From positions 62,001 through 126,000 of the forward strand of contig DXHX01000123.1 in the NCBI GenBank assembly GCA_019113205.1: 64,000 bases of DNA, written 5' to 3'. Within the stretch, counting starts at the first letter, position 1. Each line of letters opens with the position of its first letter. This document shows, in pieces, positions 1 through 64,000 of this stretch. The notes beneath the pieces are model-generated. The model did not search any database. It was not told the origin of the DNA and worked only from the letters and a program-made list of their open reading frames with translations. Position numbers and translations under genes: made by a program. The stretch is from Candidatus Pseudogracilibacillus intestinigallinarum. GTDB lineage: Bacteria > Bacillota > Bacilli > Bacillales > Amphibacillaceae.

Positions 1-1
1 G

Positions 2-1051
2 GAAGCAAGAAAACTATGTCCAAATTTAATCGTTTTACGACCAAATTTTGAACGGTACCGAGAAATGTCAGCTAAAATTTTTAATATGTTATATGAAGTT
101 ACTCCTTTTATTGAACCAGTGTCTATTGATGAAGGGTATATGGATGTAACAGATCACGCAATACATCCACTTGAACTTGCCAAACAAATACAACAGCGTA
201 TTTTACATGAATTACATATTCCATCAAGCATTGGGATAGGACCGAATAAATTTTTGGCAAAAACCGCTTCAGATATGAAAAAGCCTTTAGGCATAACGGT
301 TTTAAGAATTCGCGATTTACAAGAAAAATTATGGCCGCTTCCTATTGATAAAATGTATGGGGTTGGGAAAAAAACGGCAGAAAAATTGCATAAAATTGAA
401 ATTCATACGATCGGTGATTTAGCATTAGCAGATGATTATATATTAAGCCAGTTACTAGGCATTAATGGAGAACGATTGAAAAATCGAGCAAATGGCGTTG
501 ACCCAAGACATGTTGATCCCGATTCGATTCATGATTTTAAAAGTATCGGAAATTCACAAACTTTGCCATATGATTCTGATGAGGAGCAACAATTAAAACA
601 ATTGCTTCATCAACTTGCAATGCGGGTAGAAGAAAGATTGCAGCGTCGAGAATTAAAAGGTAAAACAGTGCAACTGATGATTCGTGATAAAGATCGAAAA
701 ACGATGACACGTAGTAAAAAATTGCCTTTTTATATTGATACGAAAGAGGAAATTATGCTTGTAATCGATGAGTTATTTCAATTACATTGGAACAAAGAAC
801 CGGTACGCTTATTAGGAGTGACGGTACAAGATTTACTTGAAAAGCAACATGTCGTAAAACAATTAAGCTTGTTTTCGTATGAACAAGATGAAAAGGAAAA
901 TAGAGTAAATGAAACCATTCAACAACTTGAGAAGAAGTTTGGAGAAAATTTATTTATTTCCTTAGATAACGAAGAAAAACAAGCTAAAAATAAGTTATTG
1001 CGAACGAGTTTCCAAAAAGATTTTTTAGATGACTATAAACATAAGAAATAA
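2..1051 (+). CDS. dinB: DNA polymerase IV (Y-family), 5' end cut by window edge
   Basis: The reading frame is open from base 2, so the gene starts upstream of the window and about 350 C-terminal residues are visible. PVSIDEGYMDVTD carries the catalytic acidic pair of Y-family polymerases. It is followed by the helix-hairpin-helix stretch (GIGPNKFLAKTASDMKKP, then MYGVGKKTAEKL) and the little-finger domain. The C-terminal part contains QLSLF, a typical sliding-clamp binding motif. The product would carry out error-prone translesion synthesis. A bidirectional hairpin follows the stop codon. The N-terminal palm with the first catalytic aspartate lies outside the window. Confidence 0.93.
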   Translation, partial: EARKLCPNLIVLRPNFERYREMSAKIFNMLYEVTPFIEPVSIDEGYMDVTDHAIHPLELAKQIQQRILHELHIPSSIGIGPNKFLAKTASDMKKPLGITVLRIRDLQEKLWPLPIDKMYGVGKKTAEKLHKIEIHTIGDLALADDYILSQLLGINGERLKNRANGVDPRHVDPDSIHDFKSIGNSQTLPYDSDEEQQLKQLLHQLAMRVEERLQRRELKGKTVQLMIRDKDRKTMTRSKKLPFYIDTKEEIMLVIDELFQLHWNKEPVRLLGVTVQDLLEKQHVVKQLSLFSYEQDEKENRVNETIQQLEKKFGENLFISLDNEEKQAKNKLLRTSFQKDFLDDYKHKK

Positions 1052-1098
1052 AACATCCTCATACAATGCCACGAATGTTGCATAGGAGGATGTTTTAT
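1051..1098. terminator. Bidirectional terminator between dinB and the aldehyde dehydrogenase gene
   Basis: AAACATCCTC pairs with GAGGATGTTT around a 26-nt loop, with A/T-rich tracts on both sides. It sits between two convergent genes, so it can end both transcripts. Confidence 0.75.
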
Positions 1099-1106
1099 TT
1101 TTATTA

Positions 1107-2468
1107 TTAACGAAACAACTTTTTTGCAATGCTTTCTGTTAGCTTACTGCCTGGATAGCGGACTGGAATGTCAAAAGCATTCGTCTGTTTTAAAACGCTT
1201 TTTTTGTGTGAAAATGTGTCAAAACTTGCTTTTCCATGATAGGCACCGATTCCACTTTGACCGACACCACCAAATGGTAAATGAGGGTTTGCTAAATGAT
1301 ACAATGTATCGTTGATGCAACCACCTCCAAATGAAAGAGAAGATAATACTTTTTCTTCTTCTTTTTTATCTGTACCAAAATAATATAAAGCTAGAGGCTT
1401 CTCTTCTGTACGAACTTTTTCAATTACATCATCAATATGGTCATAAGTAAGTATAGGCAAAATTGGTCCGAAAATTTCATCTTTCATCACTGGGTCATCC
1501 CAAGTAACATTATCCATAATGGTTGGAGCAATTCGTAAATCCCCTTGATGAACTTGTCCACCAAAAATTACTTTTTTCGGTTCGATTAATGTACGTAGAC
1601 GATGGAAATGGCTCTCATTTACGATACGGACATAATCATCATTTTTTAATGGATCCTTTTTGTATAATTTCGTGATTTCTTTTTGGAGAAGCAATAAAAA
1701 TTTCTTCTTTACCTTTTTCTGAACATATATATAGTCTGGTGCGACACATGTTTGTCCTGCATTAGTAAATTTCCCCCATGCAATCCGCTTTGCGGCATAA
1801 GGCAAATGAGCATATTTACTAACAATTGTCGGACTTTTTCCACCTAATTCTAATGTGAAAGGTGTTACATGACGGCTTGCTTGTTCCATGACAATTTTTC
1901 CAACATTTGTACTACCTGTAAAAAAGATATAATCAAATCGTTGCTCTAATAAGGATTGACTAATATGTTTATCTCCTTCTACAACTTTGAGAAATGCTGG
2001 ATCAAATGTAGCATCGATCATTTCTTTTATTAATTTAGAGCAGTTCGGTGTCAGTTCAGATGGCTTTAATACAACGGTATTTCCTGCTGCAATCGCACCA
2101 ATCACTGGAGCGATAGCTAATTGAATCGGATAGTTCCAAGGTGCAATAATTAATGTAACGCCATATGGTTCTGATCGAACATAACCTTTCGTTCCTTTAT
2201 GTGTAAAGGGTGTTTCTACTTTTTTATGTTCCATCCATTTTTTTAAATGTTTTAAAGTAAAATTAATTTCTGTATGCAAAATACCTATTTCGGTTGTTAA
2301 CGATTCATGTTTTGATTTGTTTAAATCTGCTTTTAATGCATCATACATATCATTTTCGTATTTTTGCAACATCTCTTTTAATATGGTTAACTGTTTAATG
2401 CGAAATGCATAACTTTTTGTTTTATTTGTAAAGAAGTATGCCTTTTGTTGTTGAACGAGCTTTTCCAT
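1107..2468 (-). CDS. NAD(P)-dependent aldehyde dehydrogenase (class 3 / YwdH-like)
   Basis: The product has 453 residues, typical of the shorter class 3 ALDH branch that oxidises fatty or aromatic aldehydes. Visible motifs are the cofactor-side APWNYP, FTGSTNVGK, the catalytic glutamate loop ELGGKSPTIV and the nucleophile in NAGQTCVAPDY. The start ATG has a good Shine-Dalgarno (AAGGAGG) at normal spacing. The gene lies 15 bp downstream of rnz on the same strand, so the two may be cotranscribed. Substrate range cannot be read from sequence; B. subtilis YwdH is the closest family name I recognise. Confidence 0.88.
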   Translation of the reverse strand: MEKLVQQQKAYFFTNKTKSYAFRIKQLTILKEMLQKYENDMYDALKADLNKSKHESLTTEIGILHTEINFTLKHLKKWMEHKKVETPFTHKGTKGYVRSEPYGVTLIIAPWNYPIQLAIAPVIGAIAAGNTVVLKPSELTPNCSKLIKEMIDATFDPAFLKVVEGDKHISQSLLEQRFDYIFFTGSTNVGKIVMEQASRHVTPFTLELGGKSPTIVSKYAHLPYAAKRIAWGKFTNAGQTCVAPDYIYVQKKVKKKFLLLLQKEITKLYKKDPLKNDDYVRIVNESHFHRLRTLIEPKKVIFGGQVHQGDLRIAPTIMDNVTWDDPVMKDEIFGPILPILTYDHIDDVIEKVRTEEKPLALYYFGTDKKEEEKVLSSLSFGGGCINDTLYHLANPHLPFGGVGQSGIGAYHGKASFDTFSHKKSVLKQTNAFDIPVRYPGSKLTESIAKKLFR

Positions 2469-2483
2469 TGGAATATAGCCTCC

Positions 2484-3404
2484 TTATTTAATAGTATATT
2501 GATAAAAATCATATGCAATCGTTACATTTGGAAAAATCTCTGTTGCTTCTTCTAATAATAATGGTATATGCTCTTTTTGATAGCGTGATGAAATATGTGT
2601 CAAAATTAAATGTTGTACATTTCCTTTTTTAGCAATAGTTGCTGCATCTTTCGTCGTGGAATGAAAATACTGTTTTGCTAATTCAGGATTTTCTTTAGAA
2701 AATGTCGCTTCATGAATGAGAAGATCTGCTCCTTTTACAAAATCAGGTAAAGAAGAAACATAACGTGTATCTCCTAAAATCACAACTTTTCTTCCTTTTT
2801 TTGCATCTCCAATGAAATCTTTTCGGTATAAAATTGTACCATCGTCTAAGGTTACTCGCTCATTTTCTTTAATTTGCTTATAAATCGGTCCTGGAGTAAT
2901 ACCGATTTCACGTAATTTATCCACTTGTAGTTCACCAATTTTATCTTTTTCTGTTATTTTATAACCGAAACTTTTCATATTATGATCAAGCAAAATAGTC
3001 TCTACTACATACGATTCTTCGTCAATTAATAAACATGGTTCATCAAATTCCACAATATCAATATCGTATGCAAGGTGTGTTTCGCTCACAAGTAAACTTG
3101 TTTCAATAAAGTTTTTAATTCCTTTTGGGCCATAAACGATGACTTCATCATCACCACCTAAAAAGGATCGGCTACTAAGTAAACCTGGTAGACCGAATAT
3201 GTGGTCGCCATGTAAATGGGTAATAAATATTTTTTTAATCTTTCGTGGTTTTAATGTCGTATGTAAAATTTGATGTTGTGTTGCTTCACCACAATCAAAC
3301 ATCCATAATTCATTTATTTCTTGTAGCATATCTAATATGATTGATGTGACATTTCGTTCTTTTGAAGGAATACCAGCACCCGTACCTAAAAATGTAATAT
3401 CCAT
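2484..3404 (-). CDS. rnz: Ribonuclease Z (tRNA 3' endonuclease)
   Basis: This 306-residue metallo-beta-lactamase-fold protein removes 3' trailers from tRNA precursors. THLHGDH is the zinc-binding motif II, FLGTGAGIPSKERN is the family N-terminus, and the later LGDT and LTHISSRY supply the remaining ligands. An in-frame ATG lies 15 bases upstream, but it overlaps the Shine-Dalgarno GGGAG; the ATG at 3404 is correctly spaced and gives the standard N-terminus MDITFLG. The gene is divergent from mutS. Confidence 0.94.
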   Translation of the reverse strand: MDITFLGTGAGIPSKERNVTSIILDMLQEINELWMFDCGEATQHQILHTTLKPRKIKKIFITHLHGDHIFGLPGLLSSRSFLGGDDEVIVYGPKGIKNFIETSLLVSETHLAYDIDIVEFDEPCLLIDEESYVVETILLDHNMKSFGYKITEKDKIGELQVDKLREIGITPGPIYKQIKENERVTLDDGTILYRKDFIGDAKKGRKVVILGDTRYVSSLPDFVKGADLLIHEATFSKENPELAKQYFHSTTKDAATIAKKGNVQHLILTHISSRYQKEHIPLLLEEATEIFPNVTIAYDFYQYTIK

Positions 3405-3537
3405 ATGTAAAACTCCCATCTTGCGTATATACCTCTAGTATATACATTTTCCACGAATGGTGCGATTGTAAACTATTTTAAAGTTTTTTAACTATGATAT
3501 AATATTTGTAGTATTTTTAATGTTGGGGGATACAACT

Positions 3538-6105
3538 ATGTCAAAAGTGACACCGATGATGGAACAATATTTACGAATAAAAGCAGCACATGAAGATGCA
3601 TTTTTATTTTTCCGGTTAGGAGATTTTTATGAGTTATTTCATGAAGATGCTATTAAAGCTGCACAAGAACTAGAAATTACATTAACAAAACGTGATGAAG
3701 ATACACCAATGTGCGGTGTACCACATCATTCGGCAGAAGGATATATTAAAACATTAGTAGATAGAGGATATAAAGTAGCGATATGTGAACAAGTAGAAGA
3801 CCCTAAAAAGGCAAAGGGTGTTGTAAAACGTGAAGTTGTCCAATTGATTACTCCCGGAACGGTCATGGAGTCATCGATGTTACGAGAAAATGAAAGTAAT
3901 TATATTGCGAGTCTTTCATATTTTGAAGAAGATGGTAGTTTTATAATCGTGTACCATGAATTGTCAACAGGAGAATCACAAATTGTCCGTGTTGCAGATG
4001 AGTTTTCACGTGTTATTCATGAATTAGCAAATCGGAAAGTAAAAGAAGTCGTCGTCAGTACGGCATTTCCACAAATACATATCGATGAGATTAGATCAAC
4101 TCTACAGTTGCTAATCTCTTATGAAGATGAGGTTAATTTTATTGGGGAATTTCGTCATTTATACGATGATTTAAACGATGAACAATTTATTCATGCGTTT
4201 AGTCGTATGTTAAATTATATTGCACATACTCAAAAGCGATCGTTACACCATTTACAAAACCCAGAAATAATTGAATTAAAACAATATTTAACACTGGATA
4301 TGTATGCAAAGCGTAATTTAGAACTAACAGAAACATTTATTAAAAAAGGAAAATATGGTTCACTTTTATGGGTGCTAGATAAAACAGTGACAGCAATGGG
4401 AGCAAGGATGTTAAAAAAATGGATAGAACGTCCACTCATTCACCAAGTATCCATTGAAAGTCGCCTACAAATTGTTCAGTCGATGATGGAACACTTTATG
4501 GAACGGGATCAATTACAGGAAGCACTTCGTTCCGTTTACGATTTAGAGAGACTTGCGGGAAGAATTTCTTTTGGAAATGTAAATGCAAGGGACTTATTAC
4601 AATTAAAACAATCGTTACAACAAATTCCACAAATTAAAAATGTATTATCGTTGATTGACGTAAAAGAAGTGGCAAAATTGAATGAATCGCTCCATTATCC
4701 AACACAGTTAGTTGATCTATTAGAGCGAAGTTTAAAAGAAGATGCACCGATGACGATTAAAGAAGGAAATATTATTAAAGATGGATATAATGATCAACTA
4801 GATGAATATCGTCACGCATTAAGACATGGAAAAGATTGGATTTTACAATTAGAACAAGAAGAACGAGCATTAACGAATATTAAATCACTTAAAGTAGGTT
4901 TCAATAAAGTGTTCGGGTATTATATTGAAGTAACACATGCAAACAAGCATTTACTTCCAGAAGGTCGCTATGAACGTAAACAGACGTTACGCAATGCGGA
5001 ACGCTATATTAGACCTGAACTAAAAGAAAAAGTAGCAATCATTTTAGAGGCACAGGAAAAAAGCGTTGAATTAGAATATGATTTATTCGTTGAAGTTCGT
5101 GATACATTAAAAGAGGATATTATCATTATTCAAAAACTTGCCTCTGTGATAAGTGAAATTGACGTTTTACAATCTTTTGCTGAGGTAAGTGAAGCAAATA
5201 ACTATGTGAAACCGACCTTCGTTGAAAATACGGTAACGATTAAAAATGGCCGTCATCCAGTTATTGAGAAAGTAATCGACGATGGTTCATTCGTGCCAAA
5301 TGATGTATATCTAAATGATGATGATTTTATTTTACTTATTACTGGACCAAACATGTCTGGGAAGAGTACCTATATGCGTCAGCTAGCATTAACGATCATT
5401 ATGGCGCAAATTGGTTGTTTCGTTCCAGCAGATGAGGCAAATTTACAAATTTTCGATCAAATTTTCACGAGAATTGGTGCTGCAGATGATTTAGTAAGTG
5501 GACAAAGTACGTTTATGGTGGAGATGTTAGAAGCAAACTTTGCTCTACAACATGCAACGGAAAAAAGTTTAATTTTATTTGATGAAATTGGGCGTGGGAC
5601 AAGCACATATGATGGTATGGCATTAGCGAATGCGATTGTAGAATATATTCATGATGACGTAAAAGCGAAGACGTTATTTTCTACGCATTATCATGAATTA
5701 ACTGATTTAGAAGAATCGCTTGATGGAGTAAAAAATATTTATGTTCGTGCCGAGGAATATGATGAAAAGATAGTCTTTTTGCATAAAATAGAAGAAGGGC
5801 GAGCGAATGAAAGTTACGGAATTCATGTTGCTAAATTAGCTGATATGCCAGATGCACTCATTGACCGTGCACAAGTTATACTGGAAGCTTTAGAAGGTTC
5901 TGCTAAAGAAGTGTCAACGATGAACGAAACACAAGCTCAATTATCGTTTTTTGGAGAGATAGAAGAATCACCGAAAAAAGAAAAAGGTAAGCGAGTGGAA
6001 CATCATGAAGTAATGAAACAACTACGAGAAATTAATTTATTAGAAACGACACCGATGGATGCAATGAATATATTATATGAATTGCATAAAAAAGCGAAAC
6101 AGTAA
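3538..6105 (+). CDS. mutS: DNA mismatch repair protein MutS
   Basis: The 855-residue product recognises mismatches and small loops. The mismatch-reading Phe-X-Glu is seen in FFRLGDFYELF near the N-terminus. The Walker A is GPNMSGKSTYMRQ, and Walker B and signature follow (LILFDEIGRGTSTYDG). Near the C-terminus QAQLSFF looks like a sliding-clamp binding motif. The start at 3538 is preceded by GGGGG at correct spacing; a longer frame from 3520 includes that ribosome site and is unlikely. mutL follows 17 bp later, so the two form an operon. cotE, the B. subtilis neighbour upstream, is not here. Confidence 0.97.
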   Translation: MSKVTPMMEQYLRIKAAHEDAFLFFRLGDFYELFHEDAIKAAQELEITLTKRDEDTPMCGVPHHSAEGYIKTLVDRGYKVAICEQVEDPKKAKGVVKREVVQLITPGTVMESSMLRENESNYIASLSYFEEDGSFIIVYHELSTGESQIVRVADEFSRVIHELANRKVKEVVVSTAFPQIHIDEIRSTLQLLISYEDEVNFIGEFRHLYDDLNDEQFIHAFSRMLNYIAHTQKRSLHHLQNPEIIELKQYLTLDMYAKRNLELTETFIKKGKYGSLLWVLDKTVTAMGARMLKKWIERPLIHQVSIESRLQIVQSMMEHFMERDQLQEALRSVYDLERLAGRISFGNVNARDLLQLKQSLQQIPQIKNVLSLIDVKEVAKLNESLHYPTQLVDLLERSLKEDAPMTIKEGNIIKDGYNDQLDEYRHALRHGKDWILQLEQEERALTNIKSLKVGFNKVFGYYIEVTHANKHLLPEGRYERKQTLRNAERYIRPELKEKVAIILEAQEKSVELEYDLFVEVRDTLKEDIIIIQKLASVISEIDVLQSFAEVSEANNYVKPTFVENTVTIKNGRHPVIEKVIDDGSFVPNDVYLNDDDFILLITGPNMSGKSTYMRQLALTIIMAQIGCFVPADEANLQIFDQIFTRIGAADDLVSGQSTFMVEMLEANFALQHATEKSLILFDEIGRGTSTYDGMALANAIVEYIHDDVKAKTLFSTHYHELTDLEESLDGVKNIYVRAEEYDEKIVFLHKIEEGRANESYGIHVAKLADMPDALIDRAQVILEALEGSAKEVSTMNETQAQLSFFGEIEESPKKEKGKRVEHHEVMKQLREINLLETTPMDAMNILYELHKKAKQ

Positions 6106-6122
6106 GAGAGGAGTATTTTCGT

Positions 6123-7958
6123 TTGAATATAAGACAACTACCACAAAATTTAGCGAATAAAATCGCGGCAGGTGAAGTGGTAGAAAGGCCAGCATCTGTC
6201 GTGAAAGAATTAGTAGAAAATAGTATTGACGCAAATAGTACAGATATACGAGTCACTTTAAAAGAGGCAGGCCTATTAGAAATAAAAGTCACAGATAATG
6301 GGGATGGAATTTCAGAAGCGGATTCTAAACGTGCGTTTATGCGACATGCAACGAGTAAAATTGCTTATGATCAAGACTTGTTTCATATTCGTTCATTAGG
6401 TTTCCGTGGAGAAGCTCTTGCAAGTATTGCTTCTGTTAGTAAATTAACGATAGAAACTTCGACTGGAGACAAAGCGGGAACGAAACTTTATATGGAAGGC
6501 GGAGAATTTAAAGAAGAAGGAAAAAGTACTGCGCGTAAAGGTACAGAGATTACTGTGTGCGAACTTTTTTATAATACACCTGCGCGTTTAAAATATATGA
6601 AAACCATTCATACAGAATTGGGACATATTACGGATCTAATGAATCGTTATGCATTAGCACATCCACATATACGTTTTACACTTGTCCATAATGATAAAAC
6701 AATCTTTAATTCGAAAGGGAACGGGAATTTATTACAAGTAATTAGTGAAATTTATGGGATGCAAGTAGCCCGTAATATGTATAAAGTTGAGGCAGAATCA
6801 TTAGATTTTCATGTTTCGGGATTTATCTCAAAACCAGAGGTGACAAGATCAAACCGTAACTTTATGACGACGATTGTAAATGGAAGATATATTAAAAGTC
6901 AGGCACTGAATTTTGCAATTACGCGAGCATATGATACATTACTGCCTATTCACCGTTATCCGGTTGTCGTATTGCATATTGAACTAGATCCTATATTAGT
7001 GGATGTGAATGTGCATCCGACAAAATTAGAAGTTCGTTTTAGTAAAGAAAAGGAATTAGTGCAATTAATTGAAACACTTATTCGTGATACATTTAAATCG
7101 AAAACATTAATCCCACAAATTGATCAACTACCGAAACGTGAAAAATTAAAAACAGAGCAAGCTTCTATTCCGCTTGTCATGCCATCACAAAATGATGAAA
7201 ATGAAATTGCGGTAACATTACAGCAATTGGACGAGGAACAAGGAAATCGTTCTTTTGATGTAAATATTCATCAAGTAGAAGAAACGATTCCACCCTTAAT
7301 AGACGATGAAGGTACAGAAAATTATTTAGATGATGACATCATGCAAGAACAAACGGAAAATGTACGAAATGAAGAAAGAATCCCAATGATGTATCCAATT
7401 GGTCAATTACAAGGGACATATATATTGGCACAAAATGAAAATGGATTATATATGATTGATCAACATGCTGCACAGGAACGTATTAAGTATGAATTTTTCA
7501 AAAAAAAATTAGGGAATCCTATTAATGAATGGCAACAACTTTTAATGCCTTTAACATTTGAATTTACAACAAATGAAATATTGTTTTTAGATAAACATAA
7601 ACAATTATTTGAAGATGTTGGATTATATTTGGAACCATTTGGAGGACAAACTTATGCGGTCCGTTCTTATCCAAATTGGTTCCCGGCAGGAGAGGAAGAA
7701 GCTATCATTCGTGATATGGTGGAACAAGTAATTAAAGATGGGACAATTAACGTCGAGAAAATTCGTGAAGAATTAGCGATTTTAATGTCTTGTAAACGAT
7801 CTATTAAAGCAAATCATTACTTAAATACAGATGAAATGACTCGATTATTAGAAGACTTACGAATGATGGAAGATCCTTTTACATGTCCACATGGAAGACC
7901 GGTTATTATTCATTATACGTACTATGAAATTGAAAAAATGTTTAAAAGAATTATGTAA
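6123..7958 (+). CDS. mutL: DNA mismatch repair protein MutL
   Basis: This 611-residue GHKL ATPase couples MutS to downstream repair. The N-terminal ATPase motifs are present: ELVENSIDA, DNGDGI and FRGEALASI. The C-terminal endonuclease motif DQHAAQERIKYE indicates a nicking-competent MutL, as in organisms lacking MutH, with the later CPHGRP motif. Translation appears to start at TTG (6123), preceded by GAGAGGAG at about 10 nt. It is 17 bp downstream of mutS. Confidence 0.96.
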   Translation: MNIRQLPQNLANKIAAGEVVERPASVVKELVENSIDANSTDIRVTLKEAGLLEIKVTDNGDGISEADSKRAFMRHATSKIAYDQDLFHIRSLGFRGEALASIASVSKLTIETSTGDKAGTKLYMEGGEFKEEGKSTARKGTEITVCELFYNTPARLKYMKTIHTELGHITDLMNRYALAHPHIRFTLVHNDKTIFNSKGNGNLLQVISEIYGMQVARNMYKVEAESLDFHVSGFISKPEVTRSNRNFMTTIVNGRYIKSQALNFAITRAYDTLLPIHRYPVVVLHIELDPILVDVNVHPTKLEVRFSKEKELVQLIETLIRDTFKSKTLIPQIDQLPKREKLKTEQASIPLVMPSQNDENEIAVTLQQLDEEQGNRSFDVNIHQVEETIPPLIDDEGTENYLDDDIMQEQTENVRNEERIPMMYPIGQLQGTYILAQNENGLYMIDQHAAQERIKYEFFKKKLGNPINEWQQLLMPLTFEFTTNEILFLDKHKQLFEDVGLYLEPFGGQTYAVRSYPNWFPAGEEEAIIRDMVEQVIKDGTINVEKIREELAILMSCKRSIKANHYLNTDEMTRLLEDLRMMEDPFTCPHGRPVIIHYTYYEIEKMFKRIM

Positions 7959-8025
7959 TATGTATACAATGCCCCCTATTTGCTTATCATAGTAAAACAA
8001 GTGAATGTGTAAGGAGGATAAGTAA

Positions 8026-8468
8026 ATGGGTAGAACGACAATACATTTATTTTTAAATCGGCTCCTAGCAAACTATTTTACAGTATATGTGAAATTGTTT
8101 CGTTACCAACATTATATAAAAGGAGCACATTTTCAACCTTATCAAATATTTTTTACGTCGTTGCAAAAAGAGTTAGATGATAAATTCATAGGTTAGCATC
8201 TTATATTACATCCATTAATGGTAGACCATTTTGTACGATGGAAAAATTTCTTCAAGAGAAAACAATTGAAGAGGCCACCGCAGACGATGAATTACATGAA
8301 ATGTTTGCACAGCTCGTACATGACTTCACAAAAATGAAACGAGAAATTATTCATCATGGTTTAAAGGAAGTGGATGAGTGTAAAGATATGATGACGAAGC
8401 ATTTTTTGATGGATCATTTAATTCAATTACAACATCATATTTCAACATGTCTCACATATGAAAAATAA
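8026..8468 (+). pseudogene. Frameshifted Dps/ferritin-like gene
   Basis: A strong ribosome site (AAGGAGG) precedes the ATG at 8026. The first frame reads LANYFTVYVKLFRYQHYIKG, the Dps N-terminal helix, but ends at TAG (8194) after about 56 codons. The matching continuation (LASYITSINGRPFCTMEKF, then a C-terminal helix ending near 8468) lies in another frame from about 8193, so one indel near 8190 separates the halves. Key ferroxidase positions also differ from the family: the histidine of the usual NxHW motif is Gln and the LHE histidine is replaced by Tyr. Iron storage or DNA protection by this copy is therefore unlikely. An assembly error could explain the frameshift but not the changed residues. 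Confidence 0.7.
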
Positions 8469-8489
8469 ATAAACAAGGCGGAATTGTAC

Positions 8490-9431
8490 GTGGAGAAAGA
8501 GAAAGTTATTGTGATTGTAGGTCCGACAGCAATTGGAAAAACGGACCTTAGTATTCAATTAGCAAAAGAGTTACAAACAGAGATTATAAGCGGGGACTCT
8601 ATGCAAGTATATAAAGGAATGGATATCGGTACTGGAAAAATAACAAAAGAAGAGATGGCCGATATTCCACACTATATGCTAAATATCCGGCAACCAAATG
8701 AAGATTTTTCGGTTGCTACATTTAAAGAGTTAGTGGAAGAACATATAAAAGTAATAAATGAAAAAGGGAAAATACCTATTATTGTTGGTGGTACTGGCTT
8801 ATATATTCAAGCAGTGTTATTTGATTACCAGTTTTCAGAACAAAAAAGGGATGAAAAATTTACAAAAGAATTAGAGAACTTGCTCGAAAGAGAAGGAAAT
8901 ATCGCTTTACATGAAAAGTTGAAAAAAGTAGACCCGATTCAAGCAAGTAAAATTCATCCAAATAACTATCGTCGTGTTATTCGTGCATTAGAAGTATTTG
9001 AATCGACTGGAAAAACGATGACAGAACGACATAAGACACAAAACAAAACGAGTAAGTATGATTATGTGTTAATCGGTTTAGAAATGAACCGGGACAAATT
9101 GTATGACCGAATTAATCGTCGGGTAGAGAAAATGGTGCAAGACGGTTTAGTAGAAGAAGTAAGAGCATTGTATGATAAGGGTTTTAGCGATACACAAGCG
9201 ATGAAGGCGATTGGTTATAAAGAGATAATTCCTTATTTAGAACAAGAAATGTCTTTAGATGAAGCGGTTAGTATTTTACAACGAAATTCTCGGCGCTATG
9301 CTAAAAGGCAATATACTTGGTTTAAAAATCAGATGGATGTGACGTGGTTTGATGCAGAAAAAGTTGCAAATCCTACTTATTTAAAAGGAATTTTGCAATA
9401 TATTGAAAATTCAGTTACAAAAACGAAGTAA
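8490..9431 (+). CDS. miaA: tRNA dimethylallyltransferase
   Basis: The enzyme adds dimethylallyl to A37 of tRNAs reading UNN codons. The P-loop GPTAIGKTDLS, the substrate stretch SGDSMQVYKGMDIGTGK, GGTGLYIQAV and the C-terminal RNSRRYAKRQYTWFK are family signatures. Start: GTG at 8490 lies 8 nt after AAGGCGG, while the TTG at 8484 is too close to it, giving 313 residues. It precedes hfq in the usual miaA-hfq order. Confidence 0.94.
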   Translation: MEKEKVIVIVGPTAIGKTDLSIQLAKELQTEIISGDSMQVYKGMDIGTGKITKEEMADIPHYMLNIRQPNEDFSVATFKELVEEHIKVINEKGKIPIIVGGTGLYIQAVLFDYQFSEQKRDEKFTKELENLLEREGNIALHEKLKKVDPIQASKIHPNNYRRVIRALEVFESTGKTMTERHKTQNKTSKYDYVLIGLEMNRDKLYDRINRRVEKMVQDGLVEEVRALYDKGFSDTQAMKAIGYKEIIPYLEQEMSLDEAVSILQRNSRRYAKRQYTWFKNQMDVTWFDAEKVANPTYLKGILQYIENSVTKTK

Positions 9432-9532
9432 AATAAGGTACAATAAACATATATACGTAAGATTGGCGTAGGTTCAAATGAATTCATTTAACCTTGTCTT
9501 CTTTAATAAAGATAGAAAAAGGAGGAAGAAGC

Positions 9533-9766
9533 ATGGCACAGACAGTGAATATTCAGGATCATTATTTGAATCAACTTAGGAAAGAACGTATTGCGGTAAC
9601 AGTGTTTTTAACAAATGGATTTCAATTAAGAGGGGTCGTCAAAGCATTTGACAATTTTACCGTTTTATTAGAAACGGAAGGAAAACAACAATTGATTTAC
9701 AAACATGCGATTTCAACGTTCGCACCATCCAAAAATGTTCCTTTAGATACGAAAGAGGAAGAGTAA
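9533..9766 (+). CDS. hfq: RNA chaperone Hfq
   Basis: The 77-residue Sm-like protein assembles as a hexameric RNA-binding ring. The Sm1 region ([20 protein letters not shown]) and the Sm2 YKHAIST are present. The ATG at 9533 follows AAGGAGGAAG. The short acidic C-terminus (TKEEE) is typical of the Bacillus type. A strong terminator follows immediately. Confidence 0.96.
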
Positions 9767-9777
9767 AACGCGAAAAG

Positions 9778-9823
9778 GAAGCTTAGGTAATTGATATAAA
9801 TAAATACCTAAGCTTCTTTTTTT
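9778..9823 (+). terminator. Rho-independent terminator of miaA-hfq
   Basis: GAAGCTTAGGTA pairs perfectly with TACCTAAGCTTC (12 bp) and is followed by seven Ts. The uppP remnant begins directly after the T-run. Confidence 0.93.
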
Positions 9824-9827
9824 GTGT

Positions 9828-10539
9828 GAAATATTACATATCGGTGAACAAGGGTTTACATTTGCTATTTTGACGAATACCGCCTCTTTATTGGCGATAC
9901 TGTATGTGAATCGTCATGATTTTTTCCGCTTAGCAGTTCATTCGTTAACATATATACGAACGAGAGAAAAAGTTTATCAAAGTGATTTTCGTTTCGTTTT
10001 GTTATTAATGATTGGAACAATCCCTGCCGGGGTATTAGGTTTTTTTTCTGAAAGATTATATTGCTGATGTAACAAATTTATTTATGATAGGACTTATGTT
10101 ATTAGTAACAGGGGTAGCATTATGGTTTATTCGGAATGTGGATGGTGCGAAAGAAGAACAAGATATTCCGACGAAAGATGCTATTTTAGTTGGTATTGGC
10201 CAAGCTGTTGCACTATTTCCAGGGATTAGTCGTTCGGGATCAACGATTATCTCTGCAGTTGCCGTTGGAATGAATCGTGAAACAGCTTTACGTTTTTCGT
10301 TTATACTATATATTCCAGTTAGTATAGGTGGAATCGTTTTAGGTATAATGGTTTTTTTAAAAGAACCAAATAAAATCGAGTTAATATTTCCGTATAGTGT
10401 AGCTTTTTTCGCTACATTATGTATGACGTTTTTTTCTTTGAAATGGTTTATTCATATAATGAAAAAAGGAAAGTTAATATATTTCGTATATTATTGTTTC
10501 ATTATTGGATCTATTTTAGTTTTGAGGCATCTAATATAA
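9828..10539 (+). pseudogene. Undecaprenyl-diphosphatase-like gene (UppP2/BacA type), N-terminal deletion plus frameshift
   Basis: UppP recycles the lipid carrier of wall synthesis. Similarity begins at EILHIGEQGFTFAILTNTAS, corresponding to about residue 35-40 of intact proteins. The first catalytic motif (the EGxTEFLPVSSxGH region) is missing because the hfq terminator abuts this point. At a run of eight Ts (10040-10047) the frame shifts: the upstream frame ends in FFSERLYC, and the downstream one continues as FFLKDYIADVTNLFMIG and keeps the second motif PGISRSGSTI. Membrane segments continue to the C-terminus at 10539. No ribosome site or promoter is evident, so the copy is judged non-functional; a second uppP elsewhere is expected. 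Confidence 0.82.
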
Positions 10540-10759
10540 AGGTGAGAACTAGATATATAGGGTAAATATAACCATTATGATGATCACATTGAAAAAATCT
10601 TTTATTTGTTGGAGATTAGTTTGATGAAAAGAACTGACATAAATTTTCGTTATGATCGATCATGATTGGTGACAAGAACACTTCGTGTATTTTTGTTTGA
10701 AAACTTCTCCGCTACAAATTAAATATAGTTTATAAAACCTTTTTAATTAGGCGTTTATC

Positions 10760-10787
10760 ACGGGAATGTAGCTATATGCATATATTA
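10760..10787 (+). promoter_or_regulatory. Candidate SigK-type promoter of spoVK
   Basis: AC at 10760-10761, 17 bp, then CATATATTA at 10779-10787 fits the mother-cell SigK consensus (AC, about 16 bp, CATAnnnTA). B. subtilis spoVK is known to be read from successive SigE and SigK promoters. No convincing SigE promoter was found in the 270 bp upstream of the gene. Confidence 0.45.
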
Positions 10788-10809
10788 TTTGTAGCAAGGG
10801 GGACCGCTT

Positions 10810-11337
10810 ATGAAGTCAAATATTATTCAAAGTCAACAAGGGAAAATTAATATTGTTTTACAACATGATGTTCAAAAACAGGATCATAAAAATGAAAATT
10901 TAAAAATGATTGATCACTTATTGAAGGACTTTATCGGTTTAGAAGAAGTAAAAGCGATGATAAAAGAAATATATGCGATAAAAATGATGAATGAAAAACG
11001 AAAAATGTACCATTTATCCATTAACGATCATTCTATGCATATGATCTTTCGGGGAAATCCTGGCACAGGGAAAACAACTATTGCTAGAAAACTTGCTGAA
11101 ATTTGTGTGGAATTACAATTATTAGAAAAAGGGCATTTTATTGAAGCGCAACGTGCAGATGTTGTCGGAGAATATATTGGGCAAACAGCGATTAAGACGA
11201 AGCAATTAGTTGAGCGGGCACGTGGTGGCATCTTGTTCATTGATGAAGCATATGCACTGGCACGTGGTGGTGAAAAAGACTTTGGTAAAGAAGCAATCGA
11301 CACTATCGTTAAGCACATTGTTTTAATTTCTATGTAA
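10810..11337 (+). CDS. spoVK: Stage V sporulation protein K, 5' part interrupted by an insertion element
   Basis: SpoVK is an AAA-type ATPase made in the mother cell and needed for spore maturation. Codons 1-166 (to 11307) match the family: Walker A in GNPGTGKTTIARKLA and Walker B in GGILFIDEAYALARGG. After KEAIDTIVK the frame enters foreign DNA and stops after HIVLISM (11335-11337). Sensor 1 and the arginine finger are in the other part at 16633-17031. Joining 11307 to 16633 gives an open frame of 298 codons that reads DTIVKLMEDYRDEF across the joint, exactly where B. subtilis SpoVK has a similar stretch. hflX and ynbB downstream are the normal spoVK neighbours. In the unrearranged form this part cannot make an active ATPase. 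Confidence 0.93.
   Translation: MKSNIIQSQQGKINIVLQHDVQKQDHKNENLKMIDHLLKDFIGLEEVKAMIKEIYAIKMMNEKRKMYHLSINDHSMHMIFRGNPGTGKTTIARKLAEICVELQLLEKGHFIEAQRADVVGEYIGQTAIKTKQLVERARGGILFIDEAYALARGGEKDFGKEAIDTIVKHIVLISM
11298..11325 (+). other. attL junction of the spoVK element
   Basis: spoVK sequence (CGACACTATC) runs into the shared core GTTAA at 11308-11312, then element DNA GCA and the half-site CATTGTTTTA (11316-11325). That half-site is the reverse complement of the one at the other end of the element. Confidence 0.82.
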
Positions 11338-11707
11338 AATAGTTGAGGTTTATTGTACATAATGATTTTTAGGATCAATTAATTCAATATTCACATTAAC
11401 TAGTATATTAATATGATGAAAATGACACAAATGGCCCTGGTATATTAAAAATTTGACTTCATATATTTCTAATTGTCTTTAGCACACCTCCTCTTTTATA
11501 AATGCAATTAATATTTTCGAAAAATGTGTATTGTTTATTCGTTATTTTAATTTGTTTTTATGGAACATATCATGAAGAAAACTTTGAGAGGATTTTTGAT
11601 AAAAAGGAAAACTAAATATTTTCTGTAAATTCAATGATAAATATGTTACAACATAAAATAAATATGATACACTATTTGTGTTTGACAAATAAATGGGAGG
11701 TAAAAAA
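11338..11707. other. Non-coding left arm of the element
   Basis: About 370 bp with no credible gene. The only structure I can point to is a weak promoter-like pair, TTACAA at 11647 and TACACT at 11669 (16-bp spacing), before the symporter gene, and its ribosome site GGGAGG near 11695. Confidence 0.4.
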
Positions 11708-13357
11708 ATGGTAAGTGCAACATGGAATCGGTTATGGGATATACATGAAGAAGCAAAAGAGAAAATCATGTTTTTCGTAAAACCGAACAAGACAAATAAA
11801 GAAAAAGCTACACAAGAAAAATCAAATGAAACAAACGGTGGAAAGGATGGAGGAAAAGGAGATTATAGTTATACGAAAGGACAGCTTATCGGACTTATTT
11901 TAGGACCTTTATTATTTACACTTATTTTACTCTTTTTCAATCCAGCAGATTTATCAAAAGAAGGGATTGCAATTTTAGCTAGTACCGTTTGGATTGCAAC
12001 ATGGTGGATTACAGAGGCGTTGCCAATTCCTGTAACTTCATTACTACCACTCGTATTGTTCCCGATGACGAATGGGTTAGACATTAAACTTACTGCATCC
12101 CAATATGGGGATGAGACAGTATTTTTATTTATGGGGGGATTTATGATTGCCCTTGCGATGGAAAAATGGAACTTACACCGTCGTATTGCTCTGTGGATTA
12201 TTATGATTATTGGAACGAATACAGACCGGATCGTGCTTGGATTTATGGTTGCTACCGGGTTTTTATCGATGTGGATTTCAAACACAGCTACAGCAATGAT
12301 GATGGTACCTATGGGAATCGCAATTACATATCAAGTAGCTGATGCATTAAAAGGTACTGGAGAAGATACATCACGAGGTGGCTTTGGCTTCGGTAAGGCA
12401 TTAATGTTAGCGATTGCATATTCTGCTTCTTTAGGTGGAATTGCAACTTTAATCGGAACACCACCAAACACTTTATTAGCTGGTGCAATGGAAACAATGT
12501 ACGGTATTGAGTTATCGTTTGCTAAATGGATGATTTTCGGTGTTCCATTTGCTTGGATTTTTATTTTTATCGTATGGTTTTATTTAGTGAAAATTGCGTA
12601 TCCAACAAAAGTAAAAAGTTTACCTGGTGGTCAAGAAGTATTTGCGAAAGAAAAGGATAGTTTAGGAAAAGCGTCAACAGAGGAAAAATTAGTATTTATC
12701 ATTTTCATTTTAGCAGCATTTTCTTGGATTACGAGATCATTTTTCTTATCGAAGTTTATCGATGGTTTAAGTGACGGACTTATCGCTATATTCTTTGCGA
12801 TCGTTTTATTTGCGATTCCTTCTCCAAATGTGAAAGGTGGCCGTTTATTAGATTGGGAAACAGCAATGAAATTACCTTGGGGAATTTTATTACTATTCGG
12901 TGGTGGACTTGCAATTGCTGGTGGATTCGTGGAAACTGGTTTATCAGAATGGTTTGGTAGCCAATTGACAGGTTTACAAGGAATTAATTTAATTGTTGTC
13001 ATCATTACCGTTTCTGTTTTAGTACTTGTTTTAACAGAGGTTACATCCAATACAGCAACAGCTTCCATGATGTATCCAATTATGGGTTCATTAGCGATTG
13101 CATTAGGGTATCATCCGTATGCACTTATGATTGCAGCAGGTGTAACAGCATCATGTGCGTTCATGCTTCCAGTTGCAACACCACCAAATGCGGTTGTATT
13201 TGGAACAGGTTACTTACGGATTCAAGATATGATTCGTAAAGGATTGCCGTTAAACTTTGTTGGCATTATTTTAATCACATTATTAATTTATTTTGTTTTA
13301 CCATATGCGTGGGATTTTGATTTAACAGAAATACCAGAAGAATTTTTGGTAGATTAA
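11708..13357 (+). CDS. DASS/SLC13 family sodium-coupled anion symporter (SdcS-like)
   Basis: The 549-residue membrane protein closely resembles staphylococcal SdcS, a Na+/dicarboxylate symporter, in length and in motifs. A charged cytoplasmic N-terminus of about 60 residues precedes GQLIGLILGPLLF. The two family hairpin signatures are seen: SNTATAMMMVP with GTPPN in the first repeat, and TEVTSNTATASMM with ATPPNAVVFG in the second. Start at 11708 follows GGGAGG; the in-frame ATG at 11693 lies before it. It is cargo on the element and convergent with the MFS gene. Sulfate or another anion cannot be excluded as substrate; dicarboxylate is favoured by the SdcS likeness. Confidence 0.88.
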   Translation: MVSATWNRLWDIHEEAKEKIMFFVKPNKTNKEKATQEKSNETNGGKDGGKGDYSYTKGQLIGLILGPLLFTLILLFFNPADLSKEGIAILASTVWIATWWITEALPIPVTSLLPLVLFPMTNGLDIKLTASQYGDETVFLFMGGFMIALAMEKWNLHRRIALWIIMIIGTNTDRIVLGFMVATGFLSMWISNTATAMMMVPMGIAITYQVADALKGTGEDTSRGGFGFGKALMLAIAYSASLGGIATLIGTPPNTLLAGAMETMYGIELSFAKWMIFGVPFAWIFIFIVWFYLVKIAYPTKVKSLPGGQEVFAKEKDSLGKASTEEKLVFIIFILAAFSWITRSFFLSKFIDGLSDGLIAIFFAIVLFAIPSPNVKGGRLLDWETAMKLPWGILLLFGGGLAIAGGFVETGLSEWFGSQLTGLQGINLIVVIITVSVLVLVLTEVTSNTATASMMYPIMGSLAIALGYHPYALMIAAGVTASCAFMLPVATPPNAVVFGTGYLRIQDMIRKGLPLNFVGIILITLLIYFVLPYAWDFDLTEIPEEFLVD

Positions 13358-13390
13358 CATTTATTTTATAGAAAATTTTCATGAAAAAAG

Positions 13391-13484
13391 CTTGGGAGTA
13401 GAATGAAAGTTCATATAAAATGGGAAGGACAATTTATAAGGATGTACTTCCTATTTTATAACAAGAACGGACAAATCTCCCAAG
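13391..13484. terminator. Long nested hairpin between two convergent transporter genes
   Basis: The outer arms CTTGGGAG (13391) and CTCCCAAG (13477-13484) enclose a second stem: ATAAAATGGGAAG (13415-13427) with CTTCCTATTTTAT (13447-13459), one mismatch. A/T tracts lie outside. It probably ends both transcripts and is larger than an ordinary terminator. Confidence 0.65.
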
Positions 13485-13487
13485 ATT

Positions 13488-14681
13488 TTATTTTTTTGTT
13501 TGCATCGTTTGATAGCCTTTTACTAGAAATACATAAATAGCTGGTAAAATTGCTGTAAATAAAATAACTCCCATCCATTGATAACTTTCCCATAAAGGGG
13601 CTAAGGAAGTTGTACCGAGTGATACCCCTAAATAATACGCTACTAAATATAAACTAGAAGCACTTCCTTTATGGTGTGTAGCAGTTTGTGAAACAGTCGC
13701 TGTCGCAAGTGCATGAGAGATGAAAAATCCTAAACAAACAATACATAATCCAATGGTAATGAGGACAAGCGAGCTTCCTAATGTAATCATCATTCCACTA
13801 CATAATATAAACACGCCAGCTACTCTTAAATGGCTTATATTAAATCGCGCAGTTAATAATCCAGCAATAGGTGCACCAATCACTCCTAAACTATAAGCAA
13901 AATAAAAATACGAAATTTCCTTTAAGGAAAGTTCATAAGGTGCTTCTAATAAATGGAATGGTAAATACGTCCACATACCTGTAAAAGCAATTTGTAATAC
14001 CATCCCAAGTCCAAACATTAATAACAGAGTAGGATTTTTAAAATGTACGACAAACCCTTTTAAATCTTCCTTCACCTTACTTTGTACTCCAGTAAAATAA
14101 CGAGATGTTGGTAAATTAAATAAAACGAGTAAAAATGTAACGACTCCAAAAATAGCGAGGATATACATAGTTATTTGCCAAGTATACTGTTCTGCGATAT
14201 ACCCTGTTACAAATCTCCCCATCATTCCACCGATACTATTGCACGATATATATAACGTCGTTGCAAAACCGAAATGTTTTGGGTCAATTTCTTCTGCCAT
14301 ATATGCTAGTGCTGCACTTAATAAGCCAGCTAATAGAAAGCCTTGCACAAATCTTAAAATAATAATAAAAATAAACATTTTTAATAAAGGAATAATAAAT
14401 AACAAAATGGTCGAACAAATAATAGATAAATGAATAAATTTTGTTCGACCATGACGGTCTGACATAAAACCAATTGCTAATAACCCAAAAATAAGTCCAA
14501 TGGTCGTCATAGACATTGCTAAGCTTGCATATGAGACAGATATTTGAAAGCTCTCTGTTAATAAAGGTAGTAAAGGTTGCATGAAATACATCGTTGCAAA
14601 GATAAATAAAGATGCAGCCCCTAAACTTAAAATAATTTGCCAAAATTGAATATGTTTTATTGTGTATTTTTCTGTAATCAT
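13488..14681 (-). CDS. MFS permease, YnfM-like
   Basis: The 397-residue protein has about 12 hydrophobic segments, the MFS inter-helix 2-3 motif GFMSDRHGRTKF, and an N-terminal YFMQPLLPLL stretch typical of the YnfM/arabinose-polymer exporter-like branch. The start ATG has AGGGG upstream. It is transcribed toward the symporter and divergently from the recombinase, so it is cargo of the element. Substrate unknown. Confidence 0.82.
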   Translation of the reverse strand: MITEKYTIKHIQFWQIILSLGAASLFIFATMYFMQPLLPLLTESFQISVSYASLAMSMTTIGLIFGLLAIGFMSDRHGRTKFIHLSIICSTILLFIIPLLKMFIFIIILRFVQGFLLAGLLSAALAYMAEEIDPKHFGFATTLYISCNSIGGMMGRFVTGYIAEQYTWQITMYILAIFGVVTFLLVLFNLPTSRYFTGVQSKVKEDLKGFVVHFKNPTLLLMFGLGMVLQIAFTGMWTYLPFHLLEAPYELSLKEISYFYFAYSLGVIGAPIAGLLTARFNISHLRVAGVFILCSGMMITLGSSLVLITIGLCIVCLGFFISHALATATVSQTATHHKGSASSLYLVAYYLGVSLGTTSLAPLWESYQWMGVILFTAILPAIYVFLVKGYQTMQTKK

Positions 14682-14800
14682 AAGGACCCCTAATTTTCAA
14701 TATGTTCTCTTTTTCTATCATTATATCGTATAAACCTCAATAATGCCTTATTTTCATCTATATAGTCAGAATTTTTATTCATTAGGACAATCCGCCGACT

Positions 14801-14808
14801 CATACAAT
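14801..14808 (+). promoter_or_regulatory. Candidate SigE-type -10 element upstream of the recombinase
   Basis: CATACAAT is an exact match to the -10 consensus of mother-cell SigE promoters. The region 14 bp upstream (TTCATTAGG) is only a weak -35 match. It points toward the recombinase, leaving a leader of about 180 nt with no obvious gene. The rest of the 14682-14993 interval shows nothing else I can support. If correct, the recombinase is switched on in the mother cell after engulfment begins. Confidence 0.5.
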
Positions 14809-14993
14809 AAGAAGGAATGGAGGGGATGGAAGATACGACATAAATATACATTAACAATAAAGGAAAGGAATGTATCTGCTGACATAAGGTATATAAAAAT
14901 GAAAGAAGAATGGAAGGAGTTTTTAAAGGAAGTTTTCATAAAATATAAATATATAACATAGCGTTATCATGATTAAAATGTGAGGTGGATCGC

Positions 14994-16580
14994 TTGATTC
15001 AATTAAGGGGAGGAAAAAAATTACCGTTAGAAAAGGTATATCAATTAGTTGGAAAAATAAACGGTATTATATATGCAAGAGTGTCTACGACTGATCAAGC
15101 AAAAAAAGGATATTCACTTACATCACAAAAACAACTTTGTATGGAACGGGCTAAAACAAAATTTCATTATACGGAAGATGAGTTGATCACTATTATAGAA
15201 GATGGACGAATGGGGGATGATCCAAATCGGCCAGGTTTAAATTATGTATTATATTTACTGGAACAAGGGGTTGGGAAAAAATTAATTATGTTACATCCTG
15301 ATCGACTAACTCGAGACAATACATTACAAGGTATTATTTCTAGAAAAGTGTGGTCAATGGGTGTTGATATTGAATTTGTTGAATTTGATGTAAATCCTAA
15401 TGACCCGGAGTCCATGTTAATGTATAACATACAAGGGTCTATCGCACAGTATAATAAAGCAAAAATTCTGGCGAATGCAAGACGAGGAAGAATTGCAAAA
15501 GCAAAAAAAGGGGAAATCCCAAATTTTAGACGGTTGTATGGTTATCATTATAATAAACAATTAAAAACTGTTGACATTAATATGGAAGAAAAATCGACTT
15601 ATTTAAAAATGGTCGATATGCTACTACAACAAAAAATGAGTTGCAATCAAATCGCACAAACATTAAGTCAAAAAGGTATTGAAGGACCTAATGGATCTAT
15701 ATGGTATCAGTCAACTGTTACAAGGATTTTACGCAATGAAAGTTATACGGGACGATATTATTATGGCAAAACGAAGGTTGTACAAAACAATGGGAAAAAA
15801 GAACAAATTCCAAGGCCTAAAGAAGAATGGATATTAATCGAAATTCCACGAATAATAGACGATATGACATATGACCGAATTCAACAAGCTATTGACCAAT
15901 TTAGAACGAAGCAAGGACGAAAGTCTAATGATTATTTATTAAGTAGAATTGTCATATGTGGTCGATGTCATGGAGCAGTTGGAGCGGGAGTGACATCTAA
16001 AAGTAAACAGCGAATTCTTAAATATTATGTATGTCGCAAAAAACAGTCAAAAGGATATAAAGTCGGTTCAGCAGAAAGTGTACACTATTGTAAGGGAAAG
16101 AACTGGCGTGTAGACATTGTCGATTCGCTCGTGTGGAATTGGTGTAAACATAAAATGCTCCAAATGGATACAGTTAATGAATCTGTTATAAAGACAATGT
16201 ATAAGTTAGAAGAGGATACAACGAATTGGAAAAAAGAAATACACAGTATTAAGGAACGGGTAACACAATTACAAAAAGAACGGAGTAATTATGTCAAACT
16301 TTTTGTAAAAGAAAAAATATCGGAATTATACTTTGATGAATGTGTGCAACAAATAGACAATCGAATTAATAATTATCTAGATAAAGAGCGACATATATAT
16401 GAAAAAAACATAGAAAAAGGAAAGGTGAGTGAAGAAGAGTATATACATGAAAATCGATTATACATCCAAACTTTGATTAAACATACATTAACACCTGAGG
16501 AGAAACGTAGAGCAATTAGTATTTTTGTAAAACAAGTTATTTTATATGATGATGATACAGTTGAAATTATTCCAAGATAA
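14994..16580 (+). CDS. Large serine recombinase, predicted excisionase of the spoVK element
   Basis: The 528-residue protein has the three-part structure of large serine recombinases. The N-terminal resolvase domain has its nucleophile at Ser31 in IIYARVSTTDQ and the conserved HPDRLTRD. A recombinase domain follows (EGPNGSIWYQSTVTRILRN). Then comes a zinc ribbon starting at Cys322/Cys325 (CGRCHG) with later YYVC and HYCKG, and a coiled-coil region (about residues 395-500). Start: TTG at 14994 lies 5-8 nt after GAGGTGG; the GTG at 14985 overlaps that site. It is the last gene of the element, 52 bp from attR, the usual place for such enzymes. Family comparison: B. subtilis SpoIVCA, which excises skin. 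Confidence 0.93.
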   Translation: MIQLRGGKKLPLEKVYQLVGKINGIIYARVSTTDQAKKGYSLTSQKQLCMERAKTKFHYTEDELITIIEDGRMGDDPNRPGLNYVLYLLEQGVGKKLIMLHPDRLTRDNTLQGIISRKVWSMGVDIEFVEFDVNPNDPESMLMYNIQGSIAQYNKAKILANARRGRIAKAKKGEIPNFRRLYGYHYNKQLKTVDINMEEKSTYLKMVDMLLQQKMSCNQIAQTLSQKGIEGPNGSIWYQSTVTRILRNESYTGRYYYGKTKVVQNNGKKEQIPRPKEEWILIEIPRIIDDMTYDRIQQAIDQFRTKQGRKSNDYLLSRIVICGRCHGAVGAGVTSKSKQRILKYYVCRKKQSKGYKVGSAESVHYCKGKNWRVDIVDSLVWNWCKHKMLQMDTVNESVIKTMYKLEEDTTNWKKEIHSIKERVTQLQKERSNYVKLFVKEKISELYFDECVQQIDNRINNYLDKERHIYEKNIEKGKVSEEEYIHENRLYIQTLIKHTLTPEEKRRAISIFVKQVILYDDDTVEIIPR

Positions 16581-16622
16581 TTAGTTGATGTGTTTAGGTG
16601 AACGGACACAATACATGTTAAA

Positions 16623-16648
16623 TAAAACAATGGTTAAATTGATGGAAG
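16623..16648 (+). other. attR junction of the spoVK element
   Basis: The element half-site TAAAACAATG (16623-16632) abuts the core GTTAA (16633-16637), followed by spoVK sequence ATTGATGGAAG. In the circular form the two half-sites flank the 8-nt spacer GTTAAGCA symmetrically, so the central AA is the predicted crossover dinucleotide. Confidence 0.82.
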
Positions 16649-17031
16649 ACTACAGAGATGAATTTATTCTTATATTAGCAGGCTATTCTAATGAAATGGA
16701 TTCTTTTTTACAGACGAATCCTGGATTACGATCACGCTTTCCGTTTCAAATTAATTTTCCAAATTACACGATGGATCAACTATTAGATATTTTAAAAATG
16801 ATGGCAAAAGAACGAGATTATCGGCTTACAAATCGTGCATTATTAAAAGTAGAACAACAGATTGAAATTTGTTTACGAAATGAACCATTCACTTTTTCAA
16901 ATGCACGATACATTCGTAATATATTGGAAAGAGCAATTCGACAACAAGCAATGCGAATGATGCAATATGTCCATTATTCTGAAGACCAATTAACTATTTT
17001 ACGAGCGGATGACTTTACGTTTCATAAGTGA
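16633..17031 (+). CDS. spoVK: Stage V sporulation protein K, 3' part
   Basis: From GTT AAA TTG ATG the frame encodes the C-terminal 132 residues of SpoVK: sensor 1 in FILILAGYSNEM, the arginine finger in NPGLRSRFPF, and the helical lid. In the genome as sequenced, the only upstream start (ATG 16585) is in the element and has no good ribosome site, so this half is probably silent until rearrangement. hflX starts 67 bp further on. Confidence 0.92.
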   Translation, partial: VKLMEDYRDEFILILAGYSNEMDSFLQTNPGLRSRFPFQINFPNYTMDQLLDILKMMAKERDYRLTNRALLKVEQQIEICLRNEPFTFSNARYIRNILERAIRQQAMRMMQYVHYSEDQLTILRADDFTFHK

Positions 17032-17098
17032 TATTTTCGTCAGTAATAATGATATCTGTTATGATAGAACTATAGGAAGAAAAGAGGTTGATATATAT

Positions 17099-18343
17099 AT
17101 GTCAAACGAACGTGTACTAATTTTAGCAGTAAAAAAAGCAACACAAACGGATAAACAATTTGAAGCAACAGTCGAAGAGTTAAATTCCTTAAGTTATACT
17201 GCTGGTGGAGAGGTTATGGAGACTTTAACACAAGCAAGAGATAATATTCATCCTGTCACATATGTTGGACATGGAAAATTAGATGAAGCACAAACAATTG
17301 TGGATGCAGAAGATATCGATTTAGTGATTGCAAATGACGAATTATCTCCTGGACAGTTACGTAATTTGAATGATCATTTAGGAGTCCGTGTAATCGACCG
17401 AAGTCAATTAATATTAGATATTTTTGCTAGTCGTGCCAAAACGAAAGAAGGACAATTGCAAGTTGAACTTGCTCAGCTACAATATACATTGCCACGCTTA
17501 CATGGAATGGGGCTCGTATTATCACGACTTGGTGGTGGAATTGGAACGAGAGGACCAGGGGAGACAAAATTAGAAACAGATCAACGGCATATACGAAGAC
17601 GTATTGACGATATTAAACGTCGGTTAAAAGACGTTGTGAAACAGCGGGAGCAGTACCGTAAGCGAAGAAAACAAAATAAAGTGTTTCAAATTGCGATTGT
17701 TGGTTATACGAATGCTGGTAAGTCGACGATTTTTAATCGATTAACAAGTGAAAGGTCTTTAGAGGAAGATTTACTGTTCGCTACATTAGATCCGTTAACG
17801 AGAAAAATTCAATTACCTTCAGGATTTGAATGTTTGCTTACTGATACGGTTGGATTTTTACAAGCATTGCCGACATCTTTAATTGCTTCCTTTAAATCAA
17901 CCTTAGAGGAAGTCACAGAAGCGGATTTCTTATTACATGTTGTCGATAGTTCAAATGAAGATTATGTACAACACGAACGTACTGTTTATGAAATTTTGGA
18001 AGAACTTGATGCTCATACAATTCCGATGTTAACTGTGTACAATAAAACAGATTTATTAGAGGCGGATTTTTTCCCATCATCTGATCCATCTATTCAAATA
18101 CACGCCCATGATGAAAATGATTTAGGAAAGTTATTGCATAAAATGGAAGACATTTTAAAAAATGAATGGGAATTTTATTCAGTCTCTTTAGAAGCTTACG
18201 AATCAAAAGAGTTGCATCAATTTACAAAACATACGATTATAACAAAGAAGGAGTATAATGAGGAAACATTCCGGTATGATTTAGAAGGCTATATTCCACA
18301 TGCACACCCATTACAGAAAATTTTAAAGGAGAAACAAGAGTAA
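17099..18343 (+). CDS. hflX: GTPase HflX (ribosome-associated)
   Basis: The 414-residue GTPase splits or rescues stalled ribosomes. The N-terminal glycine-rich linker GGGIGTRGPGETKLETD is diagnostic, followed by G1 GYTNAGKSTIFN, G3 DTVGF and G4 NKTD. Start at 17099 follows AGAGG; upstream in-frame codons overlap the end of spoVK. In B. subtilis the orthologue (ynbA) also directly follows spoVK. Confidence 0.93.
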   Translation: MSNERVLILAVKKATQTDKQFEATVEELNSLSYTAGGEVMETLTQARDNIHPVTYVGHGKLDEAQTIVDAEDIDLVIANDELSPGQLRNLNDHLGVRVIDRSQLILDIFASRAKTKEGQLQVELAQLQYTLPRLHGMGLVLSRLGGGIGTRGPGETKLETDQRHIRRRIDDIKRRLKDVVKQREQYRKRRKQNKVFQIAIVGYTNAGKSTIFNRLTSERSLEEDLLFATLDPLTRKIQLPSGFECLLTDTVGFLQALPTSLIASFKSTLEEVTEADFLLHVVDSSNEDYVQHERTVYEILEELDAHTIPMLTVYNKTDLLEADFFPSSDPSIQIHAHDENDLGKLLHKMEDILKNEWEFYSVSLEAYESKELHQFTKHTIITKKEYNEETFRYDLEGYIPHAHPLQKILKEKQE

Positions 18344-18344
18344 T

Positions 18345-19607
18345 ATGTTACAAAATGAATTAATAGAAAAACTAGAAGCACAATGTGCACCTTATTTTAC
18401 ATCAATTAATCAGATGGTAGAAATAAACCAAAAAAAAGTATTAAACGCGTTTCGAGAAGAACAGATCGGTGATCACCATTTTAGTTCTACGGATGGTTAT
18501 GGTTATGATGATCAAGGACGAGATGGATTAGAAGCGTTATATGCTCGTGTATTTGGTGGGGATGATGCATTAGTCCGTCCCCAAATTGTTTCCGGAACAC
18601 ATGCTATTGCAACAGCATTATATGCGATGTTACGTCCTGGAGATGGGCTTTTATACATTACAGGAGCACCATACGATACATTGGATCAAGTAATTGGAAA
18701 AAACACATCAAATACTGGAAGTCTTAAAGATTATGGTGTTCGGTACAATGAAGTTTTATTAAAAGATGATCAAACGATTGACTATGAAGGAATTAAAAAT
18801 GCGATCAATGAACATACGAAAGTTGTAGGTATTCAACGTTCGAAAGGATATGAAAACCGTCCTTCATTTACAATCGATGCAATTGAACAAATGATTCAAT
18901 TTGTAAAAGAAATAGATGAAAACATTATTGTGTTTGTTGATAATTGTTATGGGGAATTTGTTGAGGACCGTGAGCCTTTAGAGGTTGGCGCTGATATTAT
19001 GGCTGGGTCTTTAATTAAAAATCCAGGTGGTGGACTCGTTCGTGCCGGAGGATATATCGTAGGAAAAGAGGATTTAGTTGAACTTGCTGCAAATCGATTA
19101 ACAGCACCAGGACTAGGAAAAGATGCTGGAGCAACATTAAATATGTTACAAGAGATGTATCAAGGATTTTTCCTTGCACCACATGTAGTAGGAGAAGCAT
19201 TAAAAGGGGCTATTTTCACTGCACGGTTAATGGATTATGTCGGTGTGGAAACAGCACCTACATATACTGATAAACGTACAGATATTATTCAGGCAATGAC
19301 GTTCCATCATGAAGAAGCGATGATCAAATTTTGTGAAGCCATTCAGGCAAATTCACCAATCAACTCGTATGTAGCACCATACCCAAGTGAGATGCCAGGG
19401 TATGAAGAAAAAGTAATTATGGCTGCAGGAACGTTTATCCAAGGGGCTAGTATTGAATTATCTGTTGACGGACCGATTAAACCTCCGTATACGGCTTTTT
19501 TACAAGGTGGTTTAACATATGCACATGTTAAAATTGCCATTATTCAAACAGTAGAAAAGCTAATTCAAGATGGATTATTGGATCCTTTAACTTTTCCAGA
19601 ATTGTAA
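18345..19607 (+). CDS. ynbB: PLP-dependent protein of the YnbB / methionine gamma-lyase-like family
   Basis: The 420-residue protein begins 1 bp after hflX stops, so the two are translationally linked. It has the fold-type I features of the family once called aluminium-resistance protein: SGTHAIATALYAMLRPGDG for cofactor phosphate binding, DNCYGEFVE, and the probable PLP lysine in GSLIKNPGGG. The physiological reaction is not established for the family. The gene order hflX-ynbB is as in B. subtilis. Confidence 0.88.
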   Translation: MLQNELIEKLEAQCAPYFTSINQMVEINQKKVLNAFREEQIGDHHFSSTDGYGYDDQGRDGLEALYARVFGGDDALVRPQIVSGTHAIATALYAMLRPGDGLLYITGAPYDTLDQVIGKNTSNTGSLKDYGVRYNEVLLKDDQTIDYEGIKNAINEHTKVVGIQRSKGYENRPSFTIDAIEQMIQFVKEIDENIIVFVDNCYGEFVEDREPLEVGADIMAGSLIKNPGGGLVRAGGYIVGKEDLVELAANRLTAPGLGKDAGATLNMLQEMYQGFFLAPHVVGEALKGAIFTARLMDYVGVETAPTYTDKRTDIIQAMTFHHEEAMIKFCEAIQANSPINSYVAPYPSEMPGYEEKVIMAAGTFIQGASIELSVDGPIKPPYTAFLQGGLTYAHVKIAIIQTVEKLIQDGLLDPLTFPEL

Positions 19608-19629
19608 GTGACATAGTTTAGGATAAATA

Positions 19630-19672
19630 AAAACGGTAAAGTTCATCAGTTTTTGATAAGCTTTACCGTTTT
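19630..19672. terminator. Bidirectional terminator between ynbB and lexA
   Basis: AAAACGGTAAAG pairs perfectly with CTTTACCGTTTT around a 19-nt loop, between convergent genes. Confidence 0.9.
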
Positions 19673-19675
19673 CAC

Positions 19676-20293
19676 TTAGAATGCACGATATAGGCCAATT
19701 ACCTTTCCTAAAATAATGACATTATTTAATAGGATCGGTTCCATAGCATCGTTTTCAGGTTGTAGGCGAATATGATCTGTTTCTTTATAAAATCTTTTTA
19801 CGGTTGCCTCGTCTTCGTCCGTCATTGCGACGACAATATCTCCGTTATTTGCTACACTTTGTTGTTTTACAATTACTCTATCACCATTAAAAATTCCGGC
19901 GTTGATCATACTATCCCCATCAACTTCTAATAAAAACACATTATCTTCCCGATGTGCGAGTGATGTTGGGACTGGCGCATATTCTTCGATATTTTCTATT
20001 GCTGTAATCGGTGCACCAGCAGTTACCTTACCAATTAAAGGAGCATAACGTGCCGTATCTTTTTCAATATTTTGGAATGACGGATCAACAATTTCAATTG
20101 CTCTTGGCTTTGTTGGGTCTCTACGAATATATCCTTTATTTTCAATTCGTTCTAAATGACCGTGTACAGTAGAACTAGAAGCTAAACCAACTGCTTTGGC
20201 AATCTCACGAACAGAAGGAGGATATCCTTTCATTTCTACTTCATGAACGATATAATCATAAATCATCTGTTGCCTTTTTGAAAGTTTTTCCAA
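19676..20293 (-). CDS. lexA: SOS repressor LexA (DinR)
   Basis: This 205-residue repressor has the winged-helix part ([25 protein letters not shown]), the autocleavage Ala-Gly in [10 protein letters not shown], the catalytic serine in GDSMINAGI and the lysine in [11 protein letters not shown] at 20293 is preferred over GTG at 20302: GAGGTGA is optimally spaced from it and the length equals B. subtilis LexA. It is divergent from ynzC, with LexA-box-like sequences between. The divergent yneA and yneB found in B. subtilis are absent. Confidence 0.95.
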
Positions 20294-20341
20294 GAACCTC
20301 ACCTCATCTGTCTATATAATTACTTTCATTTTATCAAAATG

Positions 20342-20366
20342 CGAACAGAAGTCAAACATAAGTTCC
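20342..20366. promoter_or_regulatory. Candidate LexA/DinR operators between lexA and ynzC
   Basis: The Bacillus LexA box is GAAC, 4 nt, GTTC. At 20353-20366 AAACATAAGTTC matches with one half-site mismatch, and CGAACAGAAGTCA at 20342 keeps the left half. Both lie just upstream of lexA, where an autoregulatory site is expected. Confidence 0.45.
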
Positions 20367-20453
20367 CATATTTGTTCGGTAGAAATGTTCTATTTCTGAA
20401 AGGTTGTCTGAAATGTAAAGTTATTATAGAATATTATGTGGCGCATTTGTATC

Positions 20454-20478
20454 TATACAAAATATTGTATAGTATAAT
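20454..20478 (+). promoter_or_regulatory. Inverted repeat and -10 element upstream of ynzC-tkt
   Basis: TATACAA (20454) and TTGTATA (20465) form a perfect 7-bp inverted repeat with a 4-bp spacer, directly before a TATAAT at 20473-20478. The position fits an operator over a promoter; the binding protein is unknown. Confidence 0.4.
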
Positions 20479-20537
20479 ATAAGTAACATATAGATATATT
20501 TTTATCATATGTAACTTAGGAATTAAGAGGTGAGAAC

Positions 20538-20768
20538 ATGTTAACGAAAGAAAAACTTGAACGTATCAATTACCTCGCTAAAAAAGCAAAAAGTGAGACA
20601 TTGACGCAAGAAGAAAAACAAGAACAACAAGAGCTTCGTCAAGAATATTTACAAAGTATTCGTCAATCATTTACTAATCAAATAACTTCTGTTACGGTGA
20701 TCGACCCAGAAGGGAACGATGTAACACCGGACAAAGTAAAACAAATAAAAAGAAATAGAGACAAATAA
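20538..20768 (+). CDS. ynzC: YnzC / DUF896 family small protein
   Basis: The 76-residue, charged, helical protein has the family N-terminus (LERINYLAKKAKSETLT followed by a Glu/Gln-rich helix) and VTVIDPEGNDVTPDK. B. subtilis ynzC lies in the SOS-controlled yneA-yneB-ynzC group; here it is kept next to lexA without the other two. Start after AAGAGGTGAG. tkt follows 24 bp later. Molecular function unknown. Confidence 0.88.
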   Translation: MLTKEKLERINYLAKKAKSETLTQEEKQEQQELRQEYLQSIRQSFTNQITSVTVIDPEGNDVTPDKVKQIKRNRDK

Positions 20769-20792
20769 TATATTTAAAGGAGCTAATAACAG

Positions 20793-22790
20793 ATGCAAGT
20801 GGAACAATTATCAGTAAATACAATTCGTACATTATCAATGGATGCAATACAAAAAGCAAACTCTGGTCACCCAGGATTACCGATGGGTGCCGCACCAATG
20901 GCTTATACATTGTTTACAGACTTCTTAAATCATAATCCAAAAAACTCTAAATGGTTTAATCGTGATCGCTTCATTTTATCTGCTGGACATGGTTCAATGT
21001 TATTGTATAGTTTATTACATTTATCTGGATATGATGTAACAATGGATGATATTAAAAATTTCCGTCAATGGGGTTCTAGAACACCTGGACATCCAGAAGT
21101 ATTAGATACAGACGGAGTCGAAGCAACGACTGGTCCATTAGGACAAGGTGTAGCAATGGCTGTTGGTATGGCAATGGCAGAGGCACATTTAGCAGCAAAA
21201 TACAATAAAGAGAACTTCAACATTATTGACCATTACACTTACTCATTAGTTGGTGATGGAGATATTATGGAAGGGATTTCTCATGAAGCTGCATCCCTTG
21301 CTGGACACTTAGCTTTAGATAAATTAATTGTATTATATGATTCGAATGATATTTCATTAGACGGAGATTTAGATCGATCATTTTCTGATAGTACAGAAGA
21401 TAGATTTAAAGCTTACGGTTGGCAAGTAATTCGTGTCGAGGATGGAAGAGATTTACAAGCCATCCATCAAGCAATTGAAGAAGCGAAAGCGAATACGACA
21501 CAACCAACATTAATTGAAGTTAAAACAATTATCGGGTATGGTTCACCAAATAAATCGGATTCCTCAGCATCACACGGTGCCCCACTTGGAGAGGACGAAA
21601 TTGCTTTAACGAAGGAATATTATGGTTGGGACTACGAAGAAACTTTCCACGTTCCAGAGGAAGTATATGAAGATTTCAATAAGAAAGTTGTGCAAAAAGG
21701 CGCAAACTTAGAAGAAGCATGGAATACGTTATTTGGCGAATATAAAGAAGCATACCCAACATTAGCAGAAGAACTACAACTTGCAATTAACGGTGAACTT
21801 CCTGCTAATTGGGATGGAAATTTACCAACATATAAAGTAGGCAAAGATACATTAGCTTCTCGTGTTGCTTCAAGCGAAATGATTAATGCTATTAGTAAAA
21901 CTGTTCCTAGCTTTTTTGGAGGAAGTGCTGACTTAGCAAGTTCAAACAATACGATGATGAAAGAAGAAACTGATTTCACAAAAGAATCGTACGAAGGTCG
22001 TAATATTTGGTTTGGTGTACGAGAATTTGCGATGGGTGCAGCATTAAACGGAATGGCATTACACGGTGGTTTAAAAGTATATGGCGGAACATTTTTTGTC
22101 TTTAGCGATTATGTACGTCCGGCAATGCGCTTATCGGCTATTCAAAATGCTCCTGTCACTTACGTGTTTACACATGATTCAATTGCAGTGGGAGAAGACG
22201 GTCCAACACATGAACCGATTGAACATTTAGCATCTTTACGTGCGATGCCGAACTTATCTGTTATACGTCCAGCTGATGGAAATGAAACAAATGCAGCTTG
22301 GCGTTTAGCTTTAGAAACAACAGACAGACCGACTGCATTAGTGTTAACACGCCAAGGTTTACCAACTTTAGATGGCACACAAGAAAATGCATATGAAGGT
22401 GTTAAACGTGGTGCATATGTTATTAGTAGAGAAAATGCTAAATTAAATGGTATTTTAATTGCGACTGGTTCTGAAGTAAACTTAGCGATCGATGCTCAAA
22501 AAGCATTACTTGAAAAAGGGATCGATGTTCGTGTCGTAAGCATGCCTTCTTGGGATCGTTTCGAAGCACAAGATGCAGCATATAAAAATGATGTTTTACC
22601 AAAAGACGTTACAGCACGTGTAGCAATCGAAATGGCTGCATCACTTGGTTGGGAACGTTATGTAGGTTTTGATGGAAAAGTACTAGGAATAGATAAATTC
22701 GGTGCTTCGGCTAACGGAAACATCGTAATTGAAAAGTACGGCTTCACAGTAGAAAATGTTGTAAAACATATGGAAGAAGTTCTTGCGTAA
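20793..22790 (+). CDS. tkt: Transketolase
   Basis: The 665-residue thiamine-diphosphate enzyme exchanges two-carbon units in the non-oxidative pentose phosphate pathway. Visible are [10 protein letters not shown], the TPP motif [20 protein letters not shown], and the signature [19 protein letters not shown]. Start follows AAAGGAGC. yneF follows as in B. subtilis. Confidence 0.97.
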
Positions 22791-22858
22791 AATTATTGTT
22801 TTATAACGACGAATTGTTTATACTGTAAAGGGAACATTTTGAAGGAGGATCATAGTTT

Positions 22859-23089
22859 ATGTCAACGATTTGGGTAGTATTGATCGCAATATTAGCATTA
22901 GTTGCTGGGGTTGCACTTGGATTTTTCCTAGCTAGAAAATATATGATGGATTATTTAAAGAAAAACCCACCAATTAATGAACAAATGTTACGCACAATGA
23001 TGATGCAAATGGGTCAAAAGCCATCGCAAAAGAAAATAAATCAAATGATGCGTGCCATGAGTAATCAAATGGATAATCCGAAAAAATAA
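22859..23089 (+). CDS. yneF: YneF / UPF0154 membrane protein
   Basis: The 76-residue protein has one N-terminal membrane helix ([20 protein letters not shown]) and a methionine-rich basic tail ([20 protein letters not shown]). Strong AAGGAGG precedes the ATG. The position after tkt and the length match the family; function unknown. Confidence 0.9.
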
Positions 23090-23192
23090 GCAATATTGAT
23101 ACAATTTTATTAAGTTTTTGAGATGAGTAAATTTGATTCACTTCCCGTTGATTTTAAGTACATGGAAACAAAAATTTAAAATCACACAAATT

Positions 23193-23235
23193 AAACACCT
23201 TTTTAATAGTTAATCTGTTAAAAAGGTGTTTTTTG
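23193..23235 (+). terminator. Terminator downstream of tkt-yneF
   Basis: AAACACCTTTTTAA pairs with TTAAAAAGGTGTTT and a T-rich tail follows. Of the 424-bp gap 23090-23513, only this hairpin and the SigK-like promoter at 23450 are recognisable. Confidence 0.85.
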
Positions 23236-23449
23236 TTTTCGATTAGTAGTTGATGAATGATTGTTAGCAAAATATAACATGTTAAAACAGATGAAAAATT
23301 TGAGAAAGTATTCAGAAGTGTATGTACAGAATAATTTTTAAAAACTTTTATCGTAGTTCGTTTAGTGGAAGTTCTCCGAGTGAACTATCTTTGTGAGCGT
23401 AAAACATTAGATTTTTCAATTAAACATTGATAAAATGTACGATATAGTG

Positions 23450-23476
23450 ACGGCTTTTCTCTTAACACATATAGTA
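23450..23476 (+). promoter_or_regulatory. Candidate SigK promoter of the 79-residue gene
   Basis: AC at 23450-23451, exactly 16 bp, then CATATAGTA at 23468-23476 matches the late mother-cell SigK consensus at all fixed positions. The ATG follows 38 bp downstream with GGAGGG between. Confidence 0.55.
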
Positions 23477-23513
23477 ATATCGAAGAATGTTTTCATGTTA
23501 GGAGGGAGCAACT

Positions 23514-23753
23514 ATGGTTAATCATGAGCAATATCCAAATAAATGGGTACAATATTTAATGAATGGTATTATTTATATGGAGCGCATGATGAAAGTATTG
23601 TTATCATTACGTCCTTATATGGACCAATATGGCCCATTATTGCAACAATTAGCTGTTATTTATAAGGCAATGAAAATGATCCAAGAAGAAGGACAAAATG
23701 ATCATACTTTTAGTAATGAAACAAATGTACATGAACCAATTTTGTACATTTAA
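23514..23753 (+). CDS. Small hypothetical protein, probably sporulation-expressed
   Basis: The 79-residue protein has a strong ribosome site (AGGAGGGAG) and a SigK-like promoter. A central helix is rich in Met, Leu and Tyr ([20 protein letters not shown]). The stretch [22 protein letters not shown] loosely resembles the C-terminal part of YqfQ/VrrA-type spore proteins; this likeness is from memory and weak. No signal peptide. A coat or spore-associated role is inferred from the promoter only. msrAB starts 19 bp later. Confidence 0.6.
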
Positions 23754-23772
23754 CATACGGAGGGATACTAAT

Positions 23773-24732
23773 ATGGCAACTGAAAAAGCAACATTTGCAG
23801 GAGGATGCTTCTGGTGTATGGTAGAACCTTTTGATGAACAACCAGGTATAATAGAGGTTACATCTGGATATACAGGAGGTACGGTAGAAAATCCGACATA
23901 TAAACAAGTTTGTTCTAATACGACGGGACATGTGGAAGCAGTTCAAATTACATTCGATCCAACGATTTTTCCTTATGAAGAGTTAGTAACCCTTTTTTGG
24001 CAACAAATTGATCCGACAGATGATGGGGGACAATTCCATGATCGTGGGGATTCGTATAGAACTGCTATCTTTTATCATAATGAAACACAGAAAAAAATTG
24101 CTGAGGAATCAAAACAAACGTTAATAGATAGTAAGAAATTTCAAAAACCAATTGTTACACCGATTATTCCAGCAAAAACATTTTATCCTGCAGAAGAAGA
24201 GCACCAATACTTTTATAAACGAAATATGTTTCATTATAAAACGTATAAACGTGGATCTGGAAGAGAACAGTTTATTAAAGATAATTGGTCAAAGCGATTT
24301 GATCCAGAAGATTTAAAAGAATCGTTAACAGAGCAACAATATTATGTAACACAAGAAAATGGAACAGAACCTCCGTTTCAAAACGAGTATTGGGACCATT
24401 TTGAGGACGGTATATATGTTGATATTGTTTCAGGTGAAGTACTGTTTTCATCGAAAGATAAATATGACGCACAATGTGGATGGCCTAGCTTTACAAAACC
24501 TGTCATGAACAAACAAGTAATCGAACATCTCGATACAACACATGGTATGGTTCGTACTGAAGTTCGCAGTAAAGAAGGTAACTCTCACTTAGGTCATGTA
24601 TTTCCTGACGGCCCACAAGAGGCAGGTGGTTTACGTTATTGTATTAATTCAGCTTCCATTCGCTTTATTCCAAAGGATGAAATGGTAGAAGAGGGTTATG
24701 AAAGATATTTATATTTATTTAATGAACGATAA
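23773..24732 (+). CDS. msrAB: Fused peptide methionine sulfoxide reductase MsrA-MsrB
   Basis: The 319-residue bifunctional enzyme repairs both stereoisomers of methionine sulfoxide. The N-terminal MsrA domain has the GGCFWCM nucleophile near residue 12. The C-terminal MsrB domain has [16 protein letters not shown] and [11 protein letters not shown] with the reactive cysteine. MsrB zinc CxxC pairs are not seen. Start at 23773 follows CGGAGGG; the longer frame overlaps the upstream gene. Confidence 0.95.
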
Positions 24733-24762
24733 TATTATTATGTAAACTAGAGGTGGCAAATA

Positions 24763-24969
24763 ATGATCCATGTAAATTGGGAAAAGAACGAAGTAATCAA
24801 ACAAGTGAAATGTATGCATGCAAATGCAAAAAAGTATAAAGTTAACAATATGCTCACAGAAGGTAATGTTTACGATGTAATAAACGAGACAGATGAATTT
24901 ATATTCGTGATTGACAATAGTAAACGTGTGGCAGGTTATTATAAAGAATATTTTGAAGAAATTGTATAA
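24763..24969 (+). CDS. Conserved small protein, DUF6501-like
   Basis: The 68-residue acidic/basic protein reads MIHVNWEKNEVIKQVKC and ends in VAGYYKEYFEEI. I recognise this pattern in small Bacillus proteins annotated DUF6501, from memory. GAGGTGG precedes the ATG, and a strong terminator follows 9 bp after the stop. It is 30 bp after msrAB and may be cotranscribed. Function unknown. Confidence 0.7.
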   Translation: MIHVNWEKNEVIKQVKCMHANAKKYKVNNMLTEGNVYDVINETDEFIFVIDNSKRVAGYYKEYFEEIV

Positions 24970-24977
24970 AAATCGAC

Positions 24978-25016
24978 AAAAATCCACTCTCATATATGAA
25001 TGAGGGTGGATTTTTG
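24978..25016 (+). terminator. Terminator after the msrAB operon
   Basis: AAAATCCACTCTCAT pairs with ATGAGGGTGGATTTT (one mismatch) and ends in a T-run. Confidence 0.88.
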
Positions 25017-25109
25017 TATTAAATTATTTCTCATACTATAGTTCTTGTAATATATTTGTTATAATTGATAGATAATGCATATTATTGTAAACAATGTGAG
25101 GGAATACGT

Positions 25110-26546
25110 ATGTTTAAAAACTTAACTTGGCCAATTGTACTAGTTATCATTTCTGTTATATTGACAGTTGGTGTCGTATTTGCAGGTATTATTTTAATGG
25201 AAATTGAAAAAGTTACGAGTGCCAAAGCAGTGACAATGGATGTAGAAAAAGAAGAAATTGATGATCAACTTATTTTAGAAACAAAAATGAAAGAGGCTGA
25301 ATTATATACTTCCAAAATAACCCAACCTATTATAAACGAAAAGACAATTGATGGTCAAATTGAAAGATGGATTCGCCAACATGAAGATCATTTTATGGAA
25401 GAAATGTTAGTCGTAATGGAAGAAAAAAGAACCTTAGATGAAGGAGAAAATAATCATCTTGCAATATCGACAGATTATTACAAAGCAAATGACGATATAT
25501 ATACATTTTTATTAAAAGGGTCGATCGTGAAAAATAATAAAGAAACAGATTCATTTCAACAGTATTTTACTGTGAATGTAAAAGAAGATAAATTCGTATC
25601 ACTCCATGATGTGATTGACATGAATGAATCATTAAAAAATATGATTAAAAAAGAAATGAACAAACAAGAATTCGAATTTGACGAGGCTAATTTTGATTCG
25701 ATAACAAGTAATGAAGAAAAAATCCAGTGGGCATTGACAGACGATTCGATTCTATTTATATATGAAAAAGGAGCAATTGGGAATAATGAAGGAGAAATCG
25801 AAATTGCCATTCCATATGTAGATGCATATAAATCGTTAACAGAACCATATTATGCTTTATTAATCACAGATGAGTTGCAGCAAATCATCAACTCAGCACC
25901 ACGTGAATTAGATCCAAATGGAAAATATATTGCACTAACATTTGATGACGGACCAGATGAACAAGTAACACCGAGAATACTAGAAACTTTAGAAGAATTT
26001 GATGCAAAAGCAACATTTTATATGTTAGGTCGCAATGCTACTAGATATCCATATATTGCAGAAATGGTCGCGCAAGATGGTCATGAAATAGCAAATCATA
26101 GTATTACACATGCGAATCTAAACGCAATTACAGCGGCAGCTATTAAAGATGAAGTTTCCTTGTCGCAGCAGCAAATAAAAGATGCTACAGGGATTGCACC
26201 AACATCATTTAGGCCACCATATGGTGAATATAATAATATTGTGTTGGAACAAGCGAAACAGACAGATCAAATTGTAACGATGTGGACGATTGATACGTTA
26301 GATTGGCAAAGTAAAAATACAAACGCTATTTTACATAATGTATCAATGAGTACAAATGGTGATATTGTGTTAATGCATGATATACATCCAACAACTGCAG
26401 ACGCTTTACCAACTGTATTGAAATATTTACAAGATCAAGGGTTTGAATTTATTACAGTAAGTGAAATGTTACAATTAGAAGAGAATCATATAGAAGTTGG
26501 TCCATATTATGGAACAAAAAAGGAAAATAACGAGCAAGCATATTAA
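25110..26546 (+). CDS. Membrane-anchored polysaccharide deacetylase, PdaC-like
   Basis: The 478-residue extracellular protein has one N-terminal membrane helix (about residues 5-29). A DUF3298-type region follows (about 110-260; FTVNVKEDKFVSLHDV). Then comes a NodB domain: ALTFDDGPDE gives the catalytic Asp and metal Asp, HEIANHSITH the metal His pair, RPPYGEYNN, WTIDTLDWQSKN and VLMHDIHP. The arrangement matches B. subtilis PdaC, which deacetylates N-acetylmuramic acid and affects lysozyme resistance. Start at 25110 follows GAGGG. Chitooligosaccharide activity is also possible. Confidence 0.88.
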   Translation: MFKNLTWPIVLVIISVILTVGVVFAGIILMEIEKVTSAKAVTMDVEKEEIDDQLILETKMKEAELYTSKITQPIINEKTIDGQIERWIRQHEDHFMEEMLVVMEEKRTLDEGENNHLAISTDYYKANDDIYTFLLKGSIVKNNKETDSFQQYFTVNVKEDKFVSLHDVIDMNESLKNMIKKEMNKQEFEFDEANFDSITSNEEKIQWALTDDSILFIYEKGAIGNNEGEIEIAIPYVDAYKSLTEPYYALLITDELQQIINSAPRELDPNGKYIALTFDDGPDEQVTPRILETLEEFDAKATFYMLGRNATRYPYIAEMVAQDGHEIANHSITHANLNAITAAAIKDEVSLSQQQIKDATGIAPTSFRPPYGEYNNIVLEQAKQTDQIVTMWTIDTLDWQSKNTNAILHNVSMSTNGDIVLMHDIHPTTADALPTVLKYLQDQGFEFITVSEMLQLEENHIEVGPYYGTKKENNEQAY

Positions 26547-26562
26547 TGTTGCTCGTTATTTT
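26524..26562 (+). terminator. Terminator overlapping the end of the deacetylase gene
   Basis: AAAATAACGAGCAA pairs perfectly with TTGCTCGTTATTTT. The left arm is inside the last codons. Confidence 0.85.
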
Positions 26563-26571
26563 ATATCTAAC

Positions 26572-26606
<35 letters not shown>

Positions 26607-26623
26607 TAAGTGAAAATATAAGG

Positions 26624-26669
26624 CTTGTTTTAATAGTACTCTGTTACCTTTATTTCCTATTAAAACAAG
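26624..26669 (-). terminator. Terminator downstream of luxS
   Basis: CTTGTTTTAATAG and CTATTAAAACAAG form a perfect 13-bp stem just beyond the luxS stop codon. The T-tract on the minus strand is only moderate. Confidence 0.7.
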
Positions 26670-26688
26670 TTTCATTTATATTATGTAT

Positions 26689-27153
26689 CTAAAAAACTTC
26701 ACGCCACTCATCTTTATGATCGAGCATTTCTTTTGCAAGTGTTTTTGCTCCTTCTAAACTATGACTAGCAGCCCAACCACATTGTACTTCATTACATCCA
26801 GGTACTTCAGTAGCTTTTAGGACATCCTCTAAAATATTTTCCACTAATTGAATGATATCTTCATAGCTAAAATGATTAATTACTGATAAATAATAGCCAG
26901 TTTGACATCCCATTGGGCTTATGTCGACAATTTTGTCAGAATAATTGCGACTTATTTCTGCCATTAAGTGCTCTAATGAATGAATGGCAGGCATATCCAT
27001 ATGTTCTTTATTCGGTTGCTTGAAGCGAAGGTCATATTTGTATACTTCATCTCCATTTAAACCTTTCATTTTACCTGCTAACCGAATATAAGGTGCCTTT
27101 ACTTTCGTATGATCTAAGTTAAAGCTTTCGACATTTAATTTTTGAACCATCAT
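26689..27153 (-). CDS. luxS: S-ribosylhomocysteine lyase (autoinducer-2 synthase)
   Basis: The 154-residue metalloenzyme cleaves S-ribosylhomocysteine to homocysteine and the AI-2 precursor. The metal site is HSLEH (with the later Cys in PGCNEVQCG), and [11 protein letters not shown] contains the catalytic cysteine. AAAGGAG precedes two adjacent ATGs; either may be used. It stands alone, followed by its own terminator. Confidence 0.96.
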
Positions 27154-27286
27154 GTCTACTCCTTTCGAAATGATAAGTTAATTACTATTGCAATTAAAGT
27201 TTAATGTACAATAACATATTTCTGAAACAATGTCAAACAGTTGTCAGAAAATTTAAAATGATGATACGAATGATACGTATAAATAC

Positions 27287-27322
27287 AAAAAACTTACCAC
27301 GGGAATTTGTGGTAAGTTTTTT
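27287..27322. terminator. Terminator of the rhodanese gene
   Basis: AAAAAACTTACCAC and GTGGTAAGTTTTTT form a perfect 14-bp stem, 1 bp after the stop of the minus-strand gene. Confidence 0.9.
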
Positions 27323-27323
27323 G

Positions 27324-27650
27324 TTATGCAAAATCTGATTCAACAATACCATTCCAGTGAATCATTCCTGGAACAACATTATATACTTCATCATAACCAT
27401 TTTCTCGTAAAATAGTACAAGCCTCATCACTTCGAACACCGGAACGACAAATGACGTAAATTGGTTGTTCATTACTTACTTCATCTAATCGTTCACTAAG
27501 TTGCCCTAAAGGAATTAATACAGATCCTGGTATATGTTGAATGGCATATTCTGTCGTTTCCCTAACGTCTAATAGTAAAAATGATGCTTCGTCATCATGT
27601 AGTATATTTTCTAGTTGTTCGTTTGTCATTTCTTTCTCACAAACAGTCAC
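27324..27650 (-). CDS. Single-domain rhodanese-like protein
   Basis: The 108-residue cytosolic protein has the sulfurtransferase domain: LLLDVRETTEY near the N-terminus and the active-site loop CRSGVRS, where the cysteine would carry a persulfide. GTG start after AAAGGGGGT. The small size suits a sulfur carrier or single-domain sulfurtransferase; the partner is unknown. Confidence 0.9.
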   Translation of the reverse strand: MTVCEKEMTNEQLENILHDDEASFLLLDVRETTEYAIQHIPGSVLIPLGQLSERLDEVSNEQPIYVICRSGVRSDEACTILRENGYDEVYNVVPGMIHWNGIVESDFA

Positions 27651-27885
27651 TGATGTTACCCCCTTTTACCTAAAATCAATTAGGCTCGTTTCAAATTGTA
27701 TAAGAATCATATTAAAATGTAAAGTGTTTGAGATGAAATTGTAACATCTTGGCATTAAAAGTGAAGAAAATAGTAAAAAATCAAATGGAAAAAGGCTAAA
27801 TGACAATAATTATGACATTTATGGAAAACATCATAATCATTGATATACATGAAGTTTCTTGTTATCACAAATTGAGATACCAGGA

Positions 27886-27935
27886 ATAAATGACCTCCAT
27901 CACTTTAAGTGATGGGTACTTCGGGTTATTTTTGT
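27886..27935. repeat. Isolated hairpin in a gene-free stretch
   Basis: In the 411-bp gap 27651-28061 a hairpin CCATCACT / AGTGATGG (27897-27915, 3-nt loop) is enclosed by weaker outer arms (AATAAATGACC, GGGTTATTTT). It serves no adjacent gene. It resembles the imperfect palindromes at IS200/IS605-type element ends, but no transposase or second end is present. The rest of the gap holds only the ypcP terminator. Confidence 0.3.
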
Positions 27936-27990
27936 CATACTTCACTTAAGAAAATTACATGATGGAAATTGCTATCACTATTTTTTCCTT

Positions 27991-28023
27991 AAAAAAACAG
28001 AGGATGCATATTGCCTCCCCTGT
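27991..28023 (-). terminator. Terminator of dynA-ypcP
   Basis: On the minus strand ACAGGGGAGG and CCTCTGT pair with a small bulge, followed by seven Ts. Confidence 0.65.
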
Positions 28024-28061
28024 CTTTTCAAGTTTAATAATATTACTTAATTTGTACTGTA

Positions 28062-28952
28062 TTAGACAGTAAAATTTGATGATACGTACGATTCGATTGG
28101 TGGATATTTTACACCTAATTTAATTAAATTCGCTTCAATTTCGGATGCATTTATTTGTAATGGCTCATCGATTGTAAATTCAAGTTCAACATCACATTTT
28201 ATTTCAGCTAATTCCTTTGATAAGTGAAACATTGCGATGTCTGTTTCAATTTTCGAACGAATCCCCTTTGTTAATTCGTCCATTGATTGTAAAATAGTAT
28301 CCATATTACCATATGTTTGCAGTAATTTTAATGCCGTTTTTTCGCCTATTCCTTTTATGCCAGGATAATTATCTGCGCTATCTCCGGTTAATCCTTTGAA
28401 TTCGATAATTTGATGTGGATATAATCCCTTTTTGTTTAAAAAATTCGCTTCATTATAAACATCATAATTACCGATTCCCTTTTTCATAATTGCAACATCG
28501 ACATTTGCAGCAACGAGTTGTAATAAATCATAATCACCGGATAAAATGGTTACATGTGTGTCTTTAGACAACGTATTAGCTAGCGTACCAATGACGTCAT
28601 CGGCTTCATAATTTATTACGCCAATATTTGGAACGTTAAAAATATTGACAGCTTCTTTTACAAGATCAAATTGGGGAATAAGTTCTTCCGGTGGTGCTCC
28701 TCGATTTGCTTTATACGCATCGTAAATTTCGTTGCGGAACGTCTTACTTCCCATATCCCAACAACAAAGAACATGTGTCGGTTGGAAAGTATGAATTCCA
28801 TCTGTGAAATAGCGTAAAAATTGATATACTCCATTCGTCGGTATGCCTTCTTCATTTCGCATAAAATTACCTCTAAAAGATGTTGCGTAAAACCCTCTAA
28901 ACAATAAAGCCATTCCATCTACTAATAATATATGTTTCTTCAATATGTCCAT
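28062..28952 (-). CDS. ypcP: 5'-3' exonuclease, YpcP / ExoIX-like
   Basis: The 296-residue protein is a stand-alone version of the DNA polymerase I 5' nuclease domain. Acidic metal ligands are in LLVDGMALLFRGF, YEADDVIGTLA, LSGDYDLLQL and GLTGDSADNYPG, followed by the helix-hairpin-helix GIKGIGEKTALKLL. It would remove flaps or RNA primers. It follows dynA by 2 bp, the same pairing as ypbR-ypcP in B. subtilis. Confidence 0.93.
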   Translation of the reverse strand: MDILKKHILLVDGMALLFRGFYATSFRGNFMRNEEGIPTNGVYQFLRYFTDGIHTFQPTHVLCCWDMGSKTFRNEIYDAYKANRGAPPEELIPQFDLVKEAVNIFNVPNIGVINYEADDVIGTLANTLSKDTHVTILSGDYDLLQLVAANVDVAIMKKGIGNYDVYNEANFLNKKGLYPHQIIEFKGLTGDSADNYPGIKGIGEKTALKLLQTYGNMDTILQSMDELTKGIRSKIETDIAMFHLSKELAEIKCDVELEFTIDEPLQINASEIEANLIKLGVKYPPIESYVSSNFTV

Positions 28953-28954
28953 CC

Positions 28955-31900
28955 TTACTTTTCTAATATTGCCGTTAATATTTCATGTTTTTCTTTTAAC
29001 TGAGCTAAATTTACCGTATCTGTGACAACTTTAATATGTTGTTCAATCATTTGATCTATTTCAGATTCAATACGAGTTTTAATGTTTTGTAGAGCATCGT
29101 TCCACTGCGCAATGTACACACTATCCATAATTTCTTTTTGTGTATCTAAATATTGTTTTGCTTCCGGTTTTAACGTATCATAAAATGCTTCCTTCATTTT
29201 TTCACGTTCATTTTGCTCAAAAAACGATCGAGTATTTTTGAAAATCTTTAATACATGTGAAAAAATACTGTAATCGATTATCGTAAATGCCTGTTCATAA
29301 TTAGGTGTTTTAAGCTCTTGTGTTTGCAAGCTAGGTAAAATAAAGTTTTCATCTATTTTTTCAATCTGAGATTGTATCTCATTAAAAGTGTCTTTCGTTA
29401 ACTCGTAAATATTTGCCTCGACACGTAATGATACAGCACGTACTTCTTGTAACAATTCATACCCAACATAGTCGATAAATTTAGTACGATTCGCTTCTAA
29501 TTGCTTAATTGCTTCCCTTCCAGATGCCGTAATAGTCGTCGGGTTAAAATGTTCAGAAAACATATCATGGAAACGAATGTATAAACGTTCTAGTACGAAA
29601 TGAAGTTGTCGTTCGATACGTTCTAATATACGTTCTTCTGCTACAGAACTATTTGTTTTTGCAATAATTTCTTTAAATGTATGACGTTTATTTTCTAATG
29701 TTTTTACGAAATTAGCACGTTCTGCTTCACTTAAGTTTGCTGCATCAATAAAGTTTTGTAATGTTGTTACAGCGCGATTCATATCCCATACAGCACCTTG
29801 GATAGTTAACTGTGCTAAGTCTTGTTCAACAAATTTGTAAAATTCTGTTTCAAATGTAGTCATTTCTTCATTTAAAGGAAGTTGAGCTACTTTTTCTTCT
29901 AATGATTTTTTACTTGAAACAGGAAATATTTTTGCCTGACGAATGCCAAATTGTAGTAATTGTTCTTCGACGTAATTTAATACGAGTCTTAATTCTTCGG
30001 CATCTTGCGCTAAATCTGATGCATTTACAATAAAGAACATTTTATCTAATTCGAACGCTTCCTTCACTCGTCCTAATTGCATTAAGAAGTCACGATCTGC
30101 ACTAGTAATGGCATGATTATAGTACGTGACATAAATAATTGCGTCGGCATCTTTTATATAATCAAAAGAGACGTTCGTATGTCGTGCATTGACAGAGTCT
30201 GCTCCAGGTGTATCTACTAATGTGATCCCTTTTCGTGTTAATGCACAGTCATAGTATAAATCAACTTGTTCAATATAACATGCTTTTGATTCATCTGTAA
30301 CAAAAGCTGGGAATTGCTCTAAAGAAATTTCCACTGTTTTTCCGAGTTGGTTTTTTCTTTGTTCGTATCCATTTAATACCGCTAATAAGTAGGATTGGTA
30401 TGTTTTTGTTAAAAGGTCGTTTTTATGGATATTATATCGTTTTATCCATTCGACTATTTCTTGGACATTTTCGTAATCTGGATCAAAATCTTTCGTAATT
30501 TGTTTTAAGTCATTCGTTAATGTTTCATCATCTTTTAATCGGATGACAACCGTCCCATGTTTATATTTGTCATTGATTGGATTAATTCGACTAATAACCG
30601 CTGTTGTTGGATTTGGTGATACCGGTAAAACTTGTTCCCCGAATAAAGCGTTTGAGAAAGATGATTTTCCAGCACTAAATGCTCCAAATAAAGCGATTGT
30701 TAATTGTCGGTTGTTTAGACGGTGTTGTTTTTCACGTAAATCACGGACAATCGTGTCGAAACCATCAACATTTTCTATTGTATTCGTCATTTCTTCAATA
30801 ATTTGAACGATAGTATCTGCTGTATGTTCTGTAGTAACAGTTACTTCTTTTAATTCCTCTGTCACTTGTGATGGTGTCGTTGTTTCTTCAACATCAGCTA
30901 TCGATACTGTTGGCGTCTCCTTTTCAATAACTTTATGTCGACGTTCAATTGTAGCATCCATTTCACATAAAAGATCATTATTTTCTGTTGGATTTTTAAT
31001 GTGCTCATGAAGATTTGTAATATTTTTTACTAATTTTTCTTCCAGTTGTGCTTTTTTTTCTAATAACTCCTCAGCAAAATCAAACTGTTTTAATTGTTCT
31101 TGTAATGCAGTGATTTGTTCCTTTTTATTCGTCTGTATCACATTTTCAATTTCTGCCCATAACTCATTTGCAAGTTGACGATACTTAGATTTAATATCTG
31201 CACTAATTTCGTTCGTGTAGTTTAAAACGTAATTCCCGTTAATTTGTGCGCCTTCTTTCATAAAAGACTTCACATCTTGAGCAGTATATTGAACGTTTGC
31301 ATCTTGAATCTTTTTCAATAATCCGTCATGATGGATATCATTTTCACGAATCATTTCAATAAATTTATCACGCAATTTCCATTGAATCGATGCATCAATC
31401 GTTTTTTGTAACTCTGTTAAAAATGCATTCATGCGATTATTACGTTCTTCTTCTGTTTTTTTCTTCGCATTGAAAAATCCAATTTTGAAGTCTTTTTGCT
31501 GCGATTCTAATACACTTTGTGCTTGATCTCGTAATTTTGCAGGCATTAAATAGGCATTTTTTAAAGTATGGTTTAACTCATGATCGAATTCGTTTTTTAA
31601 TTGTTCATGAGGATCTTTTACAGAAGCCATTTTTTCGTTGATTTCCTGTAATAAATCATATTCCTCATCAGTAATATTCGCAGGAACAATCTCGTTCACA
31701 GCTTCCTCTAATTGTTCTTGTAAAAAAGTTTCATGGTCTTGTATGATAATGTTTGTTGCTGCTTTTAAACGACCGGTTATATTTTTATTTTTCTGAAGCA
31801 GTTGAAAGAGTTCTTCTTTAATCTGACGAACTTCACTATGTGGAGCATCTTCATGCATAACGGATGAATAATATATTTTTTCCGGGAAGATATTCCACTG

Positions 31901-32578
31901 TTCAAATGTTTCACGTACGTTTTTATCAAATTGTGAAAACTGAATTTCACGTTCATTATGTTTATCAATTTGGTTTATAATGATATAAAATGGAATATCA
32001 GCTTCATGCATTTTACGTAAGAAGTATAAATTCACTTCAGACTGGACATGATTATAATCCATTACATAATAAAGTACGTCTACTAAATGCAATGCTGATT
32101 CTGTCATCAATCTATCTGCATCATCAGCCGCATCAATTCCAGGTGTGTCTAAAATAGAGCAGTTTTCAGGCAATATTTCTTCTGATGTACTAATATCGAT
32201 TCGTTTAATGGCGTTTTTATCTGTTGCATAATCTTTGATCATATCAATATCATATGGTTCTTTATATTGAACTGTCTCCTCATCAGTAAAATAAACCCGC
32301 GCTACTCCTTCACCAGATGTTATTTTTACGATATTTGCACTTGTTGGAATCGGACTTTTTGGTAAAACATCTTTTCCTAGTAAATAGTTAATCATCGATG
32401 ACTTTCCAGCAGAAAAATGCCCCGAAAAACTAATATTAAATTCATTTTTTTGTTGTTTTTCATATAAATCAATAATTTTATCTGCGTTTATATAGTCTTC
32501 ATTGTTTTTCATATGCTCATATAAAGTTGTAAAATGCTCATTCGTAATCGCATTCATATCTCTCGTTAAAACTTTCAC
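28955..32578 (-). CDS. dynA: Bacterial dynamin-like protein DynA
   Basis: This 1,207-residue protein contains two fused dynamin modules. The first GTPase P-loop is SGHFSAGKSSMINYL (near residue 55) and the second is GAFSAGKSSFSNALFG (near 640), each with a DTPG switch (LDTPGIDAADD, VDTPGADSVNA). Long helical stalks with coiled-coil character follow each. B. subtilis DynA tethers and fuses membranes and aids recovery from membrane damage and phage attack. Start: GTG at 32578, 9 nt after AAAGGAG, is preferred over the TTG 42 bases upstream, which precedes that site. Confidence 0.94.
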   Translation of the reverse strand: MKVLTRDMNAITNEHFTTLYEHMKNNEDYINADKIIDLYEKQQKNEFNISFSGHFSAGKSSMINYLLGKDVLPKSPIPTSANIVKITSGEGVARVYFTDEETVQYKEPYDIDMIKDYATDKNAIKRIDISTSEEILPENCSILDTPGIDAADDADRLMTESALHLVDVLYYVMDYNHVQSEVNLYFLRKMHEADIPFYIIINQIDKHNEREIQFSQFDKNVRETFEQWNIFPEKIYYSSVMHEDAPHSEVRQIKEELFQLLQKNKNITGRLKAATNIIIQDHETFLQEQLEEAVNEIVPANITDEEYDLLQEINEKMASVKDPHEQLKNEFDHELNHTLKNAYLMPAKLRDQAQSVLESQQKDFKIGFFNAKKKTEEERNNRMNAFLTELQKTIDASIQWKLRDKFIEMIRENDIHHDGLLKKIQDANVQYTAQDVKSFMKEGAQINGNYVLNYTNEISADIKSKYRQLANELWAEIENVIQTNKKEQITALQEQLKQFDFAEELLEKKAQLEEKLVKNITNLHEHIKNPTENNDLLCEMDATIERRHKVIEKETPTVSIADVEETTTPSQVTEELKEVTVTTEHTADTIVQIIEEMTNTIENVDGFDTIVRDLREKQHRLNNRQLTIALFGAFSAGKSSFSNALFGEQVLPVSPNPTTAVISRINPINDKYKHGTVVIRLKDDETLTNDLKQITKDFDPDYENVQEIVEWIKRYNIHKNDLLTKTYQSYLLAVLNGYEQRKNQLGKTVEISLEQFPAFVTDESKACYIEQVDLYYDCALTRKGITLVDTPGADSVNARHTNVSFDYIKDADAIIYVTYYNHAITSADRDFLMQLGRVKEAFELDKMFFIVNASDLAQDAEELRLVLNYVEEQLLQFGIRQAKIFPVSSKKSLEEKVAQLPLNEEMTTFETEFYKFVEQDLAQLTIQGAVWDMNRAVTTLQNFIDAANLSEAERANFVKTLENKRHTFKEIIAKTNSSVAEERILERIERQLHFVLERLYIRFHDMFSEHFNPTTITASGREAIKQLEANRTKFIDYVGYELLQEVRAVSLRVEANIYELTKDTFNEIQSQIEKIDENFILPSLQTQELKTPNYEQAFTIIDYSIFSHVLKIFKNTRSFFEQNEREKMKEAFYDTLKPEAKQYLDTQKEIMDSVYIAQWNDALQNIKTRIESEIDQMIEQHIKVVTDTVNLAQLKEKHEILTAILEK

Positions 32579-32770
32579 TGCAACAATCTCCTTTGTACGT
32601 TCATACATCATGATGGACAAAAAGATTTATTTTTCTTCACATAATTGTCATATTCATGAAATGAATTGATACCAATTATTATACGAGAACAAGTGCTGTT
32701 TATCTAGTAAAATAGTACTTTCTTATTTTTTCAATAAAATTATTTGTTATTGAAATATTTTTATATATAG

Positions 32771-32800
32771 AAAAAAGGGTTTTAGCTTCTACTAAAACCC
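32771..32800 (-). terminator. Terminator of metQ
   Basis: GGGTTTTAG and CTAAAACCC pair around a short loop and are followed on the minus strand by six Ts. Confidence 0.88.
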
Positions 32801-32815
32801 CCTCGTTCCTTTTGT

Positions 32816-33640
32816 TTATTCAATTTCTTCTGGAATAAACCAATATTCGTCTTCATTTTCTTTTTCCATAAATTGTTTAAATTCATCTGATTCGTAAGCA
32901 TCTTTTATCGCTTTAGCCCACTCTGTATCCGCATTTTTTTCATCAATTACTGCTACTAATTCTAACTCTTTTAAAATGTCTTCAAATAATAAACTATCAG
33001 CTGGATCTAAGCCAGATGCATAGACAATACTACCAGGAATAATTCCATAATCAACATCGTCTAATGCTCTCGGTATTTGTGCAGAATCCATTTCTTTTAT
33101 ATTTAAGTCATGTTTATTTTCGACAATATCATTTTGTGTTACTTTTATTAATTCTACATCTTCTTTTAATGTAATAAGGTCTGCTTTTTGTAATAAAGCA
33201 TATGCACGAGCAGCGTTGGATGGATCTTTTGGAATTGCAATAGTATCTCCTTCAGAAATTCCATCTAGAGAATTTTTCTTACCAGGGAAAATACCAGTTG
33301 GAACAGTCGGTATTGGTGTTACTTTTGTTAAGTTGGCATTTTTTTCTTCATTAAAATTTGTATAATATGCTGTATGTTGATCAACATTCAAATCGATAGA
33401 TCCTTCATCTAAAGCAATATCTGCCTGTAATAATTCTGTAAATTCAACCGTTTCAATCGAATAACCATTTTCCTCTAAAATTGGCTTAATTCCATTTAAA
33501 AATAATTCACTATAAGGTCCTGGTGATGTTCCGACTTTTATAGTCGTTTTCTCTTCTCCTTCTTCGTTATTATCGTTTCCACACGCGGCTAACACAAATA
33601 GAACTGTAACACTAATAAACAAAAACATCCATTTCTTCAT
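32816..33640 (-). CDS. metQ: Methionine-binding lipoprotein (NlpA family)
   Basis: The 274-residue lipoprotein has a signal peptide ending in the lipobox LAAC (Cys20). The NlpA family core follows: KVGTSPGPYSELF, then DLNVDQHTAYY, PKDPSNAARAY and YGIIPGSIV. It would capture methionine for the MetNI transporter encoded divergently. ATG at 33640 follows GGGGAG. Methionine is the family's usual ligand; another amino acid is possible. Confidence 0.9.
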   Translation of the reverse strand: MKKWMFLFISVTVLFVLAACGNDNNEEGEEKTTIKVGTSPGPYSELFLNGIKPILEENGYSIETVEFTELLQADIALDEGSIDLNVDQHTAYYTNFNEEKNANLTKVTPIPTVPTGIFPGKKNSLDGISEGDTIAIPKDPSNAARAYALLQKADLITLKEDVELIKVTQNDIVENKHDLNIKEMDSAQIPRALDDVDYGIIPGSIVYASGLDPADSLLFEDILKELELVAVIDEKNADTEWAKAIKDAYESDEFKQFMEKENEDEYWFIPEEIE

Positions 33641-33690
33641 TTTGATCTCCCCTTCAATTCCTATTAAGTTCATGTGATTAATTATATAAA

Positions 33691-33719
33691 ATTATAAACA
33701 TGTTATTTGTAATTGTCAA
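33691..33719 (-). promoter_or_regulatory. SigA promoter of metQ
   Basis: On the minus strand TTGACA, 17 bp, TATAAT: an exact consensus promoter. No S-box leader follows; the 5' untranslated region is only about 40 nt. Confidence 0.75.
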
Positions 33720-33740
33720 TTTTAATACCATTAATTCAGA

Positions 33741-33769
33741 TTGATTTTATGCGAATTAAACGTTATACT
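33741..33769 (+). promoter_or_regulatory. SigA promoter of metNI
   Basis: TTGATT at 33741, 17 bp, TATACT at 33764-33769. It lies back to back with the metQ promoter, so one regulator bound between could control both. Confidence 0.6.
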
Positions 33770-33807
33770 ATGTTCATAGATTTTTTTTGTGAGAAATGAG
33801 GAGAAAA

Positions 33808-34830
33808 ATGATTAAGTTAGAAAATGTATCGAAAGTATTTAAAGTAAAAGATAAAGAAATAAAGGCACTACATAATATTTCCTTACATATAAATAAGGGA
33901 GATATTTTCGGGGTGATTGGATTAAGTGGTGCAGGTAAAAGTACATTAATTCGTACAATTAACTTTCTAGAGCGACCGACCTCTGGAAAAGTGCTAGTGG
34001 AAGGTAAAGCATTACATTCATTAAAAAAGCAACAATTACGTCAAGCACGTAAAAATATCGGGATGATTTTTCAACATTTTAATTTATTACAAACGAAAAC
34101 GATTTTTCAAAATGTTGCTATTCCACTTATTTTAGAAAAGAAAAAGAAACAAGCTATTCATGATCGAGTAATGGAATTACTTACATTTGTTGGTTTGGAA
34201 GATAAAGCAAATGATTATCCAAGTCAACTTTCTGGTGGGCAGAAACAGCGTGTTGGTATTGCCCGTGCTTTAGCTACAAACCCATCTATATTATTATGTG
34301 ATGAAGCAACATCAGCATTAGACCCACAAACAACAGATTCCGTATTAGATTTACTAGAGAAAATTAATGAAACGTATAATATAACGATTGTCATGATAGC
34401 ACATGATATGAACATTATTAAAAAAATATGTCATCGAGTTGCAGTAATGGAAGATGGACAAATTATTGAAACTGGAGATGTAATCGATGTATTTAAAGAA
34501 CCTAAGCATTCTTCAACAGAAAGATTTGTGGAGACGGTTGTACATCGTAAAATACCAAGTTCAATTTATACAATAATGGAAAAAAAGAAAGATGGAATAT
34601 TCATACAAATACCATTTACAAACGATCGAACGAGCACATTAGTAAGTACTCTAAGTAAAGAATTTCATTTAGATGTAGATATTGTTTATGCTTCGATGGA
34701 TGAAATTAAAGATGATCAAGTAGGATTTATGGTATTACATCTTTTAGGTACAGAAAATGACACTCAAAACGGTTTACAATATATAAAATCTAATAATTTG
34801 GCGTATGAGGAGGTAAAAAGAAATGTTTGA
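33808..34830 (+). CDS. metN: Methionine ABC transporter ATP-binding protein
   Basis: The 340-residue ATPase has Walker A GLSGAGKSTLIR, signature LSGGQKQRVGIARAL and Walker B ILLCDEATSALD. The C-terminal ~80 residues form the NIL/ACT-type domain that in MetN binds methionine and inhibits transport. Start at 33808 follows GAGGAG; the in-frame ATG at 33796 lies before that site. The stop overlaps metI by 8 bp. Confidence 0.94.
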   Translation: MIKLENVSKVFKVKDKEIKALHNISLHINKGDIFGVIGLSGAGKSTLIRTINFLERPTSGKVLVEGKALHSLKKQQLRQARKNIGMIFQHFNLLQTKTIFQNVAIPLILEKKKKQAIHDRVMELLTFVGLEDKANDYPSQLSGGQKQRVGIARALATNPSILLCDEATSALDPQTTDSVLDLLEKINETYNITIVMIAHDMNIIKKICHRVAVMEDGQIIETGDVIDVFKEPKHSSTERFVETVVHRKIPSSIYTIMEKKKDGIFIQIPFTNDRTSTLVSTLSKEFHLDVDIVYASMDEIKDDQVGFMVLHLLGTENDTQNGLQYIKSNNLAYEEVKRNV

Positions 34831-35479
34831 AACAACCGTTACAACTGAACAATTTATTCAAGCGATGGTAGATACATTTTACATGGTTGGTTTTTCTTTA
34901 ATTGTCGGATCTATCATTGGGATTCCATTAGGTATTTTACTAGTTGTTACGAAACCAAATGGCATTTTACAAAATAAGGTCGTTTTTAATTTACTGAATC
35001 CGATAATCAATATGTTCCGCTCATTGCCATTTATTATTTTACTCGTTGCAATCATACCATTTACAAGATTTATTACAGGAACATCAATTGGAACGTCAGC
35101 AGCTATTGTACCATTAATAGTATATGTCGCACCTTTTATTGCAAGATTAGTGGAGAACTCTATATTAGAAGTAGATGACGGAATTATAGAAGCCGCAACT
35201 TCTATGGGAGCAACGCCATTACAAACAATATGGTATTTTTTATTACCTGAAGCATTAAGCTCTTTAGTATTAAGTTTAACTACTGCTTCGATTAGTTTAT
35301 TAAGTGCAACAGCGATGGCAGGTGCAGTTGGTGGTGGAGGAATTGGAGATTTAGCAATAAGTTATGGATATGAAAGATTCGATTCTTTTATCATGCTCGT
35401 GACAGTGGTAACATTAATTATTATCGTTCAAATTATGCAATCGATCGGTAATTTTATCGCAGTAAAATTAAGAAAATAA
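34823..35479 (+). CDS. metI: Methionine ABC transporter permease
   Basis: The 218-residue membrane protein has five or so hydrophobic segments and the EAA loop contacting the ATPase (EAATSMGATPLQTIWYFLLP). The overlap with metN and a preceding GGAGG show translational coupling. A terminator follows. Confidence 0.93.
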   Translation: MFETTVTTEQFIQAMVDTFYMVGFSLIVGSIIGIPLGILLVVTKPNGILQNKVVFNLLNPIINMFRSLPFIILLVAIIPFTRFITGTSIGTSAAIVPLIVYVAPFIARLVENSILEVDDGIIEAATSMGATPLQTIWYFLLPEALSSLVLSLTTASISLLSATAMAGAVGGGGIGDLAISYGYERFDSFIMLVTVVTLIIIVQIMQSIGNFIAVKLRK

Positions 35480-35490
35480 TATACACATAT

Positions 35491-35537
35491 AAAAAAAGAT
35501 CTTATCTATTCTGTACCGAGTAATAAGATCTTTTTTT
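35491..35537. terminator. Terminator of metNI
   Basis: AAAAAAAGATCTTAT pairs with ATAAGATCTTTTTTT perfectly. It also serves the convergent flavin reductase gene. Confidence 0.92.
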
Positions 35538-35554
35538 ATACGACATATTATATA

Positions 35555-36016
35555 TTATGAATGTAAATTTCTATACTTTCCTCCGAAGAAAATGACGGGT
35601 TCTCCACTTTCTATCTTTAATTCGGTTACTTCACCGAGAATAATTGTATGGTCCCCTGCTTCTACCTTTTTATATACTTTACAAGATAGTGCAGCTAAGC
35701 TATTTTCAATTACGGGTACGCCATCTAAGTATTCAAACGGGATTGGTCCATCCGCTTCTTTTTGTCGTGCAAAAATCATGGAATAATCTTGTTGATTGTC
35801 TTTAAGCACACTTACCCCAAAGGTGTCTGCCTTCATTAACTTTTCATACATACTTGCTGTATGGTCGATTGAAATCGCAATCAATTTTGGTTCTAAAGAA
35901 ATGGACATAAACGCATTTACTGTCATCCCTCTATCTTGACCTTCATCATCCATTGTAACGATTGTTATCCCTGTTGCAAACCTTCCCATCGCATCTCGAA
36001 ATAAACGATCTTCCAT
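35555..36016 (-). CDS. Flavin reductase-domain protein (HpaC/RutF-like)
   Basis: The 153-residue protein has the FMN-binding split-barrel pattern: FRDAMGRFATGITIVTM at the start, MTVNAFMSISLEP for flavin phosphate, and DHTIILGEVTEL near the end. It would supply reduced flavin to a two-component monooxygenase, or act as an FMN-dependent oxidoreductase. No monooxygenase gene is adjacent. Confidence 0.85.
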   Translation of the reverse strand: MEDRLFRDAMGRFATGITIVTMDDEGQDRGMTVNAFMSISLEPKLIAISIDHTASMYEKLMKADTFGVSVLKDNQQDYSMIFARQKEADGPIPFEYLDGVPVIENSLAALSCKVYKKVEAGDHTIILGEVTELKIESGEPVIFFGGKYRNLHS

Positions 36017-36145
36017 GTATGCTTCATCCCTTCATCTCTCTATTCATACTATTTATCATATCAAATGTTTTATGTAGATAAAAATGATTTGTTTAGTAAG
36101 TTTACATAATTATATTATAGTTAATTATATCCAGGATATAAAATT

Positions 36146-36179
36146 ACCTCTAGAAAACCGTTTGAAATTTTCTAGAGGT
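36146..36179. terminator. Terminator of the yng-type cluster
   Basis: ACCTCTAGAAAA pairs with TTTTCTAGAGGT, 7 bp past the yngE stop codon on the minus strand. T-tract moderate. Confidence 0.75.
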
Positions 36180-36185
36180 CTATAA

Positions 36186-37715
36186 TTATACTGGATATAC
36201 ACCATGTTTACGATCAGTGAAATGATAATTCTTCGATTCATACATTTCAAAACGTTTAGCAAGTTGTTTTCTCGTTTCATTCGGCTGTATAATATCGTCA
36301 ATGACAAGTTCAGATGCCAAGCGAAATACATCGATATCGTCTTTATATTCTGCTTGTTTTTGTAATATAAAATCACGGCGTTCTTCTTCTGGTAATGAGG
36401 CAATTTTATTTGCATATACAGCATTAATCGCCGCTTCAGGACCCATAACAGCAATTTGTGCGGTTGGATATGCTAATGTTGCATCTGTTTCAAATGCTGG
36501 TCCTGCCATAGCATAAAGGCCTGCTCCATATGCTTTACGGACAACGAGAGAAATTTTCGGTACAGTCGCTTCACTCATCGATGCAAGCATTTTTGCACCA
36601 TGACGAATAATTCCTTGTTGCTCTACCTTCGTCCCAATCATAAATCCTGGAACATCCATTAAGAAAAGTAATGGAATATTAAATGCATCACATAATTGGA
36701 CGAATTTAGCCGCTTTATCGGCTGAATCTGGGAATAAAACTCCTCCTTTTACTCGAGGTTGGTTAGCAATAATTCCAATCGATTTTCCTTCTAAACGTGC
36801 AAAACCGGTAATTAATTCTCCAGCAAATAATTTTTTAATTTCACAAAAAGAATCTTCATCAATAATACGGTTAATTAACTCGTACATATCGAAAGGAACA
36901 TTTTGATTTTCTGGAATGATATCTGTGATCTCTTTTTCCATTATTTTTGCTTCTACAGAATTTATAGCATCCGGTTTATGTCGGAAATTTTGTGGGAAAT
37001 ACGTTAAATATTTACGAGCAAACTGTAATGCTTCTTCTTCTGTTTGAACTAGTACATCTCCACACCCAGAAACAGAACAATGCATTTTTGCTCCACCCAT
37101 TTCTTCTAATGTCACCTTTTCTCCAATGACCATTTCTGCCATTCTCGGTGAACCAAGATACATCGAAGCATTTCCTTCTACCATGACAACGATATCACTA
37201 AATGCTGGAATATATGCTCCACCAGCTGCGGATGGACCAAATAATAAGCAAATTTGCGGAACACGTCCAGATAGTTTAATTTGATTATGGAAAATACGTC
37301 CTGCCCCACGTCTACCAGGGAACATTTCGATTTGATCTGTAATTCGAGCACCTGCTGAGTCAACTAAATATAGCATTGGTACTTCTAAGTTTAGTGCTGT
37401 TTCTTGAATACGGATGATTTTCTCAACGGTACGTTTTCCCCATGATCCCGCTTTTACCGTAGAATCGTTTGCCATGACACAAACAGTTTGTCCGTTAATT
37501 TTCCCGATTCCAGTTACAACACCATCTGAAGGTAGATCAGCCTCCATGCAATTAGCGAAAAATGCGTCTTCTACTTCGATTCCTTCATCAAATAATAGTT
37601 CTAAACGTTTGCGTACGAATAACTTTCCTTTTGCTTCATTTTGTTCGTGGTATTTTTCTTTTCCACCTTTGTTAATTGTTTCTATTCTATTATTTAAATC
37701 GTTTACATAACTCAT
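36186..37715 (-). CDS. yngE: Acyl-CoA carboxylase carboxyltransferase subunit (YngE, methylcrotonyl-CoA type)
   Basis: The 509-residue subunit transfers CO2 from carboxybiotin to an acyl-CoA. It has both crotonase-like halves with GPSAAGGAYIPAFSD (first) and FLMDVPGFMIGTKVE with AYGAGLYAMAG (second). Length and context fit methylcrotonyl-CoA carboxylase beta (leucine degradation); propionyl-CoA carboxylase is the alternative. Last gene of the run that begins with the biotin carboxylase gene at 40098. In B. subtilis the yng cluster is expressed in the mother cell. Confidence 0.9.
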   Translation of the reverse strand: MSYVNDLNNRIETINKGGKEKYHEQNEAKGKLFVRKRLELLFDEGIEVEDAFFANCMEADLPSDGVVTGIGKINGQTVCVMANDSTVKAGSWGKRTVEKIIRIQETALNLEVPMLYLVDSAGARITDQIEMFPGRRGAGRIFHNQIKLSGRVPQICLLFGPSAAGGAYIPAFSDIVVMVEGNASMYLGSPRMAEMVIGEKVTLEEMGGAKMHCSVSGCGDVLVQTEEEALQFARKYLTYFPQNFRHKPDAINSVEAKIMEKEITDIIPENQNVPFDMYELINRIIDEDSFCEIKKLFAGELITGFARLEGKSIGIIANQPRVKGGVLFPDSADKAAKFVQLCDAFNIPLLFLMDVPGFMIGTKVEQQGIIRHGAKMLASMSEATVPKISLVVRKAYGAGLYAMAGPAFETDATLAYPTAQIAVMGPEAAINAVYANKIASLPEEERRDFILQKQAEYKDDIDVFRLASELVIDDIIQPNETRKQLAKRFEMYESKNYHFTDRKHGVYPV

Positions 37716-37732
37716 AGGAAACCTCCTATTAT

Positions 37733-38512
37733 TTATTTCCCCTCATAATTAGGTTTGCGTTTCTCTTTAAACGCTTGTAACCCTTCGAGGCGATCTTTTG
37801 TCGGTATAGTTTGTAAATAGCTTAAACGTTCGATTTGTAAAGCTGTTTGTAAATCTGTTTCCATCCCATTTGTGATAGCTAGTTTTGCTTGTTTTACTGC
37901 AATCGGACCGTTTGCAGCAATTTTTTGTGCCATTTTAATTGCTGCTTCCTTTGCACATGATTCTGTCACTTGTTCTACCAAACCTAATTGTAATGCTTCT
38001 TGTGCTGTTACAGGTGTGGCAGTATAAATAAGTCGTTTCGCTTGGCCGAGTCCAATTAATCGTGTTAATCGTTGTGTTCCACCAGCGCCTGGAATAATAG
38101 CTAACGATGTCTCTGTTAATCCCACCTTCACATGTTGACTTGCAATGCGAATATCACATGCAAGTGCTAATTCCAGTCCACCACCAAAGGCTACTCCATT
38201 TAGTGCGGCGATAACTGGTACATTAATTTGGCCGATGCGGTTAATTGTATCACCAATATATGTAACAGCATCGACAACTTCTTTCTCATTCATGTCGCGT
38301 CGCTCTTTTAAGTCTGCTCCAGCTGAAAAGGCCTTCTCTCCTGTTCCAGTTATGATTACAGCCCGAATGGAATCATCTGCATAAATCATATCTATTGTTT
38401 CGTTTAATGTATGTAATGTCGCTTTACTTAATGCGTTAGCGGCTTCTGGACGATTAATCGTAACGACTAAAATATTATCAGCTGTTTTTTCCGTTACAAT
38501 AAGTTGGGACAA
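37733..38512 (-). CDS. yngF: Enoyl-CoA hydratase family protein (YngF)
   Basis: The 259-residue crotonase has the oxyanion-hole segments SAGADLKER and ALNGVAFGGGLELALACD, and the second catalytic region IIPGAGGTQRL with both expected glycine/acid positions (GLVEQV). It probably hydrates methylglutaconyl-CoA in the leucine route. It lies 17 bp upstream of yngE and 15 bp downstream of the biotin carrier gene. Confidence 0.9.
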   Translation of the reverse strand: MSQLIVTEKTADNILVVTINRPEAANALSKATLHTLNETIDMIYADDSIRAVIITGTGEKAFSAGADLKERRDMNEKEVVDAVTYIGDTINRIGQINVPVIAALNGVAFGGGLELALACDIRIASQHVKVGLTETSLAIIPGAGGTQRLTRLIGLGQAKRLIYTATPVTAQEALQLGLVEQVTESCAKEAAIKMAQKIAANGPIAVKQAKLAITNGMETDLQTALQIERLSYLQTIPTKDRLEGLQAFKEKRKPNYEGK

Positions 38513-38527
38513 TATGTTCGCCTCCTA

Positions 38528-38740
38528 TTATCCAATGACGCAAATAACGTCGCCTTCATTAATAAAATCGCCTTCATTTACTTTAATTTCTTTTACTTCT
38601 CCAGCAACTTCTGTTTGATGTGGAATTTCCATTTTCATTGATTCTAAAATCGCTACTTCTTGACCTGCTGTTACAGTATCACCTACATTTACTACGATTT
38701 TCCACATGTTTCCTGCCATACTTGCTTTAATTTCTGTCAT
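38528..38740 (-). CDS. yngHB: Biotin carboxyl carrier protein, short form
   Basis: The 70-residue protein is a complete biotinyl domain with the modified lysine in LESMKME and the closing GDVICVIG. It is separate from the biotin carboxylase subunit, as in B. subtilis yngHB. B. subtilis BLAP, of similar size, is its counterpart. Confidence 0.9.
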   Translation of the reverse strand: MTEIKASMAGNMWKIVVNVGDTVTAGQEVAILESMKMEIPHQTEVAGEVKEIKVNEGDFINEGDVICVIG

Positions 38741-38763
38741 ATTAAATTCCTCCTAATATATTA

Positions 38764-40098
38764 TTATACTTGTTGTTCTACGTAATGAATGGTAATAGCT
38801 CCCTCTTGGAAAGCTTTATCTTGTAAGACAGATAAAATCATCGGAATATTTGTCTTAATACCTTCAATTTTATAGTTTTGTAACGTTTCAATCAAATGTT
38901 TTATCGCTTCATGGCGATTTTCCTTCGTTACAATGACTTTTGCAATCATTGGATCATAAAATGGTGTTACTTGATATCCTTCTGTGACCGCAGACTCCAT
39001 TCGTACATTTGGATCATCGTGTGGCTCTATATAGGTTGTAATTGTGCCTGGTGAAGGAAAAAATGTTGTTGGGTCTTCGGCATAAATCCGTACTTCGATT
39101 GAATGATTTTGAGCAGTAATATCAGATTGATTGAATGATAGTGTTTCTCCTCTTGCAATCCGTATTTGCTGTTCAATTAAATCATATCCTGTAATTTCTT
39201 CCGTTACTGGATGTTCCACTTGAATACGAGTATTCATTTCTAAAAAATAGAAATTTTCATCTTTATCAACGAGAAATTCCATTGTCCCTGCATTTGTATA
39301 GCCAATTTTTTTTATTGCTTCTACGGCTATTGTTGCCATTTTATTACGGGTAGATTCTGAAATATATATTGCACGTGCTTCCTCGATTACTTTTTGATTC
39401 CGACGTTGAATGGAACATTCACGTTCAAAAAAATGTACTACATTTCCATGCTGATCTGCTAATAGTTGTATTTCAATATGACGCGCATCCCCAATATATT
39501 TTTCCATATACATTGCACCATTACCGAAAAACATTTGCGCGCGTTTCGTGTTGTTTTCGAATGCCGTCTTTAATGTTTGTTCATCATGGACGACTTGCAT
39601 CCCAATACCGCCACCTCCTGCAGAAGCCTTTAACATGACTGGATACCCGATTTTTTTAGCTATTTCCTTCGCTTTTTCTAACGTCGGGATTGCTTCAGTC
39701 GTACCTTTTGCGATTGGTACACCAACTTTTTCCATCATATTTCGAGCCGTAATTTTATCGCCCATTTGCTCCATCACACTTCCTGATGGGCCGATAAACG
39801 TTATTCCCTCTTCTTCACATTTTTTTGCAAAAGTACTATTCTCACTCATAAAACCGTATCCTGGATGGATGCCATCCACTTCATGTTCTTTTGCTATTTG
39901 AAAAATTTTATCCATATTCATATAACTTTCATTTACTTGATTGCCACCGATTAAATAACTTTCATCTGCCATAGAAACATAAGGTGCAAGCTGATCTGCT
40001 TCAGAATAAATAGCAATTGTTTTGATATCCATTTTTTTGCATGTTCGAATAATTCTCGCAGCTATTTCTCCACGATTGGCAATTAAAATACATTTCAT
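38764..40098 (-). CDS. yngHA: Biotin carboxylase subunit of an acyl-CoA carboxylase
   Basis: The 444-residue ATP-grasp enzyme carboxylates the carrier. Motifs: ILIANRGEIAARIIRTCK, the glycine loop KASAGGGGIGMQVV, ERECSIQRRNQKVIEEA, and the catalytic EMNTRIQVEHPVTE. ATG follows AGGAGG. It starts a second transcription segment because the region upstream (40099-40280) separates it from yngI by a plus-strand gene. Confidence 0.92.
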   Translation of the reverse strand: MKCILIANRGEIAARIIRTCKKMDIKTIAIYSEADQLAPYVSMADESYLIGGNQVNESYMNMDKIFQIAKEHEVDGIHPGYGFMSENSTFAKKCEEEGITFIGPSGSVMEQMGDKITARNMMEKVGVPIAKGTTEAIPTLEKAKEIAKKIGYPVMLKASAGGGGIGMQVVHDEQTLKTAFENNTKRAQMFFGNGAMYMEKYIGDARHIEIQLLADQHGNVVHFFERECSIQRRNQKVIEEARAIYISESTRNKMATIAVEAIKKIGYTNAGTMEFLVDKDENFYFLEMNTRIQVEHPVTEEITGYDLIEQQIRIARGETLSFNQSDITAQNHSIEVRIYAEDPTTFFPSPGTITTYIEPHDDPNVRMESAVTEGYQVTPFYDPMIAKVIVTKENRHEAIKHLIETLQNYKIEGIKTNIPMILSVLQDKAFQEGAITIHYVEQQV

Positions 40099-40280
40099 GT
40101 GAACTCCTCCTAACTTTATTCACCTATGAAAGAATAGATAAGTTTTCCTTATCCTATCATATAAAATTATCTTACAAATCCCCACTTTTGTCTACATATT
40201 CTATTTCTCTCATACCTTCCATCTAGCTACAGAACATGGTATACTTTCAAACATAAAGTAAAAGTTAAGAGGGGTTTTCT

Positions 40281-41453
40281 ATGGAATTTAATGAATTAAA
40301 AGAAACATTTGTTCAAAAAGTGATGAATGAACTATTTATCCATGGAACGATAAGTCAACCACGTCAAAAATCGAATGATTTAAAACGCGTCCGTTTAAAG
40401 AAAATTGCACTACAAAATGAATTATACATCCAGTTTGAATATCAATATGAACGTATCATGAAACATGAAAATATATTACTTAAAGATATCGGACACGTCT
40501 TAGATCCTTTACTAGAAGAGTTCCGTCAAGTGCATGCACAATTTGAAACGGAACAAATTCATATTCAAATTTCTAAAAAGTTTAAAGTAATGTGGAAAAC
40601 AACCAAGGAGGTTGTAAAGAAAACAGCAACATTAGAGCATAATCGAAAGAAAAATTATTTATTAGATGAAAACACGGTTCATCCTTTTTTAGTTCGTTTA
40701 GGTGTGCAAACGGAAACTGGTCAAATAAAAAAAGCACATTATGATAAATTTCGACAAATTAATCGATTCATCGAATATATTGACGATGCAATCGAATATT
40801 TACCAAAAAATCGCACCGTTCGCATTTTAGATTTCGGTTCCGGAAAATCTTATTTGACGTTTGCACTATATCATTATTTACATGTCGTAAAAGGATATGA
40901 TATTCAAGTAACAGGATTAGATTTAAAAAAAGAAGTGATCGAACATTGTCAGCAAATTGCGAATGATTTACAGTACGAACATTTACAATTCCTCGTTGGG
41001 GATATTAATGATTTTAATGAGGAAACTTCTGTCGATATGGTCGTCACATTACATGCATGTGATGTAGCGACAGATATGGCATTAGCTCGGGCAGTTAGAT
41101 GGGGAGCGAACGTTATTTTAAGTGTGCCATGTTGTCAACATGAGTTATTCTCACAAATGGATGCACCAGCATTAGATGTTTTATTACAACACGGTCTAAT
41201 GAAAGAACGATTTGCTGCACTTGCAACAGATGCAATTCGAGCAGAAATATTGTCTTTAGTTGGCTATGAGACGCAATTATTAGAGTTTATTGATATGGAA
41301 CATACACCAAAGAACATTTTAATCCGAGCTTATTATACTGGAAAAGAAAGTACGAAAGCTGCTATGAAAAAATATGAGTCGTTCCGTGATTTACTCACAG
41401 CAAAGCCATTTTTAGAAAAAGAGTTACATGAACATTTATACGTGAAAAAGTGA
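40281..41453 (+). CDS. SAM-dependent methyltransferase, METTL25 / Methyltransf_32-like
   Basis: The 390-residue protein has a class I methyltransferase domain in the middle: SAM-binding DFGSGKSYLTFALYHYL, the acidic GLDLKKEVIEHC, then TLHACDVATDMALA and the unusual SVPCCQHEL. That cysteine-rich stretch and the spacing are typical of the Methyltransf_32 group. About 170 N-terminal residues are specific to the bacterial members. Substrate unknown. It sits on the opposite strand inside the acyl-CoA cluster, with its own ribosome site (AAGAGGGG) and terminator. Confidence 0.82.
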   Translation: MEFNELKETFVQKVMNELFIHGTISQPRQKSNDLKRVRLKKIALQNELYIQFEYQYERIMKHENILLKDIGHVLDPLLEEFRQVHAQFETEQIHIQISKKFKVMWKTTKEVVKKTATLEHNRKKNYLLDENTVHPFLVRLGVQTETGQIKKAHYDKFRQINRFIEYIDDAIEYLPKNRTVRILDFGSGKSYLTFALYHYLHVVKGYDIQVTGLDLKKEVIEHCQQIANDLQYEHLQFLVGDINDFNEETSVDMVVTLHACDVATDMALARAVRWGANVILSVPCCQHELFSQMDAPALDVLLQHGLMKERFAALATDAIRAEILSLVGYETQLLEFIDMEHTPKNILIRAYYTGKESTKAAMKKYESFRDLLTAKPFLEKELHEHLYVKK

Positions 41454-41505
41454 GTTGCAATAAGGTAAGAGGTGTCTCAATTGCTCCCATCAAATAAATT
41501 GATAC

Positions 41506-41551
41506 AAAAACAGGAACGATACATCGCCATGACGTAAAGTTCCTGTTTTTT
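41506..41551. terminator. Bidirectional terminator between the methyltransferase gene and yngI
   Basis: AAAAACAGGAAC pairs with GTTCCTGTTTTT between convergent genes; T-run on both strands. Confidence 0.88.
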
Positions 41552-41553
41552 CT

Positions 41554-43191
41554 CTATTTGTTTTTAACGATATCGATACATTGTTCACGTAATTTGTATT
41601 TTTGGATTTTCCCACTAGCTGTCATTGGATACGTTTCAAAGAAGTGAATAAACTTTGGAACTTTGTGCCATGAAATATTGTCTAAACAAAATTGTCTTAT
41701 AGCTTCCTCTGTCACTTCACTACTTTCTTTTCGTTTAATACAAGCCATAACGACTTCCCCATATTTTTCATCTGGAATGCCGATCACTTGCACATCAATA
41801 ATTTCTGGATGACGGTATAAAAATTCTTCAATTTCACGTGGATAAATATTTTCCCCACCACGAATGATGACATCTTTGATACGCCCAGTAATCGAATAAT
41901 AGCCATTTTCATCTACTTTCGCTAAATCACCTGAATGTAGCCACCCATTTTCATCCATCGCCTCTTTTGTTGCTGCTTCATTTTTATAATATCCCTTCAT
42001 CACATGGTAACCACGTGTAATGAGTTCACCTTGCTCATTTGGCGGCAGTTCTTCCTTCGTTTCTGGGTCGATGATTTTTGCTTCTATATCGGGATGAATT
42101 TTTCCTACGGTACTAACGCGTAATTCTACCGGATCATCTACGGTTGTTTGTGTAATGACGGGAGATGTTTCTGTCAGACCGTAAGCAATCGTAATTTCGT
42201 TCGCTCCCATTTTATCCATTACTGCTTGCATTACTTCAATTGGACAGTTAGATCCAGCCATAATACCTGTACGCAAATGACTTAAATCATATTCAGCAAA
42301 ATTAGGCTCATTTAATTCTGCAATAAACATCGTCGGCACTCCGTGTAGCGCTGTACATTTTTCTGATGCGACCGCTTCTAATACTTTTTTTGCATTAAAT
42401 TGTTCAACAATGACCATCGTCGATCCTTTAACAACTGCTGTTAAAATACCTAATACACAACCAAATGTATGAAAAAATGGTACTGGAATACATAAACGAT
42501 CTTCGTTTGTTAAACGCATTCTGTCCCCAATTCGTTTCGCATTGTTGATGATATTGTAATGAGATAACATAACACCTTTAGGAAATCCTGTCGTTCCAGA
42601 AGTATATTGCATATTAATGACATCATCATAATGTAAACTATTTTTGCGATTTTCGAATACATCTGCTTCAACAGTTTCTCCTTTATCGCTTATATCTGAA
42701 AATGTGAATGCAAAATTACGCGATTCTTCATCCATGACGATAATATTTTTTAAATATGGCAATGTTTCGGATTGTAGCTTTCCTTTTTCAGATGTTTTTA
42801 ATGACGGGCATATTTTTTCTAAAATATCTAAGTAGTTCGTATGTTTATAATGGTTCGCCATAATTAATGTCGTTGCATCTGATTGTTGCAATAAATATTC
42901 TAATTCAAATGCTTGATAGTTCGTATTAACCGTAACAAGTACCGCACCAATTTTTGCAGTTGCAAATTGCGAAATAATCCATTCAACTTTATTATCAGAC
43001 CAAACTGCGATATGGTCCCCTTTTTTGATACCGATAGATACTAATCCTTTGGCAAAGTCATTTACACGATTATTAAACTGTTCATACGTTAAACGTAAAC
43101 CATGTTCGGGATAAACTAAAGCCTCATGGTTCGGATGTTTTTCTACTTGCCGTTCCAATAATTGTCCGATAGTATGTTCCATAAAGTTCAT
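41554..43191 (-). CDS. yngI: AMP-forming acyl-CoA synthetase (YngI)
   Basis: The 545-residue ANL-family enzyme activates a carboxylic acid to its CoA thioester. The AMP-binding motif is YTSGTTGFPKG, then YGLTETSP, the hinge region GRIKDVIIRGGENIYP, and the C-terminal catalytic lysine in TASGKIQK. GGAGGG precedes the ATG. It is 16 bp downstream of yngJ. The acid is probably short or medium chain, by analogy with B. subtilis YngI. Confidence 0.9.
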   Translation of the reverse strand: MNFMEHTIGQLLERQVEKHPNHEALVYPEHGLRLTYEQFNNRVNDFAKGLVSIGIKKGDHIAVWSDNKVEWIISQFATAKIGAVLVTVNTNYQAFELEYLLQQSDATTLIMANHYKHTNYLDILEKICPSLKTSEKGKLQSETLPYLKNIIVMDEESRNFAFTFSDISDKGETVEADVFENRKNSLHYDDVINMQYTSGTTGFPKGVMLSHYNIINNAKRIGDRMRLTNEDRLCIPVPFFHTFGCVLGILTAVVKGSTMVIVEQFNAKKVLEAVASEKCTALHGVPTMFIAELNEPNFAEYDLSHLRTGIMAGSNCPIEVMQAVMDKMGANEITIAYGLTETSPVITQTTVDDPVELRVSTVGKIHPDIEAKIIDPETKEELPPNEQGELITRGYHVMKGYYKNEAATKEAMDENGWLHSGDLAKVDENGYYSITGRIKDVIIRGGENIYPREIEEFLYRHPEIIDVQVIGIPDEKYGEVVMACIKRKESSEVTEEAIRQFCLDNISWHKVPKFIHFFETYPMTASGKIQKYKLREQCIDIVKNK

Positions 43192-43207
43192 ATATTACCC
43201 TCCAACA

Positions 43208-44350
43208 TTAACAACCTAAGTGTCGTGCAATAACGACACGTTGGACTTCAGATGTACCTTCTCCAATAACGAGCAATTTTGCATCACGAAGCAATCTTTC
43301 TACTTCATATTCTCTCATATAACCATATCCGCCATGGATTTGAATAGCTTCATCTGCTGAGCGTACAGCCGTTTCAGTTGCAAATAATTTGGCATATGCT
43401 GCTTCTTTTGAAAAAGCTTTCCCTCGGTCTTTCAACCAAGCAGCTTTTATTACCATATTTCTAGCTAATTCAACTTCCATCGCCATATTAGCTAATTTAA
43501 ATTGAATTGCTTGAAAACTACTAATCGGCTTTCCGAATTGAGTACGCTCTTTTGCATATGCTAATGCACGATCTAATGCTGCTTGCGCAATACCTACTCC
43601 TAGTGCACCAATTGAAATACGACCACCATCTAATGTTTTTAAAAACTGTTTAAATCCAGCTTCTTTGTCTCCTAATAAGTTTTCTTTCGGGATACGAACA
43701 TCTTCTAAAACGATCTCTGCAGTATCAGAACCACGAACTCCCATTTTATCGTAGTTACTCGTAATTGTTACCCCTTTCGTATTTGTTGGTACGATAAATG
43801 CGGAAATAACATTACGTCCTTTTTCGTTTTTACCTGTAACTGCTGTAACAATTAATGTTTCTGCAAAACTAGCATTCGTAATAAAACATTTTTCACCATT
43901 AATGACATACTGATCGCCTTCTAAAACAGCAGTAGTTTTTGTTCCACCCGCATCTGATCCTGCATTCGGTTCCGTTAAACCGAAAGAAGCTAATGCACGT
44001 CCTTCAGCTAAAGGTTGTAAATACGTCTTTTTTTGTGTTTCGGTTCCGAACATATTAATTGGGGAAGCACCTAAAGAAACAGCAGCTGCATAACTTAATC
44101 CCGTACTTCCACATACACGACCAATTTCTTCTACTGCTAATGCATATGAAATTGTATCTGCATCAGCACCACCATATTCTTCTGGAATTGGCAATCCTAA
44201 CAAACCTAATTCACCCATTTGATCAAAGATGTCTTTTGGAAACTTCGCATCCCGGTCAATCTCAATAGCGCGTGGTGCAATGACATCATTTGCAAAATCA
44301 CGAACCATTTGACGAATCATCTCTTGTTCTTTCGTAAATTCAAAATTCAT
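43208..44350 (-). CDS. yngJ: Acyl-CoA dehydrogenase (YngJ, isovaleryl-CoA type)
   Basis: The 380-residue flavoenzyme introduces an alpha-beta double bond. Family signatures: FGLTEPNAGSDAGG, TSNYDKMGVRGSDTAEIV, and IHGGYGYMREYEVERLLRDA near the C-terminus. AGGAGGAAG precedes the ATG. First gene of the yngJ-yngI segment. No clear SigE promoter was found in the 217 bp upstream. Confidence 0.9.
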   Translation of the reverse strand: MNFEFTKEQEMIRQMVRDFANDVIAPRAIEIDRDAKFPKDIFDQMGELGLLGLPIPEEYGGADADTISYALAVEEIGRVCGSTGLSYAAAVSLGASPINMFGTETQKKTYLQPLAEGRALASFGLTEPNAGSDAGGTKTTAVLEGDQYVINGEKCFITNASFAETLIVTAVTGKNEKGRNVISAFIVPTNTKGVTITSNYDKMGVRGSDTAEIVLEDVRIPKENLLGDKEAGFKQFLKTLDGGRISIGALGVGIAQAALDRALAYAKERTQFGKPISSFQAIQFKLANMAMEVELARNMVIKAAWLKDRGKAFSKEAAYAKLFATETAVRSADEAIQIHGGYGYMREYEVERLLRDAKLLVIGEGTSEVQRVVIARHLGC

Positions 44351-44506
44351 GTTCTTCCTCCTCTTAAATTTTCTCTCTTTATGTATAAACGTATAAGTAT
44401 TCTTATTTTAATACATTTATTCGATTATTGCACAATATTAATTATGACCTGGTATAAAAATATTAATATTCTTATAAAATATCACTCTTTTTTATACATA
44501 AAATCG

Positions 44507-44562
44507 AAAGGCTTCCCGTAATATGCACATATGAAAATTGCTATTTATTACGAAAAGCCTCT
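44507..44562 (-). terminator. Terminator of parE-parC
   Basis: Arms AGGCTT and CGTAAT pair with ATTACG and AAGCCT, with small internal loops. It lies 5 bp beyond the parC stop codon. Confidence 0.6.
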
Positions 44563-44566
44563 TTTA

Positions 44567-47017
44567 TTAATTTTCTTCTATATCAAATATTTTTTCATAT
44601 GGTGTGTCTGTTACAATTTCTTGAATATTTCCTTCGTTTTCTGTATCAATGACGAAGGAACCGTTACTTTGTCTATCACTAATTGGTAATCCATATGGAA
44701 TTAATTCTACTTTTTCTTCATCTGATGTAATGAAGTGTAATTTTTCATCTTTTTCTAAAATAAAAAATCCTTGAATACGATGTGGTTTTGATTTTAATTC
44801 CCGAAGCATCATTACACCCCGTCTAGCTCTAGAAGAACGTTCAAAAACTTGCAATGTCATTCGTTTACATGCACCTCTTTGTGTTACGATAATTAAGTTT
44901 GGATCTTCAGATTCATGTAAAATTTGACCATTTACGACATAATCATCATCTTTTAATTGAATACCTATGACACCGAGGGCACGTTGTCCGATGGGACTAA
45001 TATCTGCTTCATTAAACCATAAACCATATCCTAAATGTGTTGCAATAAAGATATCTTGTTTTCCATCTGTTTCAAAGACGTTAACGACTTCATCGCCATC
45101 ACGTAAGTTTAAAGCAATTAAACTACGACTATAACGATTTGACTCATACAAATCTTGGGTTGATTTTTTCACCATTCCTTGTTTAGTGAAGAATAAAATA
45201 AACTTTTTATTGGAAAATTCTCGCACAGGAATACATTGAACGACTTCTTCATGCTGTTCCATCGTCGTCATATTTGATAAATGAATCCCCATATCTTTCC
45301 ACCTAATATCTTGTAACTCATATACCGGAATACAAATATATTTTCCAAGGTTCGTAAAAATTAGGAGGTTATCAGTCGTATCTATCTCCATTAAGCGTAA
45401 TAGATGGTCAGTAGGTTTCATCGTTAAATCTTCTTTATTGGAAGCGGCATAAGAACGAAGGCTAGTACGTTTCACATACCCTTCTTTTGTTACGGAAACG
45501 ACGACCGTTTCATTTGGAATGGTTACTTCAATATTAATATTGATTTCTTCAATTTCCGCTTCAATTTTAGTAAGACGTTCTGTTTTATATTCTTTTTTAA
45601 TTCGTTTTAATTCATTTTTAATCGTATTTAATAGCTTTTTAGGACTTGCTAAAATCGCTTCATACTGAGCAATATGTTTTTCTAACGTATCTTTTTCTTC
45701 TTGTAATAATGTAATATCCGTATTCGTTAAACGATATAATTGCAATGCCAAAATTGCTTCAGCTTGTTCATCTGAAAATTTATAGCGAGCAATCATTTTT
45801 TGTTTAGCATCTGCTTTGTTTTCAGAATGGCGGATGAGATGAATTAATTCATCTAAAATAGAAATAGCTGTCATTAAACCTTCTACAATATGCGCCCGCT
45901 CTTTTGCTTTTTTAAGGTCGAATGTCGTTTGTCTTGTAATGACATCTTTTTGGTGAGCAATATATGCATCTAACACAGCTGGTAACGACAATAGCTTTGG
46001 TGTTTTATCTTCAATCGCAACCATATTATAATTGTAGGACACTTGTAAGTCGGTATTTTTATACATGAAGTTTAAAATACCTTCTGCATCTGCATCTTTA
46101 CGCAATTCGATAACAATTCTCAATCCCTCACGGTCTGTTTCATCCCGTACTTCTTGAATCCCTTCTACTTTTCTTTCTGCATGAAGTTCATCCATTTTAC
46201 GGACTAAGGTAGCTTTGTTTACATCATAAGGAATTTCATCGATCACGATTTGTTCACGGTTTCCTTTTCCTTTTTCAATGGTTGCATTACCACGTAAAAT
46301 CACGCGACCTTTTCCTGTTTCAAATGCTTGTTTTATGCCATCGACCCCTTGTACAATTCCACCGGTTGGAAAGTCTGGACCTTTTATTTTAGTCATTAAC
46401 TCATCGACAGTTGCATTTGGTTGCTCCATTTTCAATACAACTGCGTCAATCACTTCTGCTAAATTATGTGGTGGAATATTTGTCGCATAACCAGCTGATA
46501 TACCTGTAGAACCATTAATTAACAGGTTGGGTAATTTAGCTGGAAAAACAGTCGGTTCCTCTGTCGTATCATCAAAGTTAGGAATGAAATCGACCGTTTC
46601 CTTTTCAATATCTTTTAGTAACTCTGTCGTTATTTTTGATAAACGAGCTTCCGTATAACGCATGGCTGCTGCAGGATCACCATCAATACTTCCATTATTC
46701 CCGTGCATTTCCACTAATTCATAACGCATTTTCCAATTTTGACTTAATCGGACCATCGCATCATAAACGGATATATCTCCATGTGGATGATAGTTACCGA
46801 TCACGGTCCCGACGGTTTTCGCGGCTTTACGAAAGTTTTTATCATGTGTATTTTTATCCATATGCATTGCATATAAAATACGACGTTGTACAGGTTTTAA
46901 TCCATCACGTACATCTGGGAGTGCTCGGTCTTGAATAATATATTTACTATAACGACCAAAACGGTCCCCGATGACGTCTTCAAGAGGTAATTCAATGAAT
47001 TGATTTGCTTGAGACAT
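44567..47017 (-). CDS. parC: DNA topoisomerase IV subunit A
   Basis: The 816-residue subunit breaks and rejoins DNA to decatenate chromosomes. The catalytic tyrosine is in AAMRYTEARLSK. The quinolone region reads YHPHGDISVYDAMVRLSQ: the position matching Ser80 of S. aureus GrlA is Ile (codon 46772-46774) and that matching Glu84 is Asp. The C-terminal beta-pinwheel repeats follow. ATG at 47017 is preferred because AAAGGAG is 7 nt upstream; the ATG at 47023 is too close. It follows parE by 29 bp. Confidence 0.95.
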   Translation of the reverse strand: MSQANQFIELPLEDVIGDRFGRYSKYIIQDRALPDVRDGLKPVQRRILYAMHMDKNTHDKNFRKAAKTVGTVIGNYHPHGDISVYDAMVRLSQNWKMRYELVEMHGNNGSIDGDPAAAMRYTEARLSKITTELLKDIEKETVDFIPNFDDTTEEPTVFPAKLPNLLINGSTGISAGYATNIPPHNLAEVIDAVVLKMEQPNATVDELMTKIKGPDFPTGGIVQGVDGIKQAFETGKGRVILRGNATIEKGKGNREQIVIDEIPYDVNKATLVRKMDELHAERKVEGIQEVRDETDREGLRIVIELRKDADAEGILNFMYKNTDLQVSYNYNMVAIEDKTPKLLSLPAVLDAYIAHQKDVITRQTTFDLKKAKERAHIVEGLMTAISILDELIHLIRHSENKADAKQKMIARYKFSDEQAEAILALQLYRLTNTDITLLQEEKDTLEKHIAQYEAILASPKKLLNTIKNELKRIKKEYKTERLTKIEAEIEEININIEVTIPNETVVVSVTKEGYVKRTSLRSYAASNKEDLTMKPTDHLLRLMEIDTTDNLLIFTNLGKYICIPVYELQDIRWKDMGIHLSNMTTMEQHEEVVQCIPVREFSNKKFILFFTKQGMVKKSTQDLYESNRYSRSLIALNLRDGDEVVNVFETDGKQDIFIATHLGYGLWFNEADISPIGQRALGVIGIQLKDDDYVVNGQILHESEDPNLIIVTQRGACKRMTLQVFERSSRARRGVMMLRELKSKPHRIQGFFILEKDEKLHFITSDEEKVELIPYGLPISDRQSNGSFVIDTENEGNIQEIVTDTPYEKIFDIEEN

Positions 47018-47046
47018 AATCATTCTCCTTTTACACGTTCAAAATC

Positions 47047-48984
47047 TTATTTATCTAGTATGTTTTCATCTTCCTCTAAACCGAAAGCGACATTTTCTTC
47101 AATCCATGAACGACGTGGTGCCACCTTGTCCCCCATTAATGTCGTTACTCTTCTTTCAGCTTGTGCCATATTATCCATCGTTACACGTACTAATGTACGC
47201 GTTGTAGGATTCATCGTTGTTTCCCATAGCTGGTCTGCATTCATTTCTCCTAGACCTTTATAACGCTGAATCATATAGCCGGATTTGAATTTTTTAATCG
47301 CTTGTTCAAGTTCTTTTTCTTCCCAAGCGTAAATAATTTGTTCTTTTTTTCCTTTTCCTTTAGAAATTTTATATAAAGGTGGTAAAGCGATATATACTTT
47401 TCCCGCCTCAATAAGGGGGCGCATATGACGATAGAAAAAAGTCAATAGTAATACTTGAATATGTGCCCCATCCGTATCTGCATCTGTCATGATAATGATT
47501 TTATCATACCGAGCATTATCGACATTAAAGTCAGAGCCAACACCAGCTCCAATCGTATGAATTATCGTAGCAATTTCTTCATTTTTCATAACATCTTCTA
47601 ATTTTGCTTTTTCCGTATTAATTACTTTTCCTCGTAACGGTAAAATCGCTTGAAAAACTCGGTCTCTTCCTTGCTTGGCAGATCCACCAGCTGAATCACC
47701 CTCAACTAGAAACAGTTCGTTTTTAGTGTAATCACGTGATTGTGCAGGTGTTAATTTTCCACTTAATAAAGTATCATTACGTTTTCTTTTCTTCCCATTC
47801 CGTGCATCTTCTCTTGCTTTTTGTGCAGCCTCTCGAGCTTCTTTTGCTTTAATCGCTTTCGTTAATAAGCTTTTAGCGATTTCTCTGTTTTCCTCTAAAA
47901 AATATGTCAGTTTTTCAGAAACGACACTGTCGACGACAGAACGAACTTCTGGTGTACCTAATCTACCTTTTGTTTGTCCTTCAAATTGTAAATATTTTTC
48001 AGGAACTCGAACAGAAATGACCATCATTAATCCTTCACGAATATCATTTCCATCTAAGTTTTTATCTTTTTCTTTTAAAATATCTGTTCTTCTTGCATAA
48101 TCATTAAATGTTCTTGTAATTGCACTTCTTGCTCCTACTTCATGTGTACCCCCGTCTTTTGTGCGAACATTATTTACGAATGAATGCATGTTTTCTACAT
48201 AGCTATCTGAAAACTGCATTGCAATATCGACTTCGATTTCGTCTTCCTTTCCTGAAAATGAAAGCACATCGTGTAAAGAATCTTTTCCTTCATTTAAATA
48301 ATTGATAAATGAAATAAGCCCATCTTCATAATGGTATACTTCTTCTAAATCCGTACGTTCATCTTTCAGCGTAATTTTAATACCACTTAATAAAAACGCT
48401 GACTCTCGTAAACGATCACTAATTGTTTCGACTTTATATTCCGTCGTTGTAAAAATAGCCGGATCTGGTTTAAAGCGAATTTGTGTCCCTACTTGTCTTG
48501 TGTTGCCGACTTCTTTTAATGGAGCAACAGGATGGCCTCCATTTTCAAAGCGTTGTGTATATTTTTTTCCATTACGACAAGTTGTTACTTCGAGCCATTC
48601 ACTTAATGCATTTACAACCGCTGCACCAACTCCATGTAACCCCCCACTTGCCTTATAACCACCTTGGCCAAATTTTCCACCTGCGTGTAACACGGTGAAA
48701 ATAACTTCTGTTGTCGATACTCCTGTTTCATGTTGTCCAGTAGGAATACCACGTCCATCATCTTTAATGGAGACACTATTATCTTTATGCAATATTACAT
48801 CAATTTCATTTCCGTACCCTGCTAATGCTTCATCTACTGCGTTGTCAATAATTTCATAAGCTAAATGATGTAATCCTTTTACATCCGTACTACCAATATA
48901 CATTGCAGGTCTTTTTCGTACGGCATCTAGTCCTTCTAATACTTGTATCGATTGTTCATCATAATTCATAGAAGTATCACTCAA
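47047..48984 (-). CDS. parE: DNA topoisomerase IV subunit B
   Basis: The 645-residue GHKL ATPase has EIIDNAVDEALAG, DDGRGIPTG, GGLHGVGAAVVNALS, and the Toprim residues in LVEGDSAGGSAKQGRDR and MTDADTDGAHI. The first codon appears to be TTG, preceded by AAAGGAG and GAGGT. It pairs with parC in an operon. Confidence 0.95.
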   Translation of the reverse strand: MSDTSMNYDEQSIQVLEGLDAVRKRPAMYIGSTDVKGLHHLAYEIIDNAVDEALAGYGNEIDVILHKDNSVSIKDDGRGIPTGQHETGVSTTEVIFTVLHAGGKFGQGGYKASGGLHGVGAAVVNALSEWLEVTTCRNGKKYTQRFENGGHPVAPLKEVGNTRQVGTQIRFKPDPAIFTTTEYKVETISDRLRESAFLLSGIKITLKDERTDLEEVYHYEDGLISFINYLNEGKDSLHDVLSFSGKEDEIEVDIAMQFSDSYVENMHSFVNNVRTKDGGTHEVGARSAITRTFNDYARRTDILKEKDKNLDGNDIREGLMMVISVRVPEKYLQFEGQTKGRLGTPEVRSVVDSVVSEKLTYFLEENREIAKSLLTKAIKAKEAREAAQKAREDARNGKKRKRNDTLLSGKLTPAQSRDYTKNELFLVEGDSAGGSAKQGRDRVFQAILPLRGKVINTEKAKLEDVMKNEEIATIIHTIGAGVGSDFNVDNARYDKIIIMTDADTDGAHIQVLLLTFFYRHMRPLIEAGKVYIALPPLYKISKGKGKKEQIIYAWEEKELEQAIKKFKSGYMIQRYKGLGEMNADQLWETTMNPTTRTLVRVTMDNMAQAERRVTTLMGDKVAPRRSWIEENVAFGLEEDENILDK

Positions 48985-49080
48985 TGTACCTCGACTCCTT
49001 TAACTTTCACTTCCATCACTGTATAAAATATTATACGGTTATTCATTCAGATTTCAATTGTTCATTACATTTTACCGAAT

Positions 49081-49112
49081 AAAAAGAGATGACGATTGTG
49101 TCATCTCTTTTC
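49081..49112 (-). terminator. Terminator of yneT
   Basis: AAAAGAGATGAC and GTCATCTCTTTT form a perfect 12-bp stem downstream of the minus-strand gene. Confidence 0.85.
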
Positions 49113-49123
49113 GTTCTCTTTTA

Positions 49124-49537
49124 CTATAATAACACTGCATGCAACACTTTTATACATAAATCCATTATTACAGTAAACTCATGTTCTTTCAATGTTTTAT
49201 ATGCTTCTTCATTTGATACACCTTGTTGTGCCCAAAAAACTTTACAATCTGTTTGAATTGCTTCCTCTGCAACTTGTGGTAGAAACTCTGATCTTCTAAA
49301 TACATTAATAATATCAATTTTTTCTTCAATGTCAGTTAATCTAGTATATGCCTTTTCTCCTAGTACTTGATCAACTTTTGGATTTACTGGAATAATTTTG
49401 TAGCCAGCTTTTTGCATTGCTTCAGCAATTTGATAAGAAGTTCTAGCGGGATTATCAGATAAGCCGACAATTGCAATTGTTTTTGATTCTTTTAAAATTG
49501 TTTTAATAGTTTCATTTGGAGGATTTTTCCATGTCAT
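49124..49537 (-). CDS. yneT: CoA-binding domain protein (YneT/YccU-like)
   Basis: The 137-residue Rossmann protein has TIAIVGLSDNPARTSYQIA, IIPVNPKVDQVLGEKAY and the terminal MDLCIKVLHA, typical of the stand-alone CoA_binding family. ATG at 49537 follows AAAGGTGG. It is divergent from plsY, as neighbours are in B. subtilis (yneS-yneT). Function unknown beyond presumed CoA binding. Confidence 0.87.
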   Translation of the reverse strand: MTWKNPPNETIKTILKESKTIAIVGLSDNPARTSYQIAEAMQKAGYKIIPVNPKVDQVLGEKAYTRLTDIEEKIDIINVFRRSEFLPQVAEEAIQTDCKVFWAQQGVSNEEAYKTLKEHEFTVIMDLCIKVLHAVLL

Positions 49538-49713
49538 TGTACATACCACCTTTATATGTAAATTGAAAACGATTTAATTACCTTTACTTTACCATATTTT
49601 CCTCTATTTAAAAAATATTGCGTATTTCAACATTGTTCGTACTGTTTTATAAAAAATTATGCTAAACTAAATAATTAGAACAAAGAATAAAGAAAAGAAA
49701 GTGGGACGAGAAA

Positions 49714-50307
49714 GTGGAATATGTTATTTTTATTATTATCGCTTATTTATTAGGGTCGATCCCTTCTGCGTTAATTGTAGGAAAAATCGGCTACAATATA
49801 GATGTTCGAGAACACGGAAGTAAAAATATGGGGGCAACGAATGCCTTTCGTGTTCTAGGTAAAAAAGCTGGCATTATTGTCACAATTTCAGATATTTTAA
49901 AAGGAACATTAGCAACAATTGCTCCTCTTATTGGAGCTATGTTTATGGATGTGGAAGTGTCCCGTTTATTGATAGGTATATTTGCTGTAATTGGTCATAC
50001 ATATCCTATCTTCGCAAAATTTAAAGGTGGGAAAGCAGTTGCTACATCTGGTGGAGTTATTTTAGGTATTAATCCTTTATTATTTTTAGCAATCGTCGCA
50101 ACGTTTTTAATTACGTTAAAAATAACGAAGTATGTTTCTTTATCATCGATGTTAACTGGTGTTATCGCAACGATTATTAGTGCGTTTTTGCACGATTTAT
50201 TACTATTTTGCATGATATTATTTTTAACAATTTTTGTTATTATTCGTCATCGTGAAAATATAAAGCGTATTAAAAATAAAACTGAACCTAAAATTACATG
50301 GATGTAA
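49714..50307 (+). CDS. plsY: Acyl-phosphate:glycerol-3-phosphate acyltransferase
   Basis: The 197-residue membrane protein starts phospholipid synthesis by acylating glycerol-3-phosphate. Conserved loops are [30 protein letters not shown] and [13 protein letters not shown]. Several membrane helices fill the rest. GTG start at 49714. The family is essential in Firmicutes that use the PlsX/PlsY route. Confidence 0.93.
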
Positions 50308-50395
50308 ACGTACGAATCCAAATAATTGAATCTGTTTTATTGCTTCACGTATACTAATGATAGTATCTATTCTTTGTAAAGGATGTCTATGAAAC

Positions 50396-50638
50396 ATGAT
50401 GAAACATTTATTCATGGGAATTGTTCGATTTTATCAAAAGTTTATAAGTCCTATTAAGCCACCAACCTGTCGATTTTATCCTACTTGTTCACATTATAGT
50501 TTACAAGCATATGAAAGATTTGGTGCATGGAAAGGTACTTATTTAACTATAAAACGTATTTTAAAATGTCACCCATTTCATCCTGGTGGAATTGATTTTG
50601 TACCAGAAAAAGAGGAAAAGAATAATTCACATAGCTAG
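50396..50638 (+). CDS. yidD: Membrane protein insertion efficiency factor YidD
   Basis: The 80-residue protein has the family signature [27 protein letters not shown] in overlapping parts, notably the paired cysteines in TCRFYPTCS, and [12 protein letters not shown]. It helps YidC/SpoIIIJ insertion. Two adjacent ATGs follow AAAGGATG; either may be used. In B. subtilis the gene (ytjA) lies elsewhere. Confidence 0.92.
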
Positions 50639-50650
50639 GAGTTGTTTTCA

Positions 50651-50938
50651 TTGGAATTACATGTCACAAAAAAAGCAGTTCAATGGTATAAGGAAGAATT
50701 ATTAGTAGACGAAGGGATGACAATTCGATTTTTCGTTCGATATGGTGGTGTTGGTGGACTCGTTCCCGGATTTTCAATCGGTGTAAAAGTGGAAGAAGAA
50801 AATCAGCCACATGTATCTGTTGTTGTCGATGGGATTACATTTTTTGTCTCAGAAGAAGATGCTTGGTATTTTGATGGAAAAGATCTTCATGTCACATATG
50901 ATGAACAATTAGAAGAACCACAATTTACGTATTTGTAA
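50651..50938 (+). CDS. yneR: HesB/IscA-like protein YneR, lacking cysteines
   Basis: The 95-residue protein has the HesB-like core (AVQWYKEELLV, IRFFVRYGG) but contains no cysteine at all, so it cannot be a classical Fe-S carrier. B. subtilis YneR has the same character. TTG at 50651 with TAGGAG upstream is preferred to the TTG nine bases earlier. The gene begins 12 bp after yidD and ends inside a terminator. Confidence 0.87.
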   Translation: MELHVTKKAVQWYKEELLVDEGMTIRFFVRYGGVGGLVPGFSIGVKVEEENQPHVSVVVDGITFFVSEEDAWYFDGKDLHVTYDEQLEEPQFTYL

Positions 50939-50951
50939 ATTGTGGTTTTAT
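50916..50951 (+). terminator. Terminator overlapping the end of yneR
   Basis: AACCACAATTTAC and GTAAATTGTGGTT form a perfect 13-bp stem; the stop codon is in the right arm and a T-rich tract follows. Confidence 0.85.
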
Positions 50952-51071
50952 TTTATCGTACTATAATTCTGCTCGATCTTATTTCACTTATTATGCTATA
51001 GGGATACGATTGGATTTCTAACTTGCTATGGGGCATCGCTACTTACGTCTTCCTTATACAATATATGAGAT

Positions 51072-51368
51072 TTATAAGTTAAAGCGACGGATATGACCGA
51101 ACATTTTTTCCTTATATAAAATCTCGCGCTGTCTCTCTTCAAATAAATCAAAATGTGGGTATGATGTGAAATGAATCCATTCTTTTTTAAGTCCATATTG
51201 TTGACCCCAATGAATTAAGCGGTCGATATCATTACAACCCACTTTTGTAACGGATGTTGCGGTAGGGAAACGAGGATCTTCCCAATAATGTGTAAGAAAA
51301 GCAATTTCACCATTCTTCACTTTCTCTTTCCATAATATGAGTTCTTTTCGTTTAATCCCAAAAGCCAC
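51072..51368 (-). CDS. yneQ: YneQ family protein
   Basis: The 98-residue soluble protein begins MAFGIKRKELILWKEKV and contains HYWEDPRFP and SVTKVGCND. I recognise it as YneQ by sequence pattern and by its position 2 bp after yneP. Function unknown. Confidence 0.82.
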   Translation of the reverse strand: MAFGIKRKELILWKEKVKNGEIAFLTHYWEDPRFPTATSVTKVGCNDIDRLIHWGQQYGLKKEWIHFTSYPHFDLFEERQREILYKEKMFGHIRRFNL

Positions 51369-51370
51369 TT

Positions 51371-51796
51371 TTATCCCTCTTTACTTACTAAACGTTGATA
51401 TGCTTCATGCCATTTAGGATGTACTTTACGTAATCGAAGCGGACGGAATGTTTTATGATCTACAATGACATGATCTGAAGCTCCTGTTACATACACATCG
51501 CCTTTTTCGTCTACAACACGATATTTATAAGTCGTACGAATGCCGTCATACTTCTCTAGCCATGTTTCAATAATGACTGTATTGCCATATCGAGCAGGTT
51601 TTTTATATGTAATTTGTAAATCGATGACTGGTGAAACGACCCCATCTTGTTCCATTTCCGCATACTTAAATCCTAGTTGTTCAATTAGTTTTGTTCGTCC
51701 GATTTCAAACCAAACTAAATAATTAGCATGATAGACGACACCCATTTGATCTGTTTCCTGATATCTTATTTCAATTTCTGTACGATTAATTACCAC
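51371..51796 (-). CDS. yneP: Acyl-CoA thioesterase, hot-dog fold (YneP)
   Basis: The 141-residue 4-hydroxybenzoyl-CoA thioesterase-like protein has the active-site stretch RYQETDQMGVVYHANYLVWFE, seen here as RYQETDQMGVVYH followed by ANYLVWFE, with the catalytic Asp. GTG start after AGGGG. Substrate unknown; likely short or medium acyl-CoA. Operon with yneQ. Confidence 0.88.
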   Translation of the reverse strand: MVINRTEIEIRYQETDQMGVVYHANYLVWFEIGRTKLIEQLGFKYAEMEQDGVVSPVIDLQITYKKPARYGNTVIIETWLEKYDGIRTTYKYRVVDEKGDVYVTGASDHVIVDHKTFRPLRLRKVHPKWHEAYQRLVSKEG

Positions 51797-51961
51797 GACA
51801 TTTAACCCCTAACCATATATAAATTATACATTTATTATAACATAGACGAATCATGTAGAAATACTATAAAACAGGGCTTTACCAAATAAAGTTAGTAACT
51901 CGATTAAAATCACTTTATACACATTGGTAATTTTGCAGCAATCGTTTCTAATTTCAAGCAG

Positions 51962-52006
51962 AAAAAATGGTGCCAGTGGATCATTTTTTCTCCACCAACA
52001 CCATTT
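51962..52006. terminator. Terminator of the dnaK operon's last gene (rsmE)
   Basis: AAATGGTG-CCAGTGGA pairs with TCCACCAA-CACCATTT, small mismatch in the middle, with Ts on the minus strand side. Confidence 0.8.
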
Positions 52007-52766
52007 ATTGTGCTTCTAATTCTTCAAAATAAAATGACAATGCACTTAATGCATATAATGAAGCTGTTTCCGTTCGTAAAATACGCTTTCCTAAACGAAC
52101 CGCATGTGCTCCATATGATTTTAATTGCTCTACTTCTCGCTTTGAAAAGCCACCTTCTGGACCGATAAACAATAGTACACGGTCTGCTTTTTTAATATGT
52201 TTTAATGCTACGTAAAACGAATGATACTCTTCCGTTTTTGCTTCTTCTTCATAAGCAAAAAGAATATGATCATAGATGGACGCATCTTGTAACATGGCAT
52301 CTAAAGTTCGGATTCCATCTATTTTAGGAATGGATGTGCGATGTGATTGTTCACTTGCTTCCTTTATAATTTTTTCATATCGTGGAAGTTTTTTATTCGT
52401 AGCTTTCTGATCCCATTTTGCAACAGAACGATCCATTTGAATAATTTCAAATTTATCTGCACCTAATTCAGTTCCTTTTTGTACGATGAGTTCTAATTTG
52501 GAGCCTTTCGGTAATCCTTGTGCGATTGTAACAGATACAGGTAAAGCTTTTTCTTCCATCATTTTCTCTTTCATTTCAAATGTGACAGATCCATCTTGGA
52601 TTTCAGAAATCATCGCGATAAAACTTTCATCTGATGGGAAACTTAAAATAACTTCATCTCCGCTTTGCATGCGCATTACGTTTATAATATGGTGGGCATC
52701 TTCATTCGAAATAGTAACAGTTTGATCATCGTTTATATCATTTTCTATGATAAAATATCGTTGCAT
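52005..52766 (-). CDS. rsmE: 16S rRNA m3U1498 methyltransferase
   Basis: The 253-residue SPOUT enzyme has GPEGGFSKREVEQL and LGKRILRTETASLYAL forming the knotted SAM site. ATG at 52766 follows GTAGGTG; the TTG just before is less likely. It closes the hrcA-grpE-dnaK-dnaJ-prmA series, as in B. subtilis. Confidence 0.93.
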   Translation of the reverse strand: MQRYFIIENDINDDQTVTISNEDAHHIINVMRMQSGDEVILSFPSDESFIAMISEIQDGSVTFEMKEKMMEEKALPVSVTIAQGLPKGSKLELIVQKGTELGADKFEIIQMDRSVAKWDQKATNKKLPRYEKIIKEASEQSHRTSIPKIDGIRTLDAMLQDASIYDHILFAYEEEAKTEEYHSFYVALKHIKKADRVLLFIGPEGGFSKREVEQLKSYGAHAVRLGKRILRTETASLYALSALSFYFEELEAQ

Positions 52767-52916
52767 CAAAACACCTACTTTTTTGTATCAATAATTAAAA
52801 AGATATATGAGAATTATATTAGGCTTCGTTAGCCATTTACCATAAGCATTTTTAGCAGCAATGTATAACAGACGTCATCCAACAAGAGCTACTGTTTCAC
52901 TGCTCAGAGACGTTTC

Positions 52917-53855
52917 TTAACCTTTTTTGGCGATGAAACTTACCCAATTGTTCTGTTCATTTTTTTCCATAATCGTAAATCCTTTTTTCTCCATTGCATC
53001 ACATACCATTCGTTCTTTTGATTGAATAATTCCAGATGTAATAAAAAGCCCACCATCTTTTAAATTATCCCATGCATCATCGATTAGCAATAATAAAATA
53101 TCCGCTAATATATTTGATACGATTATATCGGCGGTTTGCGATACATTTTTCAATAAGTCATTTTGTTTAACGGTAATTTTATGTTGGAAATTATTTATAT
53201 CACGATTCATTTTAGTACTATGAACTGCTACTTCATCTAAGTCATATGCATATACATGCTCTGCCCCTAATAAAACGGCACCGATGGATAATACACCAGA
53301 ACCAGAACCAACATCCAATATAATATCACCTGGTGTAATAGTTTTTTCAATTGCTTGCATACTTAAAACTGTTGTCGGATGTGTCCCTGTACCAAATGCC
53401 ATGCCAGGATCAATAGAAATGATTTGTTCGTTTTCATTCTTTTTCGTGTAATCTTCCCAGCTTGGTACAATCGTTAATGTATCCGTAATAGGCAAAGATT
53501 TAAAATATTTTTTCCATTCATTTTCCCAATCTTCTTCTTTTACGTCATGCACAAATACATCATCTAAACCTAAATCAATCTCATACTGAGCAAGTAATCG
53601 AATTTTTTGTACCAATGATTTTTTCTTTGTTTCCCATTGATCATTTGCGACGAAATATGCTTTAATAAATACGCCTTCTTTCGGAAACATATCTTCATTT
53701 AGTGCATATAATTCTCCGTAAAATGCACGTTTCTCCCTTGTTAAAACATGTGGATCGACGATAACTACACCGTTTGCACCTTCATTATTTAAGACGTTTG
53801 ATACAGGCTCTATCGCTTCATTTGTAGTATGATAGACAAATTCCTTCCAATCCAT
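52917..53855 (-). CDS. prmA: Ribosomal protein L11 methyltransferase
   Basis: The 312-residue enzyme has the N-terminal L11-binding region and the SAM domain: GMAFGTGTHPTTVLSM, DVGSGSGVLSIGA and IVSNILADILL. It methylates L11. It follows dnaJ by 33 bp. Confidence 0.94.
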   Translation of the reverse strand: MDWKEFVYHTTNEAIEPVSNVLNNEGANGVVIVDPHVLTREKRAFYGELYALNEDMFPKEGVFIKAYFVANDQWETKKKSLVQKIRLLAQYEIDLGLDDVFVHDVKEEDWENEWKKYFKSLPITDTLTIVPSWEDYTKKNENEQIISIDPGMAFGTGTHPTTVLSMQAIEKTITPGDIILDVGSGSGVLSIGAVLLGAEHVYAYDLDEVAVHSTKMNRDINNFQHKITVKQNDLLKNVSQTADIIVSNILADILLLLIDDAWDNLKDGGLFITSGIIQSKERMVCDAMEKKGFTIMEKNEQNNWVSFIAKKG

Positions 53856-53888
53856 TGCATGTCACTCTTTTCTTCGTATAAAAGTCGA

Positions 53889-55007
53889 CTATTCACCTTT
53901 AAAAGCTTTTTTAAAACGTTTAAAGATTGTGTCTTCTTCTTCCGATATTGGTGTATTGTCATCAAGTTGATTAAATTCCTTTAATAACTCTTTTTGACGA
54001 GATGTTAATTTAGTCGGTGTTACGACACGAATTTTAACATGTTGATCTCCCTGGCCATAACCTCGCACGTTCGGTGCACCTTTTCCACGTAAGCGGAATG
54101 TTTTCCCAGTTTGTGTTCCAGCAGGTACTTTAATGTTTACGGCACCATGTACAGTCGGAACTTCAATTTCATCTCCTAATGCTGCTTGAGCAAAAGTGAT
54201 CGGTACTTCTAAGAAAATATTATCTCCTTCACGTTGGAAATATTCATGTGGATTCACGCGAACAACGACAAATAAGTCTCCAGCTGGCCCACCATTTTTA
54301 CCTGGTTCTCCTTTTCCTGATAAACGAATTTGTTGTCCTTCATCAATCCCGGCTGGAATGGATACTTTAATAGTACTATTTTTCTTCACTTTTCCAGCAC
54401 CACGGCATGTCGTACATTTATCTGTAATAATTTTTCCTTTTCCTAAACAATGATTACACGTTCTCTGACTTTGTACACGGCCAAATGGTGTATTCTGTTC
54501 CACTGTTACATGTCCAGATCCATGACAATTCGAACATGTTGTAGGATTTGTACCAGGTTTTGCACCTGATCCATTACATGTTTCACAATTTTCTTCTTTC
54601 GGAATAGTAATTTCCGTTTCCTTTCCAAAAATTGCTTCTTCAAATGTTAATTCCATCGTATATTGTAAGTCTGCTCCTTGTTGTGGTGCATTTGGATCTC
54701 TTCTTCCACCACCACCGAAGAACATATCAAAAATATCATCCATGCCACCGAAGCCACCAAAGCCTCCGCCACCACCGAAGCCTTGTTGTTGGCTTGCATG
54801 ACCAAATTGATCATATTGTGCACGTTTTTGTTCGTCATAAAGTACTTCATATGCTTCTTTAGCTTCTTTAAACTTTTCCTCAGCGTCGTCTTCCTTGTTC
54901 ACATCTGGGTGATATTTACGCGCTAATTTGCGGTATGCTTTTCTAATTTCTTCTTTACTTGCGTCTTTCGAGACACCTAATACTTCATAATAATCTCGTT
55001 TACTCAA
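53889..55007 (-). CDS. dnaJ: Chaperone protein DnaJ
   Basis: The 372-residue co-chaperone has the J-domain with HPD (KYHPDVNKE), a Gly/Phe-rich linker ([13 protein letters not shown]), and four zinc-binding repeats ([32 protein letters not shown]), so it is a class I DnaJ. TTG at 55007 gives [12 protein letters not shown] and lies 9 nt after GGAGA; the GTG at 55016 is too close to that site. Confidence 0.95.
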
Positions 55008-55084
55008 AATATTCACTCTCCTGAAACGATCTCAATCTTATTTATAATACCATTAATGTAATTGCCATAGCAAATGAGTCTCTT

Positions 55085-55120
55085 AAAAAAAGTCAAAGCC
55101 AAGAAATCCTGACTTTGACC
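55085..55120 (-). terminator. Hairpin between dnaK and dnaJ
   Basis: GTCAAAG and CTTTGAC pair, followed on the minus strand by seven Ts. It lies inside the operon and would reduce read-through into dnaJ, or stabilise the upstream mRNA. Confidence 0.75.
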
Positions 55121-55136
55121 TTTTGTTTCTATATAT

Positions 55137-56963
<1,827 letters not shown>

Positions 56964-56984
56964 TTATTCTCCTTCTTCTATAAA

Positions 56985-57566
56985 CTATTTATTAACTTTT
57001 ACCATTGCTGGTCGAATTACTTTATCTTTTAACATATACCCTTTTTGTAGTTCTTCTACAACAATATTTGATTCTACTGATTCATCTTCTACTTGCATCA
57101 CTGCTTGATGAATATTCGGGTCGAATTGTTCGTTCACTGCGTTAATCGCTGTAATTTCCTCTGATTGTAATGCTTCTGCAAATTGATTGTAAATCATTTG
57201 CATCCCATCCATCAATCCTTTGTTTTCTTCTGTAATTTCTACTTGTAATGCACGTTCGAAATTGTCTAATACAGATAAAAGTGCTATCGCTAATTTTTCG
57301 GATTGATATTTTCTTTCCGCAAGTCTTTCTTCGTTCGTACGACGTTTGAAGTTATCATACTCTGCTTGAATACGAAGCATGCGGTCTTTTAATTGGGTTG
57401 TTTCTTGTTTCAATTGTTCATTTTCTTGTAAAATTTCTTCTATATTGATTTCTTTACTTTTTTCAGCATTCGCCTCATGATCTTCTTCTGTTACGTCCTG
57501 ATTTTCATCGATAATCGTCTCATCGATTTCTTCATTCGTAACGTTTTGTTCTTTCGTTTCTTCCAA
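56985..57566 (-). CDS. grpE: Nucleotide exchange factor GrpE
   Basis: The 193-residue protein has an acidic N-terminus, a long coiled coil (EILQENEQLKQETTQLKDR) and the beta-wing DKVIRPAMVKV at its end. TTG at 57566 follows GGAGGTG; the longer frame would start upstream of that strong site. It lies between hrcA and dnaK. Confidence 0.93.
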   Translation of the reverse strand: MEETKEQNVTNEEIDETIIDENQDVTEEDHEANAEKSKEINIEEILQENEQLKQETTQLKDRMLRIQAEYDNFKRRTNEERLAERKYQSEKLAIALLSVLDNFERALQVEITEENKGLMDGMQMIYNQFAEALQSEEITAINAVNEQFDPNIHQAVMQVEDESVESNIVVEELQKGYMLKDKVIRPAMVKVNK

Positions 57567-57658
57567 AACGTACACCTCCGTAATATCCATTACCACGTTA
57601 CACAATAACATGAATTTTATACAAAATAAACTATAATGGTCATTCTTTTAATATGTTG

Positions 57659-58684
57659 TTACTCATTTCTATGTGGGTAAAAAATTTCGCTTATCTCATT
57701 CGATAATGCTTGCATTAATGAAAATACTTTACGATATTCCATCCTTGTTGGACCTATTAATGCAATTTTCCCTGTTTGATTGTCATTTAATTTATACGAA
57801 GACGTGATCAAACTGAAGTGTTTAATTGCCTCATGTTCATTTTCATTGCCAATCGATGCTTGAATCCCTTCTGATTGTTTCGATAATAAGTCAATCATTA
57901 GTTGTTCGTTTTCTAGCATCGTATAAAAATCGTAAATTTTTTCAACGTCTTTAAACTCTGGTTGCATCAGGATGTTTGATTGTCCACCGACATAAATTTT
58001 TGTACTATCGTCATAAGTTAAAACAGTCTGAATATAATCATACATTACTTCATAATTGTGTATATGCTTTTCCATTAATGCATAAACCTCTGACTGTAAG
58101 GTATATGGTAATTGGACGAGTGGTACATTTTGTAAACGATCATTCAAAATATTCATGAGCTTTTCTAATTCAGACATCGAAATCGTGCTCGGTACCGTAA
58201 ATGATTTATGTTCCACATGTCCGGTATTCGTCACTAAAATAGCAACAGCAGTCGTATCAGAGATTTTGACTAATTGCACTTGTTTTAACGTTGCATCCAT
58301 ATCATGTGGACCAAGAATGACTGTCGTATAATTTGTTAACTGCGATAATAAGTCAGCAGATAATTGAACAATTTGTTCAAAGTCGACCATTTTATTTTGT
58401 ATGACATGTTTAATAATATTTAATTCTTTTTGTTTCATTTTTGGTGTAATCAAATGGTCTACATAATACCGATACCCTTTTTCAGATGGGATTCTTCCAG
58501 AAGAAGAATGTGTTTTTTCGAGTAATGCCATATCTTCTAAGTCTGCCATCACGTTTCGAATTGTTGCAGAACTAAGTTGAATCGATTCATCTTTAGATAA
58601 AGCGCGAGAACCGATTGGGTGCGCTGTATCAATAAAATTATCGATAATCGTTTGTAAGATGAGCAACTGTCTTTCTGTTAACAT
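57659..58684 (-). CDS. hrcA: Heat-inducible transcription repressor HrcA
   Basis: The 341-residue repressor binds CIRCE. The N-terminal winged helix (MLTERQLLILQTIIDNFI, then SSATIRNVMADLEDM) and SSSGRIPSEKGYRYYVD are diagnostic. ATG at 58684 follows AGAGGTGAT. It is the first gene of the operon and represses itself through the site at 58699. Confidence 0.95.
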   Translation of the reverse strand: MLTERQLLILQTIIDNFIDTAHPIGSRALSKDESIQLSSATIRNVMADLEDMALLEKTHSSSGRIPSEKGYRYYVDHLITPKMKQKELNIIKHVIQNKMVDFEQIVQLSADLLSQLTNYTTVILGPHDMDATLKQVQLVKISDTTAVAILVTNTGHVEHKSFTVPSTISMSELEKLMNILNDRLQNVPLVQLPYTLQSEVYALMEKHIHNYEVMYDYIQTVLTYDDSTKIYVGGQSNILMQPEFKDVEKIYDFYTMLENEQLMIDLLSKQSEGIQASIGNENEHEAIKHFSLITSSYKLNDNQTGKIALIGPTRMEYRKVFSLMQALSNEISEIFYPHRNE

Positions 58685-58698
58685 GTTTATCACCTCTG

Positions 58699-58725
58699 TT
58701 AGCACTCGACCGATGTGAGTGCTAA
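58699..58725. promoter_or_regulatory. CIRCE operator of the hrcA-dnaK operon
   Basis: TTAGCACTC (58699-58707) and GAGTGCTAA (58717-58725) with a 9-bp spacer form the perfect consensus. It overlaps the transcript leader; on the minus strand a TTGACA with a weak -10 (TAATTT, 17 bp) lies just upstream. Confidence 0.96.
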
Positions 58726-58783
58726 TACTAATTATAAATTATCAAATCTCATTTTCATTGTCAATTATGTTGACTCTTTTTTT

Positions 58784-58821
58784 ATAAAAAAAGTAGATGA
58801 TTGGATTACCATCATCTACTT
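58784..58821 (-). terminator. Terminator of lepA
   Basis: AAGTAGATGAT and ATCATCTACTT pair perfectly and are followed by seven Ts on the minus strand. It isolates hrcA transcription from lepA. Confidence 0.92.
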
Positions 58822-58834
58822 CGTCTTTTCTATA

Positions 58835-60643
58835 TTAATCATCATTCAACTGTAACACGCTCATGAACGCTTCTTGCGGAATTTCAACAGAGCCGACCAT
58901 CTTCATTCGTTTCTTACCTTCTTTTTGTTTCTCTAATAACTTTTTCTTACGTGAGACGTCTCCTCCATACAGTTTCGCTGTGACATCTTTACGTACAGCT
59001 TTAATATTTGTTCTTGCAATAATGTGGTTTCCAATTGCCGCTTGAACAGGGACTTCAAACTGTTGTCTTGGAATTAATTCACGTAGTTTTTCCGCAATTT
59101 GACGACCACGACTTTGAGCAAAGTCTTTATGGATAATAACAGACAGCGCATCAATCGCTTCACCATGTAATAAAATGTCCATTTTCACTAAATCTGATGC
59201 TCGATTTTCAATATATTCATAATCTAATGACGCATACCCTTTTGTATGTGATTTCAATTGATCAAAGAAATCAAAAACAATTTCTGATAGTGGTATTTCA
59301 TATACGACATTGACTCGAACATCGTCTAAATATTGCATATCAACGAATGACCCACGTTTTCGCTGGCAAATCTCCATTACTGGACCAACAAAATCATTTG
59401 GTACCATAATCGTTGCTTTTACATATGGCTCTAAAATTTGTTCGATTTCAGTTGGCTCAGGCATTTGAGCTGGATTATCAATGCTTATTATTTCTCCATC
59501 TGTTTTATGCACCTCATAAATAACACTTGGTGCTGTTGTAATTAAATCAATGTTAAATTCTCTCTCGATTCTCTCTTGGATAATTTCCATATGGAGTAAA
59601 CCTAAAAATCCAGTCCGGAAGCCAAATCCTAATGCTTGAGATGTTTCAGCTTCGTATTGTAATGCAGAGTCATTTAGCTCTAATCGTTCTAATGCATCAC
59701 GTAACGGATTATAATCTTCCGAGTTAACAGGATATAGTCCACAGAAAACCATTGGATTTAACTTACGGTACCCTGGTAGTGGTTCTGTTGTTCCATTTAA
59801 TGCATTTGTTATCGTGTCTCCAACACGCGTATCTTTTACATTTTTAATTGCCGCCGTCATATAACCTACATCTCCGACGGTTAAATGGCTACGTTTTTCT
59901 TCTTTTGGTGTAAAAACACCAACTTCTAACACTTCATATTCTTTATCTGTTGCCATCATTTTTATTTTATCGCCAACATTAATTTGTCCCTCTTTCACAC
60001 AAACATATGCGACAACTCCACGGTATGGATCATATAATGAGTCAAAAATTAGCGCTTTTAATACCTCATTTGGATCCCCTTCTGGTTCCGGTACTGCTTC
60101 TACGACTCGCTCTAAAATATCTTCAATACCGATATTTTCCTTTGCCGATGCTAAAATAACATCATCAGGATTGATGCCAACAATGTCAACTAATTCCTGT
60201 GTAACACGTTCAGGGTCAGCGTTTGGTAAATCAATTTTATTAATGACAGGGATAATTTCTAAATCATTATCTAAAGCTAAATAAACGTTTGCAAGTGTCT
60301 GGGCTTCAATTCCTTGTGCCGCATCCACCACTAAAATAGCTCCCTCACACGCCGCTAAACTACGGGATACTTCGTACGTAAAATCGACGTGCCCAGGTGT
60401 ATCGATTAAATGGAATATAAAGTCTTCCCCAGCTTTACTCGTATATTCCAGTTGTACAGCATTTAATTTAATGGTAATTCCGCGTTCTTTTTCCAAGTCC
60501 ATCGCATCTAATAAACGATCAGACATTTCTCTTTCGGTTAATGCTTTTGTATTTTCTAAAATTCGATCTGCTAATGTTGACTTTCCGTGGTCAATATGTG
60601 CGATAATCGAAAAATTTCGTACACTACGTTTTTGTTTTTTCAT
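58835..60643 (-). CDS. lepA: Elongation factor 4 (LepA)
   Basis: The 602-residue translational GTPase has G1 [16 protein letters not shown]3 DTPGHVDF, G4 NKIDLPNAD, and the LepA-specific C-terminal domain ending in [15 protein letters not shown]. It back-translocates or aids 30S biogenesis. In B. subtilis lepA is followed by hemW and hrcA; hemW is missing here. Confidence 0.96.
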
Positions 60644-60752
60644 TTCCTGCCACTCCTACAATAAATTGAGCATATATTTTACATATCTGTTACATGATTA
60701 TATCAGTACCCTTTGTTACTTTCAATATTATATCACTGTCACGTTTTTTTTA

Positions 60753-61019
60753 TCAGAAAAATAAGGAAGCAAATTGATAAAGAAAATCTACTAATGTTGT
60801 TGTTAAAAAATTAAATATTTTTTCTATCTTACTAGTAATCGAATAAATAAAAGGTTCGTTCTCTTGTAAAATCGTCGCTTGCTCTTCCAATTCATAATCC
60901 CATAAAGGTTGTTCCTTAACATCTATCGTCGGCTTTTCCGTTTGTGCATCTACAGATTTATATGTCATCCCACTTACGAAACAAAATATACAAATGATAA
61001 TAATGAAAAAAATCCTCAT
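60753..61019 (-). CDS. yqxA: YqxA / DUF3679 family protein
   Basis: The 88-residue protein has an N-terminal signal-anchor (IFFIIIICIFCFVSGMTY) and the YqxA-like region EKPTIDVKEQPLWDYELEE. It sits between spoIIP and lepA exactly as yqxA does in B. subtilis. 15 bp after spoIIP, likely cotranscribed. Function unknown. Confidence 0.82.
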   Translation of the reverse strand: MRIFFIIIICIFCFVSGMTYKSVDAQTEKPTIDVKEQPLWDYELEEQATILQENEPFIYSITSKIEKIFNFLTTTLVDFLYQFASLFF

Positions 61020-61034
61020 CGTTATTTCCTCCTA

Positions 61035-62144
61035 TTACTTCATTACTTTTTCTGTATCAAAGTAAAATTGACTAAATGCATCTGCAAAAACATCTACGGT
61101 TGCATATAATTCATCAAAAGTATTTTCATATCCTCCAAGCTCAATTAAGAGTGCATTTTCCGATAAATCCTGATTATAGATCCCGTCGTTTCCTGGGCCA
61201 GATTTTGTAATAACTCCTCTACTTAAGCCCGGATATGATTCATCTATTTTTTTATGGAGCGTTGTTGCAATGGATAAGTTTTTCTCGTAATCTTTATGAT
61301 CTCCACCAACGACAAATAGTATCGTCGCATAAGTTTCATCATTAATTGTTTTTGTTGTTTTATCTCTCGGTAAACTATCACGGTGAATGTCGATAAAATA
61401 TTGTAATTGATTATTTTCCTTCATGACGTCAGCTACCACTTCTCTAGATGCTTCATATGATTGATAAAATTGCCATCCTTTTTTATGTAACATTGCTGTA
61501 ATATCTGTATCATCTACCGTCACGCCGATATTTCTTTTTTCCAACTGCTGACGAAGCCGTTCGCTTACTTTTGTAATATTTACTTCATCATGGTAAGCAC
61601 TACTTGGATTTTCTTCTTTTAAATGTGGCAAAAATGATTCACGATTATGAGAGTTATACAAGAACACCGTCTTTGATTGTGTATTCGGTGTTATTTCTTC
61701 TTCTTGTTCTTCTTCTTTCAAATTAGCTTCCCTTTCTTCAAGTATTAATTCTAATGGTGGTCCGGATTCATGTGATAAAAATTGATGTGTATCTAATTGT
61801 TCGCTTTGCACGACAATATTTCTTTCATAAATAGAAATTCCAGGTATTTCTTTAAAAATAAATGTTTTCACATCGTCTAGTTGCACGCTCGTTATAAGTT
61901 GAAACAACGTATCTGCAACAGATACTCGTTCTGTATCTTCCATCATGACACTAAAAGCCTGATTTTCCGCACTGAATAAATGGATAAAAAGTGAATCTTG
62001 TAAATGGATTGTCCAACTCGAAAAAAAAGATGACGACCATTTATCTGTTGACTTAAATGTCGTCATCCACCCGATGCATATAAATAAAAATATAGTTATG
62101 ATAAACGAAAGGAGTATTCTTTCATAAGACTTCTTTAGAAACAT
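61035..62144 (-). CDS. spoIIP: Stage II sporulation protein P
   Basis: The 369-residue membrane-anchored peptidoglycan hydrolase works with SpoIID and SpoIIM to drive engulfment. An N-terminal helix (ILLSFIITIFLFICIGWM) is followed by the amidase/endopeptidase domain with VFLYNSHNRESFLPH and YFIDIHRDSLPRD giving metal and catalytic residues. ATG at 62144 follows AAGGGTGAT. The order gpr-spoIIP-yqxA-lepA is that of B. subtilis. Confidence 0.94.
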   Translation of the reverse strand: MFLKKSYERILLSFIITIFLFICIGWMTTFKSTDKWSSSFFSSWTIHLQDSLFIHLFSAENQAFSVMMEDTERVSVADTLFQLITSVQLDDVKTFIFKEIPGISIYERNIVVQSEQLDTHQFLSHESGPPLELILEEREANLKEEEQEEEITPNTQSKTVFLYNSHNRESFLPHLKEENPSSAYHDEVNITKVSERLRQQLEKRNIGVTVDDTDITAMLHKKGWQFYQSYEASREVVADVMKENNQLQYFIDIHRDSLPRDKTTKTINDETYATILFVVGGDHKDYEKNLSIATTLHKKIDESYPGLSRGVITKSGPGNDGIYNQDLSENALLIELGGYENTFDELYATVDVFADAFSQFYFDTEKVMK

Positions 62145-62235
62145 TAGTATCACCCTTACAACCATCATTTTATAAGATCAACTTTTACATTTGTTTTATA
62201 TGACATTGTATGTATCGTAAGGATGTTTAGAACTA

Positions 62236-63306
62236 TTATTTTGTATAATTTGTCGCTTTCTTTAATTTCACTTTTTCATGTAAACATGCATTAATAGCCT
62301 GTGCTAATAAATGTGCCATGTCTTCCATATATTGATCGACTTCTTTTGGGGTAACAATCAAATTTTTACCAGAAGGAGTTAATATTTCCCGTAAAAATGC
62401 ACGTTTTTCATCATCAGATAGAGCACCGATCATCCCAAAATATTTTTTTCTATCCTTTTCATTTGGTAGGTCACTTTCTGTTAGATTTTCATGTTGAATC
62501 GGAAGTATATTCGGCAAAAGAGATGATTTCGGACGGCCTTTCTCTTTTGCTTCTCGCCCAAGATTTTTTAAAATTTCATTCATCGTATCGTGTACGATCG
62601 TTACTGCGTCGACAACGGTAGGTACACCAATTGCAAATACAGGAATATTTAATACCTCTTTACTTAATTCCTTTCGTTTATTCCCAACTCCAGAACCAGG
62701 ATGTATCCCTGTATCTGTAATTTGAATGGTTTCATTAATTCTTTCAACAGATTTAGATGCTAGTGCATCCACGACAATGACGAAGTCCGGTTTTAACCTT
62801 TCTATAACACTTAAGACGATATCACTCGTTTCCATTCCAGTCGTTCCCATCACTCCAGGAGACATTGCTGCCACTCGTCGATATCCTTCATGAAGTGTTT
62901 CATCATCGATTAAAAATAAATGGTTGGTAACTAATAATTTATCGATAGCCATTGGTCCTAATGCATCAGGAGTAATATTCCAATTCCCTAATCCGATTAC
63001 TAAGCATGTTGCATCTTTCTCAATTTCATGGGAAATTAATAATTCATTTAGTTGTTTACTAATTATTTTTGCCGTTTCTAATTGTTTGTTTGCATCTGAT
63101 TGGATCACTGATTTTGTATGAACCGTAATATAAGTTCCACTTTTTTTATTTATTTTAGAAGCTGCAGGTTCTTTTACATGAATGGTAGAAATCTTCATTC
63201 CATCTTCTTTTTTTTCCACGATTTTCACACCATCAATATCCTCATTTGTTTCTTGCACATACATTTCTTTTGCTTCCATAGCTAAATCTGTTCTAATATT
63301 ATGCAT
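62236..63306 (-). CDS. gpr: Spore germination protease (SASP-degrading)
   Basis: The 356-residue protease degrades small acid-soluble proteins during outgrowth. Family blocks: IGLGNWNITPDALGP, MSPGVMGTTGMETSD, VVDALASKSVERIN, HPGSGVGNKRKE and GVPTVVDAVTI. ATG at 63306 follows AAAGGGA. A TTG at 63330 would add 8 residues and give a propeptide of 15 residues before the predicted TD/LA processing point, equal to that of B. megaterium; it has a weaker ribosome site. Which start is used is open. Confidence 0.94.
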   Translation of the reverse strand: MHNIRTDLAMEAKEMYVQETNEDIDGVKIVEKKEDGMKISTIHVKEPAASKINKKSGTYITVHTKSVIQSDANKQLETAKIISKQLNELLISHEIEKDATCLVIGLGNWNITPDALGPMAIDKLLVTNHLFLIDDETLHEGYRRVAAMSPGVMGTTGMETSDIVLSVIERLKPDFVIVVDALASKSVERINETIQITDTGIHPGSGVGNKRKELSKEVLNIPVFAIGVPTVVDAVTIVHDTMNEILKNLGREAKEKGRPKSSLLPNILPIQHENLTESDLPNEKDRKKYFGMIGALSDDEKRAFLREILTPSGKNLIVTPKEVDQYMEDMAHLLAQAINACLHEKVKLKKATNYTK

Positions 63307-63509
63307 GTTCCATTCCCTTTCTATTTCCAAATATGTACACTTAGTTTAAGCGTAAATCTTATTTTTATGTACAACGGTTGAAATTGCGCCCGTTATTTGA
63401 TAGAATGTTTCTGTCGAATTACGTTGCTTTACGTGATGGAACAACGAATGAATTGGATGAATAAATATTTCATACAGTGAAAACGAAACTATTTATAGGA
63501 GGTGACATC

Positions 63510-63776
63510 ATGGCTAACTTAAAATCAGCATTAAAACGTGTAGAAGTAAACAATAAAAAACGTGATCGTAACCAATCGGTTAAATCTGATATGCGTACAA
63601 ATATTAAAAAAGTTGAAAAGTTAATCGAAGCAAATGATGTAGAAAATGCAAAAGCTGCATTTACAGCAACTACACGCATCATTGACAAAGCAGTTCAAAA
63701 AGGGGTAGTACATAAAAACAATGGATTACGCCAAAAAGCTCGTTTAGCAAAAAAACTTAATAAAGCTACTGCATAA
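63510..63776 (+). CDS. rpsT: 30S ribosomal protein S20
   Basis: The 88-residue basic helical protein reads MANLKSALKRVEVNNKKRDRN (first part) and ends KNNGLRQKARLAKKLNKATA; both are typical. AGGAGGTGA precedes the ATG at 63510. It is divergent from gpr, as in B. subtilis. Confidence 0.97.
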   Translation: MANLKSALKRVEVNNKKRDRNQSVKSDMRTNIKKVEKLIEANDVENAKAAFTATTRIIDKAVQKGVVHKNNGLRQKARLAKKLNKATA

Positions 63777-63785
63777 GTTCATTAT

Positions 63786-63821
63786 AAAAAAAGATTCCAG
63801 TAATTACTGGAATCTTTTTTT
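63786..63821. terminator. Bidirectional terminator between rpsT and holA
   Basis: AAAAAAAGATTCCAGTAA pairs with the facing TTACTGGAATCTTTTTTT: a perfect, almost loopless stem with T-runs on both strands. Confidence 0.93.
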
Positions 63822-63871
63822 ATTTACAATACCGATAGAAACGGCTTTCTTCTTTCGGGTATTTTAAGTTG

Positions 63872-64000
63872 TTACGAATACTGTTCTAATGTGGATAATT
63901 GATATAAGAGCATTTCAAAAGCAATCGCCTTATCCATTACACCTGTTTTAATTTTTTGGTCTGTATTTGTTAGTTCATTCATAATTTTTTGTAATGTCGT
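63872..64000 (-). CDS. holA: DNA polymerase III delta subunit, C-terminal fragment
   Basis: The minus-strand frame from the window edge to TAA at 63872 encodes 42 residues ending ALSxLE-like (AFEMLLYQLSTLEQYS), preceded by TDQKIKTGVMDK. This fits the C-terminal helix of HolA (IKTG, then the helical end), and holA neighbours rpsT in B. subtilis. Only the last part is in the window, so the call leans on context. Confidence 0.72.
   Translation of the reverse strand, partial: TTLQKIMNELTNTDQKIKTGVMDKAIAFEMLLYQLSTLEQYS

Follow-up and report, generated by a model that had tools for sequence, protein, structure and literature searches.

Within the 64,000-nucleotide stretch of DNA analysed here (the window), which comes from a spore-former, the sporulation gene spoVK is split in two by a 5325-bp element carrying its own large serine recombinase. 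The element is best understood, with a probability that we put at roughly 80%, as a skin-like one, in which a SpoIIID/sigma-E promoter would serve a small open reading frame (ORF) and the recombinase, excision would take place in the mother cell before spoVK is expressed under sigma-K, and the forespore would retain the element. In other words, spoVK is probably repaired in the mother cell while the insert is kept in the spore. No paper describing an insertion in spoVK was found in the literature searched, the coverage of which was partial, and the gene appears to be a new and recurrent target for a known kind of element.

The spoVK-intervening element

The 5′ part of spoVK (10810-11312, + strand) runs as far as the recombination core and comprises codons 1-168, and the 3′ part occupies 16638-17031 (+), both parts being open and mutually in frame. 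The element itself extends, with no strand assigned, from 11313 to 16637 and is delimited by two copies of the core GTTAA, the attL core at 11308-11312 (+) and the attR core at 16633-16637 (+). When the flanks were joined at GTTAA by script, a computed product and not an observed excision, an unbroken SpoVK frame of 298 codons was obtained. The circle junction is the palindrome AAAACAATG-gttaagca-CATTGTTTT, and this intact att palindrome fits the expectation for the attP of a serine integrase. The gene is whole in the same-genus genomes with a clear spoVK and intact in other genomes too, and there are also genomes in which the same integrase family has split it at the same codon.

The content of the element is confined to two transporters, the small ORF and the recombinase. 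A sodium/anion symporter (DASS, PF00939; 11693-13357, +) is followed by an MFS transporter (13488-14681, -) that is divergent from the recombinase unit. No phage structural or replication genes were found in the 5.3-kb element, which is therefore not an intact SP-beta-like prophage; what it does share with skin-type elements is an interrupted sporulation gene, a site-specific recombinase of its own, and a frame restored on paper by precise removal. The recombinase (14994-16580, +; 528 aa; PF00239, PF07508, and PF13408) is full length and retains the invariant residues of its family, its TTG start at 14994 having been chosen from the ribosome binding site and the alignment of homologues.

A separate observation concerns a double-AAA SpoVK-like gene, within which a short stretch on the opposite strand (G024:C190:9006-9110) matching SpoVK residues 169-203 was found; the match begins at the codon where the elements enter spoVK.

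The putative recombinase promoter

An exact sigma-E -10 pointing towards the recombinase, accompanied by a weak -35, had been reported at 14801 in the first-pass annotation. Both descriptions are borne out: CATACAAT occupies 14801-14808 (+) and precedes the TTG start by 193 nt, and the best -35 heptamer, TCATTAG at a spacer of 15 nt, matches 5/7 positions with the core ATA broken. On its own, an eight-letter motif in an A+T-rich genome carries little weight, and CATACAAT by itself was dropped as evidence because it occurs at chance frequency (7 in the window against 5.17 expected). The promoter claim is rescued by a SpoIIID box, overlooked in that annotation, which stands where a -35 belongs: TAGGACAATC (14783-14792, +), 18 bp from the -10 when measured start to start. 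The box has zero mismatches to the SpoIIID consensus WWRRACARNY, which Halberg and Kroos are said to have given in 1994, so that the sequence holds what is looked for in a SpoIIID-activated sigma-E promoter, namely that consensus near a sigma-E -10.

The pair of box and -10 is found once in the window, where 0.025 would be expected, and arises in 5/20000 shuffles of the intergenic region 14682-14993. A looser form of the pair gives 11 matches genome-wide, among which the 14801 site alone lies outside frames of at least 120 codons, and the genome offers no second promoter with this layout to serve as an internal control. Immediately upstream of the recombinase there is neither a terminator nor a convincing sigma-A promoter, the sole sigma-A-like match on the + strand (14694-14721) being no better than chance and preceding the sigma-E site. 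A further candidate, CATAAAAT at 14937, downstream of the promoter, was rejected for want of a counterpart in the homologues.

Control of the recombinase by sigma-E, as originally suggested, remains the best reading of the sequence, with the amendment that sigma-E would not act alone, since the SpoIIID box, at a fixed and conserved distance, takes the place of the poor -35. The switch of the recombinase is thus best read as sigma-E plus SpoIIID, and the promoter probably drives the small ORF and the recombinase together.

Relatives of the recombinase and conservation of the promoter pair

Among the closest relatives, the SpoVK 3′ part lies directly after the recombinase in B. subtilis DE0224 (as labelled), B. 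pumilus, B. glycinifermentans, a Paenibacillus, and Ammoniphilus. The same arrangement is seen in most of 22 viral contigs, SP-beta-like prophages included, and in 10/15 further loci of the class. Integrases approximately 51% identical to the window recombinase are encoded by the SP-beta-like phages SPR, Goe14, SPbetaL2, and BUCT082/083. Close members are rare, being found in 2/397 genomes drawn from the order and 1/159 from the family with the window's own genome counted, and the elements in spoVK vary in size from ~3.7 kb (G886) to ~150 kb. Small spoVK-intervening elements of ~3.7 to 15 kb were noted elsewhere in the class in G641, G648, G688, G707, G744, G831, and G886 (L121-L126, L129, L130), with two apparently tandem element copies in G688.

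Every one of the 22 loci of Bacillus spoVK-type prophages, which represent six integrase clusters 51-100% identical to the window recombinase, has the box and -10 paired at 18-19 bp; this conservation is partly confounded, since in most phages the last part of a recU-like frame extends over the pair and the stretch thus also encodes the end of that protein. The window and L052 (57% identity) are both without the recU frame and nevertheless retain the motif. Taken alone, the window-L052 intergenic alignment is no more than mildly significant (11/300 shuffles). The pair is absent from the more distant spoVK-type integrases of the Paenibacillus and high-GC groups, which are at most 44% identical.

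In six high-GC members (L121, L122, L123, L125, L126, and L127), the small ORF has in front of it, ~200-270 nt upstream of the recombinase, a site resembling CATAC(A/G)C or AATACACA, with no recognisable SpoIIID box alongside; this site may be a variant mother-cell -10. Where spoVK is split by a prophage of the Paenibacillus type, the prophage brings with it a complete, diverged copy of the gene (G064 C2:458632-459456 for L057; G646 C1:4070278-4071129; and L105, L106, and L104 in the IMG/VR records behind L087, L089, and L091, respectively), and in these same prophages the integrase is not preceded by the SpoIIID/sigma-E pair.

The same layout was scored, as a SpoIIID box followed at 17-20 bp by a CATA -10, in 32 distinct upstream regions of skin-type recombinases, a separate large serine recombinase group that inserts in sigK. 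It was present in 16/32 of these regions (13 at exactly 18 bp) against an expectation of 0.47, a count that is blind for all but the two skin-type loci in which the layout was first spotted, and in 0/19 control recombinases, these being relatives' recombinases not located in spoVK. Many of the skin-type contigs stop just past the recombinase, so that a location in sigK is demonstrated in 12 cases and no more than likely in others; among the 12 with a sigK fragment in the contig, the layout was found in three, at 2 mismatches, where 0.18 would be expected. The skin-type loci L162-L164 and L168-L203 have in common the 18-bp spacing of box to -10 and a small ORF before the recombinase.

Proposed timing of excision and of spoVK expression

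The sigma-K-like promoter of spoVK that had been placed at 10760 proved to be real, running as GGCGTTTATCAC then CATATATTA over 10750-10787 (+), with the -10 at 10779-10787, and is conserved upstream of the relatives' spoVK. There it takes the form GGCRTTTGTCACA ... CGTATANTA; 16/35 passed the strict pattern, and most of the misses listed are one base off. In B. subtilis, spoVK has a sigma-E promoter (P1) in addition to a sigma-K promoter (P2) (PMC517825); a search of the window for a counterpart of P1, an additional sigma-E promoter of spoVK dependent on SpoIIID, gave none. The genome possesses sigE, spoIIID, and a sigK-like gene. Sigma-E and SpoIIID precede sigma-K, all three being mother-cell factors, and excision first with spoVK later would therefore be the natural order.

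The proposed sequence of events would begin with sigma-E, and then SpoIIID, acting in the mother cell on a single promoter composed of the sigma-E -10 and the SpoIIID box as its -35, from which the small ORF and then the serine recombinase would be transcribed. The recombinase so made would excise the element at GTTAA and rejoin spoVK in frame, whereupon sigma-K would drive the late spoVK promoter. The forespore would keep the element.

The small ORF

The small ORF (14833-14961, +; 43 codons including the stop region) opens with ATA after a strong Shine-Dalgarno sequence, GGAGGGG, and ends ~33 nt before the recombinase. Of the standard start codons, only an internal ATG (the first in frame, at 14899) follows the promoter. 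A 48-aa ORF is kept between promoter and integrase in the Bacillus phages; a profile of these phage proteins reached the window small ORF at a non-significant E of 0.25, which leaves its identity as a phage-type recombination directionality factor (RDF) unproven, and PHROGs gave no useful result for it. Tentatively, and by its position only, the small ORF is a candidate RDF. In L053, a terminator-like hairpin (718-749) separates the small ORF from the integrase, and similar hairpins can be seen by eye in L052, L054, and L070. The window element has no such hairpin, and its small ORF and recombinase gene may have become joined in a single transcript.

Alternative explanations

A different division of labour is conceivable, in which the recombinase is constitutive and sigma-E/SpoIIID governs the directionality factor only, the 14801 promoter serving the small ORF alone. 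SprA of SP-beta and CD1231 of C. difficile set a precedent for it, and the Bacillus phage homologues, in which small ORF and recombinase stand further apart (57-88 nt) and L053 has its terminator-like hairpin, would lend themselves to such an arrangement. The window element does so less readily, its gap being short and free of a terminator and the lone sigma-A-like match being a chance-level one upstream of the sigma-E site, and for this element we hold a constitutive recombinase to be unlikely.

Much lower still is the probability assigned to a decayed element, with a promoter match arising by chance, no excision, and a broken spoVK. The small size of the genome (2.5 Mb) and the chance frequency of the octamer would agree with decay, but a full-length recombinase with its invariant residues, an intact att palindrome, two spoVK parts open and in frame, a conserved promoter pair, and the presence of the sporulation regulators all argue against it. 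Comparably improbable is that the recombinase promoter is read by sigma-K, which would make excision late and coincident with spoVK expression. The window -10 is compatible with both consensus forms, since CATACAATA also fits CATANNNTA; the sigma-K reading was nonetheless rejected on spacing and homologues, as the AC is missing 16-17 bp upstream of the -10 and the homologues have CATACATTG, a fit to sigma-E but without the TA ending of sigma-K.

Comparison with known gene-intervening elements

The closest parallel is the skin element of B. subtilis, in which sigK is interrupted and the recombinase gene spoIVCA, a member of the sigma-E regulon, is almost fully SpoIIID dependent (PMC517825). Its order is a PE+SpoIIID promoter, skr (RDF, 64 aa), and spoIVCA, the promoter lying >200 bp upstream (PMC6957869). 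The window element resembles skin in its split sporulation gene, frame restored on paper, small ORF just before the recombinase, and identical order, with a predicted sigma-E/SpoIIID promoter ~190 bp upstream as compared to ~200 bp in skin. It differs in its target, spoVK, in its recombinase, which belongs to another group near the integrases of SPR-type SP-beta-like phages, and in having 5.3 kb with two transporters and zero phage genes instead of 48 kb.

SP-beta, which is inserted in spsM, pairs a large serine integrase (SprA) with a small RDF (SprB), as the window element may do, and its sprB has a perfect sigma-E/K -10 and a poor -35, for which SpoIIID was proposed as a helper by the authors (PMC4191935); unlike in the window element as read here, the SP-beta integrase is constitutive and the RDF gene lies at the prophage's other end. 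The gin element in gerE of Bacillus cereus ATCC10987 (GirC/GirX) is also a non-phage element in a mother-cell gene, with a recombinase expressed in sporulation as that of the window element would be, but is distinguished by its gerE target, its 28.6 kb, and its three recombinases (PMC5595907). In the skin element of Clostridioides difficile (CD1231/CD1234), the RDF is under sigma-E/SpoIIID control, whereas the recombinase is constitutive and the SpoIIID site is centred 46 bp upstream of the transcription start site beside a separate -35 (PMC5025042).

Implications

If the skin-like reading is true, spoVK would be added, as a recurrent one, to the targets of gene-intervening elements, and the seemingly bad -35 of such recombinase promoters would be explained by SpoIIID substituting for it at a fixed distance. 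The spacing of box and -10 would, moreover, provide a simple signature with which to find developmentally timed excision in genomes. Taking spoVK and sigK jointly, a broader proposal can be made, to which we give slightly less than even odds: that spoVK is the preferred target of one integrase family across the class Bacilli, that the unrelated spoVK and sigK integrase groups have converged on the 18-bp geometry of box and -10 that times excision, and that the Paenibacillus-type prophages, lacking the promoter, bring a complete spoVK of their own. Should this be true, timed excision and gene replacement would be two answers to one conflict.
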